This document shows, in pieces, positions 1 to 64,000 of a stretch of DNA of 64,000 nucleotides; position 1 is the first letter of the stretch, and each line of letters starts with the position of its first letter. Where the stretch lies: positions 1-64,000 of the forward strand of contig CAISWQ010000103.1 in NCBI GenBank assembly GCA_903889245.1, read 5' to 3'. The notes beneath the pieces were generated by a model. That model did not search any database. It was not told the DNA's origin and saw only the letters and a program-made list of their open reading frames with translations. Both the position numbers and the translations under genes were made by a program. This DNA is from an uncultured Lentisphaerota bacterium (GTDB lineage: Bacteria; Verrucomicrobiota; Kiritimatiellia; CAIQIC01).

Positions 1-893
1 AGCTCGATGCCCTGCGCCAGCGCCCAGCACACGCCATAACCGGAGGCGAGCAGCGCGACGAGAAACGGCGGGCGCACATACCAGCGCGGACTGTCGAAGC
101 AGATGATGAACGACAGCAGGTAGAGCCCCAGCGGCACCACCCACAGGAACGGCATTACCGCCACGTCCTGGCAGATCTTGTTCGTCGTCGCCAGCAGCAG
201 CACGGAAGCGCACGCGGGCAGCAGCAGCCAGAGCAGCCGGCCGCGCAGGGTGGGGCGCTGCTCGACCTCCTTGATGGGCGCTTGTTCGGTGGAAGTCTGC
301 TCGGCGCGGCCGGCCGCGCGCCAGAGCGACCACGCGCAAAAGCCGCAACAGAATACAAATGCTGCCAGCCCCCAGCCCCACAGGGCGGCCTGCGTCTGGC
401 GGGTGAAGTGCGTCTCGAAATAAAACGGGTAGCTGACCAGCGCGAGCAGCGAGCCGACGTTGGAGAGCGCGTAAAGGCGGTACGGCGAGCGGCCGGGTTG
501 CGCGCGGCTGAACCACTGTTGCAGCAGCGGGCTCGTGGCGGAGAGCAGGAAGTAGGGCAGGCCGAGGCAGGCGGCCAACAGGGCGAGGATGTGCAGCGTC
601 GGCGCGTCGCCGCTGTGCGGCTTCCACGCATCGGCCGGCGTGATGGGCAGCAGCGTCACCGCCACGCCGAGCAGCACGAGGTGCGTAAGGGCCTGCGCGC
701 GCGGCTGGAGCCAGCGCGAGAGGACGTGCGCGTAGGCGTAGCCGCCGAGCAGGAGCAATTGGAAGAAGAGCAGGCAGGTTGTCCACACGCCCGGCCCGCC
801 GCCGAACCACGGCAGGATGTACTTGCCGATCAACGGCTGGACCTGGAACAGCAGGAAGGCCCCCACAAAAATCGTCAGCGCATAAGCGGACAT
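1..893 (-). CDS. Spermidine-synthase-like membrane protein, N-terminal part (runs off the window)
   Basis: The reading frame starts at the ATG at 893-891 and is open to the left edge, so about 297 residues of a longer protein are visible. The N-terminus (MSAYALTIFVGAFLLF, then QVQPLIGKYILPWFGG and GVWTTCLLFFQ) has the pattern seen in fused MFS-type/spermidine synthase proteins of PVC bacteria. Several hydrophobic membrane segments follow. The C-terminal aminopropyltransferase-like domain would lie outside the window, so catalytic residues cannot be judged. It is divergent from the ketosynthase gene at 1040, with 146 bp between them. The family call rests on recognising the N-terminal sequence; a plain transporter-like protein is the alternative. 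Confidence 0.7.
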   Translation of the reverse strand, partial: MSAYALTIFVGAFLLFQVQPLIGKYILPWFGGGPGVWTTCLLFFQLLLLGGYAYAHVLSRWLQPRAQALTHLVLLGVAVTLLPITPADAWKPHSGDAPTLHILALLAACLGLPYFLLSATSPLLQQWFSRAQPGRSPYRLYALSNVGSLLALVSYPFYFETHFTRQTQAALWGWGLAAFVFCCGFCAWSLWRAAGRAEQTSTEQAPIKEVEQRPTLRGRLLWLLLPACASVLLLATTNKICQDVAVMPFLWVVPLGLYLLSFIICFDSPRWYVRPPFLVALLASGYGVCWALAQGIE

Positions 894-1039
894 GCGCGGA
901 GTATGTCAGGGCCACTATGCAGATGCCAGACCCAAGGCGGACGCCAGCGCCGTGGTCAAAAATTCTGCCTTGCAAATGCAGACGTGTTTCTTCAGTTTCC
1001 CCACGGTCGGCGCGGCAACGCCGGCGCGGGGAATGGGCC

Positions 1040-2242
1040 ATGCATAAGCAGCGAGTGGTGATCACAGGCGTGGGCGTCCTGGCGGCCAACGGAATTGGCA
1101 AGGAAGCCTACTGGAAGTCGCTGGTGGAAAACCGCAGCGGCATCGGGCCGATCACCCTGTTCGACGCGCGCGATCTGCCCAGCCGGATTGCGGGCGAGGT
1201 CAAGGATTTTGACCCGCACGACTACCTTGATCCGCAGATGAAGCCGCGGCGGATGGGTCGCTTTACCCAACTCGGCTTGGTGGCGGCGAAACTGGCGCTG
1301 GACGACGCGGGACTCAAGCCGCACGGCATGGATCACATCCAGAATCTCCTCGTGGTGATGGGCGTGAGTACCAGCGCGATGGATCTGGTCGGCAAGCGGC
1401 CCGCGCCTTATACAGCAGTCAGTGCGGTGCCCCATGCGTTGACGAGCGCCATTGGCTACCTGTTCCACCGCGAACCGGCCTTGGTAACGCTGTCGGATGG
1501 TTGCGCTTCGAGCCTCGACGCCATCGCCTATGCGACGCGCCTGATCCAGCAGGGCCAGCACGAGATCGCCATCGCGGGCGGCGGCGAGGGCGCCATTACG
1601 CGTTATGTCTGCGAGAGCATGCTGGCGTGCCGGAAATGCTCAATGCGTAACGACGAACCGCACAAGGCGAGCCGCCCGTTCGATCTGCACCGCGACTTCG
1701 GCGTCATGGCCGAGGGGGCGGGCATTGTGATCCTGGAAAGCGCCGACCATGCGCGGGCGCGGGGCGCACCTATCTACGGCGAGATCTTGAGCTACACAAC
1801 CTGCGCCGATCCGGCCGGCTCGCGCGAGGGCGGTGGGCTGGCCAACGCCATGCGGCAGGCGCTCGCCAACGCGGGTGTGCAACCAAGCGAGGTGGATCAT
1901 GTCAATGCTCATGGGCCGAGCGATATAGACATGGACATCACCGAGACCGACATGATCAAGGAAGCGTTGGGCGAGGCGGCCTATCGCGTGCCGGTCACCT
2001 CGATCAAGGGTGCGACGGGCTGCCCGATGGGGGTGGGGGGCGTATTGCAGTTGATCACCACCGCGTTGATGATCCGGCACGGACTCATCCCGCCAACGAC
2101 GAACTATGAGGTCCCCGATCCGCGCTGCGATCTGGACTATGTGCCGCTCCGGCCGCGGCATGTTCAGATTCGCAAAGCGCTGATCAACACGCATGGCTTC
2201 GGACGCGGCAACGGGGCGATGGTGGTGGGGCGCGTGGCTTGA
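1040..2242 (+). CDS. Beta-ketoacyl synthase (FabF-like) with a Cys-His-Cys active site
   Basis: A 400-residue thiolase-fold ketosynthase. The start MHKQRVVITGVGVLAANG is chosen because it opens directly on the family's first beta strand; longer in-frame readings only add non-family sequence. The nucleophile is Cys155 in DGCASSLDAI and the first histidine is His291 in VNAHGPSD. The second histidine of the usual KSxxGHxxGA motif is replaced: the stretch reads IKGATGCPMGVGG, with Lys323 kept and Cys328 in the histidine position. FabF enzymes need both histidines for decarboxylating condensation, so this one may be altered in chemistry or act on unusual substrates. It ends 3 bp before the sensor kinase gene and is probably translated with it. 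A role in a specialised lipid or polyketide-like pathway is inferred from the neighbouring methyltransferase, FadL porin and flavoprotein. Confidence 0.88.
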   Translation: MHKQRVVITGVGVLAANGIGKEAYWKSLVENRSGIGPITLFDARDLPSRIAGEVKDFDPHDYLDPQMKPRRMGRFTQLGLVAAKLALDDAGLKPHGMDHIQNLLVVMGVSTSAMDLVGKRPAPYTAVSAVPHALTSAIGYLFHREPALVTLSDGCASSLDAIAYATRLIQQGQHEIAIAGGGEGAITRYVCESMLACRKCSMRNDEPHKASRPFDLHRDFGVMAEGAGIVILESADHARARGAPIYGEILSYTTCADPAGSREGGGLANAMRQALANAGVQPSEVDHVNAHGPSDIDMDITETDMIKEALGEAAYRVPVTSIKGATGCPMGVGGVLQLITTALMIRHGLIPPTTNYEVPDPRCDLDYVPLRPRHVQIRKALINTHGFGRGNGAMVVGRVA

Positions 2243-2245
2243 CAC

Positions 2246-4735
2246 ATGGAAGCCTCCTTCTTTAACGTGCATTCCGTCACGCTGCTGGTCAACACGGCCA
2301 TCGGTGTGGTGCTTTTCCTGACCAATCCGCGACGTGTCCAGAACCAATGTTTCCTCTTGTTCACCTTGAGTCTCACTGTCTGGGGGCTGCTGGTGATGGG
2401 CATCATGCGCAGCCAGCACCCGGAGACAGCGGAGTTGTTGATCCGTTGGGCCTCGGCGGTTTCGACGCTGCTGCCGGTGTTCTTTCACTGGTTGTTCCTC
2501 TCCGTGAGGCAGCCGGAGAAACAACTGGCTGGCGTGATCCGCGCCTCCGCCGTCACGTTGAGCTGCTGCGTCGTGATCATTCTGCTGACCGGCACGCGCT
2601 TTTTCCTGCGCGACGTGCAGATCCCGACCCAGGCCGGCTTATTACCGGAAGCCAACTACGGGCCGGGGTTCCTGTTGTTTGCGCTCTATTTCCCGGTGGC
2701 CTTCGGCATCATCATCTACAACTTCTACCGCGTTTATCGCGTGGCGACGGGCGTCCAGCGGCTGGAACTGCAATTCATCCTGATCGGCTCGATCACGATG
2801 ATCCCGCTGGGGTTGGCGATCAACCTGTTGGGGCCGCTGCTCACCGGCAGCACGCAGTCGCAACAGTTCGGGCCGTTGAGCGTGGTGGCGATGAACATCA
2901 TCATCGCCTACGGCATAGCGACGCGGCGCATCCTGGGTGTTGCGGCGTTCGTCCGGCGCCTGATTGCCTACAGTCTGCTGTGCGGGTGCTTGGGACTGCT
3001 CTACATCGGTCTCTGGTTTGTCTTGGAGCGGACATTGGCCGCCTTGCAAGCGCCTTCGGCCATGCTGCCGCACCTCGTAGCGGCGTTGCTGGTCGCCTTC
3101 TCGATGGCGCCGGCGAGTGGCTATATGCAGCGCTTTGCCAACCGCCTGTTCTTGAGCCTGGCCCCGCCGGACACCAGCCACGCCATACAGCGGGCCAGCG
3201 CGCTGCTGCAAACCGTCACCACCCTCGATGGCCTGCTGCAACGGTTTGCGCAACTCATCACAGAGTCGCTGGCCACGGAGCGCATTTTATTCCTGAACGC
3301 GGAGGCCGCCGGCTTCCGGCAACTCTTTCCGCAGAACGGCAGCGCAGGCCTGCTGGTGGAACGGGACTCACCGCTGGTGCGGGAGGTGACGCAGAACGCC
3401 GAGCCCCTGGTGCTCGACCTGCTCCAGCGCCCGCGCCAGAACGACCAACTGGATGCGGCGGCACAGCAGATGCGCACCTTGGGCGTGGCGGTGGTGGTGG
3501 GCATCCGCGGGAAGGGCGGGTTGGAGGCGCTGTTGTTGCTTGGCCCGCGCCTGTCCGGCCGCGTCTATAGCGCCATCGAGCAGGACGCCCTGCAATTGCT
3601 GGGCAACCAACTGGCCGTTGCGCTCGAAAATGCCCGCCTCTACACCCAGGTGCAGGACGGCAAAATCTACAATGACCTGCTGCTGGACCACCTCGTCAAT
3701 GGGGTCATCGCCGTCAATGCCGAGGGCCGCGTCAATGTCTTCAATCGCGAGGCGCAGCGCGTCACCGGCCTGTCGCCGGTGGCCGTGCTGGGCCAGCCGT
3801 TCCAGTGCCTGCCGCTGCCGCTGGCGCAGGTGCTGCGGGATATCTGGGATGGCAACCGGCGCGTGCTGGATCGCGAGCTCCAGTTGCGCGGCGGGCACGT
3901 GGAACTGACCCTGCGCGCCGGTGGGGCGGTGGTCACCGGTCACGCCGGCGCGCGGCTCGGCGCACTGCTGGTCTTCAGCGACATCACCGACATCAAGCGT
4001 TTGGAATTGCAGATCCGCCGCTCCGACCGGCTGGCCAGCGTCGGCACACTCTCGGCCGGCATGGCGCACGAGATCAAAAACCCGCTGGTCGCGCTTAAGA
4101 CCTTCGCGCAACTGCTGCCGGAACGCTACGAGGACGCGGACTTCCGCGACACCTTTTCCAAGCTGGCGCAGCAGGAGATCGAACGCATTGATGGCATCGT
4201 GAATCAACTGCTGGAATTCTCGCGGCCGGCCAAACCCCAGCTGGTGGAAACTTCGTTGCACACCGTGCTCCAACGCCCGCTCCGGCTGGTCTCGGAGGCG
4301 GCGCTGAAAAAGCAGGTGGTCATCGCCACACGCTTCGAGGCGGGCAACGACGCCCTGCTGGCCGATATTCACCAGTTGCAGCAGGTGTTCCTGAACTTCC
4401 TGCTCAATGCGCTCGACGCCCTGCGGGCCCCCGGCCGCATTTCGCTGACGACGAGCATCGTCGAGGGCCGCTTCAGTCCCGATGCGGCGGCGGCGGGCGC
4501 GCCGCAGCCCTACCTGCGTCTCGACATTGCCGATACGGGCTGTGGCATTCCGCCAGAGCAGTTGCCGCGCATTTTTGATCCGTTTTTCACCACCAAGAGC
4601 GGGGGCACCGGGCTGGGCCTCTCGGTGTCCTATGGCATCGTCCGTGAACACGGCGGCATGGTGGAGGTCGAGAGCCGGGTGGGGGTGGGCACCCAGTTCC
4701 ACATTTTCTTTCCGCTGCGGGTAAAAACATGCTAA
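2246..4735 (+). CDS. Membrane sensor histidine kinase with GAF and PAS domains
   Basis: An 829-residue sensor kinase. Residues 1 to about 275 hold many hydrophobic helices, resembling the 7TM histidine-kinase sensor module. A GAF domain follows (about 320-470), then a PAS domain (about 475-595; [17 protein letters not shown]). The dimerisation domain has the phospho-acceptor His608 in [10 protein letters not shown], and the ATPase domain shows [27 protein letters not shown] and a closing [11 protein letters not shown]. No receiver or DNA-binding domain is fused. The gene begins 3 bp after the ketosynthase and ends 16 bp before a second kinase, so the three form one operon. Its HisKA core is almost identical in wording to that of the next gene, which points to a local duplication or a shared response regulator partner. 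Confidence 0.93.
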
Positions 4736-4751
4736 GGGAAGCGCGCCGCCT

Positions 4752-6806
4752 ATGACCGCAAAAACCATCTGCTTCTTGTTCAGCCTCGATAGCGCGTGGG
4801 CCGACCGTATCGCACGCAACCTGCCGGATCATCTGACCGTGCGCCCGTTCAGCGAGCGGCTGCAACTGGAAAGCGCGCTGGAGCGTCAAAGCCTGCAAGT
4901 GGTGCTGATGGATCTGCGTGGCGACCATGCGCTGGACGAGGTGCGGCATGTGCATACCCGCTGGCCGACGGCCATCGTCATCGCCTTCGGGACTCCCGGC
5001 TCCGATCCTTTCCTGGCCGCCGAGGAGCTGAACCTGTTCGCTGTCGAGGACCTGAACGTGGACCGCCACCGCCTGCTGGCGCTGGTCCACCGCGCGCTGG
5101 CCTATCTCCAGACGCAGCAGGAGAGCCGCGTGCTGCGCATGGAACTGGAGCGCGTCACGCGCGAATTCGCCGCCGCCAAGGCTGGCACCGTGATGGCCGA
5201 GGCGCCCGTCGGCACGGCCGCCACCCGGCGATTCCCGTTTTCGCTCCACAAGTTCGACGATGTGAACGCGATGCTCGAAAGTCTCGCCGAGGGCGTCGCC
5301 GATATCCTGATGGTCAGCCGCGTCGGCATCTTCTGCCGCTCGCGCGACAGCGAGACCTATTCGCTGCGTGCCGGCCTGCGCTGCCTCGACGATGCGAAGC
5401 ACCTGACCTACGAGCCGGGCGATGAACTGGTCCGCTGGCTCGAACGCAACGCGCACATGGTCTATCGCCCGCACCTGGACCACATCCACGCCGCCGCCGC
5501 CCGCCTGTTGCTGTTGCAGACGCTCGATGTGCTCGGCGCGGAGGTCATCATCCCGTTGCATTCGAGCGACCGGTTGCTGGGCTGGATGTTCATCGGCCAC
5601 CGCGCCACCGGCCTGCCCTTCGAGCGGGCGCAACTCGAGCGCCTCATGCTGATTGCCGAGCAGGTCTCCACCACGCTGGAGAACGCCATCCTGTATGAGG
5701 AGTTGACCGTCCAGAAGACGCTGGCCGAGACGCTGCTCCAATCGCTGCCCGTTGGCATTGTCGCCGTGGATGCCGAGGGCGTGGTGCGCTGGTACAGCGC
5801 CGCCGCCGCCGGCATCCTCGGCCTGCCCGCCGGCCAGGCGATGCAAAAGCCGATCGAGAACCTTGGCAGCCGGCTGGCCGATGTCGTGCGCCGCAGCCTG
5901 CAGGGCGAACCGCCGCCTTCGCCGCCGTTGATGTGGACCGATGCCCACAGCAAAAAGACCATCGCCGTCATCGCGTTGCGCCTGACCAACGCGCAGCTCT
6001 GCCTCGGCTCCGTCGCGCTGTTGCAGGATATGACCGCGCAGGTGGCGCTGAAGGCCAAGGAGGAGCAGCTCGAACGCACTGTCTTCTGGGCCGAGCTCGC
6101 CGCCAGCCTCTCGCACGAAATCAGCAACCCGCTGGTCACCATCCAGACCTTTGCCCAGTTGCTGCCGGAACGTTATCAGGAGGAGGAGTTCCGTTGCGAC
6201 TTCAGCCGCATCGTCACCGCCGAGGTCCAGCGCCTCAACAGCATCATCACCCAGATCAACGAATTCGCCCACCCACCGAACCTGACCATGACCACGGTCG
6301 CCTTGGGGGCGTTGTTGCAGACCAGCACCGAGAAGGTGCTGCCGGAGGCGGTGCGCGGCAACGTGAAGGTGGAGATCCAGGTGGATCCGCAGGCGCCCGC
6401 GTTGCGCGGCGACGCGCGCGCGCTGGCCGAGGCCCTGGGCTATCTGCTGACCAACTCCCGCGAAGCCTTGGAGGGGCGCGCCGACGGCCGGATCACCGTG
6501 ACCGCCCGGCCCGCGCGCGGCCTCAACGGCGAGCCGCAGGTGGAAATCACCGTGGCCGATAACGGCCCCGGCATCCCGCCCGCCCTGCGCGACCGCGTCT
6601 TCTCGCCGTTTTGCACCACCAAGCCGCGCGGTCTCGGTCTCGGCCTTTCCATCGTCAAGCGCACGGTCACCGATCACGGCGGCCGCGTGCACCTGGAGAC
6701 CGGCAGTACCGGCACGGGCATCGCCCTGCTGCTGCCCGCGGCGACGGCCGACCGTCTGGCGCAGCCCGCCCGCGAGGGCAGCCTGGGTCCGGCCAAGTCC
6801 GCCTGA
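4752..6806 (+). CDS. Cytoplasmic sensor histidine kinase with pseudo-receiver, GAF and PAS domains
   Basis: A 684-residue kinase without membrane helices. Residues 1-125 resemble a receiver fold (VVLMDLRGD carries an aspartate at the strand-3 position), but the conserved lysine of strand 5 is not visible, so it looks like a pseudo-receiver. Then come a GAF domain (about 165-320; ends in QVSTTLENAILYEEL), a PAS domain (about 325-440; LPVGIVAVDAEGVVRWY), HisKA with His455 in SLSHEISNPLV, and an ATPase domain (VADNGPGIPPALRD, PRGLGLGLSIVK). It lies 16 bp after the membrane kinase and probably works with it. Two copies of the phased palindrome follow the stop codon. Confidence 0.91.
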   Translation: MTAKTICFLFSLDSAWADRIARNLPDHLTVRPFSERLQLESALERQSLQVVLMDLRGDHALDEVRHVHTRWPTAIVIAFGTPGSDPFLAAEELNLFAVEDLNVDRHRLLALVHRALAYLQTQQESRVLRMELERVTREFAAAKAGTVMAEAPVGTAATRRFPFSLHKFDDVNAMLESLAEGVADILMVSRVGIFCRSRDSETYSLRAGLRCLDDAKHLTYEPGDELVRWLERNAHMVYRPHLDHIHAAAARLLLLQTLDVLGAEVIIPLHSSDRLLGWMFIGHRATGLPFERAQLERLMLIAEQVSTTLENAILYEELTVQKTLAETLLQSLPVGIVAVDAEGVVRWYSAAAAGILGLPAGQAMQKPIENLGSRLADVVRRSLQGEPPPSPPLMWTDAHSKKTIAVIALRLTNAQLCLGSVALLQDMTAQVALKAKEEQLERTVFWAELAASLSHEISNPLVTIQTFAQLLPERYQEEEFRCDFSRIVTAEVQRLNSIITQINEFAHPPNLTMTTVALGALLQTSTEKVLPEAVRGNVKVEIQVDPQAPALRGDARALAEALGYLLTNSREALEGRADGRITVTARPARGLNGEPQVEITVADNGPGIPPALRDRVFSPFCTTKPRGLGLGLSIVKRTVTDHGGRVHLETGSTGTGIALLLPAATADRLAQPAREGSLGPAKSA

Positions 6807-6856
6807 TTTTCCAAGGCTTGGAAAAACGGGCCGCTGGCTTTCCAAGCTTTGGAACG
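6807..6856. repeat. Phased palindrome pair (centres 6816 and 6847)
   Basis: Two copies of the CCAAG-N-CTTGG palindrome flanked by T and A runs, centres 31 bp apart, between the kinase stop and the methyltransferase start. The second copy is truncated on its right arm. Confidence 0.9.
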
Positions 6857-6945
6857 CCGGCGTGGAAATGAGTAGAGCGCGTTGCACTTGCGCCGGGAGC
6901 CCTTGCGCCCCGCGCTGTGCATGATGGGATCAGAGGAAAAGACGC

Positions 6946-8037
6946 ATGAAGGAACAGGCTCTGTTGCGGCGCTCGTGGAAATTGTGGTGGCAGCGGGTGC
7001 GTGAACGCACGGTGCTGCGCCGGCCACTCGCGCATATCTACCACCTCATCGGTGGCCACATCTACTTCCAGACCTTGAGCGCCGCCGTGCAGCTCGATCT
7101 GTTCACCCTGCTCGGCCGGCGCGGACCGCTGACGCGGGCGGACATCGCCGGCGAGCTGAAACTGGCCGAGCAACCTGCGCGCATCCTGCTGCTCGGCCTC
7201 GCCACCTGCGGGTTGTTGCGGCGCAAAAACGGAACCTACACGGCGACGCCGCTGGCCGATCAGTTGTTCAACCGCGACCGGCCGCGCAACGTCGCCGATG
7301 TCGTCCTCTGGCAGCACTTCATCAATTACCGCGCGCTGGCCCATTTCCACGAGGCGCTGCTGGCCAACCGCAACACCGGCCTGGCCGAGTTCCCCGGCGA
7401 TGAGCCGACGCTCTATCAGCGGCTGGCCCACAACCCGGCGCTGGAAAAAATTTTTCAAGATGCCATGGAGGCGATCTCGCGGCAGTCCAACCACCTGCTG
7501 GCCGAGGCGGTGGCTTTCGGCCAGTTCCGGCGCCTGCTGGATGTCGGCGGCGGCAACGCGACGAACATCCTGCGCCTCGCGCAGCGGCATCCGCAGCTCA
7601 AGGCGGATGTGTTTGATTTCCCCTCCGTCTGCGCCATCGCCCGCGAGCGTATCCGCGCCGCCGGCCTGGCGGACCGCTTGGGGGCGGTGGAGGGCCATTG
7701 TTTTCAGGACGAGTTCCCCGCGGGTGTGGATGGCATCCTGTTCTGCCATTTCCTGACCATCTGGTCCCCGGAGCAAAACCAGGCACTGCTGTGCAAGGCC
7801 CATCGCGCGCTGGCGCCGGGCGGCGCGGTCCTGATCTTCAACCAGATGCAGCACGACACCGAGGATGGCCCCTTGAGCGCGGCGATGGGTTCGCCGTACT
7901 TCCTCACGCTTGCCACCGGCGTCGGCATGCTCTACACGTGGAACGAGTATGAACAGTGGCTGCGCGCGGCCGGTTTCACGCGCGTACTGCGCCGGGCGCT
8001 GGTCCGCGACCATGGCGTACTCATCGGCCTCAAATGA
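6946..8037 (+). CDS. SAM-dependent O-methyltransferase with winged-helix dimerisation domain
   Basis: A 363-residue protein of the plant-type/hydroxyindole O-methyltransferase family (Methyltransf_2). Residues about 35-115 form the winged-helix dimerisation domain (GHIYFQTLSAAVQLDLFTLL, GELKLAEQPARILLLGL). The SAM-binding glycine loop is RLLDVGGGNATNILRL near residue 198, followed by DVFDFPSVC. The acidic SAM-ribose region and a late HGVLIGLK end fit the family. Purine-rich AGAGGAAAA precedes the start. Typical substrates are hydroxylated aromatics or carotenoid-like hydroxyls. The neighbouring ketosynthase and flavoprotein suggest it tailors the same product. Palindrome arrays lie on both sides, so it may be its own transcription unit. 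Confidence 0.85.
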   Translation: MKEQALLRRSWKLWWQRVRERTVLRRPLAHIYHLIGGHIYFQTLSAAVQLDLFTLLGRRGPLTRADIAGELKLAEQPARILLLGLATCGLLRRKNGTYTATPLADQLFNRDRPRNVADVVLWQHFINYRALAHFHEALLANRNTGLAEFPGDEPTLYQRLAHNPALEKIFQDAMEAISRQSNHLLAEAVAFGQFRRLLDVGGGNATNILRLAQRHPQLKADVFDFPSVCAIARERIRAAGLADRLGAVEGHCFQDEFPAGVDGILFCHFLTIWSPEQNQALLCKAHRALAPGGAVLIFNQMQHDTEDGPLSAAMGSPYFLTLATGVGMLYTWNEYEQWLRAAGFTRVLRRALVRDHGVLIGLK

Positions 8038-8101
8038 AGGCGGGGATAAAAAAATTGACGCCGCCGCGGTCGCGGGGGCAGACTCCGCACGCATGGGTGC
8101 C

Positions 8102-8182
8102 GGTTCCAAGGGTTGGGAAAAACGCGGTGGTTTTTTCCAAGCCTTGGGAAACGCGGGCCGGATTTTTCCAAGGCTTGGGAAA
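8102..8182. repeat. Phased palindrome array, three sites (8111, 8142, 8173)
   Basis: Three CCAAG-N-CTTGG-type palindromes with exact 31-bp centre spacing between the methyltransferase stop and the porin start. The 12-bp spacers differ, so they are not part of the repeat. Confidence 0.93.
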
Positions 8183-8225
8183 GGCCAACAGGTAAGGGCG
8201 GGAGCAACCAACAGAAAGGTGCAAC

Positions 8226-9518
8226 ATGCAGACGCAGAAACTGACCCGTGGTGTTGTTCGCTTCGTCGTGGCGCTGGGTTTATGCCTGGGCGCAGGGCCG
8301 GCGCAGGCCGAAGGTTTTCGTAATCCACCGGCGGGCGGCGCCACCCTCGGCCGGGCGGCCATCAACATCGCGCAGGACGACGACGCCTCGGCCGTCGCGC
8401 GGAACCCCGCCAATCTGGCGCTCCTGCCGGCCCCGCAGGTGCAGGTGGGCGCGAACATCATCCACTCCAAGGTCAAATTCACGTCGGCGCTTTCCGGCCT
8501 GACTGATACGACGGAGGACCCCTGGAAGTTCCTGCCCTATGCCTTTGCCGCGCTGCCGCTGAACAATACCCTGGCGCTGGGCTTGGGCGTGGATGTGCCC
8601 TACGGCCAGTCCACGGTCTGGAGCCAGGAAGGCCAGTTCCGGTACACCGCGCCGCACTTCGCGGAGTTGCGCGTCTTCAACATCAACCCGACCCTTGCCG
8701 CGAAGGTCGGCGAGCATCTCTGCCTGGGCGTGGGTGCGGACATCTATGTCTCGGACCTCACCATGAAACAGTTCGTGGCCTGGTCGGCGGTCGCCGGCCC
8801 CGGCGCGGCGGATGGCTTGGAGAAACTGGAGGGCAGCGGCGTCGGCCTCGGCGGCAACGCGGCGCTGACGTGGCTGATCACCGCCAGCCAGCGGCTCGCA
8901 CTGACCTACCGTTCGCCGGTCACGGTGAACTATGACGGCCATTTTGAGGTGAACAACATCCCGGCGCTGATGCAGCGGCTCGTGCTGCCGCGCGCGGACT
9001 TCAGCACCTCCATCGCCTTTCCCTCGACGGTCGGGCTGGGCTATAGCTGCCAGCCGCTGGAACATCTGAAACTGGAGGCCGATGTCGAATGGATTGAGTT
9101 CAGCCGTTATGCCGAGCTGACGCTCGACGCCGATGGCGACAATCCGCTGCTGCATCCGGCGGGTGATCCGACCCCGCCGACGGCACCGGCGACCATCCCG
9201 CAGAACTGGAAGGACGCGTGGACGGCAGGTGTCAGCGCGGAATATCAGTGCAACCCGAACTGGGCGTTGCGCGCGGGCTATCAGTTCATTCAAAGCCCGG
9301 TTCCCGAGGATACGCTCGCGCCCACGCTGCCCGATGACGACCGCAGCGTGGTCAGCGTGGGCCTTGGCTACAAGCATGGCGCGCATGCGCTGGACCTGGC
9401 CTTCCTCTACAGCTTCTTCCACAAGCGCACGACCATGGCGCAGGTGGTTCCGCCCTACAACGGCACCTACGACATCAACTCGCAAATCCTGGCGGCGTCC
9501 TACACGTTCTCCTTCTAA
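8226..9518 (+). CDS. FadL/OMPP1-type outer-membrane channel
   Basis: A 430-residue outer-membrane protein. A Sec signal (VALGLCLGAGPAQA, cleavage before EGFRNP) is followed by the FadL-type hatch and first strand (ARNPANLALLPAPQVQVG), long amphipathic beta strands (LALTYRSPVTVNYDG, WALRAGYQFIQSP) and a C-terminal aromatic residue (ILAASYTFSF) typical of BAM substrates. FadL proteins bring long-chain fatty acids or other hydrophobic molecules across the outer membrane. AAAGGTG lies just upstream of the ATG. The next gene, a response-regulator/kinase hybrid, starts 17 bp after the stop. In this setting it may import a signal or substrate sensed by the adjacent kinases, or pass the pathway product; direction cannot be told from sequence. 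Confidence 0.9.
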   Translation: MQTQKLTRGVVRFVVALGLCLGAGPAQAEGFRNPPAGGATLGRAAINIAQDDDASAVARNPANLALLPAPQVQVGANIIHSKVKFTSALSGLTDTTEDPWKFLPYAFAALPLNNTLALGLGVDVPYGQSTVWSQEGQFRYTAPHFAELRVFNINPTLAAKVGEHLCLGVGADIYVSDLTMKQFVAWSAVAGPGAADGLEKLEGSGVGLGGNAALTWLITASQRLALTYRSPVTVNYDGHFEVNNIPALMQRLVLPRADFSTSIAFPSTVGLGYSCQPLEHLKLEADVEWIEFSRYAELTLDADGDNPLLHPAGDPTPPTAPATIPQNWKDAWTAGVSAEYQCNPNWALRAGYQFIQSPVPEDTLAPTLPDDDRSVVSVGLGYKHGAHALDLAFLYSFFHKRTTMAQVVPPYNGTYDINSQILAASYTFSF

Positions 9519-9535
9519 CCGCGCGAACCATCACC

Positions 9536-10696
9536 ATGTCATCCACCCCTCTCTCCAAGGTGCTCGTCATTGATGACGAGCTGGGACCACGCGAGAGCCT
9601 GCGTATCCTGCTCAAGAACGAGTACCAGGTGTTCCTCGCGGAGAATGTGGCCAGCGGATTGCGGCTCCTCCAGGAGCAGGGCCCGGATGTGATCCTGCTC
9701 GATATCCGCATGCCGGGCATGAACGGCATTGACGGCCTGACGGAGATTCGCAAACTCGACCAGGAGGTGTCCGTACTCATCCTGACGGGGTTCGGCACCC
9801 TGGAGACCGCCCAGGAGGCGATCCGGCGCGGCGCGAACGACTACCTGAAGAAGCCGTTCGATACCCGCGAAATGCAGGAGACGGTGCGCAAGCATGTGCA
9901 ACGCACGCATTTCCAGCGCCGCCACCGCCAGACCACCGAGGCGCTGCGCCAGATCAACCAGATGTTGATCGAGGAACTGGCGAGCAAGGACCGCATGGCG
10001 CAGATGGGGCAAAAGACCGCCGAGTTCCTCCACGATCTGCGCAACCCGTTGACTGCCGTGCTGGGTTACGTGGAGTTGCTCGGCGATGAACTGCGCCAGT
10101 CCAAGGACAAACTCGGTTCACAGTGGGAGGAAACTTCGGAATTTCTCCAAAATATCGAGAAAAACCTGGAGCACTGCCGTGAGTTGACGCAGATGTGGTT
10201 GCAACTCGGGCGCAAGGATCGGCAGGCGGTACAGGTGTTGTCGCTGGCCGAACTGCTGCACGAGGTCGCCGAGTCGGTGCATCTACAGTGCCTCGAACGC
10301 GGCTGCCAGCTCAAGCTCGATATCCCGAGCGGCCTGCCCTGCCAGATCGAGGGCGAACACGTCCAGTTGGTGCGCGCCTTCAGCAATCTGGTCAGTAACG
10401 CGCTGGACGCCGTCGCCGAACACACCGGGAGTGTCGCCGTCCGTTGCCGGCAGGAAGGCCCGTGGGTGGAAATCCGCATCGTGGATAACGGCCCCGGCAT
10501 CGCCCCGGAAAATCTGACGCGCATCTTCGAGCCCTATTTCTCGACCAAGGGCAAGGCGGGCACCGGTCTGGGCCTGTTCATTACGCAACAGGTCATCGTT
10601 GAGCGCGGAGGCACCATCGCTGCCGAGAGCACGCCCGGCGCGGGCGCGACGTTTATCGTGCGGCTGCCCCTGGCAAAAAAAATATGCAAGCCTTGA
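9536..10696 (+). CDS. Hybrid receiver-histidine kinase
   Basis: A 386-residue two-component protein with the receiver first. Residues 7-125 are a complete receiver (VLVIDDELGP, phospho-acceptor Asp56 in LLDIRMPGMNG, conserved Lys in YLKKPFD). A coiled linker leads to a HisKA-like helix pair with His166 in FLHDLRNPLTAVLG, then an ATPase domain (VDNGPGIAPENL, FSTKGKAGTGLGLF). Receiver-first kinases without membrane parts often relay from a membrane kinase, and the two kinases at 2246-6806 are the obvious partners. No output DNA-binding domain is encoded in this cluster. Its last 13 bp overlap the flavoprotein gene. Confidence 0.92.
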   Translation: MSSTPLSKVLVIDDELGPRESLRILLKNEYQVFLAENVASGLRLLQEQGPDVILLDIRMPGMNGIDGLTEIRKLDQEVSVLILTGFGTLETAQEAIRRGANDYLKKPFDTREMQETVRKHVQRTHFQRRHRQTTEALRQINQMLIEELASKDRMAQMGQKTAEFLHDLRNPLTAVLGYVELLGDELRQSKDKLGSQWEETSEFLQNIEKNLEHCRELTQMWLQLGRKDRQAVQVLSLAELLHEVAESVHLQCLERGCQLKLDIPSGLPCQIEGEHVQLVRAFSNLVSNALDAVAEHTGSVAVRCRQEGPWVEIRIVDNGPGIAPENLTRIFEPYFSTKGKAGTGLGLFITQQVIVERGGTIAAESTPGAGATFIVRLPLAKKICKP

Positions 10697-12303
10697 CCCA
10701 ACTGGCGGCCGCGCTGGCCGACTGGCGCGCGGCGTTGGGCGCGGAGCACGTGCGCGACGACGCGGCCACCCTCGCGGCCTACCAGAACAACGTCGGCGGC
10801 CTGCAGCGCCACATCCCCGCCGTGCTGCGGCCCGCCAGCACAGCCGAGGTCCAGACGGTCGTACACCTCGCCAACCGCCACCGCGTGCCGCTTTACCCGA
10901 TCAGCCGCGGCCGCAACTGGGGCCTCGGCTCGCGTCTGCCCGGTCGCGACGGCGTGGTGGTGGTGGACCTCGCGCGCCTGAACCGCATCCGCGAGGTCAA
11001 CGTCGCCGGCCAGTATGCCGTGGTGGAGCCGGGCGTGACACAGGGGCAGCTTTTCGACCACCTGGAACAGCAGCAGCTGCCGCTGCTGCTCAACGTCACC
11101 GGTGCCTCGCGCGATACCAGTCTGCTGGGCAACGCGCTCGAGCGCGGCATTGGTTACTTTTCGACCCGCGCCCATAGCCTTTCCGGGTTGGAGATCGTAC
11201 TCGGCAGCGGTGAACTTTTGCGCACGGGTTTCAGTCACATCGCCCATGTCAAGACCGCCCATGGCTACCGCCATGGCATCGGCCCGGAACTCGACGGCCT
11301 GTTCGCGCAGTCCAACTACGGCATTGTGACCTCCGCCGGCTTCGAGCTGATGCCCAAGCCCGAAGCCGCCATGGCTGTCATTGCCAAGATCAAGGACGCC
11401 GCTCAACTCGCTGCCTTCGTGGAGGCGCTCGCCGACCTGCGGCGCCGCGACGTGGTCCGCAGTGTCTGGCATATTGGCAACCGTGAGCGGACGCAGATCG
11501 CGCTCGGCCCGTTGGTCTTTGGCCAACTGCGGCAGCGTGAGCCAGACGCCACTTTCGTCGCGTTGCGCGCCAAGGCCGAGGCGTTGATTGCCGCCGCCGG
11601 TTTTGGCCCGTGGAGCGCGGTCTGTGGCATCCTCGGCAGCGCCGGTGAGTTGAAACTGGCTCGCCGCGCCATTCGGTCGGCGCTGCACGGCTTGGCGCAG
11701 GTCATGTTTATCACCGATGGCCTGCTGCGGGCTGCCGACACCCTCTCCCGTCCGTTTGATTTTGTGCCGTGGGTGCGTGACCAGCGCATCATGCTCCACT
11801 CCGTGCGTCCCCTAGCCGACCTCGCGCGTGGCATTCCCACCGATGGCCCGATGCAAAGCGTCTGGTGGCCGCTCGGCGAACTGCCGGAGAAACCCAGCGA
11901 CGATCCCGACCAGAGTCATTGCGGCATGTTGTTCTGTGTGCCCTTCCTGCCGCCTGACGGCCGTTGTGCGCGAGAGGCGATGGATCTGACCTATCAGGTT
12001 TACGCGAAGCACGGCTTCACCCCGTTTGTCACGCTCAACCTCGTGGACAGCCGTTCGTTGGAGTGCGTCATCAACAACGCCTTCGACCGCCGGCAGCCGG
12101 AGCGTGTCGCCGCCGCGCACGCCTGCAACGACGAGCTGACCACCGAGTTCATCCGTCGTGGCTATCCGCCGTACCGCGTCGGCCCGCAGGACACCCGGCT
12201 CATCGTGGATGAGCATGATCTCTTCTGGCGCACGGTGCGCGACCTCAAACACGTCTTCGATCCCAACGGCATCATCGCCCCTGGCCGCTACAATCTTGTG
12301 TAA
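10684..12303 (+). CDS. FAD-linked oxidase of the cresol dehydrogenase / vanillyl-alcohol oxidase type
   Basis: A 539-residue flavoprotein. The PCMH-type FAD domain spans about residues 40-225 (LRPASTAEVQTVVHLA, YPISRGRNWGLGSRLPG, VEPGVTQGQLFDHLE, DTSLLGNALERGIGYF). This wording matches the flavoprotein subunit of p-cresol methylhydroxylase and vanillyl-alcohol oxidase, which oxidise 4-alkylphenols. The C-terminal cap ends in RDLKHVFDPNGIIAPGRY, the family's closing motif. No cytochrome subunit lies next to it. The ATG at 10684 overlaps the kinase gene by 13 bp, implying translational coupling. The substrate is unknown; a phenolic head group made or modified in this cluster is an inference. 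Confidence 0.85.
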   Translation: MQALTQLAAALADWRAALGAEHVRDDAATLAAYQNNVGGLQRHIPAVLRPASTAEVQTVVHLANRHRVPLYPISRGRNWGLGSRLPGRDGVVVVDLARLNRIREVNVAGQYAVVEPGVTQGQLFDHLEQQQLPLLLNVTGASRDTSLLGNALERGIGYFSTRAHSLSGLEIVLGSGELLRTGFSHIAHVKTAHGYRHGIGPELDGLFAQSNYGIVTSAGFELMPKPEAAMAVIAKIKDAAQLAAFVEALADLRRRDVVRSVWHIGNRERTQIALGPLVFGQLRQREPDATFVALRAKAEALIAAAGFGPWSAVCGILGSAGELKLARRAIRSALHGLAQVMFITDGLLRAADTLSRPFDFVPWVRDQRIMLHSVRPLADLARGIPTDGPMQSVWWPLGELPEKPSDDPDQSHCGMLFCVPFLPPDGRCAREAMDLTYQVYAKHGFTPFVTLNLVDSRSLECVINNAFDRRQPERVAAAHACNDELTTEFIRRGYPPYRVGPQDTRLIVDEHDLFWRTVRDLKHVFDPNGIIAPGRYNLV

Positions 12304-12370
12304 AGCACGGCGGGGCAAGCCGCGCTGCAGGGGGCTCAAGCGCAATGGCTACTGCTTGGGAAGCATAGGC

Positions 12371-12457
12371 TGGTGCCGGAGGTGGGAGTTGAACCCACAC
12401 GCCTTTGAAGGGCGCTGGATTTTGAGTCCAGTGCGTCTGCCATTCCGCCACTCCGGC
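12371..12457 (-). tRNA. tRNA-Leu(CAA)
   Basis: Read on the minus strand: acceptor stem GCCGGAG pairs with CTCCGGC, with A as discriminator and an encoded CCA. The anticodon stem-loop is CTGGA-CTCAAAA-TCCAG (anticodon CAA), the long class II variable arm is CGCCCTTCAAAGGCG, and the T arm is GTGGG-TTCAACT-CCCAC. All arms pair, so the gene looks functional. Confidence 0.97.
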
Positions 12458-12580
12458 GAGGAGCGCGGTGTATATAGCAAGTCGCCCCGCCGCTGCCAAG
12501 CCCCGCGCGCGCTCCGGAAAAGGTGGACAGAAAAACAGGCGGCAGAAAAAGCAGGGGGGAGGGCGCGGCGACGCCGCGCC

Positions 12581-12808
12581 GTTCCCAAGGATTGGAAAAC
12601 CAACCCGGCACTTTTTCCAAGGATTGGAAAAAACAGAGGTCAGAGGACAGAGGTCAGCGGGCAGTTTTCCAAGGCTTGGAGAAATCTGACCCAATATTTC
12701 CAGGGCTTGGAAAAGCGGCGCAAGTCATCCACAGATTTCGCAGGTTACACCGATTGGAATCCGTGAAATCTGTGCAATCTGTGGATGGATTTTCCAAGGC
12801 TTGGAAAA
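12581..12808. repeat. Palindromes, five sites (12590, 12622, 12674, 12705, 12799)
   Basis: Two pairs with 32- and 31-bp spacing and one single site 94 bp further on (three repeats of about 31.3 bp). The 52-bp step between the pairs is filled by the GGTCAG direct repeats. Confidence 0.9.
12726..12788. repeat. Inverted repeat of the ATCCACAGATT / AATCTGTGGAT type
   Basis: An imperfect inverted repeat: the arm starting CATCCACAGATT pairs with the arm ending AATCTGTGGATG across about 20 bp. Similar intergenic elements are common in uncultured bacteria. It sits between two phased palindromes. Confidence 0.75.
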
Positions 12809-12883
12809 CGGTAGCTCCGCTGCTGGAATGTTCCGCCCACAGCGTGGCGGATCACCAACTCACAGCGGGTGGGGAGCCGGTGA

Positions 12884-14314
12884 TTATAGCCGCTTCACAC
12901 GGAAGTTGCGGAAGGCGACGGGGTCGCTGTGGCCGGCGAAGCCGATGTGGCCGCTCTGGCGGTCGAGGCCCTTCGGCGGGTGCTTGATCTGGCTGCGGTC
13001 GAAAGTGTCAATGTCCACGTCGAGAATCTTGGTGCCGTTGAGCGTGACCTTGATCTTCTGGCCGCGCACCTCGATCTCCTCGTAGTTCCACTGGCCGACG
13101 GGCCGCAGGTAGCCGTGCTTGGCGCCGACGCAGTGATAGAGCGAGCCGTGATACTGGTAGGGCAGCAGCGGGTTCTTGGGGTGCGCGGCGTTATAGCCAT
13201 CGCTGTCGAGCACCTGGATTTCCAGCCCCTGGGAGGCGGAGCCGCCGGTCTGCGGCGTGCGCAGCGCGATGCCGTTGTTGCCCGCGGGCGGCAGCTTGAA
13301 CTCGAAGCGGATGAGGATGTCGCCATATTCCTCCTTGGAGAGCAGGTCGCCGCCCTTGCCCTTCTTGCACATGATGCAGCCGTCCTTGACCTCGTAGTTG
13401 TCCACCGCGCCAATCCAGTTGCTCAAGTCCTGACCGTTATCGAGGCGCGCGAAGCCTTCCTCGCCGCCGGCGGCCAGCCGCGCGTTGGCCTCCTCGGGCG
13501 GAATCTCGCGGATGAAGACGTTGCGCCAGCGGATTTCGCTGCCATGCGTCTGCAACTGGATCGGGCCCTTGGGCGGGACCGGGTCGCGCATGAAACCGTT
13601 GGGTGGTTTCGCCGCCGCCGCCGGTTGATTGGTCTGGCCGGGCCTGGAAAAGGCGGTGTAGCCGGCCTTCCGGTTGGCAAAATAATTTTCCAGCACGCAG
13701 TTATCCACCACGGTCTCGCCGTTGAAGACCACCGTGACGCGCTCGCCGATCATGGTGATCTTGAAGGTGTTCCACTCGCCGAACGGCTTGTCCATTTTCT
13801 TGGAGGGGTCTTTGCCCGGCGCGCCCTTGCTGTTGTTCCAGAGGCCGCCGGAGCCCTTGTCTTGGCCAAGCCCGCGCGGGTCGCCCTTGGTCGCGTCCCA
13901 AATCTGCACCTGCGGAATGCCACGCAGATAGATGCCGCTGTCGCCGGCGGGCAGCGCCTTGTAGTCCACCCACAACTCGAAATCGCCGTAGTCCTTGTCG
14001 GTGGTGAGGTAGAGCCCCTTGCCGTCGTTGATGAGTTCGCCATCCACCACTTTCCAGTGCGCGTTGAGGTAATCGCTCTGCGGCTTGCCCTTCTTGTCGG
14101 TCAGCCCGCCCTCGATGGATTTCTTCTTGTAGTCGGCTTGCTGCTCCGGCGTCATCGCCCACAGGTCGTGCGGATCCTGTGTGCCCCAGCCGTACCAGCC
14201 GGCGAGGTCCTTGCCGTTGAACAGCGCGGTGAAGCCGGCGGGCGCTTCGTTCTGTGCGGCCTGGCTCAAGCCCAGGCCCACTAACAGGGCGACAACAACA
14301 AACGACTTCTTCAT
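12884..14314 (-). CDS. Secreted protein with two DUF1080 (3-keto-disaccharide hydrolase-type) domains
   Basis: A 476-residue exported protein starting MKKSFVVVALLVGLGLSQAA, a Sec signal with GAAAGGAAACACC before the ATG. Two concanavalin-like DUF1080 domains follow: about 28-235 (FTALFNGKDLAGWYGWG, GDFELWVDYKALPAGDSGIY) and about 285-476 (FARLDNGQDLSNWIG, LIRFEFKLPPAGNNGIALR, LEIQVLDSDGYNAAHP). The family includes 3-keto-disaccharide hydrolases, which cleave glycosides after C3 oxidation. That fits the Gfo/Idh/MocA oxidoreductase gene ending 19 bp upstream. The duplication within one chain is notable because many members have one domain. Confidence 0.87.
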   Translation of the reverse strand: MKKSFVVVALLVGLGLSQAAQNEAPAGFTALFNGKDLAGWYGWGTQDPHDLWAMTPEQQADYKKKSIEGGLTDKKGKPQSDYLNAHWKVVDGELINDGKGLYLTTDKDYGDFELWVDYKALPAGDSGIYLRGIPQVQIWDATKGDPRGLGQDKGSGGLWNNSKGAPGKDPSKKMDKPFGEWNTFKITMIGERVTVVFNGETVVDNCVLENYFANRKAGYTAFSRPGQTNQPAAAAKPPNGFMRDPVPPKGPIQLQTHGSEIRWRNVFIREIPPEEANARLAAGGEEGFARLDNGQDLSNWIGAVDNYEVKDGCIMCKKGKGGDLLSKEEYGDILIRFEFKLPPAGNNGIALRTPQTGGSASQGLEIQVLDSDGYNAAHPKNPLLPYQYHGSLYHCVGAKHGYLRPVGQWNYEEIEVRGQKIKVTLNGTKILDVDIDTFDRSQIKHPPKGLDRQSGHIGFAGHSDPVAFRNFRVKRL

Positions 14315-14333
14315 GGTGTTTCCTTTCTTCGTT

Positions 14334-15680
14334 TCAAAGGCTCCAGCCCTTGCGGTAGCGATGCTGGATGAATTCATCGGCGGCCGGACAGTGGCCGGCG
14401 CGCAAGCTTTCTGCATCCCATTCCAGTTTTTTTCCGGCGCGGAAGGCGACATTGCCCAAAAGCACGGTTTCCGTCAACGCGCCGGAATAGTCGAAATTGC
14501 ACGTGGTCGCGCCGCCGCTCTTGCACGCCGCGATCCATTCCTCGTGGTGGCCGATCGAATCCGGGATGAACGGTTGCGGTGGCGCGTAGCCGGCGAACGA
14601 CTGTTGCGGCAGCAGGACATGGCGCGTGTAGTCCGCGAGCAGCATCCCCTTCGTGCCGATGAACAGCACGCCGCTCGACCACGGCGTTTTTTGTTTCTTC
14701 TTGCCGCCTTTTTTATCGGCGACCGTTTCCTCCGGCAGAACGGCAGCGAGCCTCTCCGGCTGTTTGCCGCCGTGATACCACATCAGCTTCACTGGTGGCT
14801 GTGCGCCGCGCGCGGGATAAGTGTAGCGCAGCACGAGCCACGGCGGCACCGTCTCTGGATGCACCGGCGGGCCATCCACAACTTCCACGGAGGAACAGTG
14901 GCGCAGCTTCAGCGCCCAGTGCGGTAGGTCCATGTAGTGGCAGCCGAAGTCGCCGAGCCCGCCGCCGCCGAACGCCCACCAGTTGCGCCATTTGCCCGGC
15001 AGATAGTCCGGATGATAGGGCCGCTCCGCAACCGGACCGAGCCAGAGGTCATAGTGCAGCCCGGCCGGAATCGGCGGCGTGTCGGTTGGCCGTTCCATGC
15101 CGCCATACTTGACGCTGCACCACACGTGCACCTCGGCCACCGGCCCGATCGCGCCGCTCTGGACCAATTCCACAGCGCGGCGGTAGTTCTTTCCCGCGTG
15201 AATCTGCGTGCCCATCTGCGTGACGAGCCGGCCATGGCGCGCCGCCTCGCGCACGATGCGGCACTCGGAAACCGTGCGCGTCAGCGGCTTCTCGCAGTAG
15301 AGGTGACGGCCCCCGCGCAGCGCCGCCACGGCGACCACCGCGTGCGTGTGGTCGGCCGTTGAGCAGACGACCGCGTCGAGATCGGTCCGGTCGAGCAAAC
15401 GGCGAAAGTCGGTATACGTCTGCGCTTTCGGAAATTTGGTGGCGGCTTCGCGCAGGAAGGTCTCGTCCACATCGCACACCGCGACGATGTTCTCACTGGC
15501 GACGCCGGAGAGGTTCGCGCCGCCGCGCCGTGCGACCCCGACCACGCCGATGTTCAACTTCTCGTTGGGCGCGAGGCGCCGTCCGCCGACCTTCGCGCTC
15601 TGGCAGCCGAGCCAGAAACCGGCGCTGCCGAGCGCGCCCCACTGGAGAAACTGCCGCCGCGTGGTGTTCGCGATTTTCAT
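14334..15680 (-). CDS. Tat-exported Gfo/Idh/MocA oxidoreductase
   Basis: A 448-residue NAD(P)-dependent sugar oxidoreductase. The start MKIANTTRRQFLQWGALGSA is chosen because it gives a twin-arginine signal preceded by AAAGGCGGCCT; reading further upstream would run into tRNA-Arg. The Rossmann motif is IGVVGVARRGGANL, and the family's EKP motif is intact in LYCEKPLTRTVSEC. The C-terminal sheet domain holds the substrate histidine region (GDFGCHYMDLPHW). Tat export implies it folds with cofactor before export and works outside the cytoplasm. It is the first gene of an operon with the DUF1080 protein, consistent with oxidation of a glycoside to a 3-keto form. Confidence 0.9.
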   Translation of the reverse strand: MKIANTTRRQFLQWGALGSAGFWLGCQSAKVGGRRLAPNEKLNIGVVGVARRGGANLSGVASENIVAVCDVDETFLREAATKFPKAQTYTDFRRLLDRTDLDAVVCSTADHTHAVVAVAALRGGRHLYCEKPLTRTVSECRIVREAARHGRLVTQMGTQIHAGKNYRRAVELVQSGAIGPVAEVHVWCSVKYGGMERPTDTPPIPAGLHYDLWLGPVAERPYHPDYLPGKWRNWWAFGGGGLGDFGCHYMDLPHWALKLRHCSSVEVVDGPPVHPETVPPWLVLRYTYPARGAQPPVKLMWYHGGKQPERLAAVLPEETVADKKGGKKKQKTPWSSGVLFIGTKGMLLADYTRHVLLPQQSFAGYAPPQPFIPDSIGHHEEWIAACKSGGATTCNFDYSGALTETVLLGNVAFRAGKKLEWDAESLRAGHCPAADEFIQHRYRKGWSL

Positions 15681-15824
15681 AGGCCGCCTTTCGCCGCGCA
15701 TCGTCTGACCACCAGAACGAACGGCGGGGAGGATAATTGTGTAATACTTTTCCTGCAACTGCCCTCGCCGGCGGAAATCGGGAAGCTCCTGGACGATGCA
15801 CCGTGAGCGTTGCGCGGTTGCGGG

Positions 15825-15901
15825 TGGCGTGCCTGGCAGGATTTGAACCTGCAACCTTCTGATCCGAAGTCAGAAGCTCTGTCCAGTTGAGCTACAGGCA
15901 C
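15825..15901 (-). tRNA. tRNA-Arg(TCG)
   Basis: On the minus strand the acceptor arms GTGCCTG and CAGGCAC pair, with discriminator G and an encoded CCA. The anticodon stem-loop is TTCTGA-CTTCGGA-TCAGAA (anticodon TCG), and the T arm reads GCAGG-TTCAAAT-CCTGC. The variable loop is short, as expected for a class I tRNA. Confidence 0.97.
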
Positions 15902-15971
15902 GGCGCGGTTCTTCTAGTCGCTTTCGCGGCGCGGCGCAAGGCTGTGGGTGCTGGCCAGGGCGTGGCCCCGC

Positions 15972-15999
15972 TTGACTCCATAACGGGAAGCGTTATCCT
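15972..15999 (+). promoter_or_regulatory. higBA promoter with an operator palindrome between -35 and -10
   Basis: TTGACT (15972-15977) and TATCCT (15994-15999) are 16 bp apart. A perfect inverted repeat ATAACG-ggaag-CGTTAT (15980-15996) fills the gap and overlaps the -10 box. HigA-type antitoxins repress their own operons by binding such palindromes, so this is the likely operator. The GTG start of the toxin lies only 6 bp after the -10 box, so the transcript would be almost leaderless. Confidence 0.75.
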
Positions 16000-16005
16000 G
16001 CGGCC

Positions 16006-16287
16006 GTGATCAAGAGTTTCCATGACCGGGACACGGAAAAGGTCTGGCAATGCGAGCTGGTGCGGTGCTGGGATGTTGGCGTGCGTAAGTTGGCGCTGCG
16101 GAAACTGGCTTGGGTGGACGCGGCGCATGCGGTCAGCGATTTGCGGGTGCCACCCGGCAATCGTCTTGAAAAGCTGAAAGGTGACCGCTGTGGCCAGTAC
16201 AGCATCCGCATCAACAATCAATGGCGGCTCTGTTTTGAGTGGCGTGAAGGCCATGCGTGGAACGTCGAGATCGTGGAGTATCATTAA
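16006..16287 (+). CDS. higB: HigB-type toxin (RelE fold mRNA interferase)
   Basis: A 93-residue protein that starts at a GTG codon. It has the HigB/plasmid-killer layout: IKSFHDRDTEKVW near the N-terminus, a central RLEKLKGDRCGQYSIRIN and the end WRLCFEWREGHAWNVEIVEYH. The motif YSIRINNQWRLCF is the conserved core strand pair of the family. RelE-fold HigB toxins cleave mRNA on the ribosome. The antitoxin gene follows 14 bp after the stop, in the toxin-first order typical of higBA. Confidence 0.92.
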   Translation: MIKSFHDRDTEKVWQCELVRCWDVGVRKLALRKLAWVDAAHAVSDLRVPPGNRLEKLKGDRCGQYSIRINNQWRLCFEWREGHAWNVEIVEYH

Positions 16288-16301
16288 CCGGAGAGTGTGA
16301 C

Positions 16302-16625
16302 ATGAAAGACCCAGCTTTGAACCCGGTGCATCCCGGGGAAATCCTGATGGAGGATTTCCTGAAGCCGCTACGCCTCTCCCAATACCGGCTGGCGCAAGAC
16401 CTCGGCGTCCCGCCGCGCCGCATCAACGAGATCGTGCTTGGCAAGCGCGGTATCTCCGCCGACACCGCCCTGCGTCTGGCCCGTTACTTCGGCACCTCGC
16501 AGGAGGTGTGGATGAATCTGCAAATGCGCTATGAACTGGAGACCGCCCGCCTGGCCGGGGGCAAGCGCATCGAAAAACAGATCCAACCCCTGGCCATGGC
16601 CGAAGCCTTGGCTGCTATAGGCTGA
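16302..16625 (+). CDS. higA: HigA-type antitoxin (XRE helix-turn-helix)
   Basis: A 107-residue HTH protein beginning MKDPALNPVHPGEILMEDFL, the hallmark N-terminus of HigA/VapI antitoxins. The helix-turn-helix is SQYRLAQDLGVPPRRINEIV, followed by GISADTALRLARYFGTSQEV and WMNLQMRYELE. It neutralises HigB and represses the operon. The ATG after GAGAGTGTGAC is preferred over an earlier in-frame codon lying inside higB, because it opens on the conserved sequence. Confidence 0.94.
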   Translation: MKDPALNPVHPGEILMEDFLKPLRLSQYRLAQDLGVPPRRINEIVLGKRGISADTALRLARYFGTSQEVWMNLQMRYELETARLAGGKRIEKQIQPLAMAEALAAIG

Positions 16626-16637
16626 CACCCGGCGCGA

Positions 16638-17924
16638 TCAGACAATCTCTTCCTTGGCGGCGTCCCAGCGGACGATCTTCTGCCGGTGGTAGCTCTCGAC
16701 GCTCATCAGGTAGGTGACGGTCTCAATGAACGCCTCGTCGGTCGAGCACTTGGGCGTGCCGCGGTTGCGGACGCAGTTGATGAAGTCCTGCATGTGGCTC
16801 GGCTGCTTCGGCGTCTTGCCGCTGATGTAGCCCTTTGGCAGATTCGCCTCCGTGTTGAAGCCTTCGGGCGTGATCGTGAACTTGGTGAGGTCGTGCGCGA
16901 TCGCATCGAACTTGAGCGCGGCGTTCTTGCCGCAGATTTCCACCGGCTGCCCGGCCGCCGTGTTCATGGTGCCGGTGAAGGTGACCGTGCGGCCGAGTTT
17001 GAGGAACTGGTAGGTCGCCTGCCACGTGTCGGGGATTTCGCGGTCGTCGCGCAGCAGCGCGTTCAGGCCGAGGCACGCGCAGGTGTCCGGGATGCCGTGG
17101 CCGAGGATGTACTGCACGAAATCCAGCTCGTGCGAGAGCAGGTCGCCCGCCTGGCCGGTGCCATAGTTCCAGTAACAGCGCCAGTGCCAGAAGTGCCGCT
17201 CGTGAAACGGAATCTTCGGCGCGCCGCCGAGCCACAAATCCCAGTTCACGTCCTTGGCGACCTGCACGGGGTCGGGCCGTTCCCACTGGCTGTAATAGCC
17301 GTACCAGCGCCACACCGGGTGATCGGGCGGCGTGTTGATCATGCGGCCGGTGCGCACGAAGGTGATCGGGCCGAGCGCGCCGGTGGCGATCAGCTCCTTC
17401 GCCTGTAGCGCGCACGCCGACTGCCGCGCCTGATGACCGAGTTGGAAGACCACACTGCTGGGCTTGAGCGCCGCGCGCATCCGCTTGGCCTCCTCGATCG
17501 TCCGCGAGAAGCCCTTCTCGCAGTAGATGTCCTTGCCTGCCTTGACGGCGTCGAGCACCATCTGGCAGTGCCAGTGATCGGGCGCGCAGATGACGACGGC
17601 ATCCACGTTCTTGTCGGCGAGCAGTTCGCGGTAATCCACATAGGTTTTCACCTCCGGATTCTTGCAGCGCTCGACGCCCTTCTGCACATGCGGCTTATAG
17701 ACATCGCACATGGCGGTCACCTTGACGCCGTCGCAGTTCAGCACGGTGTTGAGTACATCGCCGCCGCGCGTGCCCATGCCGATGCAGCCGATGCCGACCG
17801 TCTCGCCTGCCGGCTTGGCCTTGAGAATGGTGGGACCGAAGGCCGAGGCCGCCGCGAGCGTCGCCGCCGCCTTGCCGCCGGTGCCGAGAAATTCACGCCG
17901 CGTCAGACCGTTTTGCTCGTTCAT
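16638..17924 (-). CDS. Tat-exported Gfo/Idh/MocA oxidoreductase with an EKG variant motif
   Basis: A 428-residue protein starting MNEQNGLTRREFLGTGGKAA, a twin-arginine signal with AGGAAAGGAAAACC upstream. The Rossmann start is IGCIGMGTRGGDVLN. The conserved EKP tripeptide is EKG here (IYCEKGFSRTIEEAKRM): the lysine that helps bind substrate and cofactor is kept but the proline is not. The histidine-bearing region is GDLLSHELDFVQYILG. It is convergent with higBA (12 bp between stops) and not in an operon with the first Gfo/Idh gene. Its likely role is periplasmic oxidation of a sugar or glycoside; the substrate cannot be told. Confidence 0.88.
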   Translation of the reverse strand: MNEQNGLTRREFLGTGGKAAATLAAASAFGPTILKAKPAGETVGIGCIGMGTRGGDVLNTVLNCDGVKVTAMCDVYKPHVQKGVERCKNPEVKTYVDYRELLADKNVDAVVICAPDHWHCQMVLDAVKAGKDIYCEKGFSRTIEEAKRMRAALKPSSVVFQLGHQARQSACALQAKELIATGALGPITFVRTGRMINTPPDHPVWRWYGYYSQWERPDPVQVAKDVNWDLWLGGAPKIPFHERHFWHWRCYWNYGTGQAGDLLSHELDFVQYILGHGIPDTCACLGLNALLRDDREIPDTWQATYQFLKLGRTVTFTGTMNTAAGQPVEICGKNAALKFDAIAHDLTKFTITPEGFNTEANLPKGYISGKTPKQPSHMQDFINCVRNRGTPKCSTDEAFIETVTYLMSVESYHRQKIVRWDAAKEEIV

Positions 17925-18043
17925 GGTTTTCCTTTCCTGATTGTGCGTCCGCATGGCAAAAACACGCGCGCATTTTTGTGCGGCAGCGGGGAAAGTCAAG
18001 CGCGCTGACGTGCGATGAGATTGGGGCCTGCCTGGGCAGGTCG

Positions 18044-18123
18044 CGCCGGGTCAGAGGCCCGGCCTACATAAAACAAGTCTGGGTGTGTTATGGCTTTCCG
18101 TAGGCCGGGTCTTCGACTCGGCG
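18044..18123. repeat. TAGGCCGGGTC hairpin repeats
   Basis: Two copies of an inverted CCGGGTC...GGCCCGGCCTAC / TAGGCCGGGTC...GACTCGGCG element, 34 bp apart and facing each other. Related copies occur at 41201, 44861, 52566 and 56166. Confidence 0.8.
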
Positions 18124-18161
18124 TTCACAGCGGCGTTGTCGCGCCGCTGGCCGATGTGCGG

Positions 18162-18947
18162 CTAGGTGGAGCGCAGCAGGCCGAGCGCGAGGCTGCGGCT
18201 GTTCGGTAGCAGTTCGGCGTGCGTTTGCAGGAAGCGGCCGAGCAGCGTCTCCATCGCACCGAGTTGGCGCGCGGTACACTGCGTCAGCCGCGCCGCGCGC
18301 GGGCTGGCCGAGGCCTGCCAGCCGGCGAGCATCGCGAGCGCATCGGAGGCGACCGGTTCGCCGCGTTCGCCCCGCGCGGCGCAGCCGGCGCAGACCAGCC
18401 CGCCGCGCGCCATTGCGAAGTGTGGCGCGCGCGTTGCCGGCAGCAGCGCCGCGCCGCAATCGAGACAGGCGTCGAGCCGCGGCTGGACGCCGTGCGCCTC
18501 GAGCAGCTTGAGTTCAAACCAGTAGAGCGCGGCCTCGGTCGCGCCGGCCTCGGCGAGTTCATCGAGCGTGGTTTCCAGCGCGCGGAAAAGCTGCGGCTGC
18601 GGCGCATCGGGCAGCGTCAGCCGCGCGACGGCGTCGGCGCAGTAGGAGGCGGCTGCGGCCGCGCGCCAGTCGCTGCGGAAGCGGTCACGGCGCGCCAGCG
18701 GCGTGCATTCGCGGGCGATGTGGATGTGGTTGCGCTCGCGCGCGTAAAAGAGCAGCTCGCAGGAATAGAAGAGATCGAACTGGCCGAGGAACGGGCTTTT
18801 GGGTCGCTGCGCGCCCTTGATCAACGTGGCGATTTTGCCGTGTTCCACCGCGAACCACTGCACGATCCGCGAGGTGTTCGAGACCGGCGCGATGCGCAGG
18901 ACGAGCGCGGTGTCCTTGAGGATGTGGCCTGGGTCCGCCGCGCTCAT
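18162..18947 (-). CDS. recO: DNA repair protein RecO
   Basis: A 261-residue protein with the RecO order: an N-terminal OB fold (LKDTALVLRIAPVSNTSRIVQWF, GKIATLIKGAQRPKSPFLGQFD), a helical middle, and a zinc site (CLDCGAALL...CAGC). RecO loads RecA at gaps with RecR and anneals single strands. The ATG overlaps the stop of the upstream DUF502 gene as ATGA, so the two are translationally coupled. In the N-terminal region GAQRPKSPF matches the DNA-binding loop of the family. Confidence 0.93.
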   Translation of the reverse strand: MSAADPGHILKDTALVLRIAPVSNTSRIVQWFAVEHGKIATLIKGAQRPKSPFLGQFDLFYSCELLFYARERNHIHIARECTPLARRDRFRSDWRAAAAASYCADAVARLTLPDAPQPQLFRALETTLDELAEAGATEAALYWFELKLLEAHGVQPRLDACLDCGAALLPATRAPHFAMARGGLVCAGCAARGERGEPVASDALAMLAGWQASASPRAARLTQCTARQLGAMETLLGRFLQTHAELLPNSRSLALGLLRST

Positions 18948-19630
18948 GTCTGGCGTTCGACCCAGTCCTCGGCCTTCTCCAGCAGCGAGCCGCCCTCGTC
19001 GAGCGCGCCGGGGAAGACCGTGCCGCCGGAGACGAACAGCTTCATCGCCTCGCTCACCGAGACCTTCAACGGGCGCAACTCGGCGCGCCGCGCGAGGACG
19101 AAAAAGCCGGAGGTCGGCGGCGAGATCGGCAGGAAGACGCCGACCCATTCCTCCTTTGGCTCCTTGCCCGCCGCGCGCAGCGCAAGCGACTTGGGCACCT
19201 CGGCGGTGACGAAGCCCATCGCGAACAGGCCGGGCCGCGGATATTCGAGCAGCACGACCTCCTTGAACATCCCACCGCTCTGGTCGAGGATCGTCTCGCT
19301 GATCTGGCGCAGCGAGACATAGATCTTGTTGATCATCGGCACGCTCGCCAGCACCTTGTCGCCAAAGTCCAGCAGCCGCTTGCCGGCGACGTTGCGCGCC
19401 AGCAGGCCCACGAAGAACATCAGCACCACCAGCAGCACCAGGAAGACGATGCGCAGCAGGAAGACCTTCCACTGCACGTCCTGCACTGCCTTCGGCAGCC
19501 ACGCCACGATGAAATCGGTCGTCAGGCCGAAGAGCCAGTTGGCGATGAAGATCGTCAGCAGCACCGGCAACAGCAGCAGCATGCCGACGAGAATATTGCT
19601 CCGCACGTTCCGCCAGATGATGTCTTTCAT
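18944..19630 (-). CDS. DUF502 inner-membrane protein
   Basis: A 228-residue protein with two strong membrane segments (ILVGMLLLLPVLLTIFIANW and LRIVFLVLLVVLMFFVGLLA) followed by a soluble domain with the DUF502 wording VPMINKIYVSLRQISETIL and VVLLEYPRPGLFAMGFVT. The function of DUF502 is unknown. Here it overlaps recO by 4 bp. A palindrome pair lies just upstream of the start. Confidence 0.88.
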   Translation of the reverse strand: MKDIIWRNVRSNILVGMLLLLPVLLTIFIANWLFGLTTDFIVAWLPKAVQDVQWKVFLLRIVFLVLLVVLMFFVGLLARNVAGKRLLDFGDKVLASVPMINKIYVSLRQISETILDQSGGMFKEVVLLEYPRPGLFAMGFVTAEVPKSLALRAAGKEPKEEWVGVFLPISPPTSGFFVLARRAELRPLKVSVSEAMKLFVSGGTVFPGALDEGGSLLEKAEDWVERQT

Positions 19631-19673
19631 AAAACGTCCCTACCGCGCGCCGACCATACCCGCGATCAGTCCG

Positions 19674-19723
19674 TTTTCCAAGGTTTGGGAAAAGTGGTGC
19701 CAAAACTTCCAAGGTCGGGAAAG
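19674..19723. repeat. Phased palindrome pair (19683, 19714)
   Basis: Two degenerate copies with 31-bp centre spacing, upstream of the DUF502 gene and downstream of the propeller-cytochrome gene. Confidence 0.82.
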
Positions 19724-19779
19724 AGCTTTACGTGCGACGAAGTTGTCAGGCGCACACGGACGGGCGACCAGGGGCAATC

Positions 19780-22587
19780 TCAAGGCAGTGTTGTGGCGAG
19801 ACCATCGAGGCGCGGGCGGTCACGCAGGCGCTGCGGGATGTCGGCGAAGGTCTTCAAAATCGCCTGGTAATCGGGATCGTTGGTGCTGGTGAAAACCGGC
19901 CGGCCGCACCGTTCCGTGCCGCCGGAATGTTTCGCGAGCGGCGCGAGCAGGAACGGATTGTCCTGCGGGTTGGTGATGCGGGTGAAAAACTGACGCGGAA
20001 TCTTACCGCCGGCGTGACACGCGGCGCAGCGGCGCGCGGCGACGTCGGCGAGCGTGGCATCGAGCTGGGCGGGATAGAGCCGGCGGCAGCCGGGCAGCGT
20101 GATGTCGTGCGAGGCGCTGGTCGGGTAATAGGGCACGTTGCAATCCATCCACGCGAAGAGCCGGCGGCGCTCGGTATCGGTGAGTTGCACGCGCGGGCGG
20201 CCGGCGGCGTCGGGATGACCGGCGCGCAGCAAGTCGGCGAGCGGACTGGCGGGGCTGCCCCAGGCGCGCGGCCGGATGTCGAGGATGTTCGACTCGGTGC
20301 CGTTATAGGTGGGAATCCAACTGACCAGTTGCGTGCGGAACGCGGCCATGCTGCCGCCGCCGCGGTGCGGGTCCTCGGCGGGCGTCCCGCGGCGCGCAAG
20401 CACGTCGTAGGAGACGCTGAAGATATCGGTGAGGTCGCCGGCGAGGTCCACGCCGCGCGGGTACTGTCGCGCGTTGTGGCACGATACGCAGTGCTGGTCG
20501 AGCACGGACTGGACGATCTGCGCGTAGCTGAAGCCGCCGACGCCCCACTCGGGCGGCGTAAGCTGCTGCGGCGCGCGCTGCATGGCGAGCGGGCGCGCCG
20601 CCGGCGTCGGCGTCGTCAGGCGCTCCTCGTGGCAACCGATGCAGGTCTGCACCTCGCCGGGCGCGAGGTGCGTGAAGCTGCGCATGCGCTGGAGTGCGCG
20701 GCCCTCGCCGTCGAGCGCCATGAAGTAGAGCGGCACATTGGCCGGCACGCGGAAGCTCGCGGAGCCATCCGCCTCGACGCGCGCGCTGCCCCAGATTTTT
20801 TTCGGCGCATAGGTGGCGCCGCACGAGACCACCGGGAACTGGAAGCCGAACAGCCGCCGGTCGGGATTGACGCTGACGGGCTTGGCGATTTCCTGCACGA
20901 CGCGCAGCTCCTTGATCTCGCCGCGTCGTACGTCGGGCGCGAGGCCGGCGTAGACATCCTGTAGATAAAGCGTGGCCCAGTCGGTCTCCGTGTTGCGCGC
21001 GGGGATCTGGCCCTGCACGACCGGCGGGGTGGGGCGCGCGCGCAGCGGTTGCGCGTTGAAGTTGCCGAGCTGACCCGGCCGCGCGAGCACGACCGCCTGC
21101 TCCGTGCCGGCAAGGTTGCGCACCAGCAGCGTACCCTCGCGCGAGACGAGGAAGCGCTCGGCGTCGAGCGGATACAGGCTTTCGTAGGGCCCGCGCACAC
21201 GGTTGCCATCGCCCTTCGCCACCTCGCCGATGTTGATCTCCGGCGTCAGGTTGCGGATCGCGGCCTGCGCGTTGACGCCGCGTCGCCGGTCGAGCAAACC
21301 GATCGCGCCACGGCACGGGCCGTTGTGCGCGGTCAGGATGCAGAGGATTTCGTCGCGGCCGGGGATGGCGCGTGGCTCCATGAACGTCGCCGGCGAAAGC
21401 ACCCGGTTGCCGAAGAACGCGTGCAGGCCGGTGCCATCGGGATTGATGGTCCACAGGCTCTGGATCGGGATCGCGGGCCGGTCCACATATTCCCACCGCG
21501 AGTAGATGAGGCGGCCATCGGGCAGCACGGCGGGCGTGAAGTCGTTGAGATAGTTGGCGGAAAGCTGCCGGACGTTCTGGCCGTCGCGGTCCATGCGGTG
21601 CAGGATGCCGGCGGGCGAACTCCAGCAGTAGGCGAAGGCCGCGCGGCGCGTCGAGAGAAACGCGATACCGCCATCGGGCAGCCAGCAGCCGTTGAAGTTA
21701 TAGTCGTCGCCGTCGGTCAGTTGCGTCAGCCCCGTGCCGTCGCGGCGGATGCGGAAGAGGTGGAAACGGCGCATGTCGCGCATCCAACTGAAGAGGATGT
21801 CCTGGCCATCGAACGAGACATCGCAGTCGAGGATGACACCCTGCGTGGCGTCCACCAGTCGCCGCAGCTTCTGTGTGGTCACATCGAGCACATGGAGCCC
21901 GCCGCCCGGTTGCAGCCCTTCGCAGTGATAGGTATAGACGTGTGTGGGCTTGATCGGCTGGCGCTGCACGAGCACGAGTTCGCGGAAGCCCAGCCCGCCG
22001 TTCGCGAGCTGCTGCGCGAGCGCGGCGGACGTTGGCAGCTCCGGCTGGCCGGGCGTTGCGTGCGGCGCGGAAAATTTCCCGAGCACTTCGTCCGGCGGCG
22101 AGCGGTCGAAGATTTTGATTTCCGACGCGCCGGGATTCGGACCGCCATCCATCTGTGTGAAGCGCAGCGTCAACTGGCGCGCCTGCACCGGCGCGGGCAG
22201 CCGGATGCGCTGCGGCCCGTGGCCGGGCTTGAGCGCCGACGCGGCGAGCGGCGTCGCCGCGCCATCGGCGAGCAGTTGGACCTGCAGGAAGTTCTCGTCC
22301 CAGAGCCACGCCGTGCGGCCATAGTAGACGACCTCGGCGATGGTCACCGGCGCGGGCCACGCGAAGACCAGTTGCGCGTTGGCGGCCTGCGCGCGCGGCA
22401 GGCACCATGCCGCGCCCACGTCGGCGTGCGCTTCCGCCGCGGGGATTTTCCCATCGGCGACGAACTGCGGCTGGTAGGCGCTGCTGTACTGGCCGCTGGC
22501 GGTGATGCGCGCGCGTGGTGCGAGGTTGACCGCATCGGCGGCGTGCGCCGCGGCAGCCAGTGCCAGCCCTAGCCAGGCGGATTGCAT
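19780..22587 (-). CDS. Secreted tri-haem propeller cytochrome (hydrazine synthase alpha-like)
   Basis: A 935-residue exported protein. A short signal (LGLALAAAAHAADA) is followed by a discoidin-like beta sandwich (about 20-165), a TolB-like propeller (about 200-530; FDGQDILFSWMRD, LTDGDDYNFNGCWLPDGGI, IYSRWEYVDRP) and a cytochrome part. Haem-binding motifs are CIGCH at residue 649, CVSCH at 700 and CAACH at 854. This order matches PVC proteins annotated as hydrazine synthase alpha-like, most of which come from organisms without anammox. An electron-transfer or oxidative role in glycan breakdown is possible; no partner subunit is adjacent. A paralogue with a different N-terminal domain is at 34519. 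Confidence 0.82.
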   Translation of the reverse strand: MQSAWLGLALAAAAHAADAVNLAPRARITASGQYSSAYQPQFVADGKIPAAEAHADVGAAWCLPRAQAANAQLVFAWPAPVTIAEVVYYGRTAWLWDENFLQVQLLADGAATPLAASALKPGHGPQRIRLPAPVQARQLTLRFTQMDGGPNPGASEIKIFDRSPPDEVLGKFSAPHATPGQPELPTSAALAQQLANGGLGFRELVLVQRQPIKPTHVYTYHCEGLQPGGGLHVLDVTTQKLRRLVDATQGVILDCDVSFDGQDILFSWMRDMRRFHLFRIRRDGTGLTQLTDGDDYNFNGCWLPDGGIAFLSTRRAAFAYCWSSPAGILHRMDRDGQNVRQLSANYLNDFTPAVLPDGRLIYSRWEYVDRPAIPIQSLWTINPDGTGLHAFFGNRVLSPATFMEPRAIPGRDEILCILTAHNGPCRGAIGLLDRRRGVNAQAAIRNLTPEINIGEVAKGDGNRVRGPYESLYPLDAERFLVSREGTLLVRNLAGTEQAVVLARPGQLGNFNAQPLRARPTPPVVQGQIPARNTETDWATLYLQDVYAGLAPDVRRGEIKELRVVQEIAKPVSVNPDRRLFGFQFPVVSCGATYAPKKIWGSARVEADGSASFRVPANVPLYFMALDGEGRALQRMRSFTHLAPGEVQTCIGCHEERLTTPTPAARPLAMQRAPQQLTPPEWGVGGFSYAQIVQSVLDQHCVSCHNARQYPRGVDLAGDLTDIFSVSYDVLARRGTPAEDPHRGGGSMAAFRTQLVSWIPTYNGTESNILDIRPRAWGSPASPLADLLRAGHPDAAGRPRVQLTDTERRRLFAWMDCNVPYYPTSASHDITLPGCRRLYPAQLDATLADVAARRCAACHAGGKIPRQFFTRITNPQDNPFLLAPLAKHSGGTERCGRPVFTSTNDPDYQAILKTFADIPQRLRDRPRLDGLATTLP

Positions 22588-22625
22588 GGGCGCATTCTCC
22601 CGGTGCGACCCGACCCGTCAAGCCC

Positions 22626-22675
22626 TTTTCCAACGCTTGGAAACCGGACGCGCGCTTTTTCCAAGCCTTGGAAAA
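22626..22675. repeat. Phased palindrome pair (22635, 22666)
   Basis: Two copies with 31-bp spacing, just upstream of the propeller-cytochrome start codon. The first has CCAAC instead of CCAAG. Confidence 0.88.
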
Positions 22676-22733
22676 ACAGCCGGCGGGGTTGTCGCGGCCA
22701 TGTCGCGCGGGATCGCGCCGGCTGGCCGCGGCC

Positions 22734-22758
22734 GGATACATGTTACTAACATGTATCC
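22734..22758. promoter_or_regulatory. Perfect 11-bp inverted repeat between divergent genes
   Basis: GGATACATGTT-act-AACATGTATCC, with perfect arms and a 3-bp loop, in the gap between the minus-strand cytochrome and the plus-strand phosphoesterase. It is A+T-rich in a G+C-rich setting and is unlike the repeat families here. An operator for a dimeric regulator is the best guess; a hairpin is the alternative. Confidence 0.6.
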
Positions 22759-22862
22759 GTGCCTGTAGGCAGGAGCAGGGGGGCGGAAGCTCCCGGTGGC
22801 CGCCTGACGACCTCCCGGCTTTTCTTTTTGGGCGGGCGCGGTAGGATGGCGCGGGCGAAATC

Positions 22863-23813
22863 ATGCGCGAGTTTGACATCGAAAAGTTCGTGCGGCGGCT
22901 CGGGCGCTTCCATGTGGAGCAGCGGCTGAACATGCAGGCGCACCACGCGGCCGACATCCTCGGTCCGGGGTTCATCCACATCCATATCGAGAACATGCTG
23001 TGGCTGCATTTTTTCATCAAGCGGCTCCTCCAGTTCAGCGGCTTCTATGGACTCGGTCGTCGCAATACCGCCAAGTTCGTCGTCCATCACAACGCGGTCG
23101 TGCTGCCGGAACTGCCCGCCGCGCTCGAAGGGTTGACGCTGCTGCACCTGACCGATCTGCACGCCGATTTTTCCCACGAGGCCATGTCTGCGCTGATCTA
23201 CGCGGTGCGGGACGAGAACTGGGACGCCTGCGTCTGGACCGGCGATTACCGCGGGCTGACGCACGGCCCGTGGGAGCCGGCGGCGGCGGAACTGCGGCGC
23301 GTCCGCGAGGCGCTGCGCGGTCCCGTCTATGCCGTGCTCGGCAACCACGATCCGCTGGAACTGGCCGACGCGCTGGAAGACATGGACGTGCGCCTGCTGC
23401 TTAACGAGTGTGTGGCCTTTGAGCGGGGCGGGGCGCGGCTCTGGTTCGCGGGGGTGGACGACCCGCACATTTACGAAACCGACAACATCGAAAAGGCGGT
23501 GGCCGGGATTCCCGGCGGCGAGCCGGTCGTGTTGCTCGCGCATTCGCCGGAACTCTATCGCAAGGCGGCCTATGGCGGTATTGACCTGATGTTGAGCGGC
23601 CACACGCATGGCGGGCAGCTCTGTCTGCCGGGTGGCTGGCCGATCATCGCGAACGCGCGTGTGCCGCCGCGGCTGGTCAGCGGCGCGTGGCGCTATCACC
23701 AGTTGCAGGGCTATACTTCGGCCGGCTGCGGCGTCAGCGGCGTGGATTGCCGCTACAACTGTCCACCCGAAATCGTCCTGCACCATCTGCACCGCGCGCC
23801 GGGGCCGCGATGA
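22863..23813 (+). CDS. Calcineurin-type metallophosphoesterase
   Basis: A 316-residue soluble enzyme. The metal-binding motifs appear in order: LTDLHADFSH, TGDYRGLTHG, VLGNHDPLEL, LLAHSPELY and SGHTHGGQLCLPG. The GHTHGG ending places it with the YkuE-like phosphodiesterases, a group that also includes lipid A pathway UDP-diacylglucosamine hydrolases of the LpxG type; that role is only a possibility. The N-terminal 100 residues are family-atypical and contain no membrane helix. Its stop codon overlaps the dus start as ATGA, so the two genes are coupled. Confidence 0.88.
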   Translation: MREFDIEKFVRRLGRFHVEQRLNMQAHHAADILGPGFIHIHIENMLWLHFFIKRLLQFSGFYGLGRRNTAKFVVHHNAVVLPELPAALEGLTLLHLTDLHADFSHEAMSALIYAVRDENWDACVWTGDYRGLTHGPWEPAAAELRRVREALRGPVYAVLGNHDPLELADALEDMDVRLLLNECVAFERGGARLWFAGVDDPHIYETDNIEKAVAGIPGGEPVVLLAHSPELYRKAAYGGIDLMLSGHTHGGQLCLPGGWPIIANARVPPRLVSGAWRYHQLQGYTSAGCGVSGVDCRYNCPPEIVLHHLHRAPGPR

Positions 23814-24823
23814 ACCAGGCGCCGTTCCTCGCGCCGCCGCTGGCGCTGCGCGGCGTCGCCTTCGATCCGCCGCTCTTCTGCGCGCCGATGGCGGAAATTT
23901 CCCACAGCGCCTTCCGGCGGCTGGTCGCCGACTTCGGCGGGGCGGGCGCGCTGTTCACCGAGATGCTCTCGGCAAAGCAACTGCTCAACGAGGAGCTGCA
24001 CCATTCACCGTGGACGAAACGGCGCGCGTGCGAAGGCCGCGTGATCTACCAGTTGCTCGTCGTGGACACGGCGAAGCTGCCGGAGATTCTCGACCACCTC
24101 GCCGCGCTCGCGCCCGACGGGCTCGACCTGAACAGCTCGTGTCCCGCGCCGACCATCCGCGCGATGGGCGGCGGCGCGGACCTGTTTGAGGACGCAACGC
24201 GCCTGCGCGCCATCCTGCGCGTCCTGCGCGCGCGCTTCGCGGGGCCGCTGACCGTGAAAATCCGGCTCGGCCGCGAGGAAGAGGGCTGGCGCGCGCGGCT
24301 CGGCGAAAGGCTGCGGCTGCTGCGCGAGGAGGGCGTGGACGGGCTGACGCTTCACCCGCGCTTCGCCGGCGACAAGCTCAAGCGCGCGCCGCGCCACGAG
24401 CTCTACGCCGAGCTCGCCGCCGAGGCGCGGCTGCCCATCATCGCCAACGGTGACATCCTCGATCCGCACTACGTCCACAGCCGCGCCGCCGACTTCGCGC
24501 CCGCCGCCGGCCTGATGCTCGGCCGCATCGCCGCCGCACGGCCGTGGGTGTTTGCGCAGTGGAAAAATCCCGCACTGGCCGTGGACCACGCCGCGCTCTG
24601 GCAGCGGTTTTGTGATTACGTAGAGGAGGATTTCGCCGCCGCGCGCGCGTTGGGCCGCGTAAAAATCTTCACGGCGTATTTCTGCCGTAACTTTTTGTTC
24701 GGCCACAATTTTTTCACGTCGGTGCAATCGGCGCCGACGGTCGCCGTGGCGCGCGAGCGCGCGGCGAAATTCTTCGCGGGGCAGCCCGCCCTGACCCGTC
24801 ATATCAATCTGGCCGGCATCTGA
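23810..24823 (+). CDS. tRNA-dihydrouridine synthase family protein
   Basis: A 337-residue FMN-dependent TIM barrel. The start at 23810 is chosen because it overlaps the upstream stop as ATGA and opens ahead of the conserved LFCAPMAEISHSAFRRL. The proton-donating cysteine is Cys111 in LNSSCPAPTIRAMGGG. Further family motifs are TVKIRLG, LTLHPRFAGDK and IIANGDI. Dus enzymes reduce uridines in tRNA D loops. It does not match DusA or DusC well, so no subtype symbol is given. Confidence 0.9.
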   Translation: MNQAPFLAPPLALRGVAFDPPLFCAPMAEISHSAFRRLVADFGGAGALFTEMLSAKQLLNEELHHSPWTKRRACEGRVIYQLLVVDTAKLPEILDHLAALAPDGLDLNSSCPAPTIRAMGGGADLFEDATRLRAILRVLRARFAGPLTVKIRLGREEEGWRARLGERLRLLREEGVDGLTLHPRFAGDKLKRAPRHELYAELAAEARLPIIANGDILDPHYVHSRAADFAPAAGLMLGRIAAARPWVFAQWKNPALAVDHAALWQRFCDYVEEDFAAARALGRVKIFTAYFCRNFLFGHNFFTSVQSAPTVAVARERAAKFFAGQPALTRHINLAGI

Positions 24824-24859
24824 CCGTGGCCGGTCTCCAAGGTCCGGACGAGGACCGGT

Positions 24860-24938
24860 TTTTCCAAGGGTTGGAAAAGTACAGCGGAAAATTTCCAAGG
24901 CTTGGGAAAAATAGCAGACTCTTCCAAGCCCCGGACGC
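24860..24938. repeat. Phased palindrome array, three sites (24869, 24900, 24929)
   Basis: Spacings are 31 and 29 bp. The array lies between the convergent dus and lpxA genes, where no promoter is expected. Confidence 0.88.
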
Positions 24939-24946
24939 GACCCGGT

Positions 24947-25750
24947 TCACCCGGCTTCCGCGTCAGCCGCGCTGCCAGCATAACCAGCGAGGCCGCGCTT
25001 GCTGGTGGCGACGAAGTCGGCCAGCTCGTGGGCGGGCCCCGGCGGCAGCTCGGCGCGGATGCGGGCGACGGCGTCGCGGTAGTTGAGCCCGGCGAGGTAG
25101 AGCAGCTTGAAGGCGCGCTTGATCTCCAGCCGCTGCTCCGGCGTAAAGCCGGCGCGGCGCAGGCCGACGATGTTCAGGCCGGCGACGCCGTTCATTGTCG
25201 TGCCGTGCATCGTGCAGAACGGCGGCACGTCCTGGCTGATGCCGGCGAGTCCTTGCAGCATGGCGAGCCGGCCGATGCGGCAGAACTGGTGGACCGCGGC
25301 GTTGCCGCCACAGAAGACGTTGTCGCCCACCTCGACGTAGCCGCCGAGCAGCACGCCGTTCGCGAGGATCACGCGGTTGCCAAGCTGGACGTTGTGCGCG
25401 AGATGGCTGTTGGCCATCAGGTAGCAGCCCTCGCCGACGGTCGTCACGGTGTCGGGCTTTGTGCCGCGGTGAATCGTGACGCCCTCGCGGAAGGTGCAGT
25501 CGGCGCCGATGCGGACGAACGTGGGGGCGTCGCGGAAGCCGAGGTCCTGCGGCAGATCGCCGAGTACGGCGTTGGCGTGGACGCGGCAGCGCGGGCCGAG
25601 CGTGACGTAGCGGCCGACGACCGCGTGCGGGCCGATGAGGCAGCCCTCGCCGAGCCGCGCGCCGGCCTCGATGAACGCGCCCGCGCCGACACTGACCTCC
25701 GCGCCGAGTTCGGCGCCCGCTTCCACCACCGCTGTGGGATGAATGTTCAT
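24947..25750 (-). CDS. lpxA: UDP-N-acetylglucosamine acyltransferase LpxA
   Basis: A 267-residue left-handed beta-helix protein starting MNIHPTAVVEAGAELG. Hexapeptide repeats run through residues 2-190. The catalytic histidine lies in MANSHLAHNVQLGNRV, and the family segment GGNAAVHQFCRIGRLAM follows. The C-terminal helical part (LRRAGFTPEQRLEIKRAF) is complete. It performs the first step of lipid A synthesis and so shows a lipopolysaccharide-bearing outer membrane. It is last in the dksA-lspA-miaA-hflX-radC-lpxA run, 8 bp after radC. Confidence 0.96.
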   Translation of the reverse strand: MNIHPTAVVEAGAELGAEVSVGAGAFIEAGARLGEGCLIGPHAVVGRYVTLGPRCRVHANAVLGDLPQDLGFRDAPTFVRIGADCTFREGVTIHRGTKPDTVTTVGEGCYLMANSHLAHNVQLGNRVILANGVLLGGYVEVGDNVFCGGNAAVHQFCRIGRLAMLQGLAGISQDVPPFCTMHGTTMNGVAGLNIVGLRRAGFTPEQRLEIKRAFKLLYLAGLNYRDAVARIRAELPPGPAHELADFVATSKRGLAGYAGSAADAEAG

Positions 25751-25758
25751 AATGTGTT

Positions 25759-26514
25759 TCAGGTTTTGAATTCGACCAGCCCCGCCTCGCGCAGGCTCAC
25801 GTGCCGGCGGTCGGCGTCGTCGGGGCGGCCGAGGATAACATGGTCGAGTACCGGAATGCCAACGACTTTGCCGGCGGCGACCAGCTCGCGCGTCAGGCGG
25901 ATGTCCTCGGCCGAGGGCGTCGGGTCGCCGGAGGGATGGTTGTGCGCGAGCACGAGTGCGCTGCTGCCGCAGGCGATCGCCTCGCGGAAGACTTCGCGCG
26001 GATGCGCGAGGCTGGCATCGGCCAGGCCGGAGGTGATCGCGACCGGCGGCCGTTTGAGGCGGTACTTCACATCGAGCGGCAGCATCCAAAGCACCTCCTG
26101 CCCGCGCCCGCGCGTCTCCTCGCCGAGCACCTTTACGACGTCCTCCGGTGTGCGCACGAGCTGTTGTGCATCGAGCTTTTCGTGGCTCATCCGCCGCGCG
26201 AGTTCGAGCGCGGCCTTGAGCAGCTTGCTTTTCGCCGGTCCGATGCCACGGATGCTTTTGAAGGCGTCGGCGGAATCCTCGGCCAGCGCCGTGAGCGAGC
26301 CGTACTTCCCGCGCAGCGCCCGCGCCACCTCCAGCACATTGAAGCCCCGCGTACCGCTGCCCAGCAGGATGGCGAGCAGTTCTTCGTTGGTGAGCGCCGC
26401 CGCGCCCTGCTGCGCCATCTTCTCGCGCGGTCGCGTATCCGGCGGCAAGTCACGGACGCGCGCGGGCGTGGTCGGCGTCAGAACCGGATACAGCGTCTTG
26501 TCTGTCTTGCCCAT
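25759..26514 (-). CDS. radC: RadC family (JAB/MPN+ domain) protein
   Basis: A 251-residue protein with helix-hairpin-helix elements (about 30-100; FKSIRGIGPAKSKLLKAALEL) and a C-terminal JAMM metalloprotease-like domain with the zinc motif LAHNHPSGDPTPSAEDIRL. Despite its name, RadC has no proven repair role. The start MGKTDK is chosen for its GGAGG eight bases upstream; an ATG 18 bp earlier (MSEGCA) is possible. It lies 56 bp after hflX and 8 bp before lpxA. Confidence 0.95.
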   Translation of the reverse strand: MGKTDKTLYPVLTPTTPARVRDLPPDTRPREKMAQQGAAALTNEELLAILLGSGTRGFNVLEVARALRGKYGSLTALAEDSADAFKSIRGIGPAKSKLLKAALELARRMSHEKLDAQQLVRTPEDVVKVLGEETRGRGQEVLWMLPLDVKYRLKRPPVAITSGLADASLAHPREVFREAIACGSSALVLAHNHPSGDPTPSAEDIRLTRELVAAGKVVGIPVLDHVILGRPDDADRRHVSLREAGLVEFKT

Positions 26515-26570
26515 GGCGCAGCCCTCCGACATTTTTCCCGCCCGAAGGCTGGCCCTCCCGCGGAGAATTG

Positions 26571-27863
26571 TCAATCGCTCTTCTTCGGGCTGCCCTCGAA
26601 AGGAGCGAACTTGTCGGCGAGATCAACCGGCAAACGGACCTCGAGATGCGCGGCGTGCTCGTCGTAGCGCTCGCCAACCACCTGGCCTTCGCGGCGGACG
26701 GCGGCGAGCAGCGCGGCTTCGCGCAGCGGAATGCGCAGCTTGAACAGCCGCCGCTCACACGCGAGGCAGTCGGCGGCGAGGTGCAGCAAATCCTCAAGAC
26801 CCGCTCCGGTCAGCGCCGAGACCGCTGCGGCGCGCGGCAGGCGCGCCGCCAACCGCGCCGCCTGCGCGGCGGCGGTCGGCTGATCGGTCTTGTTCAGGAC
26901 ATGGATTACTGTCTTGTCGTGGACGCCGAGGTCGGCCAGCACGCGCTCGACCGCCTCGATCTGCTCATCCACGCGCGGATGGGCGGCATCAATCACGTGC
27001 ATCAGCACGTCGGCCTGGATCACCTCCTCCAGCGTCGCCTGGAAGGCCTCGACGAGATGATGCGGCAGCTTGCGGATGAAGCCGACCGTGTCGGTCAGCA
27101 GCGCGGCGCGCCTATCCGGCAGCGTCAGCTTGCGCGTGGTCGGGTCGAGCGTGGCAAAGAGCTGGTCGTCGGCCAGCACCGTGGCGCCGGTGAGTTTGTT
27201 GAGCAACGTGGACTTGCCGGCGTTGGTGTAGCCGACGAGCGCGAACAGCGCCCAGCCCTGCCGGTGGCGGCTGCGGCGCAATTCCCCGCGGCGCTGGCGG
27301 ACCTCCTCGAGGTCGCGCCGGATTTGCGTCATGTGCTTCTGCAACTGGCGGCGGTCAATCTCGATCTGCCGCTCGCCGGGGCCGCGCAGGCCGATGCCGC
27401 CCTTCTGCTGGCCGAACGCCGTCGCCTCGCGGCGCAGGCGCGGCAGCGCGTATTCCGCCTGCGCCAGCTCGACCTGCAGGCGGCCCTCGCGCGTCCGGGC
27501 GCGCTGCGCAAAGATGTCGAGGATGAGCTGCGTCCGGTCGAGGATTTTGAGACCGAAGATTTTTTCCAGGTTGCGGCCCTGCACCGGCGTCAGGTCGTCA
27601 TCGAAGGCGACCAGGCTGACGCCCTGCTCGCGCGCCTGCTCGGCGAGCTGCTCCGCCTTGCCGCGCCCGATGAACGTCGCCGGGTGCGGCCGGTCCATCT
27701 TGCAGACGATGCGCCCGGCGATGCTGGCGCCCGCGGTATCGGCCAGCAGCGCGAGCTCGTCGAGCGAGTCCTGCAGCGCCCACGTCTGCTGCCCGCGCAG
27801 CAGCACGCCGACGAGCAGCGCGACCTCGCGCGCGCCTTCAGTAGGCCAGAGGGGTTGGCCCAT
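26571..27863 (-). CDS. hflX: Ribosome-rescuing GTPase HflX
   Basis: A 430-residue GTPase. The N-terminal HflX domain (HPATFIGRGKAEQLAE, FDDDLTPVQGRNLEKIFG) leads through a basic coiled linker (GGIGLRGPGERQIEIDRRQL) to the G domain: G1 GYTNAGKSTLLN, G3 DTVGFI, G4 NKTD. HflX splits stalled 70S ribosomes. It overlaps the end of miaA by 26 bp, and miaA-hflX adjacency is common in bacteria. Confidence 0.96.
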   Translation of the reverse strand: MGQPLWPTEGAREVALLVGVLLRGQQTWALQDSLDELALLADTAGASIAGRIVCKMDRPHPATFIGRGKAEQLAEQAREQGVSLVAFDDDLTPVQGRNLEKIFGLKILDRTQLILDIFAQRARTREGRLQVELAQAEYALPRLRREATAFGQQKGGIGLRGPGERQIEIDRRQLQKHMTQIRRDLEEVRQRRGELRRSRHRQGWALFALVGYTNAGKSTLLNKLTGATVLADDQLFATLDPTTRKLTLPDRRAALLTDTVGFIRKLPHHLVEAFQATLEEVIQADVLMHVIDAAHPRVDEQIEAVERVLADLGVHDKTVIHVLNKTDQPTAAAQAARLAARLPRAAAVSALTGAGLEDLLHLAADCLACERRLFKLRIPLREAALLAAVRREGQVVGERYDEHAAHLEVRLPVDLADKFAPFEGSPKKSD

Positions 27864-28857
27864 GTTCGCTCCAGAGTTGGCGGACGCGCGCGGCGACTTC
27901 GTCGGCGGGCGCCTCGGCGGCGACCCACGCGACGGACGCCTGATGCTTGAACCACGTCATCTGCCGCTTGGCAAGCTGACGCGTGCGCGCTGAAATCTGC
28001 TCCCACGCTTCGGCCTCGGTGCCGCGCCCATCGAGGACGGCCAACGCCTCCGCATAACCGATCGCCTGCTGCGCGGTGGCGGAGAGCTGCGGAAATTTTT
28101 CGCGGAGCTGCCGCGCCTCGTCGAGCAGGCCCTGCGTGAACATCGCCGCCACCCGCGCTTGAATCCGCTGCGCCAGCAAAGCCGGGGACAGGAAAAGGCC
28201 CGGAATGATGGAGTATGGGAGTGTGGGAGTACTGGAGTGCGGGAGTGCTGGAGTGTGGGGGCGAGCGTCTGATGGGGAACTGGTCTGGAGTTCTTTGCCA
28301 TTACTCCAACACTCCCATACTCCATCACTCCCGTGCTTCCCCGCCCGGATAATCTCAATAGCCCGGATTAATCTTCTGGGATTCTGCTGATCGGACTCGG
28401 TCAGGGCGGCGAAGCGGGCGGCGTCGAGTTTTTGCAACTGCGCCTGCAACTCGGCGAGATTCATCCTGGCGGCGGCGGCGCGCCACGCGGGGTCCGCGTC
28501 GGGCTGCGCGGTCAGGCCGGTCAGCAGGCATTTGACGTAGAGACCGGTGCCGCCGACGACGAGGACCGGCCGGCCGGCGGCGCGCGCCTGCGCGAGGAAA
28601 ACTTGCGCGTGGTCGAGCCACGAGGCGACATCGAAACGCTCACCGGGATTCACCAGGTCGAGCCCGCCGTAGCCAAAGCGCGCGCGCTCGGCGGCGGTGG
28701 GCTTGGCGGTGCCGATATCCATGCCGCGATAAACAAGCATCGCGTCGGCGGACAGGATGACGGCGTTCAGGTCGGCGGCGAGCCGGTGCGCGGCGGCCGT
28801 CTTGCCGGTCGCGGTCGGGCCGACGAGCACGAACGCCTCATGATGCGCGTTGGTCAT
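27838..28857 (-). CDS. miaA: tRNA dimethylallyltransferase MiaA with a repeat-derived insertion
   Basis: A 339-residue enzyme that adds the dimethylallyl group to A37 of tRNAs reading UNN codons. The P-loop is GPTATGKT (13-20), with SADAMLVYRGMDIGTAKP and the DMAPP-channel motif VVGGTGLYVKCLL; the C-terminal QLAKRQMTWFK is intact. Residues about 174-217 are unlike the family: they are Ser/Thr/Pro-rich (SSPSDARPHTPALPHSS) and encoded by a GGAGT/ACTCC inverted repeat that keeps the frame open. The normal protein has a loop of about 30 residues here, so the enzyme may still fold. It overlaps lspA by 20 bp and hflX by 26 bp. Confidence 0.94.
   Translation of the reverse strand: MTNAHHEAFVLVGPTATGKTAAAHRLAADLNAVILSADAMLVYRGMDIGTAKPTAAERARFGYGGLDLVNPGERFDVASWLDHAQVFLAQARAAGRPVLVVGGTGLYVKCLLTGLTAQPDADPAWRAAAARMNLAELQAQLQKLDAARFAALTESDQQNPRRLIRAIEIIRAGKHGSDGVWECWSNGKELQTSSPSDARPHTPALPHSSTPTLPYSIIPGLFLSPALLAQRIQARVAAMFTQGLLDEARQLREKFPQLSATAQQAIGYAEALAVLDGRGTEAEAWEQISARTRQLAKRQMTWFKHQASVAWVAAEAPADEVAARVRQLWSEHGPTPLAY
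28207..28338. repeat. GGAGT/ACTCC inverted element inside miaA
   Basis: Arms of 29 bp at 28207-28235 and 28298-28326 match with two differences when one is inverted. Each is built of GGGAGT/TGGAGT units about 8-9 bp apart, and extra units extend the left arm to 28259. A shorter relative is at 47829-47853. The element lies wholly in the miaA reading frame. Confidence 0.85.
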
Positions 28858-29338
28858 CGGACGCCGCCTTGCCCTGGGCCTCGTTCAGCGGATGACCGGC
28901 GACCCAGAGCGAGGAGAGGACGTAGAGGGTGACGCCGATGCAGATCGCGGAGTCGGCGATGTTGAACGCCGGGAAGTGATGGCCACGCCAGAAGAAGTCG
29001 AGGAAGTCGGTCACGTAGCCGAGCTTGAGGCGGTCGAAGACGTTGCCGAGGATGCCGCCGGCCAGCAGGCCGAGCGCGACGCGGTGCTCCCACGTGTTGC
29101 CGAGGAACGCGCGGCGGAAGATCACCATCAGCACGAGCACGACCACCGAGAGGATGGCGAGCCAGAGGTTGTTGCCGCTGAACATGCCCCACGCCGCGCC
29201 GGTGTTGCGCAGGTAGGTGAAGTGGAAGAACGACTCGATGATCGTACGGGATTCGCCGAGGGCGTAGGTGTCGCGAATCCACTGCTTGCTCGCCTGGTCG
29301 GCCACGGCAATCAGCAGCGCCAGCAGCCATACGCGCAT
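28838..29338 (-). CDS. lspA: Lipoprotein signal peptidase LspA
   Basis: A 166-residue membrane protease with four hydrophobic helices. It has the conserved DQASKQWI after helix 1, TGAAWGMFS, and both catalytic aspartates in GNVFDRLKLGYVTDFLDF and PAFNIADSAICIG. It removes signal peptides from prolipoproteins, for which the lipoprotein at 49009-49740 would be a client. It follows the DksA-like gene by 10 bp and overlaps miaA by 20 bp. Confidence 0.96.
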   Translation of the reverse strand: MRVWLLALLIAVADQASKQWIRDTYALGESRTIIESFFHFTYLRNTGAAWGMFSGNNLWLAILSVVVLVLMVIFRRAFLGNTWEHRVALGLLAGGILGNVFDRLKLGYVTDFLDFFWRGHHFPAFNIADSAICIGVTLYVLSSLWVAGHPLNEAQGKAASDDQRAS

Positions 29339-29348
29339 GGCCGGTTCC

Positions 29349-29966
29349 TCACGTCTCGGCTTCGACGGTCTGGGAGATCGTCTTGCCGAAGGCGCGGAAA
29401 TGCGGACGGCCCTTCTCGGCCTCCGACTGGCACTTGATGCAGAGCTTGGCGAACGGCTGCGCCTTGAGGCGCGGCTTGGCGATCAGCTCACTGCACTTCT
29501 CGCACGCGCCATAGGTGCCCATCTGCAGGCGGCGCAGCGCGTCATCAATTTCATAGATGACGTCCTGCTCGCTGCTGACGAGGTTGAGCGCGAACTCGCG
29601 GTCGAAATTGTCGGTGCCGTGGTCGGCCATGTGGAAACTGTAGCTGGAGAGGTCGCCCGAGGACTCGCGCTGCGAGCGGTTCAGGTTGTCGCCGGCGAGG
29701 AAGTTGATCTCGTCCACGACGCGGTCGCGCAGCTTCTGGAGGCTCTCGCGGAAGTCCTTGACCTCGGCGGCCGGCCAGCGGACGCGCTTGGGTTGCACGA
29801 CCTCTTCGGGCGGCGTGATGGCCGGCTTGGCGGGCGCCTTGGGCGCGGGCAGGACCTTCTTCGCCGGCTTGGCCACTGGCTTGACGGGCTTCCTGGCCGG
29901 GGCGGCCTTCTTGACCACTTTCTTGGTCGCCTTTGACGCCTGCTTCTTAGCAATTTTCTTGGCCAT
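29349..29966 (-). CDS. DksA/TraR-type zinc-finger protein with a basic N-terminal extension
   Basis: A 205-residue protein starting MAKKIAKKQASKATKK, with AGGAG before the ATG. Residues 1-80 are a Lys/Ala/Pro-rich tail like those of histone-like proteins. The rest is DksA-like: a coiled coil (AAEVKDFRESLQKLRDRVVD) and a complete four-cysteine finger (CEKC, 17 residues, CIKC) in YGACEKCSELIAKPRL. DksA proteins bind RNA polymerase and tune stringent control; TraR/YocK relatives are also possible, so no symbol is assigned. It heads the lspA-miaA-hflX-radC-lpxA run. Confidence 0.87.
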   Translation of the reverse strand: MAKKIAKKQASKATKKVVKKAAPARKPVKPVAKPAKKVLPAPKAPAKPAITPPEEVVQPKRVRWPAAEVKDFRESLQKLRDRVVDEINFLAGDNLNRSQRESSGDLSSYSFHMADHGTDNFDREFALNLVSSEQDVIYEIDDALRRLQMGTYGACEKCSELIAKPRLKAQPFAKLCIKCQSEAEKGRPHFRAFGKTISQTVEAET

Positions 29967-30075
29967 GCTTCTGCTCCTGAACCCGTCTTGCACCACGCGA
30001 AAACCACTCGCGCTCAAAAAGGGCGGGGGCTTTTACCAGAACCCCTCTGGTGTGTCAATGAAAGTAAGCCCACAA

Positions 30076-30103
30076 AAAAGCGCCGGGCCAACCCGGCGCT
30101 TTT
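30076..30103 (-). terminator. Intrinsic terminator after the TIM-barrel isomerase gene
   Basis: A perfect hairpin GCGCCGGG-ccaa-CCCGGCGC flanked by A and T runs lies 24 bp after the stop at 30127. The A/T flanks are symmetrical, so it could work from either side. Confidence 0.88.
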
Positions 30104-30126
30104 GCTCCGCTTCCCCGGCGATCGGC

Positions 30127-31014
30127 TCACACGTCGCAGAGCTTCACGGCCTGCGCGAGCGAGGTCAGCGGGTCGCGCTTCGGGATGAATTCCTGGCCGA
30201 CGAAGCCATCGAATTTCAGCTCGGCGATCACGCGCATGATCGCCGGATAATCCAGTTCCTGCGTCTCATCAATCTCGTTCCGGCCCGGCACGCCGCCGGT
30301 GTGGATGTGCCCGATGTACTGGATGTTTTCCTTGATCGTGGCGATGACATCGCCCTCCATGATCTGCATGTGATAGATGTCGTAGAGCAACTTCATGCGC
30401 GGGCTGCCGACGCCCTTGCAGACCGCGACGCCCCACGCGGTGTGGTCACACTGGTAGTCCTTGTGGTTGCGCTTGGAGTTCAGCAGTTCCATGCACACGG
30501 TGACCTTTTTCTCCTCCGCGTAGCCCATCACCTGCTTGAGCCCCTCGATACAGTTCTTCGCGCCTTCCTCGTCGCCCAGCCCCGCGCGGTTGCCGGAGAA
30601 GCAGATCACGTTCTGCCAGCCGTGCTCGGCCGCCTGGTCAATGCCATTCTTGACCGCCTTGATGCACTCCGCGTGATTTTCCTTGCGGTTGAAACCCTTG
30701 CCGATGCCGTGCGAGCCGACCATCGAGCAGGCCAGCCCGTGCTTCTTCATCGCCGGCCAGTCGTTCGGCCCGGTCAGGTCCACGCCCTTGATGCCCAGCG
30801 CCGCGACCGCCGCGTAAAACTTCTCGCGATCCTCGGCGGTCTTCGTGATCTTGCCGTAGCACCACTGGCAAACCGACTGCTTGATGCGGCCGCTGCCCTT
30901 GGCCTGCTCCACGGCGTCGGCGCGCAACACGGCCAAGGCGACGGCGCTGCCGAGCGCGCCCTTGAGGAGATGACGGCGGTCGAGGTTACGGACCGAACTG
31001 GTGTTCTTGTGCAT
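30127..31014 (-). CDS. Exported hydroxypyruvate isomerase-like TIM-barrel protein
   Basis: A 295-residue member of the xylose isomerase-like/hydroxypyruvate isomerase-like family. The start MHKNTSSVRNLDRRHLLKGA gives an RR-containing signal with AGGAAAGG upstream. Metal- and substrate-binding residues appear in VCMELLNSK, LLYDIYHMQIMEGD, YIGHIHTGGVPGRNEID and DGFVGQEFIP. In PVC genomes such proteins accompany Gfo/Idh and DUF1080 genes and act on keto-sugars. It is monocistronic with its own terminator. Confidence 0.88.
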   Translation of the reverse strand: MHKNTSSVRNLDRRHLLKGALGSAVALAVLRADAVEQAKGSGRIKQSVCQWCYGKITKTAEDREKFYAAVAALGIKGVDLTGPNDWPAMKKHGLACSMVGSHGIGKGFNRKENHAECIKAVKNGIDQAAEHGWQNVICFSGNRAGLGDEEGAKNCIEGLKQVMGYAEEKKVTVCMELLNSKRNHKDYQCDHTAWGVAVCKGVGSPRMKLLYDIYHMQIMEGDVIATIKENIQYIGHIHTGGVPGRNEIDETQELDYPAIMRVIAELKFDGFVGQEFIPKRDPLTSLAQAVKLCDV

Positions 31015-31493
31015 CGCGATTCCTTTCCTGCCGCCCACCGGCGGCGGCGGAAACGTGCCGCATTTCCTGGCATCCCGCAAGCCGCGATTTCATTTTTCCA
31101 AGTGTGGTTAGATGGGCAAAGCTCCACAAAATCATGCTTACAAAATCATGAGGAGGCAGAGGGGGCATGTTTCGCGCAAAGGGCGCGAAGCCCGCCAAGG
31201 TGGCAGACCTTGGCGCGAACGATCCTGCAAGGGTTGGCCACAAAAGAACACAAAGATCACAAAGGACGGCAGAGCATGGCCGGCGAGCAACTGACCACTG
31301 ACTACCGACAACTGACGAATGACCACTGACATCTTCTGTCTGGACAAGCCCCATCCCCGCCGCTAGCCTCCGCAGCGTTGCAGGGAAACAGGGATGAACA
31401 CGAACCCAGCCAGACCGCCAACCTGGAGCGCGCCACAGCCCCGCCGCCCTTGTTATACAAGTTGTCGTTACCAGACCGCACAGCAGCCGCATA
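31015..31493. other. Intergenic repeats upstream of cassette site A
   Basis: I see no gene here. At 31126-31151 two direct CAAAATCATG units are separated by CTTA; an almost identical element is at 47717-47742. CCAAGG-tggcaga-CCTTGG (31195-31213) is a hairpin. ACTGACCACTGACTACC-type direct repeats lie near 31289-31330. A segment similar to the start of flank E1 (GACAAGCCCC, CCCGCCGC) begins near 31343, but about 130 bp of unrelated sequence separates it from the rest. Confidence 0.7.
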
Positions 31494-31654
31494 AAGACAA
31501 CTTCGCCGTTAAGCAGGAAATCGCCCCCTCTTCTAATTGCTTTCAAGCCAAGTTGTTTCCCGCTTGTCTTGTCACCTCGGCCTTCTTATCGTGCCGGTGC
31601 GCCAAGAAACACATGGCTGCATAAAGACAACTTTTAGTTCGTTCAATAATACTG
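31494..31654 (+). repeat. Left flank E1, copy A (attI-like, promoter-bearing)
   Basis: This 161-bp sequence recurs in inverted orientation at 50415-50576 with roughly 90% identity by eye; its last 85-90 bp are nearly identical in the two copies. It contains repeated CATAAAGACAACTT units (one just before and one near the end), AAGTTGT inverted counterparts, and GTTCGTTCAA close to the cassette boundary. The similarity stops within a few bases of the inferred crossover at 31654/31655. Confidence 0.9.
31624..31652 (+). promoter_or_regulatory. Promoter in E1 reading into cassette A
   Basis: AAGACA (31624-31629) and TAATAC (31647-31652) are 17 bp apart. The same bases occur in E1 copy B. Transcription would start just inside the cassette, about 10 bp before the ATG at 31670. 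Confidence 0.6.
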
Positions 31655-33383
31655 TTCGGTGCGAGGGACATGAATATGACGACCGCACATGAAGAATCCA
31701 ACCCCTTGGCACTCGTCACGGCCTTGGCGCAAGCAAAGGGGGCAAAGAGGCGATTGAGAGTCGCCCTCTCCGACTTCCGGCTCTTTGACAACGTTGAGAC
31801 CGATGACGTAGAGATGTCGCGAGAGCGACTCCTGAAACCGGGGCCGCCGTATGATTTCATCGTAGCCGACCTGCCGCTGGGGTTGCGTGCTGGCTTGGCG
31901 GCATCGCCTTGCGCCACGCTGGTTCCCAAAAGCCGTCAGAACTGGATGGACATATGTGCCGCAGCGGCTCGCCTTGCACCCAATGGCCTTGCAGTGGCTG
32001 TGCTTGAGCCGGCCTTCTGGTCAAGAGACTGGGGCCAGTTCACCGCTGCGCTTGGTGAACTCGCCGTGTATCACTCGGCAGTTGTCAGATTTCCCAGCTT
32101 GACCTACCCAGGGACCACCATTCCGCCGACGCTGGGGGTCTTCACACGCGAGAAAAGGGATTTTCTTTTCGTTGCCGATGCCACACCGAAGTCGTCGACA
32201 AAGGTCCTCGCGGAATCAATCGTCGCTGGTTCCTTTGGTGCAGCCATCGAAGACGGGCTGCCCGTCTCGCACGCTTCTTTCCGTGGAATTGACCAATTGG
32301 TCGTCGAGAACGAGATTCGCGCCCTGGAAACGCACTATAAAGGATACAAGCAGCGGCAACTAGTTCCTGAGTTAGCATCCCCTGAGAACGTGCACCTGTG
32401 CCGGAACGGTCAGTCCCACATCCCACGAGACAACGCGATCTACATCCCTCGGATTGGCAACTCGCCTGTCATCACACGACTGGAGAACGCCACACTCAAA
32501 CACCATAACTATATCCAGGTGGTGCTCACCTCGTCCGACGTAATCCCGGAGTACCTCGCCTTGTACTTCCGCTCGCATCTGGGACAACTGACACTACGCA
32601 TGTTGAGTCAAGGCGCCTCCATTCCCCATCTCCCGAAGGTTGCCATGGACGGGATTGTTGTGCCTGTTCCAGATCGCCCGGATCAGGAAATGATCATCCT
32701 AGCTCATGCACGACTGATCGACCTAGACAAGGCACTGCAGGACTTCAGGGCAGAACTTTCCCTGAATCCCCGGAGCGCAACATCGTTGGTAGACCACGCA
32801 AACGCAATGCTCCAGCAAGTGCACCGCCTCTCGGCGGGCGATGAGATACTGGCCCTCGTTCGGTCAGGAGAGTCAAGGACTCTTGAATTCAAACAGACCC
32901 TCTGTCTCGACGTGAAGAAGGGAACCAAGGAGGCGTACATAGAGAAGATGGTCTTGAAGACAATTGCCGCATTCCTCAACTCCCAGGGAGGCACGCTGCT
33001 TGTTGGCGTCGCCGATGACGGCAACATCACGGGATTACGCTCAGAGATGGATTCCTTCTTCAAAGCCAGCCGAGACGAGTTTCTGAAGCACTTCAAGAAC
33101 ATCCTCAAGCGAAGCATCGGAGAGACTTTCTACCCGCTGATTGACTATGACACGGTTGATGTCAACGGCGTGCAGGTGCTCCGTGTCGACTGCCGAGAGT
33201 CGGACAAGGAGTGCTTTGTGGACTCGACTGAGTTCTATGTGCGGACGAACCCAGCGACTGACCAACTTAACGGAGAGAAGATGGTCGAGTACATTCGACG
33301 GCGATTCAGGCCATGAACACCGAACAACGGCGTGGTGCGCTACCTCGCGCCCGCGGCGGGCGCTCGGAGGCACACGCCGGGCG
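31655..33383 (+). mobile_element. Integron-like gene cassette A
   Basis: A single gene with a 15-bp leader, ending in an attC-like hairpin that starts 1 bp after the stop codon. The cassette begins TTCGGTG; with the preceding G this is GTTCGGTG, the exact reverse complement of the hairpin's outer core CACCGAAC. It is visibly less G+C-rich than the surrounding genes. No integrase gene lies nearby. Confidence 0.8.
31670..33316 (+). CDS. Degenerate N6-methylase/HsdS-like/AlbA_2 (Schlafen) fusion protein
   Basis: A 548-residue protein, the sole cargo of cassette A. Residues about 40-180 follow the layout of a type I methylase core (PYDFIVADLPLGLRAG, LAPNGLAVAVLEPAFW, YPGTTIPPTLGVFTR), but the catalytic NPPF motif reads ADLPLG (66-71), so it is probably inactive. 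Residues about 225-395 resemble a specificity-subunit half (VPEYLALYFRSHLGQLTL, SQGASIPHLPKVAMDGIVVP). Residues about 400-548 form an AlbA_2 domain (SGESRTLEFKQTL, IAAFLNSQGGTLLVGVADDG), found in Schlafen-like and defence proteins. GAGGG precedes the ATG; MNM offers a second start 6 bp later. An anti-phage role is inferred from domains and mobility only. Confidence 0.78.
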   Translation: MNMTTAHEESNPLALVTALAQAKGAKRRLRVALSDFRLFDNVETDDVEMSRERLLKPGPPYDFIVADLPLGLRAGLAASPCATLVPKSRQNWMDICAAAARLAPNGLAVAVLEPAFWSRDWGQFTAALGELAVYHSAVVRFPSLTYPGTTIPPTLGVFTREKRDFLFVADATPKSSTKVLAESIVAGSFGAAIEDGLPVSHASFRGIDQLVVENEIRALETHYKGYKQRQLVPELASPENVHLCRNGQSHIPRDNAIYIPRIGNSPVITRLENATLKHHNYIQVVLTSSDVIPEYLALYFRSHLGQLTLRMLSQGASIPHLPKVAMDGIVVPVPDRPDQEMIILAHARLIDLDKALQDFRAELSLNPRSATSLVDHANAMLQQVHRLSAGDEILALVRSGESRTLEFKQTLCLDVKKGTKEAYIEKMVLKTIAAFLNSQGGTLLVGVADDGNITGLRSEMDSFFKASRDEFLKHFKNILKRSIGETFYPLIDYDTVDVNGVQVLRVDCRESDKECFVDSTEFYVRTNPATDQLNGEKMVEYIRRRFRP

Positions 33384-33389
33384 TTCACT
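33318..33389 (+). other. attC-like recombination hairpin of cassette A
   Basis: Outer core CACCGAAC (33318-33325), 2-base spacer, arm CGGCGTG (33328-33334), bulged G at 33335 and TG pair with CA, CACGCCG (33373-33379), 3-base spacer and GTTCACT (33383-33389). Inside, CCTC/GAGG and GCGCCC/GGGCGC close a second stem. The two-box layout with an extrahelical base on one arm is that of integron attC sites. The core is GAAC/GTTC rather than the canonical RYYYAAC/GTTRRRY. Confidence 0.78.
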
Positions 33390-33487
33390 TAGCGCATTCC
33401 CGAATCGTGGATGAGTGAGTGACACGGGTTCTGATGCAGCCGCGTTCGTGAGAACGCGGCCCAGCCAAACGCAAGCAACACTCCCGG
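33384..33487 (+). repeat. Right flank E2, copy A
   Basis: About 104 bp starting TTCACTTAGCGCATTC and ending CACTCCCGG. It recurs inverted at 48021-48124 with about 87% identity by eye. It contains the hairpin CCGCGTTC-gtga-GAACGCGG (33440-33459). An AAGCATTGG-variant palindrome follows directly. Confidence 0.88.
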
Positions 33488-33488
33488 T

Positions 33489-33569
33489 TTTTCCAAGCAT
33501 TGGAAAATCTCGCGGAAAAGTTTCCAAACCTTGGAAAAAAGAGCGCGACTTTTTCCAAGGCTTGGAAAA
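33489..33569. repeat. Phased palindrome array, three sites (33498, 33529, 33560)
   Basis: Exact 31-bp spacing. The first site has the less common CCAAGCATTGG core, whose inverse is also the site nearest to E2 copy B (47956). Confidence 0.93.
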
Positions 33570-33581
33570 TACTGCGCCATC

Positions 33582-34517
33582 ATGAAAATATTCACTGCTG
33601 TGCTGTGCCTCGCCGGGTTCGCCGTGGCCGCTGATTCGGGGATTCCGCCACTCAAACACCGCTTCCTCGCCGAGGACGAGTCGCGGTCGCAACTGCTGCT
33701 GGTGGATGTGGCGCATCCGGAAAACAACTGGGCGCTCAAGTTCCCGGAGCGCTACCGCGACCTGCAACTGGTCGGCAACCAGCGTGTGCTGCTGAACACG
33801 AGTCAGGGGTTCCGCGAGTATGACCTGCGGACGCGCGAGGTGGTGCGCGAGGTCAAGGACGCGAAGTTCACCGGCTGTTTTACGGCGCGGCGTTTGCCCG
33901 ATGGGCGCACGATCCTCGGCGGTAATCATAAGAACGGCGTCTTCTTTTTTGAACTCGGCGCGGACGATCACGTGCTGCGTTCGGCGGAATTCCCCACGCT
34001 GAACACCTTGCGCACAGTGCGTTTCACGCCGCGGGGCACGTTGCTGTTCGGCGCGGGCGGCGAACGGATCGTGGAGGCGAATCTCGATGGGAAAATCCTG
34101 CGCACCGTCACCGTACCGGGCGCGAAGCACACCTATCACGTGATCGAGAAGCCCGATGGGCACTGGCTGGCGGCGACGGGCTACGGGTTCACCATCGTCG
34201 AGCTTGATCGCGAGGGGCAGGTCGTGCGGCGCTGGGGCGGCGCGTCGGCGCCGAAGGAACTCGGGTTGCATTTCTTCTCCGGTTTCCAGCTTCTGAAGAA
34301 CGGCAACCTCGTGGTGTGCAACTGGACCGGGCACGGCGCGAACGATAGCGAGAAGGCGCCGCAGCTCCTCGAATATGCGCCGGATGGCAGGCTCGTCGGC
34401 CAATGGCACGATGCGAAGCTGGCCGGCTCGCTGCACGGGATCATCGTGCTCGACGACCTCGATACCAACCTGCTGAACGATGACACTAACGGCGTGCTCG
34501 GCCCCGTTGTTAAATGA
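33582..34517 (+). CDS. Exported propeller-like protein of unknown function
   Basis: A 311-residue protein starting MKIFTAVLCLAGFAVAADSG, a clear Sec signal; this ATG is chosen because upstream in-frame sequence is made of palindromes. The mature part has repeated strand-turn units of a beta propeller (FREYDLRTREVVREV, RRLPDGRTILGGNHKNG, IVEANLDGKILRTV, IVELDREGQVVRRWGG, LLEYAPDGRLVGQW). It has no haem motif or catalytic signature that I recognise. The next gene starts 1 bp after the stop, so it is probably co-transcribed with the propeller cytochrome and may be its partner. Confidence 0.8.
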   Translation: MKIFTAVLCLAGFAVAADSGIPPLKHRFLAEDESRSQLLLVDVAHPENNWALKFPERYRDLQLVGNQRVLLNTSQGFREYDLRTREVVREVKDAKFTGCFTARRLPDGRTILGGNHKNGVFFFELGADDHVLRSAEFPTLNTLRTVRFTPRGTLLFGAGGERIVEANLDGKILRTVTVPGAKHTYHVIEKPDGHWLAATGYGFTIVELDREGQVVRRWGGASAPKELGLHFFSGFQLLKNGNLVVCNWTGHGANDSEKAPQLLEYAPDGRLVGQWHDAKLAGSLHGIIVLDDLDTNLLNDDTNGVLGPVVK

Positions 34518-34518
34518 C

Positions 34519-37437
34519 ATGAGCATGTCCGGTACACTGCGCATCTGGTTCTCCGGCCTGGCGCTGCTCCTCGCGGCGGACGCGGCGGAGGACCGCGTGC
34601 TGGCCGATTTCGAGGGACCCGACTACGCGGGCTGGCAGGTGACGGGCGACGCGTTTGGCTCCGGGCCGGTCCACGGTACGTTGCCGCACCAGCAGGTGGT
34701 GTCCGGTTTCGCCGGGCGCGGACTGGTGAACAGCTACCGGCATGGCGACAAGACCACCGGGACGCTGACTTCGCCGGAGTTCGTCATTGACCGGAACTAC
34801 ATCAACTTTCTCATTGGCGGCGGCGGGTTCCGTGACCAGACGTGCCTGGAGCTGCTGGTGAGCAACACCGTCGTGCGCAGCGCGACGGGCAAGCGGCAGG
34901 AATTGCTGGAGCCCTGCGCGTGGGATGTGGCGGCTCTGCGCGGGCAGACGGCGCGGCTGCGGATCGCCGACCGGATCGGCGGCAGTTGGGGCCACATCAA
35001 CGTGGACGACATCCGGCTCTCCGATACGCCGCGGACCGAGCCGGCTGGCGACGAGAAGGAGGAGCGCCAGCGCAACGCGGCCCAGCGCCAGGCGGCCGCC
35101 GAGCGCCTGCAGGCGCTCGGCGTCGAGGAGCTCATCTTCGCCGTCCGGCAGGTGGACCAGGAGGGCCACTGGTATGCCAACTTCGGCACGTGGTCGAACA
35201 ATCCCGACCGCCGGCTCTATCACGACGGCGGCAAACTGTGCCGGCTCGACGTGCGCACCGGGAAGGTGACGGTGCTGCTCGATGATCCGCTCGGCGGCGT
35301 ACGCGATCCGCAACTCCACTACGACGGAAAGAAAATCCTCTGCTCCTATCGCAAGGGCGGGCAGCCCTACTATCACCTCTATGAAATCGGCTGCGACGGC
35401 CGGGGGCTGCGGCAGCTCACGAGCGGCGACTGCGACGACATCGAGCCGACCTACGTGGCGGATGGCGGCATCGTATTCTGCTCGTCGCGCTGCAACCGGA
35501 TGGTGAACTGCTACTACGTGCGCGTCGCGGTGCTCCACCGCTGCGATGCCGATGGCGCGAACGTGCGGATGCTCTCCTCGAACATCGAGCAGGACAACAC
35601 GCCGTGGCCGCTGCCGGATGGCCGCATCCTGCACCAGCGCTGGGAATACATCGACCGCAGCCAGGTCTGGTTCCATCACCTGTGGACGATGAATCCCGAT
35701 GGTACCGGGCAGATGGTGTATTACGGCAACCAGCAGGTCGGCACGGTGATGCTCGATGCGAAGCCGATCCCCGGCACGCGCAAGGTGGTCGTCTCGTTCT
35801 CGCCCGGCCACGGTAAGAACGAGCACGAGGGCTACATCACGGTGGTCAGCCCGGCGCTCGGCCCCGACCAGCCGGAGTCGGCGCAGCGGATCAGCAGCAC
35901 GTGGGGCTACCGCGATCCCTATCCGGTGGCGGAAAACGCTTTTCTCGTCGCGCGCGGTACCGAGCTGCTGCTGATGGATGGCCAGGGCGACTGCCTCTCG
36001 CTCTACGCGCTGCCGGAGGCGTGGCGGACGGAGGATGGCCGCATGCGCGTCCACGAGCCGCGCCCGCTGCGGGCGCGCCCGCGCGAATTCGCGCTGCCGA
36101 ACCGCGTCCGCACCGCGAAGCCGACGGGGCTCGTGGCGCTGGAGCAGGTACACACGGGCCGGAACATGGCGGGCGTGAAGCCGGGCGAGATTCGCAGCCT
36201 GCTCGTGCTGGAGGCGCTGCCGAAGCCGGTGAACTTCAGCGGTGGCTGGGAGCCGCTCACCTATGGCGGCAGCTTCACGCTCGAACGCGTGCTCGGCACG
36301 GTGCCGGTCGAGGCCGATGGCTCCGCCTATATGGAACTGCCCGCGCTGCGCAGCCTGTTCTTTGTGGCGCTCGACGAGAAGGGTCGCTCCGTGAAGCGCA
36401 TGCAGAGTTTTCTTACGGTCCAGCCCGGCGAGACGCTCGGCTGCGTCGGTTGCCACGAGCAGCGGACGCAGGCGCCCGTCAGCGGCGCGGTCCCGCTGGC
36501 GATGCGCCGCGCGCCCAGCGCCATCGCGCCGATTCCCGGCACACCGGAAGTCTTCGATTTTCCGCGCGACATCCAGCCGATCCTCGACCGGAACTGTACG
36601 GACTGCCACGGCTATACGAAGACCGCGCGCGGCGGCCCGCGCGCCGGCGGCGTGATCCTCACGGGTGACCGCGGGCCGTTCTATTCCCACGCCTACTTCA
36701 TGCTGACGATCCGCGAACAGTTCCGCGACGGGCGCAACGCCGGCGGCAACCTGCCGCCGCGCAGCATCGGCTCCTCCGCGAGCCCGCTGCTCGACAAGCT
36801 GGAGGGCGGTCATCACGGCGTGCAGGCGACCGAGGCCGAGCGGACGCTCGTGCGCCTGTGGATCGAAAGCGCCGCGCCCTATCCGGGCACCTATGCTGCG
36901 CTCGGCACCGGCATGCTCGGCCACGGTGGGCCGGTCGCCGGCTGGGGAGCGGCGACGGCGGACGTGCTGCAGCGCCGGTGCGCGGAGTGTCACAGCGGCG
37001 CCAAGCGGCTGCCGGAATCGCCGGGCGACGATGTGCTGAAGATCGGCTTCGGCGGCGCGCGCCTCAACTACAAGGACCCGCGCTACCGCTACTCGAATCA
37101 CATCCTCTATAACTTGAGCCGCCCGGAGCTGTCGCTGCTGCTGCTGACGCCGTTGAGCGCGAGCGCCGGCGGTTATGCCGGGGCCGGCGCGCATCGCGCC
37201 GTCTTCGCCTCCTCGGCCGACAGCGACTACAAAACGTTGCTCGCCGCGGTCCAAGCTTCGCGCGCGCAGTTGGAGGAAATCAAACGCTTCGACATGCCGG
37301 GCTTCCAGCCAAACGAGCATTATCTGCGTGAGATGACCTTCTACGGCATCCTGCCCACCAACCGCCCGCCCGGCAAGGCCGTGGACTGTTACGCCACCGA
37401 CATGGCCTACTGGAATTCCTTCATCTATCGCCCCTGA
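34519..37437 (+). CDS. Secreted tri-haem propeller cytochrome with N-terminal jelly-roll domain
   Basis: A 972-residue exported protein (signal MSMSGTLRIWFSGLALLLAA; an ATG 6 bp later is equally possible). Residues about 25-175 form a beta-sandwich of the kind found before PVC glycoside hydrolases (VLADFEGPDYAGWQVTGDAF, INFLIGGGGF). A coiled linker and a TolB-like propeller follow (KILCSYRKGGQPYYHLYEI, ILHQRWEYIDRSQVW), then haem motifs CVGCH at 642, CTDCH at 693 and CAECH at 821. It is a paralogue of the protein at 19780 with a swapped N-terminal domain, and it heads the sulfatase region, ending 14 bp before S1. Confidence 0.82.
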   Translation: MSMSGTLRIWFSGLALLLAADAAEDRVLADFEGPDYAGWQVTGDAFGSGPVHGTLPHQQVVSGFAGRGLVNSYRHGDKTTGTLTSPEFVIDRNYINFLIGGGGFRDQTCLELLVSNTVVRSATGKRQELLEPCAWDVAALRGQTARLRIADRIGGSWGHINVDDIRLSDTPRTEPAGDEKEERQRNAAQRQAAAERLQALGVEELIFAVRQVDQEGHWYANFGTWSNNPDRRLYHDGGKLCRLDVRTGKVTVLLDDPLGGVRDPQLHYDGKKILCSYRKGGQPYYHLYEIGCDGRGLRQLTSGDCDDIEPTYVADGGIVFCSSRCNRMVNCYYVRVAVLHRCDADGANVRMLSSNIEQDNTPWPLPDGRILHQRWEYIDRSQVWFHHLWTMNPDGTGQMVYYGNQQVGTVMLDAKPIPGTRKVVVSFSPGHGKNEHEGYITVVSPALGPDQPESAQRISSTWGYRDPYPVAENAFLVARGTELLLMDGQGDCLSLYALPEAWRTEDGRMRVHEPRPLRARPREFALPNRVRTAKPTGLVALEQVHTGRNMAGVKPGEIRSLLVLEALPKPVNFSGGWEPLTYGGSFTLERVLGTVPVEADGSAYMELPALRSLFFVALDEKGRSVKRMQSFLTVQPGETLGCVGCHEQRTQAPVSGAVPLAMRRAPSAIAPIPGTPEVFDFPRDIQPILDRNCTDCHGYTKTARGGPRAGGVILTGDRGPFYSHAYFMLTIREQFRDGRNAGGNLPPRSIGSSASPLLDKLEGGHHGVQATEAERTLVRLWIESAAPYPGTYAALGTGMLGHGGPVAGWGAATADVLQRRCAECHSGAKRLPESPGDDVLKIGFGGARLNYKDPRYRYSNHILYNLSRPELSLLLLTPLSASAGGYAGAGAHRAVFASSADSDYKTLLAAVQASRAQLEEIKRFDMPGFQPNEHYLREMTFYGILPTNRPPGKAVDCYATDMAYWNSFIYRP

Positions 37438-37451
37438 AAAGGGAGAGGAAC

Positions 37452-39023
37452 ATGGTGCAACAAAATTCACGCCGCGATTTTCTGAAGCTGGCCGGCCTGG
37501 GCGTGGCCGGCGCCGCCCTGACTTTTCCAAGCCTTGGAAAAAACGAGGGTGGCGGTTTCCAAGCCTTGGAAAAGTCGCAGTTCAACCTCCTCGTTCTCCA
37601 CACCGATGAGCACAACTTCCGCACGCTCGGCTGCTACCGCGCGCTGCTGCCAAAGGAGCAGGGCTGCATCTGGGGCGAGGGCATCGCCGTCGAGACGCCG
37701 CATCTCGATTCGATCGCGAAGAGTGGCGCGCTGTGCGACCGCTGCTACACCTCGTCGCCGGTCTGCACGCCGAGCCGCGCGGCGTTCGTCTCCGGCCGCT
37801 TCCCGCAGAACACGGGCGCGCCGAGCAACGATCTGCCGATGAACGACGACATCATCACGTTCGGCGAGGCGTTGCGGCGCCACGGCTACGTGACCGGCTA
37901 CGCGGGTAAGTGGCACCTCGATGGCGACGCGAAGCCGGGCTGGTCGCCGAGGCGGCAGTTCGGCTTCACCGAGAACAGGTACATGTTCAACCGCGGCCAC
38001 TGGAAGCAACTCGAGGACACGCCGACCGGCCCGGCGGTCAAGGGCGGCAACAGCTACGCGATCAAGGGCGCGGACGCGAAGTCGTTCACGACGGATTTTC
38101 TCGCCGACAAGGTGATCGCCTTCATCCAGGCGCACAAGGGCCGGCCGTTCTGCTTCATGGTCAGCTTCCCCGACCCGCACGGTCCGAACAGCGTGCGCGC
38201 GCCTTACGACACGCTGTTCGAGCATCTGAAGTTCCAGCAGCCACGCTCGGCCTACGCGCCGGCGGCGGGCCTGCCGAGCTGCGCGGCGCCGTTCGCCAAG
38301 CCGCAGCTGGAAAACATGAGCCGCTACTTCGGCATGGTGAAGTGCATTGATGACAACGTCGGCAAGATTCTGGGCGCGCTCCGCGCGGCGGGCGTCGCGG
38401 AGAAGACAATCGTCGTGTTCACCTCCGATCACGGCGATATGTGCGGCGAGCACGGCCGCGTCAACAAGGGCATCCCGCTGGAAGGCTCGGCGCGGATTCC
38501 GTTCCTGATCGCCGCGCCCGGCCTGATCAAGCCCGGCACGGTGATCCACGAGGCGCTCGCGAACGTGGACTTCAAGCCGACGATCCTCGGGTTGCTGGGA
38601 CTGCCGGCCGATGCCAAGGACGAGGGGCGCGATGCTTCGGCGCTGCTGCGCGGCGGCCAGGCACCGGCGGGCTGGAAGAACGTCGCCTTCTCGCGCAACT
38701 CGGCGGGTAACTGGCTGATGGCGGTCAGCACCCGCTACAAGTTCATCGTCTCCAACGACAGCGATCCGTGCCTGTTCGATCTCGAGGCCGACCCGTTTGA
38801 AGTGCGCAATATCTTCGCGTTGCCGGCATCTCGGCCGGTCGTGCGCGAGCTGGCGCAGGCGCTGTTGGATTACGCGAAGCGCTGCAAGGAAGAGCACGCC
38901 GAACAGCCGTCCGTCAAAGCCGACCTGCTCTGGTGCGCGGAAGGCAGCGGCGCTTACAAGGCGCCGAACCGGGAGCAGAAAAAAGGCAAGCGCCGTAAAC
39001 TCGTGGAGGAGGATGACAAATGA
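37452..39023 (+). CDS. Sulfatase S1, Tat-exported, with palindrome-coded linker
   Basis: A 523-residue Cys-type sulfatase. The Tat signal NSRRDFLKLAGLGVAGAALT is followed by about 20 residues encoded by two phased palindromes (FPSLGKNEGG, FQALEKSQ), then the catalytic domain from NLLVLHTDEHNFRTLGCY. The formylglycine-precursor motif is Cys105 in VCTPSRAAF; YAGKWHLDGD and FTSDHGDMCGEHG supply other active-site residues. Sulfatases of this type hydrolyse sulfate esters, here presumably on polysaccharides outside the cytoplasm. The Lys/Arg-rich end (EQKKGKRRKLVEEDDK) resembles the tails of S2 and the partial sulfatase at the right edge. Its stop overlaps the next ATG by 4 bp. Confidence 0.93.
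   Translation: MVQQNSRRDFLKLAGLGVAGAALTFPSLGKNEGGGFQALEKSQFNLLVLHTDEHNFRTLGCYRALLPKEQGCIWGEGIAVETPHLDSIAKSGALCDRCYTSSPVCTPSRAAFVSGRFPQNTGAPSNDLPMNDDIITFGEALRRHGYVTGYAGKWHLDGDAKPGWSPRRQFGFTENRYMFNRGHWKQLEDTPTGPAVKGGNSYAIKGADAKSFTTDFLADKVIAFIQAHKGRPFCFMVSFPDPHGPNSVRAPYDTLFEHLKFQQPRSAYAPAAGLPSCAAPFAKPQLENMSRYFGMVKCIDDNVGKILGALRAAGVAEKTIVVFTSDHGDMCGEHGRVNKGIPLEGSARIPFLIAAPGLIKPGTVIHEALANVDFKPTILGLLGLPADAKDEGRDASALLRGGQAPAGWKNVAFSRNSAGNWLMAVSTRYKFIVSNDSDPCLFDLEADPFEVRNIFALPASRPVVRELAQALLDYAKRCKEEHAEQPSVKADLLWCAEGSGAYKAPNREQKKGKRRKLVEEDDK
37523..37573. repeat. Phased palindrome pair inside sulfatase S1 (37532, 37564)
   Basis: Two full copies, 32 bp apart, translated in two different frames relative to the repeat (FPSLGK and FQALEK). 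They lie exactly between the Tat signal and the first catalytic strand. Confidence 0.95.
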
Positions 39024-39226
39024 AGACCCTGAGCCGAAGGTGTTTTCTCCGCGCGGCCGTATGGGTTGCTGTTTTGGGTTTTCCAATGCTTGGGGAAAGT
39101 GTCGCGCCCAGTTCCCCGTCGAACCTTGCGAGGCTGGTTGCCCTGGTCAGCCCCGCCTTGGAACAGCCGGACACCGGTCCCCGCTTCCCCGTGCTGGACG
39201 CGCCTCTCGCGTCGAAGAGCCGCTGA
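39020..39226 (+). pseudogene. Remnant with a Tat-like signal, broken at a palindrome
   Basis: The 68-codon frame begins MKTLSRRCFLRAAVWVAVLG, a good twin-arginine signal, with its ATG overlapping the S1 stop as ATGA. It then runs into a palindrome copy (FPMLGE, centre 39088) and continues as low-complexity sequence without a recognisable domain. The likely history is a Tat-exported gene downstream of S1 that lost its body. A real short exported peptide cannot be excluded. Confidence 0.5.
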
Positions 39227-39441
39227 CGCCATGATCCGTCAGCGACAGGGTGCTTGGGGGTAAACGATGTTGCTTCAGGGGAACCGTATGCTGTGTGGCA
39301 TGGATGGCGTGGTGAGGGAGGTACTCGCGTGGCCGGCGGCAAAAAATTCCGTGAGTTTTCCAGCCGCCGATTTAGCTGTGGACAAGGCTTACGCGGTGGC
39401 GGTACGGTGCGCGCCGTGTCCGCAAATCCGGGAGCTTGACC
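39227..39441. other. Gap upstream of sulfatase S2
   Basis: 215 bp without a recognised gene or repeat family. GGGAGC lies 5 bp before the S2 start. Confidence 0.5.
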
Positions 39442-40953
39442 ATGAACCAGAAGAAGACGGCGTGGGCGTTGTTGCTGGTGGCGTTGGCCATGTCGGTGAG
39501 CGCGTGGGCCGCGGGGAAACCCAACATCATCTTCGTGCTCGCCGATGACCTCGGCTGGACCGATCTGGGTGTGCAGGGCTCAAAGTATTACGAGACGCCG
39601 AACCTGGACCGGCTCGCCGCGCAGGGCCAGCGCTTCACCTGCTATCACAACTGCCAGAACTGCCAGCCGACGCGCGCCGCGCTGATGACCGGGCAGTACG
39701 GGCCGCGCACCGGCGTCTACACGGTCGGCGGCATCGACCGCTTTGACTGGCGCACCCGCCCGCTGCGGCCGGTGGACAACGTGACGAAGCTGCCGCTCGA
39801 GAAGGTCATCATCCCGCAGGCGCTCAAGTCCGCCGGCTACGCGACCGCCATGTTCGGCAAGTGGCACCTCGGCGAGGACGGCGACTATCATCCCGGCAAG
39901 CGCGGCTTCGACGAGGCGATCGTCTCGATGGGCGTGCATTTCAATTTCAAAACGAACCCGAACACGCCCTATCCGCAGGGCCAGTACCTCGCCGACTTCC
40001 TGACCAACCACGCCCTCGACTTCATCAAGCGCCACAAGGACGGCCCGTTCTTCCTCTACCTGCCGCACTTCGCCGTCCACTCGCCGCACCAGGCGAAGGA
40101 GAATTGGATCGAGCACTTCAAGCCCAAGCCGCCGGTCGGCGGCCATCGCAGCCCCGTCTACGCCGGCATGATCGCCAGCGTGGATGAAAGCGTCGGGCGC
40201 ATCATGGCGTTGCTCGACGAGCTGAAGCTCGCCGACAACACCGTCGTCATTTTCTCCAGCGACAACGGCGGCGTCGGCGGCTATGACCGGCCCGATGGCC
40301 TGATCCGCGACGCCGGCGCGGCCAAGGGCGGTCGCTTCAAGGACAAGGGCGATGGCGAGGGCGCGGGCGGCATCACCGATAACGCGCCGCTGCGTTCCGG
40401 CAAAGGCTCGCTCTACGAGGGCGGCACGCGCGAGCCGTTCATCGTCCGCTGGCCCGGCGTCACCAAGCCCGGCGCGACGTGCGCGGTGCCGAGCATCCAC
40501 GTGGACCTCTACCCGACTCTGCTCGAAATCGCCGGCGCCAAGCCGCCCGCGCAGGTGCTCGATGGCGAAAGCCTCGTCCCGCTGCTGCGCGATGCCTCGG
40601 CCGGGCTGAAGCGCGACGCGATCTACCAGCACTTCCCCGGCTACCTCGGCTCCGGCCCCGGCCAGTGGCGTACGACACCCGTCACGCTCATCCAAAGCGG
40701 CGACTGGAAACTGATGGAGTACCTCGAGGACGGCCACCTCGAGCTCTACAACCTGAAGGACGACCTCGGCGAGACGAAGAACCTCGCGCAGGCGATGCCG
40801 GACAAGGCGCAGGAGCTGCGCAAGAAAATGCTGGCGTGGCGCGCGGCGATCAACGCGCCGATGCCGGCGCCGAACACGCCGCAGGCCGCCGAGAAAAAAG
40901 GCAAAGGCCAGGGCAAGGGCAAAGGCAAGAAGAACAAGCAGGCCGGCGAATAA
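39442..40953 (+). CDS. Sulfatase S2, Sec-exported, Lys-rich tail
   Basis: A 503-residue protein. Signal MNQKKTAWALLLVALAMSVS is followed by the metal-binding NIIFVLADDLGWTDLG, the maturation motif Cys74 in NCQPTRAALMTGQYG, and MFGKWHLGEDGD. The late DNGGVGGYDRPDG and LYEGGTREPFIVRWPG fit the arylsulfatase A-like group. The end is a Lys/Gly repeat (KGKGQGKGKGKKNKQ), unusual for an exported enzyme and possibly used to bind anionic polysaccharide. The frame continues 6 bp upstream to a TTG, but the ATG with GGGAGC is preferred. Confidence 0.94.
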   Translation: MNQKKTAWALLLVALAMSVSAWAAGKPNIIFVLADDLGWTDLGVQGSKYYETPNLDRLAAQGQRFTCYHNCQNCQPTRAALMTGQYGPRTGVYTVGGIDRFDWRTRPLRPVDNVTKLPLEKVIIPQALKSAGYATAMFGKWHLGEDGDYHPGKRGFDEAIVSMGVHFNFKTNPNTPYPQGQYLADFLTNHALDFIKRHKDGPFFLYLPHFAVHSPHQAKENWIEHFKPKPPVGGHRSPVYAGMIASVDESVGRIMALLDELKLADNTVVIFSSDNGGVGGYDRPDGLIRDAGAAKGGRFKDKGDGEGAGGITDNAPLRSGKGSLYEGGTREPFIVRWPGVTKPGATCAVPSIHVDLYPTLLEIAGAKPPAQVLDGESLVPLLRDASAGLKRDAIYQHFPGYLGSGPGQWRTTPVTLIQSGDWKLMEYLEDGHLELYNLKDDLGETKNLAQAMPDKAQELRKKMLAWRAAINAPMPAPNTPQAAEKKGKGQGKGKGKKNKQAGE

Positions 40954-41036
40954 AGTTTTGGAGTGCGCGGACGTGTCCGCGCTTTGGGCGCCGCGACGCG
41001 TCGCGGAAAGCGGCGTCGAGCCGCCGCAGTCCAAAA

Positions 41037-41180
41037 AGTTCCAAGGATTGGAAAAGTGGACCGCCGGTTTTTCCAAGCCTTGGAAAAAGTCGGGCCGAAA
41101 AGTTCCAAGCCTTGGAAAAGTGCGCGTGAATTTTTCCAAGGCTCGGAAAAACGGACGGAAAAATTTCCAAGCTTGGATGT
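41037..41180. repeat. Phased palindrome array, five sites (41046 to 41171)
   Basis: Centres at 41046, 41078, 41110, 41141 and 41171/2, the longest unbroken run in the window, with steps of 32, 32, 31 and about 30 bp. It lies between S2 and S3. Confidence 0.96.
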
Positions 41181-41200
41181 TCCCGGCAAAAATCTGTGTC

Positions 41201-41281
41201 GCCGGGTCGGTGACCCGGCCTACAATAAAAACAGCGGTTTTTTGTTGGTGATTTTGTAGGCCGCGTGACCTCATGCGGCGT
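41201..41281. repeat. GTAGGCCGCGTGACC hairpin repeats
   Basis: GCCGGGTCGGTGACCCGGCC (41201-41220) and GTAGGCCGCGTGACCTCATG (41256 on) face each other 33 bp apart, the same pair layout as at 44861-44931. Confidence 0.85.
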
Positions 41282-41313
41282 CTCTGGCGGGCGCGCTACC
41301 AACGGCGCCGTTT

Positions 41314-41334
41314 GTAGCCCCGCCGCGAGGCGGG
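41314..41334. repeat. GTAGCCCCGCCGC-AAGGCGGG element
   Basis: A short hairpin about 24 bp before the S3 start. Near-identical copies lie before S7 (52441-52459) and before S9 (58373-58393). Confidence 0.75.
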
Positions 41335-41357
41335 TGCAGGATGAACAGGAGCGAAAC

Positions 41358-42923
41358 ATGAAGAAAAGCTGCGCGGTTTGGTTGGGGTTGTGGCTGGCGC
41401 TTGTGGCGTCGGCGGCGGAGCGGCCCAATCTGGTGCTCATCTTCGCCGACGACTTCGGTTACGGCGAGCCGGGCTGCTATGGCGGCAAGCTGACGCCGAC
41501 GCCGGCGATTGACTCGCTGGCGCGCGACGGCGTGCGCTGCACCGCCGGCTACGTCACCGCGCCGGTCTGCGCGCCGAGCCGCTGCGGGTTGATGAGCGGC
41601 GCCTATAACCAGCGGTTCGGGATGCAATGGAACGACGACCGCCGGAAATACGCCTTCGGCCGGCACAAGCTGCTGCCGCAGGCGCTGCGGGCGGCCGGCT
41701 ACGTCACCGGTCACATCGGCAAGTGGAACGTGCCGGTGGAGGCGCGGGAGTGCTTCGACGAAATCTTCGACCTGCTGGACTGGGAAGCCGATTATCTGCC
41801 GGACGCGAACGGTCATTATTTTGGCGTGGACAGCACCAACGAGTTCGCCTCCAGCAAGCGGCAGTGCCTGTGGGGCGCGGAGCGGCCGGGCGAGGAATAT
41901 CTGACCGACCGCATCGGGCGGCACGCGGTGGAGTTCATCACCAAACACAAGGGCGGCGGCCGGCCGTTCTTCCTCTACCTGGCGTTCAACGCGGTCCACA
42001 CGCCGCTGCACGCGAAGCTGGCGTGGAAGCCGCGCTACGCGCACCTGAAGCCGCCGCTGGATTTCTACGCCGCGATGGTCGCGGCGCTCGATGAGAACGT
42101 CGGCCGCGTGCTGGCCGCGCTGCCGGAGAACACGCTCGTCGTGTTCACCAGCGACAACGGGCCGGCGAAGGCGGGCGCGCAGGTGTGGCCGGCGGAGGTG
42201 CCGAAGGATCTGCTGCTGGGTTCGGCCGGGCCGCTCAACGGGCACAAGGCGACGTTCTTCGAGGGCGGCATCCGCGAGCCGTTCCTGCTGCGCTGGCCCG
42301 GCCGGCTCAAGGCGGGCGGCGTCTATCAGCAGGCGGTCAGCACGATGGACCTCTACCCGACCTTCTGCGCCGCGGCGGGCGCGCCGATTCCGGAGGGCAC
42401 GCAGCTCAACGGCGTGAACCTGCTGCCGTTCCTGACCGGCGCGCAGGCGGGCGCGCCGCACGACATCCTGTTCTGGAAAAACGGCGAGCAGGGCGCGGTG
42501 CGGCAGGGCGACTGGAAATTGCTCTTGAGTCCATCGCAACCCAAACGCCAGTTGTTCAACCTCGCTGACGACATCGGCGAGAAGCAGGACCGCGCCACGG
42601 AAAAGCCGGAGCTGACCGAGAAGCTGCACAAGGCGTGGCTCGACTGGAGCGCGACGCTGCCACCGCGCGCGAACCCGGCGCCGCCCAAGGCGGGCAAGGG
42701 TAAGCAGGCCGCGGTGCCGGGCAGCGCGGAGAAAATCCAGGAGCGCACGACGTTGTTCGAGACGAAAGACAAGAACCGCGACGGCAAGTTGAGCTGGGAG
42801 GAATTCTTCTCGCGCCAGACCGACGAGGCCACGGCGCGGGCGCGCTTCAAGGGCTGGGATACCGATGGCGATGGTTGCCTCTCGCGCGATGAATTCGTTC
42901 TCATGAAGGGCCAGGCCAAATGA
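41358..42923 (+). CDS. Sulfatase S3 with EF-hand tail and GKWN variant
   Basis: A 521-residue protein starting MKKSCAVWLGLWLALVASAA (Sec signal). The catalytic domain has LVLIFADDFGYGEPGCYGG and Cys71 in VCAPSRCGLMSGAYN. Where relatives have GKWH, it reads HIGKWNVPVEA, so a histidine that normally contacts the sulfate is asparagine. After a Lys/Pro linker, two calcium-binding loops follow (DKNRDGKLSWEE and DTDGDGCLSRDE). The EF-hand tail recurs in S6 and S9. Its stop overlaps the S4 start by 4 bp (ATGA), so the pair is coupled. Confidence 0.93.
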   Translation: MKKSCAVWLGLWLALVASAAERPNLVLIFADDFGYGEPGCYGGKLTPTPAIDSLARDGVRCTAGYVTAPVCAPSRCGLMSGAYNQRFGMQWNDDRRKYAFGRHKLLPQALRAAGYVTGHIGKWNVPVEARECFDEIFDLLDWEADYLPDANGHYFGVDSTNEFASSKRQCLWGAERPGEEYLTDRIGRHAVEFITKHKGGGRPFFLYLAFNAVHTPLHAKLAWKPRYAHLKPPLDFYAAMVAALDENVGRVLAALPENTLVVFTSDNGPAKAGAQVWPAEVPKDLLLGSAGPLNGHKATFFEGGIREPFLLRWPGRLKAGGVYQQAVSTMDLYPTFCAAAGAPIPEGTQLNGVNLLPFLTGAQAGAPHDILFWKNGEQGAVRQGDWKLLLSPSQPKRQLFNLADDIGEKQDRATEKPELTEKLHKAWLDWSATLPPRANPAPPKAGKGKQAAVPGSAEKIQERTTLFETKDKNRDGKLSWEEFFSRQTDEATARARFKGWDTDGDGCLSRDEFVLMKGQAK

Positions 42924-44821
42924 AAAAACTGATCGCTCTATGTGCAGTGTTGCTGTTCACCACAACCTCCGTGTGCGGCGCGAACAAACCCAACTTCGTC
43001 ATCATCTTCATTGACGATCTGGGTTACGGCGACATCGGACCGTTCGGCGCCACGAAGCAGCAGACGCCGCACCTCGACCGCATGGCGCGCGAGGGCCTGA
43101 AGTTCACCAGCTTTTACGCGGCGCCGGTCTGCTCGGTCTCGCGCGCGCAACTGCTGACCGGTTGCTACGGCGTGCGCGTCTCGGTGCCCGGCGTGTTCGG
43201 CCCCAGCAGCCGCTTCGGGCTCCACCCGCAGGAGTTCACGATCGCCGAGCGCCTGAAGCCGCTCGGCTACGCGACGATGTGCATCGGCAAATGGCACGTG
43301 GGCGACCAGCCGGACTTCCTGCCGACGAAGCAGGGCTTCGATCATTATTTCGGGATTCCCTACTCCAACGACATGCAGCGCAAGTCGAAGGCGCAGGGCG
43401 TGCCGGTCGTCCCGCTTGTGCGCGATGCGCAGGTGCTCGAATTGCTCGACGAGGAGGCGCAGAACCGCATCGTCGAGCGCTACACCGCGGAGGCGCTGCA
43501 GTTCATCCGCGCCAACCGGGACCAGCCGTTCCTGCTCTATCTGCCGCACACCGCCGTCCACACGCCGATCCATCCCGGCGCGGCGTTCGCGGGCCAGTCG
43601 CAAAATGGCCGCTTCGGCGACTGGGTGCAGGAGGTGGACTGGAGCGTCGGCCGCGTGCTCGACCTGCTGCGCGAGCTGAAGCTCGACCAGAACACGCTCG
43701 TCGTGTTCACCAGCGATAACGGGCCGTGGCTCTCCAAGGGCGCCGATGGCGGCAGCGCGGGTCCGCTGCGCGGCGGCAAGGGCAGCACTTGGGAGGGTGG
43801 TGTCCGCGAGCCGACGCTGATGTGGTGGCCCGGCCAGGTTCCGGCCGGGACCGAGTGCAAGGCCGTCGCCGGCACGATTGACCTGCTGCCGACACTCGTC
43901 ACGCTCGCGGGCGGCAACGTGCCCGCCGAGCCAGTGATAGATGGCCGCGATCTCTCGCCGCTGCTGCTCGGCAAGACCAAGGAGTCGCAGCGCGAGGCGC
44001 ACTACTACTTCGCCGGCTATAATCTCCAGGCCGTGCGACAGGGGCCTTGGAAGCTGGCGGTCGCCGCGCAGAACGAGGCGATGGGCCGCGGCGCGGCGAA
44101 TGATGTCCACGGCGATACGCCGCGGCTCTACAATTTGGAAGAGGACCTCGGCGAGCGGCACGACGTGGCGGCGGAGCATCCCGACCTCGTCGCGAAGCTG
44201 AAGGCGCTCGCGGAAAAGATGGCCGCGGAAGTCGGCGGCAAGGAACCCAAGGCGCGCCGCCCCGCCGGCGAGGTGGCCGAACCCAAGCTGCTCTACGACG
44301 GCGCGGACGACAAGCCGCACGGCAAGAAAAAGGGGAAGGCCGCGCCCGCCAAGCACGCCGGCCAGCCGGTCGCGCTCGACGGGTTGAAACCCGGCGACGA
44401 ACTCGAAGCTGCCGCCGCGCCGCAGGTCGCGGGCAAGCCGTTCACGATCTCGTGCGTCGTCGAGACCGGGCAGCGCGACGCGATCATCCTCGCGCACGGC
44501 GGCGCGGCGGTCGGCTATGCGCTGCACCTGAAGGCCGGGCGCGTCGTTTTTGCGGTGAAGAACGGCAAGACACCCGCGGAAGTTTCCAGCGCAGAGATCA
44601 AGGGCGCGACGCCGATCACCGCCGCGCTCGCGAAGGATGGCACCCTGACGCTGAAGGTGGGCGACCAGCCGGCGGTCACCGGCAAGGCCGGCGGGCTGCT
44701 CGGCCGCCAGCCGCAGGAAAATTTCTGCCTCGGCCACGACGACAAAGTGCCGGTGACCGAGTACGCGGTGAAAGGCCCGTTCCGCGGCAGCATCACCAAG
44801 CTGGCCATCAGCACGCCGTGA
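42920..44821 (+). CDS. Sulfatase S4 with CSVSR maturation motif and lectin-like tail
   Basis: A 633-residue protein with signal MKKLIALCAVLLFTTTSVCG and NFVIIFIDDLGYGDIGPFG. The maturation motif reads Cys71-Ser-Val-Ser-Arg75 instead of Cys-x-Pro-x-Arg; the proline is a main recognition element of formylglycine-generating enzymes. Other active-site parts are normal (CIGKWHVGDQP, VFTSDNGPWLSKG). A Lys-rich linker and a C-terminal beta-sandwich like concanavalin/laminin-G domains (about 500-633; AIILAHGGAAVGYALHLKAG) follow, perhaps for glycan binding. It is close in sequence to S5, which has a normal CSPSR. Confidence 0.92.
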   Translation: MKKLIALCAVLLFTTTSVCGANKPNFVIIFIDDLGYGDIGPFGATKQQTPHLDRMAREGLKFTSFYAAPVCSVSRAQLLTGCYGVRVSVPGVFGPSSRFGLHPQEFTIAERLKPLGYATMCIGKWHVGDQPDFLPTKQGFDHYFGIPYSNDMQRKSKAQGVPVVPLVRDAQVLELLDEEAQNRIVERYTAEALQFIRANRDQPFLLYLPHTAVHTPIHPGAAFAGQSQNGRFGDWVQEVDWSVGRVLDLLRELKLDQNTLVVFTSDNGPWLSKGADGGSAGPLRGGKGSTWEGGVREPTLMWWPGQVPAGTECKAVAGTIDLLPTLVTLAGGNVPAEPVIDGRDLSPLLLGKTKESQREAHYYFAGYNLQAVRQGPWKLAVAAQNEAMGRGAANDVHGDTPRLYNLEEDLGERHDVAAEHPDLVAKLKALAEKMAAEVGGKEPKARRPAGEVAEPKLLYDGADDKPHGKKKGKAAPAKHAGQPVALDGLKPGDELEAAAAPQVAGKPFTISCVVETGQRDAIILAHGGAAVGYALHLKAGRVVFAVKNGKTPAEVSSAEIKGATPITAALAKDGTLTLKVGDQPAVTGKAGGLLGRQPQENFCLGHDDKVPVTEYAVKGPFRGSITKLAISTP

Positions 44822-44860
44822 AATTTTCAGAGGTTGATGGTACCGACAATAGTCTGTTTC

Positions 44861-44931
44861 GCCGGGTCGGGTGACCCGGCCTACAGCGCGTTGGAACAAG
44901 ATGTTGTAGGCCGCGTGACCTCACGCGGCGT
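44861..44931. repeat. GTAGGCCGCGTGACC hairpin repeats
   Basis: The same facing pair as at 41201-41281, 22 bp apart here, followed by palindromes at 44961 and 44993. Confidence 0.85.
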
Positions 44932-44951
44932 CTGCTGTCACTTTTGTCGGT

Positions 44952-45002
44952 GTCATCAAGGCTTGGAAACGGGCAGCATGAGTTTTTCCAAGCCCTGGAA
45001 AC
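44952..45002. repeat. Phased palindrome pair (44961, 44993)
   Basis: Spacing 32 bp. The left arm of the first site is decayed (TCAAG). Confidence 0.85.
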
Positions 45003-45074
45003 CGCCGGCAGGAAGCGCGCAATAAGATGGCGGTTTCCGCCGTTGTGCGTTCGGTTTTGCGAAAGGAAATACAC

Positions 45075-46571
45075 ATGAAGCGCATCCTGGTTGGTCTGCT
45101 GGTCTCGCTGTGGCTGGCGGCGGCGAACGCTGCGGAAACGAAGCCCAACTTCATCGTCATCAACATTGACGACATGGGCTATGCCGATATCGGGCCGTTC
45201 GGCTCGAAGCTCAACCGCACGCCGAACCTCGACCGCATGGCGCAGGAAGGGCGTAAGCTCACGTGCTATTACGCCGCGCCGGTCTGCTCGCCCTCGCGCT
45301 CGGCGCTGATGACCGGCTGCTATCCGAAGCGCGTGCTGCCGATCCCCGGCGTGCTGTTTCCGGCGGGCGCGGTCGGGCTGACGCCGCAGCAGCGCACCGT
45401 CGCGGAGCTGCTCAAAACGGCGGGCTATGCGACGGGTTGCGTCGGCAAGTGGCATCTGGGCGACCAGCCGCCGTTCCTGCCGACGCGGCGCGGCTTCGAT
45501 TATTACCTCGGCATCCCGTACTCGAACGACATGGGCCCGGCGGCCGATGGCTCCAAGAGCAACCTCGGCGACAAGCTGCCGGAAGCGCGGCTGGCCAATC
45601 TCACCGGCAACGACGAGGCGGGGCTGCGCGGCCATAGCCAGCCGCCGCTGCCGCTGCTGGAAAATGAGAAGGTCAAGCTGCGGGTGAAGCAGGACGAGCA
45701 GCAGGGCATCGTCGAGCGCTACACCACGGCGGCGGTGAAGTTCATCCGCGAGCATCGCGACCAGTCGTTCTTCCTCTACCTGCCGCACAACGCGGTCCAC
45801 TTCCCGATCTATCCCGGCAAAAAATGGGCGGGCAAGTCGCCGAACGGCATCTACTCCGATTGGGTCGAGGAAGTGGACTGGAGCGTCGGGCAGGTGCTCG
45901 CTGTCTTGCGCGAGCTGAAACTCGATGCCAAGACGCTGGTGCTTTTCACGTCCGACAACGGCGGCACGCAGCGCGCGGTGAACGCGCCGTTGCGCGGGTT
46001 CAAGGGCACGACGCTCGAAGGCGGGATGCGCGTGCCGACGCTCGCGTGGTGGCCGGGGAAAATTCCCGCCGGCACCACCTGCGATGCGATCACCGGCATG
46101 TTGGATGTGCTCCCGACGTTTGTCGCGCTCGCCGGCGCGAAAATTCCCGCCGGCAACAAGGTGGATGGCGCGAATATCTGGCCGCTGCTCTCTGGCGACC
46201 CGAACGCCAAGCCGGCGCACGAAACCTTCTACTATTTCCACGGCCTTAAACTGCAGGCGGTCCGTCACGGCGATTGGAAGCTGCAGCTCGTCGCCGATGC
46301 CCCGGGCGCCAAGGGTAAGGGCAAGAAGCAGGCGGGCGGCCCGGCCGCGCCCAAGCTCTATAACCTCAAGACCGACATCGGCGAGGCCACCGATGTGGCC
46401 GCCGCGCACCCGGAGATCGTCAAGCAGTTGCAGGACCTCGCCGCGTTGCAGAAGGACGACCTCGGCCTCGATGGCATCGGGCCCGGCTGCCGCGAGCTCG
46501 GCCGCGTGAAGGACCCGCAGCCGCTGCTCGGCCACGACGGCAAGGCGCGCAAGGGCTTCGAGTACGACTGA
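45075..46571 (+). CDS. Sulfatase S5, Sec-exported
   Basis: A 498-residue protein starting MKRILVGLLVSLWLAAANAA with GAAAGGAAA upstream. It has FIVINIDDMGYADIGPFGSK, Cys71 in VCSPSRSALMTGCYPKR, VGKWHLGDQPPFLPTRRGFD and LFTSDNGGTQRAVN. It is the closest relative of S4 within the window but keeps the canonical motif and lacks the lectin-like tail. A short Lys/Gly stretch (GKGKKQAGG) interrupts the C-terminal part. The nucleoside-hydrolase-like gene follows 3 bp later. Confidence 0.94.
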   Translation: MKRILVGLLVSLWLAAANAAETKPNFIVINIDDMGYADIGPFGSKLNRTPNLDRMAQEGRKLTCYYAAPVCSPSRSALMTGCYPKRVLPIPGVLFPAGAVGLTPQQRTVAELLKTAGYATGCVGKWHLGDQPPFLPTRRGFDYYLGIPYSNDMGPAADGSKSNLGDKLPEARLANLTGNDEAGLRGHSQPPLPLLENEKVKLRVKQDEQQGIVERYTTAAVKFIREHRDQSFFLYLPHNAVHFPIYPGKKWAGKSPNGIYSDWVEEVDWSVGQVLAVLRELKLDAKTLVLFTSDNGGTQRAVNAPLRGFKGTTLEGGMRVPTLAWWPGKIPAGTTCDAITGMLDVLPTFVALAGAKIPAGNKVDGANIWPLLSGDPNAKPAHETFYYFHGLKLQAVRHGDWKLQLVADAPGAKGKGKKQAGGPAAPKLYNLKTDIGEATDVAAAHPEIVKQLQDLAALQKDDLGLDGIGPGCRELGRVKDPQPLLGHDGKARKGFEYD

Positions 46572-46574
46572 TTC

Positions 46575-47603
46575 ATGATCGGGAAATTCCTTGGCGCGGT
46601 GTGGCTGGCGCTGCTGCTGGGCAGCGGCGTCGCGGCCGAGCGGCCGCGGCTGGCGGTGCTGACCGATATCGGCGGCGATCCCGATGACCAGCAGTCGCTG
46701 ATCCGCCTGATGGTCTACGCCAACGAATTCCAGCTCGAGGCGCTGATCGCCAGCGCCTCCGGCACGCCCGGCGAACTCAAGCAGGCCATCACGCGGCCCG
46801 ACCTCATCCGGGAGATCATCGCCGGCTATGAGCAGGTGCTGCCGAACCTGAAAAAACACGCCGCCGGCTGGCCCGAGCCCGAGGCCCTGCGCCAGCGGGT
46901 GAAGAGCGGCAACCCGCAGCGCGGCCGCGACCACATTGGCGAGGGTAACGACACGGAAGGCTCGCGGTTCCTCATTGAGCGCATTGAGGCCGGCACCGTA
47001 CAGATGCCGTTGAACATCGCGATCTGGGGTGGACAGAGCGACCTCGCGCAGGCGCTCTGGCGCGTGAAGCACGACCGCGGCGCGGCCGGCTTCGGTGAGT
47101 TCGTGAAAAAATTCCGCGTCTATGACATCGCCGACCAGGACGGCATCGCCACCTGGATGCGCGGCGAGTTTCCGGGGATGTGGTACATCCTCGCCAAGGC
47201 GCCCGCCGGCAAGGACCGGTTCGCGAGCATCTTCCGCGGCATGTACCTGACCGGCGATGAATCGCTCACCAGCCGTGAGTGGATCGAGAAGAATATCCGC
47301 AGCACCGGCCCGCTCGGCGCGCTCTATCCCATCAGGACCTGGACGACGCCCAACAAGCACGGCTGCCTGAAGGAAGGCGATACACCCTCGTGGTTTTTCT
47401 TCCTGCCGCTGGGCGGCAATGACCCGCTTGATCCGCAAAAGCCGGGGTGGGGCGGACAGTTCCAGCTTGGCGCCGATGGCTGGTTTCACGACCTGCAGCC
47501 GGCGGACGGCGGCGATCCGCGCCACGCGGTCAGCCGCTGGCGGCCGGATTTCCAGCGCGACTTCGCGAAGCGCATGGCGTGGTGCACGGACAAAGCGCCG
47601 TGA
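46575..47603 (+). CDS. Exported DUF1593/nucleoside hydrolase-like protein
   Basis: A 342-residue protein with signal MIGKFLGAVWLALLLGSGVA. The aspartate cluster LAVLTDIGGDPDDQQSLIRL is the metal-binding start of the inosine-uridine nucleoside hydrolase fold as found in DUF1593 proteins. Later family segments are IWGGQSDLAQALWRVK and PLGGNDPLDPQKPGWGGQF. Related exported proteins are found with polysaccharide-degradation genes and may cleave glycosidic bonds; the substrate is unknown. It forms an operon with S5 and ends about 420 bp before cassette site B. Confidence 0.87.
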   Translation: MIGKFLGAVWLALLLGSGVAAERPRLAVLTDIGGDPDDQQSLIRLMVYANEFQLEALIASASGTPGELKQAITRPDLIREIIAGYEQVLPNLKKHAAGWPEPEALRQRVKSGNPQRGRDHIGEGNDTEGSRFLIERIEAGTVQMPLNIAIWGGQSDLAQALWRVKHDRGAAGFGEFVKKFRVYDIADQDGIATWMRGEFPGMWYILAKAPAGKDRFASIFRGMYLTGDESLTSREWIEKNIRSTGPLGALYPIRTWTTPNKHGCLKEGDTPSWFFFLPLGGNDPLDPQKPGWGGQFQLGADGWFHDLQPADGGDPRHAVSRWRPDFQRDFAKRMAWCTDKAP

Positions 47604-47914
47604 AATTTTGCCCGCCGCTCCGCTGCTGCGGCTGGGCTACAGACCCGTGGATGGCTTGCGATTGCAGTGCGGGAGCAGCGCTGTTGGTAGCTCGCGCGTC
47701 GGGGCGCTCCGCTTTTGCAAAATCATGTTTACAAAATCATGAAGCGCGTCTGGCTGGCGAGGCAGGCGGGATGACTCCATGAACCGGTGACCAGCCACGC
47801 AAGTACCCACCATGGCGCTCGAGGGCCCAGCACTCCAACACTCCAGCACTCCGCGTGGCCTCACGGCGCGCAGGGCCAACTGACCGATACAGCATGACCC
47901 CGATTTCTGGCTCA

Positions 47915-47965
47915 ATTTCCAAAGCCTGGAAAAACCGGGGGTTTCACTTTCCAATGCTTGGAAAA
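47915..47965. repeat. Phased palindrome pair (47924, 47956)
   Basis: Spacing 32 bp. The right-hand site, CCAATGCTTGG, is the inverse of the variant next to E2 copy A. Confidence 0.88.
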
Positions 47966-47970
47966 CGGCT

Positions 47971-48018
47971 CGGCAAGCCTCGCCCTCCAGCGTTCGTTTT
48001 GGAGGGCGAGGCTTGCCG
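47971..48018. repeat. Perfect 19-bp-arm hairpin element
   Basis: CGGCAAGCCTCGCCCTCCA pairs perfectly with its inverse across a 10-bp loop. It separates the palindromes from E2 copy B, whereas in copy A they abut, so it may be a later insertion. Confidence 0.85.
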
Positions 48019-48020
48019 GG

Positions 48021-48124
48021 CCGGGAGTGTAGCTTGCGGTTGGGTGGGCCGCGCTCTCACGAACGCGGCTACATCAGAACCCGCGTCAACTCACTCACCC
48101 ACGACGCACGAATGCGCTAGTGAA
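48021..48124 (-). repeat. Right flank E2, copy B (inverted)
   Basis: The inverse of 33384-33487. Both copies share TTCACT, AGCGCATTC, GTGAGTGAG, GGGTTCTGATG, AGCCGCGTTCGTGAGA and ACACTCCCGG in the same order. Confidence 0.88.
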
Positions 48125-48178
48125 CGTCAGCGGTGTGGGGCGACGCGAAGCGGCGTACCCACCACCGCTTGGTTCGCC
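48119..48178 (-). other. attC-like recombination hairpin of cassette B
   Basis: On the minus strand: GGCGAAC, 2-base spacer, arm AGCGGTG, bulged G, then TG pairing CA, arm CACCGCT, 3-base spacer, GTTCACT. Spacers, arm length and bulge position equal those of cassette A, while the arm sequence differs but remains complementary. The outer core GGCGAAC inverts to GTTCGCC, and the cassette begins TTCGCC. Confidence 0.77.
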
Positions 48179-48232
48179 TTTCTGTCGTTCTCCTCGTCCC
48201 TCCGGCGTGTGTCAAGGCTCTGTCAGCGGCAT

Positions 48233-49000
48233 TCAATCATGGTATGGCTTTGCCGTGGCCGCGAACGATGCGACGGCCCGCAGAATGGCTCTCGTTGTCA
48301 CGCACCGAGTCTGTTTCTCTGTGGTACGCACGACTGAACCGATCAACTCTCCCGCCGCATCCAGCACCGGGCCGCCACTAAAACCGGAGTCAATGGGCTG
48401 GTTCAAAACGAAGAAGTCATCCTCAACCGCCGACACTCGGGGCGAGTCGGTGAACTGTGGCAGGACTGTGGATGGGAAACCCCACACGCGCACTTGGATT
48501 TCCGGACGAAGACGTGCTCGGTGCATGCCGAAGGACAACAGATTGAGCGTACGCAGATCAGCGTCGGCAAGGGTCATGATGGCAACATCCGCTGCGGGGT
48601 CCACAAGCAGTCGCTCTGGTACGAGCGACAACGTTCCGACGCGGATTCGCGTCTTTGTTTGGGTCAGCGAAGCTGTCTCTCCCAACGTGTAACTCTTTTC
48701 CTTCCCATCCTTGATGATGGTGCCCTTTGTCGTAGACCCCAGAACCACATGGGCTGCCGTAACAAGGTAGTTTGAGCCATTGTCTTGCAGGATGAAGCCG
48801 GATCCCCCGGACATAACGCAGACATCCTTCGTCTCGTCCTTACGCAAGGACTTTGCGATTTGCAGAGTATAGGCCGTTTCCGCGTAGACCCTTGCCACAG
48901 GCCGGGCCGTGCTTTCGGTCGCTTCGCTCAGACCGTTGCTTCCCTGTGCAAGGGCGAAGACTGGTGAAAGAAGGAAAAACGCCGCCGTTGAGAGTCTCAT
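48233..49000 (-). CDS. Trypsin-like serine protease (cassette B, third gene)
   Basis: A 255-residue protein starting MRLSTAAFFLLSPVFALAQG, a Sec signal. The triad is His84 in YLVTAAHVVLG, Asp138 in DPAADVAIM and Ser208 in DSGFSGGPVLD. It is a stand-alone protease domain of the DegP/chymotrypsin fold with no PDZ domain. A GTG at 49012 overlaps the upstream stop as GTGA and would add four residues; the ATG is preferred for the signal peptide and for GAGGAG upstream. It may process the lipoprotein encoded immediately upstream; this is inference. Confidence 0.87.
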   Translation of the reverse strand: MRLSTAAFFLLSPVFALAQGSNGLSEATESTARPVARVYAETAYTLQIAKSLRKDETKDVCVMSGGSGFILQDNGSNYLVTAAHVVLGSTTKGTIIKDGKEKSYTLGETASLTQTKTRIRVGTLSLVPERLLVDPAADVAIMTLADADLRTLNLLSFGMHRARLRPEIQVRVWGFPSTVLPQFTDSPRVSAVEDDFFVLNQPIDSGFSGGPVLDAAGELIGSVVRTTEKQTRCVTTRAILRAVASFAATAKPYHD

Positions 49001-49008
49001 GTTGCTCC

Positions 49009-49740
49009 TCACATTCCGCCTGTGGCGGTGGCTACAACCGTACTGAGTGACTTCGCGATCCCGAATGTGTAAGAGAGAATAGCTACAACGTCTTCCCGCG
49101 TGAGCATCTTTTCATGGATAGCGTAGATCGTGATTCCTGTGCCACTCAGGATCGCCGCCGTGCAGATGATTGCGCACAAGGTTAGTGGTTCGCAGACCGC
49201 CTTCCCGTCCATGGACAAATTGACCTGCTTCAGATAGTCGTCCGCGATGTATTTCTCCAAGGTGTCCCCAGCGCTTGACCAGAACGCAAAGCGGTAGACG
49301 CCAATCTCCTTGCCTTTGGGGCACAGGGCATTGGCGCGATTCGCCATCGCCCCCGCCTCGGCGAACCGTTTCCCCATGTTGGCGCTCTGGGCTGCAAGCA
49401 ACAATGCCGCAGCCTGTTTGGCCGGCTCGCGCGTAGCACTCACAGCAGCCTCGTATGCTGCCTCGGCCTTGTCCCACCGTTGTTCGAGAAACCACGAAGA
49501 ACCGTAGTCACACCATTGCTCGTAGGTCATCTGCTGCGTGACCATCAGCGTCTGGTACAAGTGCTGTACCTCCTGTGGTTGTTTGCCGTTGTTGCACGAT
49601 TCATAGAATACGACGGGGGGGGATGTCGGCGTTTGTTTGCCATCTTGGCTTCTTTGCCCCGCTTCCTTCCGGCCACATCCGGCGAGCGCCACGGCAACAA
49701 CCATGACAAGAACGCCTTGAGCCGCAGTCCTGTAGTGCAT
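49009..49740 (-). CDS. Lipoprotein with helical repeats and hydrophobic C-terminus (cassette B, second gene)
   Basis: A 243-residue protein with a lipobox at Cys22 (VAVALAGCGRK). Residues about 70-145 look like TPR-type helix pairs (WFLEQRWDKAEAAYEAAVSA, AKQAAALLLAAQSANMGKRF). The C-terminal 60 residues are hydrophobic (LTLCAIICTAAILSG, AILSYTFGIAKSLSTVVATA) and could insert in a membrane. I know no family for the whole chain. Its position next to a protease and a membrane protein suggests a three-part envelope system, possibly with protease-triggered membrane insertion; that is a hypothesis. Confidence 0.75.
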   Translation of the reverse strand: MHYRTAAQGVLVMVVAVALAGCGRKEAGQRSQDGKQTPTSPPVVFYESCNNGKQPQEVQHLYQTLMVTQQMTYEQWCDYGSSWFLEQRWDKAEAAYEAAVSATREPAKQAAALLLAAQSANMGKRFAEAGAMANRANALCPKGKEIGVYRFAFWSSAGDTLEKYIADDYLKQVNLSMDGKAVCEPLTLCAIICTAAILSGTGITIYAIHEKMLTREDVVAILSYTFGIAKSLSTVVATATGGM

Positions 49741-49790
49741 TGAGTATCTCCTTGCCTATGCTCCGCATTGGACACTTGGTGATCAGCATA

Positions 49791-50387
49791 TCACTGCCGC
49801 GGCTTCGTGTCATCTCGGAGCATCACGATAAAATACGAGCCGTTTAGCAGCACCAGAAGTCCCGTTGCGACTAGTGCGGACAACGGAAACGTCCTTGTTG
49901 CAAGGGCCGAAGGTGATTCTAAGATGCGGGAAGCCCGGAACGACGCGACCGCCAAGACTACAAGCGTCGCAAGAAGTAGTCCGTTTTCAGTCAAATACAG
50001 ACGTGCGTGGTGCTCAACGAGTTTCCTATTCCTGTACAGGAAGACTGTGATCGAGGCTAATCCTGCGGCCCAGCAAACCGCCGACATGAATACGTCCTTG
50101 GCAAAGAGGGCTGACAGAATGAACAAGGTCCATGCCACAACCATCAGTGCCAGACTGTTTCGCGTTATCCTCTCGCTGTCGTCGTGGCGATCATCAATTA
50201 CGTCATCTACGAAGTACTTGATCATGAACATAGCGAGGGACACGGAGTAGAGAAGCGCAACGACATTGAGTGGCCGGGGCTGATCGCCGAACGAACTGTC
50301 GATGATACTGAAGATGGAGTTGCAAAGGGCAGAAAGTGCAATAGCTGCAAAGAAACTGGCCACCACGAATCTCCGGCTTGGCGTCAT
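49791..50387 (-). CDS. Multi-pass membrane protein of unknown function (cassette B, first gene)
   Basis: A 198-residue protein with about six hydrophobic helices (FVVASFFAAIALSALCNSIF, VALLYSVSLAMFMIKYFV, LALMVVAWTLFILSALFA, MSAVCWAAGLASITVFLY, LLLATLVVLAVASF, LSALVATGLLVLLNGSYFIV). An acidic loop (DDVIDDRHDDSERITR) follows helix 2. AAAAGGAG precedes the ATG, and the E1 promoter reads into it. I do not recognise the family. As first gene of the cassette it is the one best placed for expression. Confidence 0.75.
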   Translation of the reverse strand: MTPSRRFVVASFFAAIALSALCNSIFSIIDSSFGDQPRPLNVVALLYSVSLAMFMIKYFVDDVIDDRHDDSERITRNSLALMVVAWTLFILSALFAKDVFMSAVCWAAGLASITVFLYRNRKLVEHHARLYLTENGLLLATLVVLAVASFRASRILESPSALATRTFPLSALVATGLLVLLNGSYFIVMLRDDTKPRQ

Positions 50388-50414
50388 AGCATTCTCCTTT
50401 TGGTCGTTGGCGAA

Positions 50415-50576
50415 TAGTATTATTGAACGAACTAAAAGTTGTCTTTATGCAGCCATGTATTTCTTGGCGCACCGGCACGATAAGAAGGCCGCGGTGACAA
50501 GGCAAGCGGGAAAACAACTTGGCTTGAAAGCAAATGGACGGGTGGATGATTTTCTGCTTAACGGCGATGTTGTCTT
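50415..50576 (-). repeat. Left flank E1, copy B (inverted)
   Basis: The inverse of 31494-31654, with the same AAGACA/TAATAC promoter directed leftward into cassette B. Similarity may extend a little further right (GACAAGCCCC, CCCGCCGC at 50577-50602), as it does in broken form near 31343. Confidence 0.88.
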
Positions 50577-50684
50577 TCTGCGGCGGGGCTGGGGCTTGTC
50601 GAGTCTAAGTCCGCGCGCCGGCCGTGCAATATCGGGAAGAACAGGCCGTTAGAGATTTGGGTCGCTTAAACAGGAGCAGGGATC

Positions 50685-52391
50685 ATGAAGAAGCTTTTTG
50701 GCGTCGCGGTCATCATCATGGTGTTGGGCCTTCCCGCGTGGGCGCGGCCCCCGAATTTCCTCTTCATCCTCACCGATGACCAGGGCTGGGCCGACGCGCA
50801 CTTCGCGGGCCATCCCTATGCGCAGACGCCGAACCTCGACCGCTTCGCCAGCCAGTGTACGCGCTTCAAGCAGTTCTACGTGGCGGCGACCGTCTGCTCG
50901 CCGAGCCGCTGCGCGTTCATGACCTCGCACTATCCGGCGCGTCACGAGATCCACGGGCACTTCTCGACGCACGAGCAGAACGCCGGCCGCTCGATGCCCG
51001 ACTGGCTGGACCCGAAGACGCCGACCGTCGCCTCGCTGCTCAAGCAGGCCGGTTACGCGACGGCGCACATCGGCAAGTGGCACCTCGGCAACGGCGCGGA
51101 CGCCCCGACGCCGGACGCCTACGGCTTCGACTTCGTCCGCCACACCACCGGTAACAAGGGCTACTGGGACGAGGGCGGCAAGGGCGACCCCTACTTCCGC
51201 GCCAAGTCCACCGCGCTGTTCGTGGATGAGACGATCAAGTTCATCAAGGAGAACAAGGACCGCCCGTTCTACGCGAACCTCTGGACGCTGCTGCCGCATG
51301 CGCCGCTCAAGCCGACGCCGGAGCAGCTCAAGGTCTATGAGCACCTCGAGCCGCGCGCCGATGATCCCGCGTTCGGGCCGTGGATGCAGAAATATCTCGG
51401 CGCCGCGCAGGACCTCAAGAGCCAGATGCGAACCTTCTGCGCGTCGCTGACCGACCTCGATACGCAGGTCGGCCGGCTGCTGAAGGCGCTTGACGAGCTC
51501 GGCCTCGCGGAGAACACGGTCATCTTTTACTCCAGCGACAACGGCGCGGAGGACTACCGCATCGGCAACGCCGCGAACGCCGGCGTCGGCAACACCGGCC
51601 CGCTGCGTGCACGCAAACGCAGCATGTACGAAGGCGGCATCCGCACCTTCGGCCTGCTGCGCTGGACCGGCCACGTCGCCGCCGGCCGCGTGGACGAAAC
51701 CAGCGTCGTCGGGGCGGTGGACTGGCTGCCGACTGTCTGCAAGCTCGCGGGCGTCGCCGTGCCGGAGAGCGTGAAGCCCGATGGCGAGGATGTCAGCGAC
51801 ATCTGGGCTGGCCAGTCGCGTCCGCGCGCTCGGCCACTGTGCTGGGAGTGGCTGTTCCGCGTCTGGGGCGATGACTACACGCCGCCGCACCTCGCCATCC
51901 GCGACGGCGACTGGAAGCTCTACGTCAACCACGATGGCTCGAAGGCGGAGCTCTACAGCATCCCGCAGGACATCTCCGAGCAGCACAACCTGGCCGCGGA
52001 GAAGGCCGATGTCGTGAAGGACCTCTCCGCCAAGGCCATCGCGTGGAGCAAGACGCTGCCGCCGAGCAAGGCGCGCGAGCATGTCGCCGCGACCAACGAG
52101 CCGCAGGATACGCCGCGCAAACCGGCCCGGTCCAACACGCAGGCGGCCAACAAAGCGGCGGCCGGCAAGCCGCCGCTCGACCGCGTCGCGATCTTCAAGC
52201 AGAAGGACACCAACCACGATGGCAAGCTCTCGCTGGAGGAATACCTCAAAAACTTCCCCGACGAAGCCGAGGGCCGCCGCCGCTTCCCGACCTTCGACGC
52301 GAACCACGACGGCTTCTTGAGCGAGGAAGAATTCGTGACGATGGGCAGTCCGAAGAAGCGGGTCGCGCCGGCTCATCCGGATAATAAATGA
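50685..52391 (+). CDS. Sulfatase S6 with EF-hand tail
   Basis: A 568-residue protein starting MKKLFGVAVIIMVLGLPAWA (Sec signal), with AGGAGCAGG upstream. It has NFLFILTDDQGWADAHFAGH, Cys71 in VCSPSRCAFMTSHYPAR, HIGKWHLGNGADAPTPDAYG and FYSSDNGAEDYRIGN. The linker is followed by two calcium-binding loops (DTNHDGKLSLEE and DANHDGFLSEEE). Its start lies about 100 bp to the right of flank E1 copy B, so cassette site B was inserted directly upstream of it. Confidence 0.94.
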   Translation: MKKLFGVAVIIMVLGLPAWARPPNFLFILTDDQGWADAHFAGHPYAQTPNLDRFASQCTRFKQFYVAATVCSPSRCAFMTSHYPARHEIHGHFSTHEQNAGRSMPDWLDPKTPTVASLLKQAGYATAHIGKWHLGNGADAPTPDAYGFDFVRHTTGNKGYWDEGGKGDPYFRAKSTALFVDETIKFIKENKDRPFYANLWTLLPHAPLKPTPEQLKVYEHLEPRADDPAFGPWMQKYLGAAQDLKSQMRTFCASLTDLDTQVGRLLKALDELGLAENTVIFYSSDNGAEDYRIGNAANAGVGNTGPLRARKRSMYEGGIRTFGLLRWTGHVAAGRVDETSVVGAVDWLPTVCKLAGVAVPESVKPDGEDVSDIWAGQSRPRARPLCWEWLFRVWGDDYTPPHLAIRDGDWKLYVNHDGSKAELYSIPQDISEQHNLAAEKADVVKDLSAKAIAWSKTLPPSKAREHVAATNEPQDTPRKPARSNTQAANKAAAGKPPLDRVAIFKQKDTNHDGKLSLEEYLKNFPDEAEGRRRFPTFDANHDGFLSEEEFVTMGSPKKRVAPAHPDNK

Positions 52392-52823
52392 GCTGGCGGG
52401 CGCGCTACGAACGGCGTTGTCAGGGAACTGGGCCGTTGGCAGCCCCGCCGCAAGGCGGGCCTGTTCAGGATGCCTTTGTTTTTCTGTCTCCAGTTTTTCT
52501 GTCCACCGCTGCGGCGTGTGGAGGGCCACGCTCCGTCGTGGCCGGCAACGAACACCGATGATTTTGTAGGCCGGGTCTCTGACCCGGCGGAAATATTTTT
52601 GATGCGCTCTTCAGGCCTTGGAAACCGGCGGCGCAACGCGCCGCCCTCCATCCCCGGAGCAGTTGGAGGGCGCGGCGTCGCCGCGCCGTTTCCAAGCATG
52701 GGAAATCGGAACGGCCGGTTTTTCCAGGGCTTGGAAATTTCGGTGGAAATTTTTCCAAGCCTCGGAAAGAATGCGGCGCGTTTTTCCAAGGCTTGGAAAA
52801 CAGCAACAACCCGAGGTGGCACC
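52392..52823. other. Repeat mosaic between S6 and S7
   Basis: No gene. In order: GCGGGCGCGCTAC (52397), CCCCGCCGCAAGGCGGG (52443), GGAGGGCCACGCTCCGTCG (52520-52545, also at 58290), GTAGGCCGGGTC hairpin (52566-52590), GGAGGGCGCGGCGTCGCCGC (52664, also at 12558) and five palindromes. Confidence 0.8.
52607..52800. repeat. Palindromes, five sites (52616, 52697, 52729, 52760, 52791)
   Basis: The last four form a 32-31-31 bp array ending 24 bp before the S7 start. The first is a decayed single site. Confidence 0.92.
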
Positions 52824-54362
52824 ATGCGAACGAAACTGGCGGCGGCAGTGCTGTTCATGGCGGGGCTGTGCTCCGCGGCGGAGAAGCCCAACATCATCGT
52901 CTTCCTCGTGGACGACATGGGGGTGATGGATACCTCGGTGCCGTTCCTCACCGACGCGGCCGGGAAACCGCAGCGGTATCCGCTCAACGACTATTATCGC
53001 ACGCCCGGCATGGAGCGGCTGGCGGCGCGCGGCATCCGCTTCAATAACTTCTACGCGATGAGCGTCTGCTCGCCCTCGCGCATCGCGCTGCTGACGGGCC
53101 AGAACGCGGCGCGGCATCGCACGACGAACTGGATCAATCCCGACCACGACAACCGCGGCCCGTCCGGTCCGCCGGACTGGAACTGGCGGGGGCTGAAGCG
53201 GGGCGATGTGACCCTGCCACGGCTGTTGCAGGGCGCGGGCTATCGCACGATCCACGTCGGCAAGGCGCATTTCGGGTCGCGCGAGGCGGAGGGCGCCGAG
53301 CCGAAGAACCTCGGCTTCGAGATCAACATCGCCGGCTGCTCCATCGGCGCGCCCGGCAGCTATTACGGCCGGCAGAATTTCGACCGTCCGAAAAATCCCA
53401 AGGGCAAGAAGGCGCAGGCGGGCGGCGGCCACGCGGTGCCGGGTTTGGAAAAATATCACGGGCAGGACATCTTCCTCTCCGAGGCGCTCACGCTGGAGGC
53501 CAACGCGAACATCAGCGCGGCGGTGAAGGCGGGCCAGCCGTTCTTCCTCTACTTCGCCCACTACGCGGTCCACGCGCCGTTCAACTCCGACCCGCGCTTC
53601 GCCGCGCACTACAAAAACTCCGGCAAGCCGGAGAACGCGCAGGCGTTCGCCACGCTGATCGAGGGCATGGATAAATCGCTCGGCGACGTGCTCGATCAGC
53701 TCGAGAAGCTCGGCGTGGCGGAGAACACGCTCATCTTCTTCCTCGGCGATAACGGCACCGATGCGCCGCTCGGCCACGAGCACGCGGTGGCCTGCGCCGC
53801 GCCGCTGCGCGGGAAGAAGGGCGCGCATTATGAGGGCGGCATGCGCGTGCCGTTCATCGCGGCATGGGCCAAGGCCAGCGCCGGCAACGCAAACCAGCAG
53901 CGGCTGCCCATCGCCGTTGGTGCGGTGCAGCGCCAGCAGGCCGCCGTCTTTGATCTGTTCCCGACCATCCTCGGGCTCGCCGGCGTTCAGACCCCCGCGC
54001 AGCATAGCGTGGATGGCGCGCGCCTCGATGCGCTGCTGACCGGCCAGCGCGATCCCCGGCGGCGCGAGACATTCCTGATGCACTACCCGCACGCGCCGCA
54101 TCGCAGCGACTATTTCACGGTCTATCGCGACGGCGACTGGAAGGTGATCTATCACTTCTTCCCCTCCAAGGCCTCCGAGGATTCCCACTACCAGCTCTTC
54201 AACCTCGCCGCCGATCCGTTCGAACAGCAGAACCTCGCCGCCGCCCAGCCCGCCGAGCTGCGGCGGATGATGCAAGGTTTGAGCGCGAGCCTGGAGCAGC
54301 ACCACGCCCTCTATCCCGTGGACAAGGACGGCGTCACACCATTGAAACCGAAACTGCCGTGA
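52824..54362 (+). CDS. Sulfatase S7, Sec-exported
   Basis: A 512-residue protein with signal MRTKLAAAVLFMAGLCSAAE. This ATG is chosen because upstream in-frame sequence is palindromes. It has NIIVFLVDDMGVMDTSVPFL and Cys82 in VCSPSRIALLTGQNAARH; VGKAHFGSREA replaces the usual GKWH but keeps lysine and histidine. FFLGDNGTDAPLGHEH marks the later active-site loop. The MGVMD-containing subgroup with an ENAARHRTTNWI-type segment is common in PVC genomes. S8 starts 19 bp after its stop. Confidence 0.94.
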   Translation: MRTKLAAAVLFMAGLCSAAEKPNIIVFLVDDMGVMDTSVPFLTDAAGKPQRYPLNDYYRTPGMERLAARGIRFNNFYAMSVCSPSRIALLTGQNAARHRTTNWINPDHDNRGPSGPPDWNWRGLKRGDVTLPRLLQGAGYRTIHVGKAHFGSREAEGAEPKNLGFEINIAGCSIGAPGSYYGRQNFDRPKNPKGKKAQAGGGHAVPGLEKYHGQDIFLSEALTLEANANISAAVKAGQPFFLYFAHYAVHAPFNSDPRFAAHYKNSGKPENAQAFATLIEGMDKSLGDVLDQLEKLGVAENTLIFFLGDNGTDAPLGHEHAVACAAPLRGKKGAHYEGGMRVPFIAAWAKASAGNANQQRLPIAVGAVQRQQAAVFDLFPTILGLAGVQTPAQHSVDGARLDALLTGQRDPRRRETFLMHYPHAPHRSDYFTVYRDGDWKVIYHFFPSKASEDSHYQLFNLAADPFEQQNLAAAQPAELRRMMQGLSASLEQHHALYPVDKDGVTPLKPKLP

Positions 54363-54381
54363 GCGCCACAAGGACAAATTC

Positions 54382-56088
54382 ATGAAACACATCCTCGCCG
54401 CGGTGCTCTGCTCTGCTGCGGTCGCATCATCCGCCGCGGAAAAACCTAACGTCATCATCCTGCTCTCCGATGATCAGGGCTATGGCGATCTCTCGTGTCA
54501 CGGCAACCCGGTGCTGAAGACGCCGCACCTCGACAAGCTGCACGCCGAGGCGGTGCGCTTCACCGACTTCCACGTGACGCCGAAGTGTACGCCGACGCGC
54601 GGGCAGCTCATGACCGGCTGGGACGCGCTGCACAACGGCGCGACCTCGGTGACGGCGGGCCGCGCGGTGCTGCGGCGCGATGTCCCGACGATGGCCGACA
54701 TCTTCGCGGCCTCCGGCTACCGCACCGGGCTGTTCGGCAAGTGGCATCTCGGCGATAACTATCCCTACCGGCCGATGGACCGCGGTTTCCAGGAGTGCTG
54801 CTATTTCCACGGCTGGGGCTTGAGCGAGTCCGCGCCGGAATTCGCCAACACCTATTCCGACGGCACGTTCCTCCACAACGGCGTGCGCGAGAAGTTCACC
54901 GGCTACTGCACCGAACTGTGGTTTGGCCGCGCGATGGCGTGGATGCGCGCGCGCCAGACGCACGGCGAGCCGTTCTTCTGCTACGTGCCGGTCAACGTGG
55001 CGCACGGGCCGATGCAGGTGCCGGAGAAATACGCCGCGCTCTATGCCAAGCCCGGCTGGCCGGCGAAATTTTTCGGGATGCTCGCCAACCTCGATGAAAA
55101 CATCGGCCGGCTCGAAACGTTTCTGCGCGAGACCGGGCTGCGCGAGAACACGCTCTTCATCTTCATGACCGATAACGGCGGCACCGGCGGCGTGAAGCTG
55201 TTCAATGCCGGGATGCGCGGCGCGAAGAGCACGCCCTACGAGGGCGGCCACCGCGTCCCGTGCTTCGTCCGCTGGCCCGCCGGCGGGTTCGGCGCGCCGC
55301 GCGATGTGCCCACGCCCGCGAGCAACACCGATCTGCTGCCGACCCTGATCGAGCTGTGCGGGCTCACCAAGCCTGCGGGCGCCACGTTCGATGGCGTCAG
55401 CCTCGCCGGCCTGCTGCGCGGCACCGGCGCGCTGGCCGACCGGATGTTGGTGGTGCAGCAGGACGAGAATCCGGAGCCGTTCACGCCCGCCGCCGTCATC
55501 TGGAACCAGTGGCGGCTGGTCAACGGCAAGGAGCTGTTCGACATCAAGGCCGACCCCGGCCAGAAGAACGACGTCGCCGCGCAACAGCCCGACATCGTCG
55601 CGAAGATGCGCGCGCACTACGAAAAGTGGTGGGCGCGCGTCGAGCCGGGCCTGCGCGACTATCAGCCGATCAGCCTTGGCGCGCCGCAGGAGAACCCGGT
55701 CGAGTTGAGCTGCTCCGACTGGATCAAGACCTATTGCGACAACGCGGGCCACATCCGTAAAGGCGTGGGCGGGCCGCAGGGCAGCGCGTGGGTCGTGTTC
55801 GTCGAGCAGGATGGCGACTATGCGATCACGCTGCGCCGCTGGCCGGCGGAGCTGGACCTGCCGCTGACGGCGCCGGAAAAGGGCAAGGCCTTTCCGATCG
55901 CCCGCGCCAAGCTCACCATCGCCGGGCAGACGGCGGAAGCCAAGGCCGCGCCCGGCGCGAAGTCGGTGACGCTGAACGTGAAGCTTAAGGGCGGCCAGAA
56001 GACCCAGCTCCAAGCCTGGTTCCAGGACGCCGCCGGCCGCGACCTGTGCGGCGCCTACTACGCAAGTGTGCTGCGCCTCATAAAATGA
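54382..56088 (+). CDS. Sulfatase S8 with C-terminal beta-sandwich
   Basis: A 568-residue protein with signal MKHILAAVLCSAAVASSAAE, AAGGACAAA upstream, then NVIILLSDDQGYGDLSCHGN. The maturation motif is Cys69 in KCTPTRGQLMTGWDAL, followed by LFGKWHLGDNYPYRPMDRG and FMTDNGGTGGVKLFN. After the catalytic domain about 130 extra residues (from VELSCSDWIKTYC) form a predicted beta-sandwich (GDYAITLRRWPAELDLPL) of unknown role. It is co-transcribed with S7. Confidence 0.94.
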   Translation: MKHILAAVLCSAAVASSAAEKPNVIILLSDDQGYGDLSCHGNPVLKTPHLDKLHAEAVRFTDFHVTPKCTPTRGQLMTGWDALHNGATSVTAGRAVLRRDVPTMADIFAASGYRTGLFGKWHLGDNYPYRPMDRGFQECCYFHGWGLSESAPEFANTYSDGTFLHNGVREKFTGYCTELWFGRAMAWMRARQTHGEPFFCYVPVNVAHGPMQVPEKYAALYAKPGWPAKFFGMLANLDENIGRLETFLRETGLRENTLFIFMTDNGGTGGVKLFNAGMRGAKSTPYEGGHRVPCFVRWPAGGFGAPRDVPTPASNTDLLPTLIELCGLTKPAGATFDGVSLAGLLRGTGALADRMLVVQQDENPEPFTPAAVIWNQWRLVNGKELFDIKADPGQKNDVAAQQPDIVAKMRAHYEKWWARVEPGLRDYQPISLGAPQENPVELSCSDWIKTYCDNAGHIRKGVGGPQGSAWVVFVEQDGDYAITLRRWPAELDLPLTAPEKGKAFPIARAKLTIAGQTAEAKAAPGAKSVTLNVKLKGGQKTQLQAWFQDAAGRDLCGAYYASVLRLIK

Positions 56089-56165
56089 ACGACTGCGCCA
56101 AGTGGTCTGCGGGAGGCGGGGCTTGACATCCCGATGGTCGCATGGCGTCATGTTGCCGTGAAACT

Positions 56166-56224
56166 GTAGGCCGCGTGACCTCACGCGGCGTGTTATTCGC
56201 CCGGTGAGGTCACCGGGCCTACAG
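56166..56224. repeat. GTAGGCCGCGTGACC hairpin repeats
   Basis: A facing pair (GTAGGCCGCGTGACCTCACG and GGTGAGGTCACCGGGCC) with only a few bases between, 33 bp before the kinase start. Confidence 0.85.
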
Positions 56225-56256
56225 TGCGGAAATGAAGCAATGGTTAAGCAGGTTGC

Positions 56257-58086
<1,830 letters not shown>

Positions 58087-58423
58087 GCTGGGTTACCCTT
58101 TTGAATTTTACCCTTTTACCCTTTGGTCTGGCGGGGGTCTGGGGGCGCAGCCCCCAGCGAAGATTTTGGGATGAACAGCGAAGGCTGGAAGTCGTGAAGG
58201 AGGAATGGTCTTCGCGTCCTCCCGTCTTCGCTGTTTTCTTGCGGACGCGACGGAGCGCGTCCCTCTCCACACGGGCTCTCTTCCCAACTGGAGGGCCACG
58301 CTCCGTCGTGGCCGGCTGGTTGGCAATAAAAGGCCGGGCGTCACGTTCGTCGGCGTGAGTGTTGGGCCGTTGGTAGCCCCGCCGCAAGGCGGGAGTGTGG
58401 GATTTGACGAAAGGAAAAAGAAC
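58087..58423. other. Repeat-bearing gap upstream of S9
   Basis: No gene. It holds CTGGGGGC-gca-GCCCCCAG (58139-58157), a strong hairpin without a T run that might end the kinase transcript, GGAGGGCCACGCTCCGTCG (58290-58315) and GTAGCCCCGCCGCAAGGCGG (58373 on). No palindromes of the CCAAG type are present. Confidence 0.7.
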
Positions 58424-60157
58424 ATGAAGAAAATGCTGGCGCTGCTGATGCTGCTGCCACTCTCATTGCTGGCGGCCAATAAACCGAATGTGTTGTTCAT
58501 CGCCGTGGACGATATGCGGCCGGAGATGGGCTGCTACGGCAACAAGGTGGTCCAGACGCCGAACATGGACCGGCTCGCCGCGCGCGGCGTGATCTTCACC
58601 CAGGCCTACTGCCAGCAGGCGGTCTGCAGCCCGTCGCGCAGTTCGATCATGACCGGCCGCCGGCCGGATGCGACGCGTGTGTGGGACCTCGAAACGCATT
58701 TCCGCGTGGCGCTGCCGGATGCGATCACGCTGCCGCAGCACTTCAAGGCCAACGGCTATTACTGCGTCGCGTTCAGCAAAATCTATCACCACGGCTTCGA
58801 GGATGGCCGCTCGTGGAACGAGCCGCATTGGTATCCGAGCGGGCAGCGGATAGACACCGACCCGGTGGACTGGACCAAGCGCACGGTGACCAAAACCGAT
58901 GACGGCGTGAGGGAATATCGCAAGCAGCCGTTGCCCGCCGACAACGACAAGCCCAACGCCGGCAAGCGCGGTAAGGCCGGCAAGCCGCCCAAGGGCGATG
59001 CGTTCGAGGTCAGCGACAAGCCCGACGACGAACTGCCGGATGGCTGCACCGCCGCGACCGCAGTCAAGAAAATGCACGAGCTGAAGGCGAAGAACCAGCC
59101 GTTCTTCCTCGCGGTCGGCTTCCTCAAGCCGCACCTGCCGTTCGTCGCCCCGAAAAAATACTGGGACCTCTATGACCCGGACAAGATTCCGCTGCCGGCG
59201 ATTGATCATCTGCCCGACGGCGCGCCGACGTATGCCGGCCACGACAACGGCGAACTGCATTCCTACGCCAACTGTCCCAAGGGCAACCCGATTCCCGCCG
59301 ACTTTGCGAAGACGCTGCGGCACGGCTACTACGCCTGCATCAGCTACACCGATGCGCAGATCGGCCGCCTGCTCGACGCGCTGGAGAAGGAAGGGCTGGC
59401 GGAGAACACCATCGTCGTGCTCTGGGGCGACCACGGCTGGCAGCTCGGCGATCACGGGCTCTGGCACAAGCACACCAACTTCGAAATCGCCACGCGCGTG
59501 CCGCTGTTCTTCCGCGTGCCGGGGCTCAAGAGCGCGGGGCGGCAGGCCAGCGTGCCCGCGGAATTCCTCGACGTCTATCCGACGCTCGCCGATCTGTGCG
59601 GCCTCGCCATCCCGGTGGGCCTCGATGGCGTCAGCCTCCGGCCGTGGCTGGAAAATCCCGCCGCGCCGACGGGGCAGAAGGTTGCGATCAGCCAGTATCC
59701 GCGCGGCGGCGCGCAGGCCGGCAACAAGCAGCTCATGGGCTACAGCGTTCGCGACGAACGTTGGCGCATGACCGCGTGGCGCGACCGGCACGACGGCAGC
59801 GTGGATACCGTCGAGCTCTATGACGAGCGGAACGATTCCGCCGAGACGAAGAACCTCGCCAAGGAACATCCCGACGTCGTCAAGCGCTTGAGCGCGTTCG
59901 TGCCGCCGCTGATGCCCTACGAGGGCGGGAAGGCGAAGGGCGTCAAGCAGGGCAAGGCCGAGCCGGCCAAGCCCAAGCAGGACCGCGGCGCGATGTTCGA
60001 CAAGCGCGACAAAAATCGCGACGGCAAACTCACGTTGCAGGAATTCCTCGATGGCCAGCCCGACCCCGAGGAAGCGCCGAAGCGCTTCCCGCTGTTCGAT
60101 GCCAACAAGGATGGCGTCTTGAGCCGCGAGGAGTTCATCAAGGGTGGCAAGCCGTGA
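58424..60157 (+). CDS. Sulfatase S9, iduronate-2-sulfatase-like, with EF-hand tail
   Basis: A 577-residue protein with signal MKKMLALLMLLPLSLLAANK and GAAAGGAAAAAG upstream. It has VLFIAVDDMRPEMGCYGNKV, Cys68 in VCSPSRSSIMTGRRPDATRV and WDLETHFR. The last two are hallmarks of the iduronate-2-sulfatase group, as is FSKIYHHGFEDGRSW. The active-site loop is LWGDHGWQLGDHGLWHKHTN. A Lys-rich linker leads to two calcium-binding loops (DKNRDGKLTLQE, DANKDGVLSREE). Iduronate-like or other 2-sulfated uronic acids are the likely substrates. Confidence 0.94.
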   Translation: MKKMLALLMLLPLSLLAANKPNVLFIAVDDMRPEMGCYGNKVVQTPNMDRLAARGVIFTQAYCQQAVCSPSRSSIMTGRRPDATRVWDLETHFRVALPDAITLPQHFKANGYYCVAFSKIYHHGFEDGRSWNEPHWYPSGQRIDTDPVDWTKRTVTKTDDGVREYRKQPLPADNDKPNAGKRGKAGKPPKGDAFEVSDKPDDELPDGCTAATAVKKMHELKAKNQPFFLAVGFLKPHLPFVAPKKYWDLYDPDKIPLPAIDHLPDGAPTYAGHDNGELHSYANCPKGNPIPADFAKTLRHGYYACISYTDAQIGRLLDALEKEGLAENTIVVLWGDHGWQLGDHGLWHKHTNFEIATRVPLFFRVPGLKSAGRQASVPAEFLDVYPTLADLCGLAIPVGLDGVSLRPWLENPAAPTGQKVAISQYPRGGAQAGNKQLMGYSVRDERWRMTAWRDRHDGSVDTVELYDERNDSAETKNLAKEHPDVVKRLSAFVPPLMPYEGGKAKGVKQGKAEPAKPKQDRGAMFDKRDKNRDGKLTLQEFLDGQPDPEEAPKRFPLFDANKDGVLSREEFIKGGKP

Positions 60158-60164
60158 CCGGGCG

Positions 60165-60277
60165 TTTTCCAGGCATGGGAAAACCGCAGCGTGTTTTTTC
60201 CAGGGATGGGAAGCCAACGTGGTGAAACTTTCCAAGGCTTGGAAAAATCCGGCCCGCATTTTCCAAGCCTTGGAAAA
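60165..60277. repeat. Phased palindrome array, four sites (60174, 60205, 60237, 60268)
   Basis: Steps of 31, 32 and 31 bp fill nearly the whole gap between S9 and S10. Confidence 0.96.
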
Positions 60278-60288
60278 GGAGTGCCGTC

Positions 60289-61740
60289 ATGCCACGTAAC
60301 CTGTGGCCGGCCTTGGCCGGTCTGTGGTGTTCGGTGGCCTTGGCTGCGGAGGCGGAGAGCGTCAGGCCAAATCTCATTTTCATTCTCGCCGATGATCTCG
60401 GTTACGCCGAGCTCGGCTGCTACGGGCAGCAGGTCATCCAGACTCCGCAGCTCGACCGCATGACGCGCGAGGGCCTGCGCTTCACGCAGTTCTACTCCGG
60501 TGCGACGGTCTGCGCGCCGTCGCGCAGCGTGCTGATGACGGGGCTGCATCAGGGGCACACGCGCGTCCGCGGCAACGCACGGCCCGATAACCCGGAGGCA
60601 CAGGCGCTGCGGCCCGGCGATGTGACCGTGGCCGATGTGCTGAAGAAGGCCGGCTACGCGACGGCGCTGATCGGCAAGTGGGGCTTGGGCGATACGGGCG
60701 CGGCGGAGTCCGGCCTGCCGCGCCAGCACGGCTTCGATTTCTTCCTCGGCTTCCTCAACCAGATCCACGCGCACAACCATTTCCCGGATTACCTGTGGCG
60801 CAACGAGGAGCAGCAGAAGCTGCCGAACGTGGTGACGCCGCTGGTGACCGGCGCCTACCACGGCGGCTACGCGGCCGAGGGCAAGGTCTATGCCGACGAC
60901 CTCTTCGCCGACGAGGCGCTGAAGTTCGTCGCCGCGAACCAGGCGCGGCCGTTCTTCCTCTACTGGAGCATGGTGGTGCCGCACGCGAACAATGAGCGCA
61001 CGCGGGCGCTGAAGGACGGCGCCGAGGTGCCCGACTACGGGCCTTATGCCGACAAGGACTGGCCCAAGCCCGACAAGGGGCAGGCCGCGATGATCACGCG
61101 GCTCGATGCCTATGTGGGCCGGATGCTCACGGAACTGCGGCGGCTCGGGCTGGCGGAGCGGACGCTCGTCATCTTCACCAGCGACAACGGGCCGCACAAC
61201 GAGAGCAACCACGACCTGACGCGCTTCAGGCCGGCCGCGCCGTTCAGCGGCCTCAAGCGCAGCCTGACCGAGGGCGGCATCCGCGTCCCGTGCCTCGCGT
61301 GGTGGCCGGGTACGATCAAGCCGGGCCGGGAGAGCGGGCACGCCGCCTACTTCGGCGACTGGCTGGCGACCGCGGCCGAGCTGGCGGGCGCGGCAGCGCC
61401 GGCGGGGCTGGACTCGGTCAGCTTCGCGCCGGTGTTGCGCGGCGACGAGGCCGCGCAGGCGCAGCATGAGTTTCTCTACTGGGAATTTCACGAGGGCGGG
61501 TTCAAACAGGCGGCGCTCTATCAGGGCCGCTGGAAGGGCCTGCGCGCCGGCGGGCCGGCCGCGCCGCTGGTGCTGCACGACCTGCAAGGCGATCCGGCCG
61601 AGCAGGCGGACGTCGCGGCGCAGCACGCCGATATCGTCGCCAAGCTCGACGCGTATCTGAAGACCGCCCGCAGCGAGTCGGCGGACTGGCGCCCGCAGTG
61701 GCAGGCGGGGAAAAAGAAAGCGCCGGCCGCTAGCCGGTGA
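60289..61740 (+). CDS. Sulfatase S10, Sec-exported
   Basis: A 483-residue protein. The signal MPRNLWPALAGLWCSVALAA is preceded by AAAGGAGTG. It has LIFILADDLGYAELGCYGQQ, Cys75 in VCAPSRSVLMTGLHQGHTRV, LIGKWGLGDTGAAESGLP (the GKWG form found in the arylsulfatase A-like group) and FTSDNGPHNESNHD. It ends with a short Lys/Ala tail (GKKKAPAASR). It is convergent with the glycoside hydrolase gene. Confidence 0.94.
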   Translation: MPRNLWPALAGLWCSVALAAEAESVRPNLIFILADDLGYAELGCYGQQVIQTPQLDRMTREGLRFTQFYSGATVCAPSRSVLMTGLHQGHTRVRGNARPDNPEAQALRPGDVTVADVLKKAGYATALIGKWGLGDTGAAESGLPRQHGFDFFLGFLNQIHAHNHFPDYLWRNEEQQKLPNVVTPLVTGAYHGGYAAEGKVYADDLFADEALKFVAANQARPFFLYWSMVVPHANNERTRALKDGAEVPDYGPYADKDWPKPDKGQAAMITRLDAYVGRMLTELRRLGLAERTLVIFTSDNGPHNESNHDLTRFRPAAPFSGLKRSLTEGGIRVPCLAWWPGTIKPGRESGHAAYFGDWLATAAELAGAAAPAGLDSVSFAPVLRGDEAAQAQHEFLYWEFHEGGFKQAALYQGRWKGLRAGGPAAPLVLHDLQGDPAEQADVAAQHADIVAKLDAYLKTARSESADWRPQWQAGKKKAPAASR

Positions 61741-61760
61741 CTCAGCGAATCCAGCCGAAA

Positions 61761-61878
61761 TTTTCCAAGGCTTGGAAAATGTGACGGGGATTTTTCCAAG
61801 GCTTGGAAAAACCTGTACTCCCGGTTTCCAACCGAGCGAAACGCGACGGGCCTCCCCAGGCGGCCAATCCTTGGGAAA
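61761..61878. repeat. Palindromes between convergent genes (61770, 61801, 61869)
   Basis: Two full copies 31 bp apart, a half site at about 61833 (32 bp on) and a decayed copy at 61869. They lie between two stop codons. Confidence 0.85.
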
Positions 61879-63840
61879 TTACTTCTCGAACTTGAGGCAC
61901 TGCACGCCGAGCGGCGGCAGCGTCAGCTTCCAGTCGGCGCCGGCGCTTTCCGGCTGCGCGCCGGCGAAGCGCGCGGTCGCCTTGGTGAACGGCGCGGCGA
62001 AGTGGAACGCGAGCGTCGCGGCGTCGCGCTCGTGGTTGTTGATGGCGATCAGCCATGTGACGCCATCCTTGGCGAGCGCGCGCCACGCGCAGTCGGCCGG
62101 CGCGGTGACCTGCGGCTGTGCGGCGGCCTCTGTGGAGAGCAGGATCGGGATGAAGTCGCGGATTTCGCCGGCCATCGTCGTCACGTCGCGCCAGCGTTCC
62201 GCGAACGGCTCGCGCGCCGGCGTGTGACCGTCCACGGTCTTGGGCTTGTCCATCTTCCAGAGATCGAACCACGAGTAGAAGATCAGCCCGTTCGCGCCCT
62301 CGGCGAGGCAGCTCCACGCCATCGCGCGCATCTCGGCGAGCGTCGGCGGGTGTTGCGGCGCGAGCTTGTCGCCGGACTTGTGGTAGGAATTCCAATCGAA
62401 AATCTGCGGCACCATCCAGACGGCGTGCGCGCCGAGCGAGGCCTCGCGCGTCGCGCGCGTCCAGTCGCGCGCCAGCACCGGCGGCTTGCGGCCGATGGGA
62501 TAGGGATCGGTGCCAAGCACGTCGCAGGTCGGGACGTAGCCGCGGAGTTGGCCGACTTGGTAAAGCACCGCCCACGTCGGCCGGCCGGGGTCGAGTTCCT
62601 CCAGCCACCGGCGGTGCGCGCAGAGTTCCTCGCGCATGGTCAGCGGCAGCTCGTCGTTGATGTACCACGCGATGATGCCGGGATGGTCCTTGAGCGAACT
62701 GACGCGCTGCGCGATCGCCTGCCGCGCGGCGGCGGAATCCTTCAGATTCTTCCGCAGCGTGGGATAGAGGTCCTTGACGCTGTAGATCACGCGGATGCCG
62801 TTCGACCACGCGAGGTCCACGCCGGCGCGGCCGACGTCGGCGTAGGGCATCACGCAGTTGAATGGCGACTTCGCATAGAGCGCGATCTCGTCGGGCTTGA
62901 TCCCGCCCCAGTAGGTGCCGAGCGGGAAGAACGGCTGGCCATCGAGGATCAGCCGGCGGTGTTCATCAAGGAACGCCTTGCGCGCCGGGAACGCGGCGAC
63001 GCGTGTGAAGGGCAGGTCGGCATGACCGATCTCGCTGCCGTCGGCGGCGCGCACGGTACAGCGGAGCGTGTAGGCGCCGGGCGCGAGTGGCGTGGAATCG
63101 AACTCCAGTGTGGCGGCATCGCCGGTCAGGGCCACTTGTTTTCCATTGGCGGTGCACTTGCCATCGGCGGCGAGCACGGAGAGTTCGGCGCGCACCGCCG
63201 TGGCGGCGAGCTGGTTCTCCGCCAGCGCGAGGCCGGCGCGCACGGTGACGCGACCGCCATCGGCCTGGTCGCGGTAGTGATCGGTGGTCAGCATCTCGAC
63301 CACCGGCGGGCGGTACTCGCGGATGGCGACGTCGTCCCACCACGCCGTGCCCGTCGCACCACGCCGCATATAACACGACACCGTGAAGCGCGCCGCATTC
63401 GTCGGAATGCGGCCTGTACAATCGAAGACGCGCGTCCACTCGGCGTGCGTGCCGCGCAACCCGTGCGGATAGCAACCGCCGAGGTACTTGCCGGCCGCAT
63501 CGGACCACTCGATGCAGATCGTCGCGCCGCCGTTGTCACCACCTTTAACATCCTTGGTGCGCAGCCACACCTCGAACTCGTAGCTGCGGCCGGGCGTCAG
63601 CTTCGGGCGCGCGCCGGCGAGCAGGTATTTCTTCGGATCGCTGTTCTCCAGCTTGAGACAGTGCGCGCCGGAGCGCGGCCGGTCGTCGCTGATGGAAAAC
63701 TGCGGCTTGGGCAGCAACCAGCCCTGGCCCAGCTTCTCCTCGAAGCCGGGATTCGGCGCGAGGTTTTCCGCCGGCGTGGCGGCGCGGCTGATGGGGCCCA
63801 ACAAAACGCCACACGCCAACAGAACGGCTGTGTTCTTCAT
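61879..63840 (-). CDS. Exported CBM-bearing glycoside hydrolase-like protein
   Basis: A 653-residue protein with signal MKNTAVLLACGVLLGPISRA and GCAGGAG upstream. Residues about 25-190 form a CBM4/9-like jelly roll (NLAPNPGFEEKLGQGWLLP, YLLAGARPKLTPGRSYEFEV, GTAWWDDVAIREY). An Ig-like part follows, then a TIM barrel from about 290 (LILDGQPFFPLGTYWGG, VDLAWSNGIRVIYSVKD, HPGIIAWYINDELPLTM). The glutamate in YINDE fits the acid/base position of clan A glycosidases; the nucleophile is not clear to me. The GH family cannot be assigned by eye (GH2- or GH42-type barrel). It probably works with the sulfatases. The partial sulfatase gene ends 25 bp upstream. Confidence 0.8.
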   Translation of the reverse strand: MKNTAVLLACGVLLGPISRAATPAENLAPNPGFEEKLGQGWLLPKPQFSISDDRPRSGAHCLKLENSDPKKYLLAGARPKLTPGRSYEFEVWLRTKDVKGGDNGGATICIEWSDAAGKYLGGCYPHGLRGTHAEWTRVFDCTGRIPTNAARFTVSCYMRRGATGTAWWDDVAIREYRPPVVEMLTTDHYRDQADGGRVTVRAGLALAENQLAATAVRAELSVLAADGKCTANGKQVALTGDAATLEFDSTPLAPGAYTLRCTVRAADGSEIGHADLPFTRVAAFPARKAFLDEHRRLILDGQPFFPLGTYWGGIKPDEIALYAKSPFNCVMPYADVGRAGVDLAWSNGIRVIYSVKDLYPTLRKNLKDSAAARQAIAQRVSSLKDHPGIIAWYINDELPLTMREELCAHRRWLEELDPGRPTWAVLYQVGQLRGYVPTCDVLGTDPYPIGRKPPVLARDWTRATREASLGAHAVWMVPQIFDWNSYHKSGDKLAPQHPPTLAEMRAMAWSCLAEGANGLIFYSWFDLWKMDKPKTVDGHTPAREPFAERWRDVTTMAGEIRDFIPILLSTEAAAQPQVTAPADCAWRALAKDGVTWLIAINNHERDAATLAFHFAAPFTKATARFAGAQPESAGADWKLTLPPLGVQCLKFEK

Positions 63841-63865
63841 GGACCAACTCCTGCCGACGGCCAGA

Positions 63866-64000
63866 TCAGCCGGCATTCTTGTTTTTCTTTTTCTTCTTCT
63901 TGCCGCCGCCGGCATTCGCGGCGCCGGCCTTGTGCTTAACGTTGCAGCGCTCGGCCCAGGCATCCCACTTGGCGGCGAGCTCCTTCGCGAGCTCGGGCTT
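63866..64000 (-). CDS. C-terminal end of an eleventh sulfatase (runs off the window)
   Basis: 44 residues in an open frame from the right edge to a TGA at 63868-63866. The end KWDAWAERCNVKHKAG is typical of arylsulfatase C-termini, and it closes with a Gly/Lys stretch (GGGKKKKKKNKNAG) like the tails of S2 and S10. The catalytic part is outside the window, so the assignment rests on the tail and context. Confidence 0.6.
   Translation of the reverse strand, partial: KPELAKELAAKWDAWAERCNVKHKAGAANAGGGKKKKKKNKNAG

Follow-up and report, generated by a model that had tools for sequence, protein, structure and literature searches.

In descriptions of integrons, one attI site stands beside one integrase gene (intI), and the cassettes of the single array are expressed less the further along it they lie. 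According to the description of IntegronFinder 2.0, the integrase typically has a single attI nearby; the program does not detect attI sites other than those of class 1, and its CALIN calls need two attC sites by default (PMC9024848). CALINs have been proposed to be degraded integrons (PMC9024848), and CALINs that lie at several loci and can be mobilised in trans have already been described (PMC12444791). Here, we analysed a stretch of 64,000 nucleotides (the window) from an uncultured Lentisphaerota bacterium. The window is on contig C103 of a genome (G000) of 5.26 Mb in 125 contigs. The layout is unusual in that about ten copies of a candidate promoter plus attI (platforms) are scattered round one genome, most of them with a cassette of their own, and the sole intact intI is on another contig. 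The parts are integron parts, and it is their arrangement that is new; we found no description of dispersed attI/Pc platforms in the openly licensed literature. The features are listed in Table 1.

Table 1. Features of platforms A and B in the window and the integrase gene on contig C16 (positions are those of the window unless a contig is named; ^ marks the crossover).
Feature	Position	Strand	Support or remark
attI platform A (E1): iterons, Pc-like promoter, attI core; crossover after G31654	31445..31654	+	homologous to the intI-proximal region of G000:C16 and 8 other copies
Iteron GCATAAAGACAACTT, inner copy	31489..31503	+	conserved in E1 alignment
Pc-like promoter, platform A: TTGTCT-17-TATCGT	31564..31592	+	position and spacing shared by nearly all platform copies
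Iteron GCATAAAGACAACTT adjoining attI core	31619..31633	+	conserved in E1 alignment
attI core AGTTCGTTCAATAATACTG^TT, platform A	31636..31654	+	conserved across species and families
Gene cassette A	31655..33383	+	lies between attI G^TT and R' G^TT of its own attC; R'' is the inverse of the start
Cassette A ORF, 548 aa: type I specificity-subunit-like segment plus Schlafen AlbA_2	31670..33316	+	Pfam PF04326 6.5e-20; weak PADLOC Specificity_I matches
attC of cassette A	33318..33389	+	model R1 41.5 bits; A is an R1 training sequence
E2 downstream of cassette A	33384..33497	+	common to B and C64
E2 downstream of cassette B	48008..48124	-	
attC of cassette B	48119..48178	-	model R1 42.1 bits; B is a training sequence; R'' GGCGAAC inverse of cassette start
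Gene cassette B	48125..50414	-	bounded as cassette A
Cassette B ORF 3, 259 aa, trypsin-like peptidase domain	48233..49012	-	PF13365 7.9e-16
Cassette B ORF 2, 243 aa, without family match	49009..49740	-	
Cassette B ORF 1, 198 aa, without family match	49791..50387	-	
attI platform B (E1), crossover base A instead of G	50415..50584	-	91% identical to platform A; alignment
Pc-like promoter, platform B: TTGCCT-17-TATCGT	50477..50505	-	
Sole intact integron integrase of the genome, 449 aa	C16:24189-25538 (L001 1501-2850)	-	TIGR02249 357-359 bits, cut-off 265

A first-pass annotation of the window had described two attC-like hairpins, A and B, and on direct reading its letters matched base for base. 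Hairpin A reads CACCGAAC-AA-CGGCGTG-(G)-TGC...GCA-CACGCCG-GGC-GTTCACT and hairpin B, on the other strand, reads GGCGAAC-CA-AGCGGTG-(G)-TGG...CCA-CACCGCT-GAC-GTTCACT, so that both have the claimed spacers of 2 and 3 nt, the bulged G and the GAAC and GTTC cores. The annotation also held that the outer core, when inverted, gives the first bases of each cassette, as expected of a circularised cassette. This is the case for A, where inverting the outer box (R'') CACCGAAC gives exactly the cassette start GTTCGGTG at 31654-31661. For B, TTCGCC is present at 50414-50409 and is the inverse of bases within R'' GGCGAAC; the preceding base is A, not G. When the bottom strands were folded, as had been proposed, A and B fell below their shuffles (z -3.6 and -3.5, respectively) and were stabler than the top strands. 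Both hairpins thus have the R''/R' cores, L''/L' stem, extrahelical base and bottom-strand fold of attC, and the extrahelical G in L'' agrees with the description in PMC2727003. Rfam gave no match within 30-52 kb of the window. From these features of their sequence, we identify both hairpins as attC sites of integron gene cassettes.

The protein of cassette A joins a specificity-subunit-like segment to Schlafen AlbA_2, and this suggests a defence function. All three ORFs of cassette B are in cassette orientation. Platforms A and B lie in the neighbourhood of a gene cluster. The region 37452-62000 of the window holds a long run of similar genes, of which the one tested (50685-52391) is a sulfatase, and the strong internal similarity suggests tandem paralogues. 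Palindromes are also present. A REP-like palindrome (GCAGCCGCGTTCGTGAGAACGCGGC) is found at 33420-33487 and 48021-48088, with more than 20 further partial copies in the genome, and one close to TTTTCCAAGCCTTGGAAAA has many copies in intergenic clusters (33486-33575, 37521-37573, 41035-41181, 44957-45008, and 47913-47965).

The two cassettes are set between blocks that are common to A and B in inverted relative orientation, E1 upstream and E2 downstream. E1 (~170-210 bp) has ten matches in the genome, and about nine of these, including A and B, are without an intact intI. The copy on C16 is directly upstream of intI and divergent from it; 224 nt separate its end from the intI ATG. The platform copies end in ...GTTCAATAA.ACTG^TT, where B has A in place of G. 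The ten copies resemble one another as far as ...GTTCGTTCAATAA.ACTG^TT (ACTA^TT in B) and diverge completely beyond it. Because the C16 copy adjoins intI, and because all copies are alike to the crossover and different thereafter, we identify E1 as an attI region, namely the predicted attI/Pc region of a real integron, which the first-pass annotation had not seen. The ACTA^TT of platform B (50415) is the sole change of the crossover base among the ten aligned E1 copies of this genome. A looser pattern search gave 12 attI cores in the genome. E2 is flanking DNA common to A, B, and C64 and does not belong to attC.

In nearly all of 30 copies from four species, a promoter-like pair of sigma-70-like hexamers (TTGNCA-17-TATCNT) faces the cassette and spans roughly -91 to -62 relative to the crossover. 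The hexamers of this pair are conserved and the 17-nt spacer is variable in sequence. A generic promoter scan of 31400-31700 with a stricter consensus found nothing, so the case for Pc rests on conservation, by which E1 carries a candidate cassette promoter.

About ten copies with diverged flanks, among them the recent and near-identical copies A, B, and C64, could also come from an independent MITE-like mobile repeat that was spread by a transposase and carried attI incidentally, the association with the hairpin being secondary. We consider this very improbable. The right end of E1 is exactly at the G^TT crossover, whereas the left ends are spread between about -212 and -100; terminal inverted repeats were not recognised in the E1 copies, and intI and the attI copy beside it are arranged as is normal for an integron. 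Movement of E1 by IntI via a second G^TT at the left end (GTTATAC) is not claimed, the left ends being too variable between copies. Single cassettes scattered in a genome might also have been inserted by IntI at unspecific genomic sites (attG), but the sites occupied here, with their candidate promoter, are 170-210 bp long and homologous to the attI region next to intI, and this makes such insertion more improbable still.

The reading of A and B as attC sites of circularised cassettes is supported by many more loci. In a permutation test, attC-like hairpins downstream were searched for an outer box equal to the inverse of the first seven bases of the cassette (G plus six). Counting exact matches, R'' matched the local cassette start within 2.5 kb at 13 of 26 testable platforms in four congeneric genomes, as compared with a mean of 1.55 and a maximum of 6 over 2000 permutations of the cassette starts; the 26 platforms come from four related species and hence are not all independent. 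A strict hairpin scan, which imposed no cassette-start requirement, was also made at 30 attI-like sites and found 12 hairpins downstream on the cassette strand; the other strand gave 3 and shuffled sequence gave 0, in keeping with the earlier judgement that chance is unlikely. In eight of the 12, R'' agreed with the cassette start (7/7 or 6/7). This is a draft genome, which might favour an explanation by chance or assembly artefact, but these permutation and strand controls contradict it and the flanking genes of locus A have the same arrangement at its orthologue in a sister species (G003:C95). We give it next to no weight.

In 13 aligned attC sites, 10/10 stem pairs had two-sided changes and pairing was kept in 97% of pair cells, figures that are inflated because the 13 sequences were partly picked for pairing. 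Covariation is therefore a matter of consistency and not an independent test, and the cassette-start permutation test is cleaner. The loops were trimmed for this alignment because MAFFT misaligned the arms of full-length attC; to hold the register, C19 was shortened by one spacer base on both sides and C64 on a single side.

The search for more such hairpins that the annotation had called for found them in this genome at C28, C64, C67, C19, C23, and C66, and scanning with a covariance model gave additional attC loci, some as small arrays. The scan scored 150 candidates per genome of ~1,260-4,830, so the attC counts are lower bounds. Two cassettes form a small array at G003:C52, and two more are found at G003:C13, behind another attI type. 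The attC loci at C23 (L173) and C66 (L174) have no preceding E1-type attI; their upstream cassette border resembles another attC, and this points to small arrays. E1 loci without a recognised hairpin, which the annotation had named as counter-evidence, do exist, since no convincing attC was found at C44 or C123 (C114 runs off the contig end). We read C44 and C123 as empty or decayed attI sites and do not count them against attC. The second attI type, AATATTTTTGAAGCCTAATATGATG^TT, occurs just before the first cassette at G002:C173 (L175) and G003:C13 (L177). The cassettes that follow it have attC matching their own start, and the G003 copy is beside an internally deleted intI.

We also compared platforms between sister species, using genomes that are all drafts. 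C67 and G002:C256 are orthologous, with flanking genes that are 87% and 81% identical and attI in both, and their cassettes are unrelated. At G003:C95, the orthologue of locus A, the alignment of the left flank reaches window position 31446 and that of the right flank starts at 33551; the attI core there is in position but degraded (GTTCAATAACACTG), and a different ORF of ~135 aa follows it. G002:C8 and G003:C18 have the same attI and cassette (77% over ~715 bp) in different flanks. Within the window's genome, A, B, and C64 have near-identical E1 (91-97%), a common E2, and three different cassettes, and so capture appears to follow platform copying. Locus B is absent from G003, where 194 bp separate its flanking genes. 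Two comparisons were made in search of a clean empty site (G002:C48 with C123, and locus B with G003); in both, the platform was missing in one species and the junctions were inexact. The comparisons of cassettes show that cassettes have turned over at platforms that are without intI today, at a date that the comparisons leave unfixed.

The closest solved relative of the C16 integrase by sequence is Vibrio cholerae IntI4 (2a3v, 2.2e-61), which aligns over the whole domain, and the R, K, HxxR, H, and Y motifs are aligned with those of IntI4. The integrase has an N-terminal extension of ~140 aa, for which neither Pfam nor NCBIfam gave a family match; integron integrases from this class of bacteria often have open frames of similar length. 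No remnant of intI was found within 2.5 kb to the left of A or B. At C19 and G002:C94, an intI with most of its middle deleted is beside attI, with the same spacing as in C16. The G003 assembly has no intact intI and only an internally deleted one, beside another attI type. No intact intI was found in the assemblies of G042 (97% complete) and G122 (59% complete), which have many attI cores and are from other families. The lack of an intact intI in the G003, G042, and G122 assemblies suggests that platforms can outlast the enzyme.

Such observations also fit fossil integrons, where each platform captured its cassette with its own intI, which was later lost, so that attC and attI are real and nothing acts in trans now. 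The internally deleted genes, the missing intI in genomes with many attI cores, and the degraded attI at locus A in G003 are all in line with this, and the cassette differences between species could date from when each platform had its own intI. However, most copies have no trace of intI in the left flank, Pc and the attI core are conserved in more than 20 copies, and the attC arms are intact. An intact intI remains in both G000 and G002, and the different cassettes of A, B, and C64 seem to have been captured after their platforms were copied. Fossil integrons are thus a possibility to be taken seriously, but a doubtful one.

To see how widespread the platforms might be, we searched for the 22-nt attI core, allowing up to 3 mismatches. 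The core was found 12 times in G000, 6 in G002, 5 in G003, 5 in G004, 12 in G122, and 8 in G042, where G122 and G042 belong to other families of the class than the window's genome. The reversed core pattern gave three matches over the 346 genomes searched. In a named collection, the core is found in MAGs labelled Lentisphaerae, Verrucomicrobia, Kiritimatiellaeota, and Akkermansiaceae; two matches in Porticoccaceae look unrelated. A strict scan for attC at the G042 and G122 platforms gave one weak match only, so the attI core alone is claimed there.

Together, these data make it rather probable that this is a distributed integron, with one integrase serving many platforms in trans. The C16 IntI most likely acts in trans by binding the folded bottom strand of attC and would recombine it at the G^TT of any platform, after which Pc would transcribe the captured cassette. 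The deleted intI genes beside attI at the C16 spacing indicate that platforms probably originated when the integron head (intI-attI) was copied and intI was then lost by deletion. As to the fuller proposal that one IntI maintains and exchanges cassettes among at least ten promoter-bearing attI platforms, and that this is a long-lived layout in several families of the class, we see the chances as evenly balanced. If the distributed integron is real, many cassettes are first in line for expression simultaneously, and the view of cassettes as stored or expressed changes to one of many promoter-bearing platforms served in trans. It would also explain lone attC loci, and current finders would miss such platforms. 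The 22-nt core common to families offers a direct means of finding and testing them.

As a comparison, sedentary chromosomal integrons have the same kinds of parts, including a TIGR02249-type IntI, a G^TT attI, a Pc-like promoter, attC with R''/L''/L'/R' and an extrahelical base, and complementarity to the cassette start. They differ in having one attI/Pc, whereas here there are about ten platforms, nine of them not beside an intact intI, with mostly one or two cassettes each. As in CALINs, cassettes with attC are found with no intI nearby, but each locus here keeps attI and a promoter-like sequence, and A and B have one attC each, which is below the default threshold of two for a CALIN. Insertion at attG, as cited in PMC12444791 and PMC12901181, likewise places cassettes at scattered genomic positions; attG as these papers cite it is neither attC nor attI, whereas the target here is a homologue of the intI-proximal attI. 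In Delta-attI-type cassettes of class 1 and 2 integrons, extra partial attI sites also recombine with IntI (PMC12901181). Those are attI pieces of 14-18 nt or somewhat longer that replace attC inside one array (PMC12901181), whereas the platforms described here are attI/Pc regions of 170-210 bp at separate loci.
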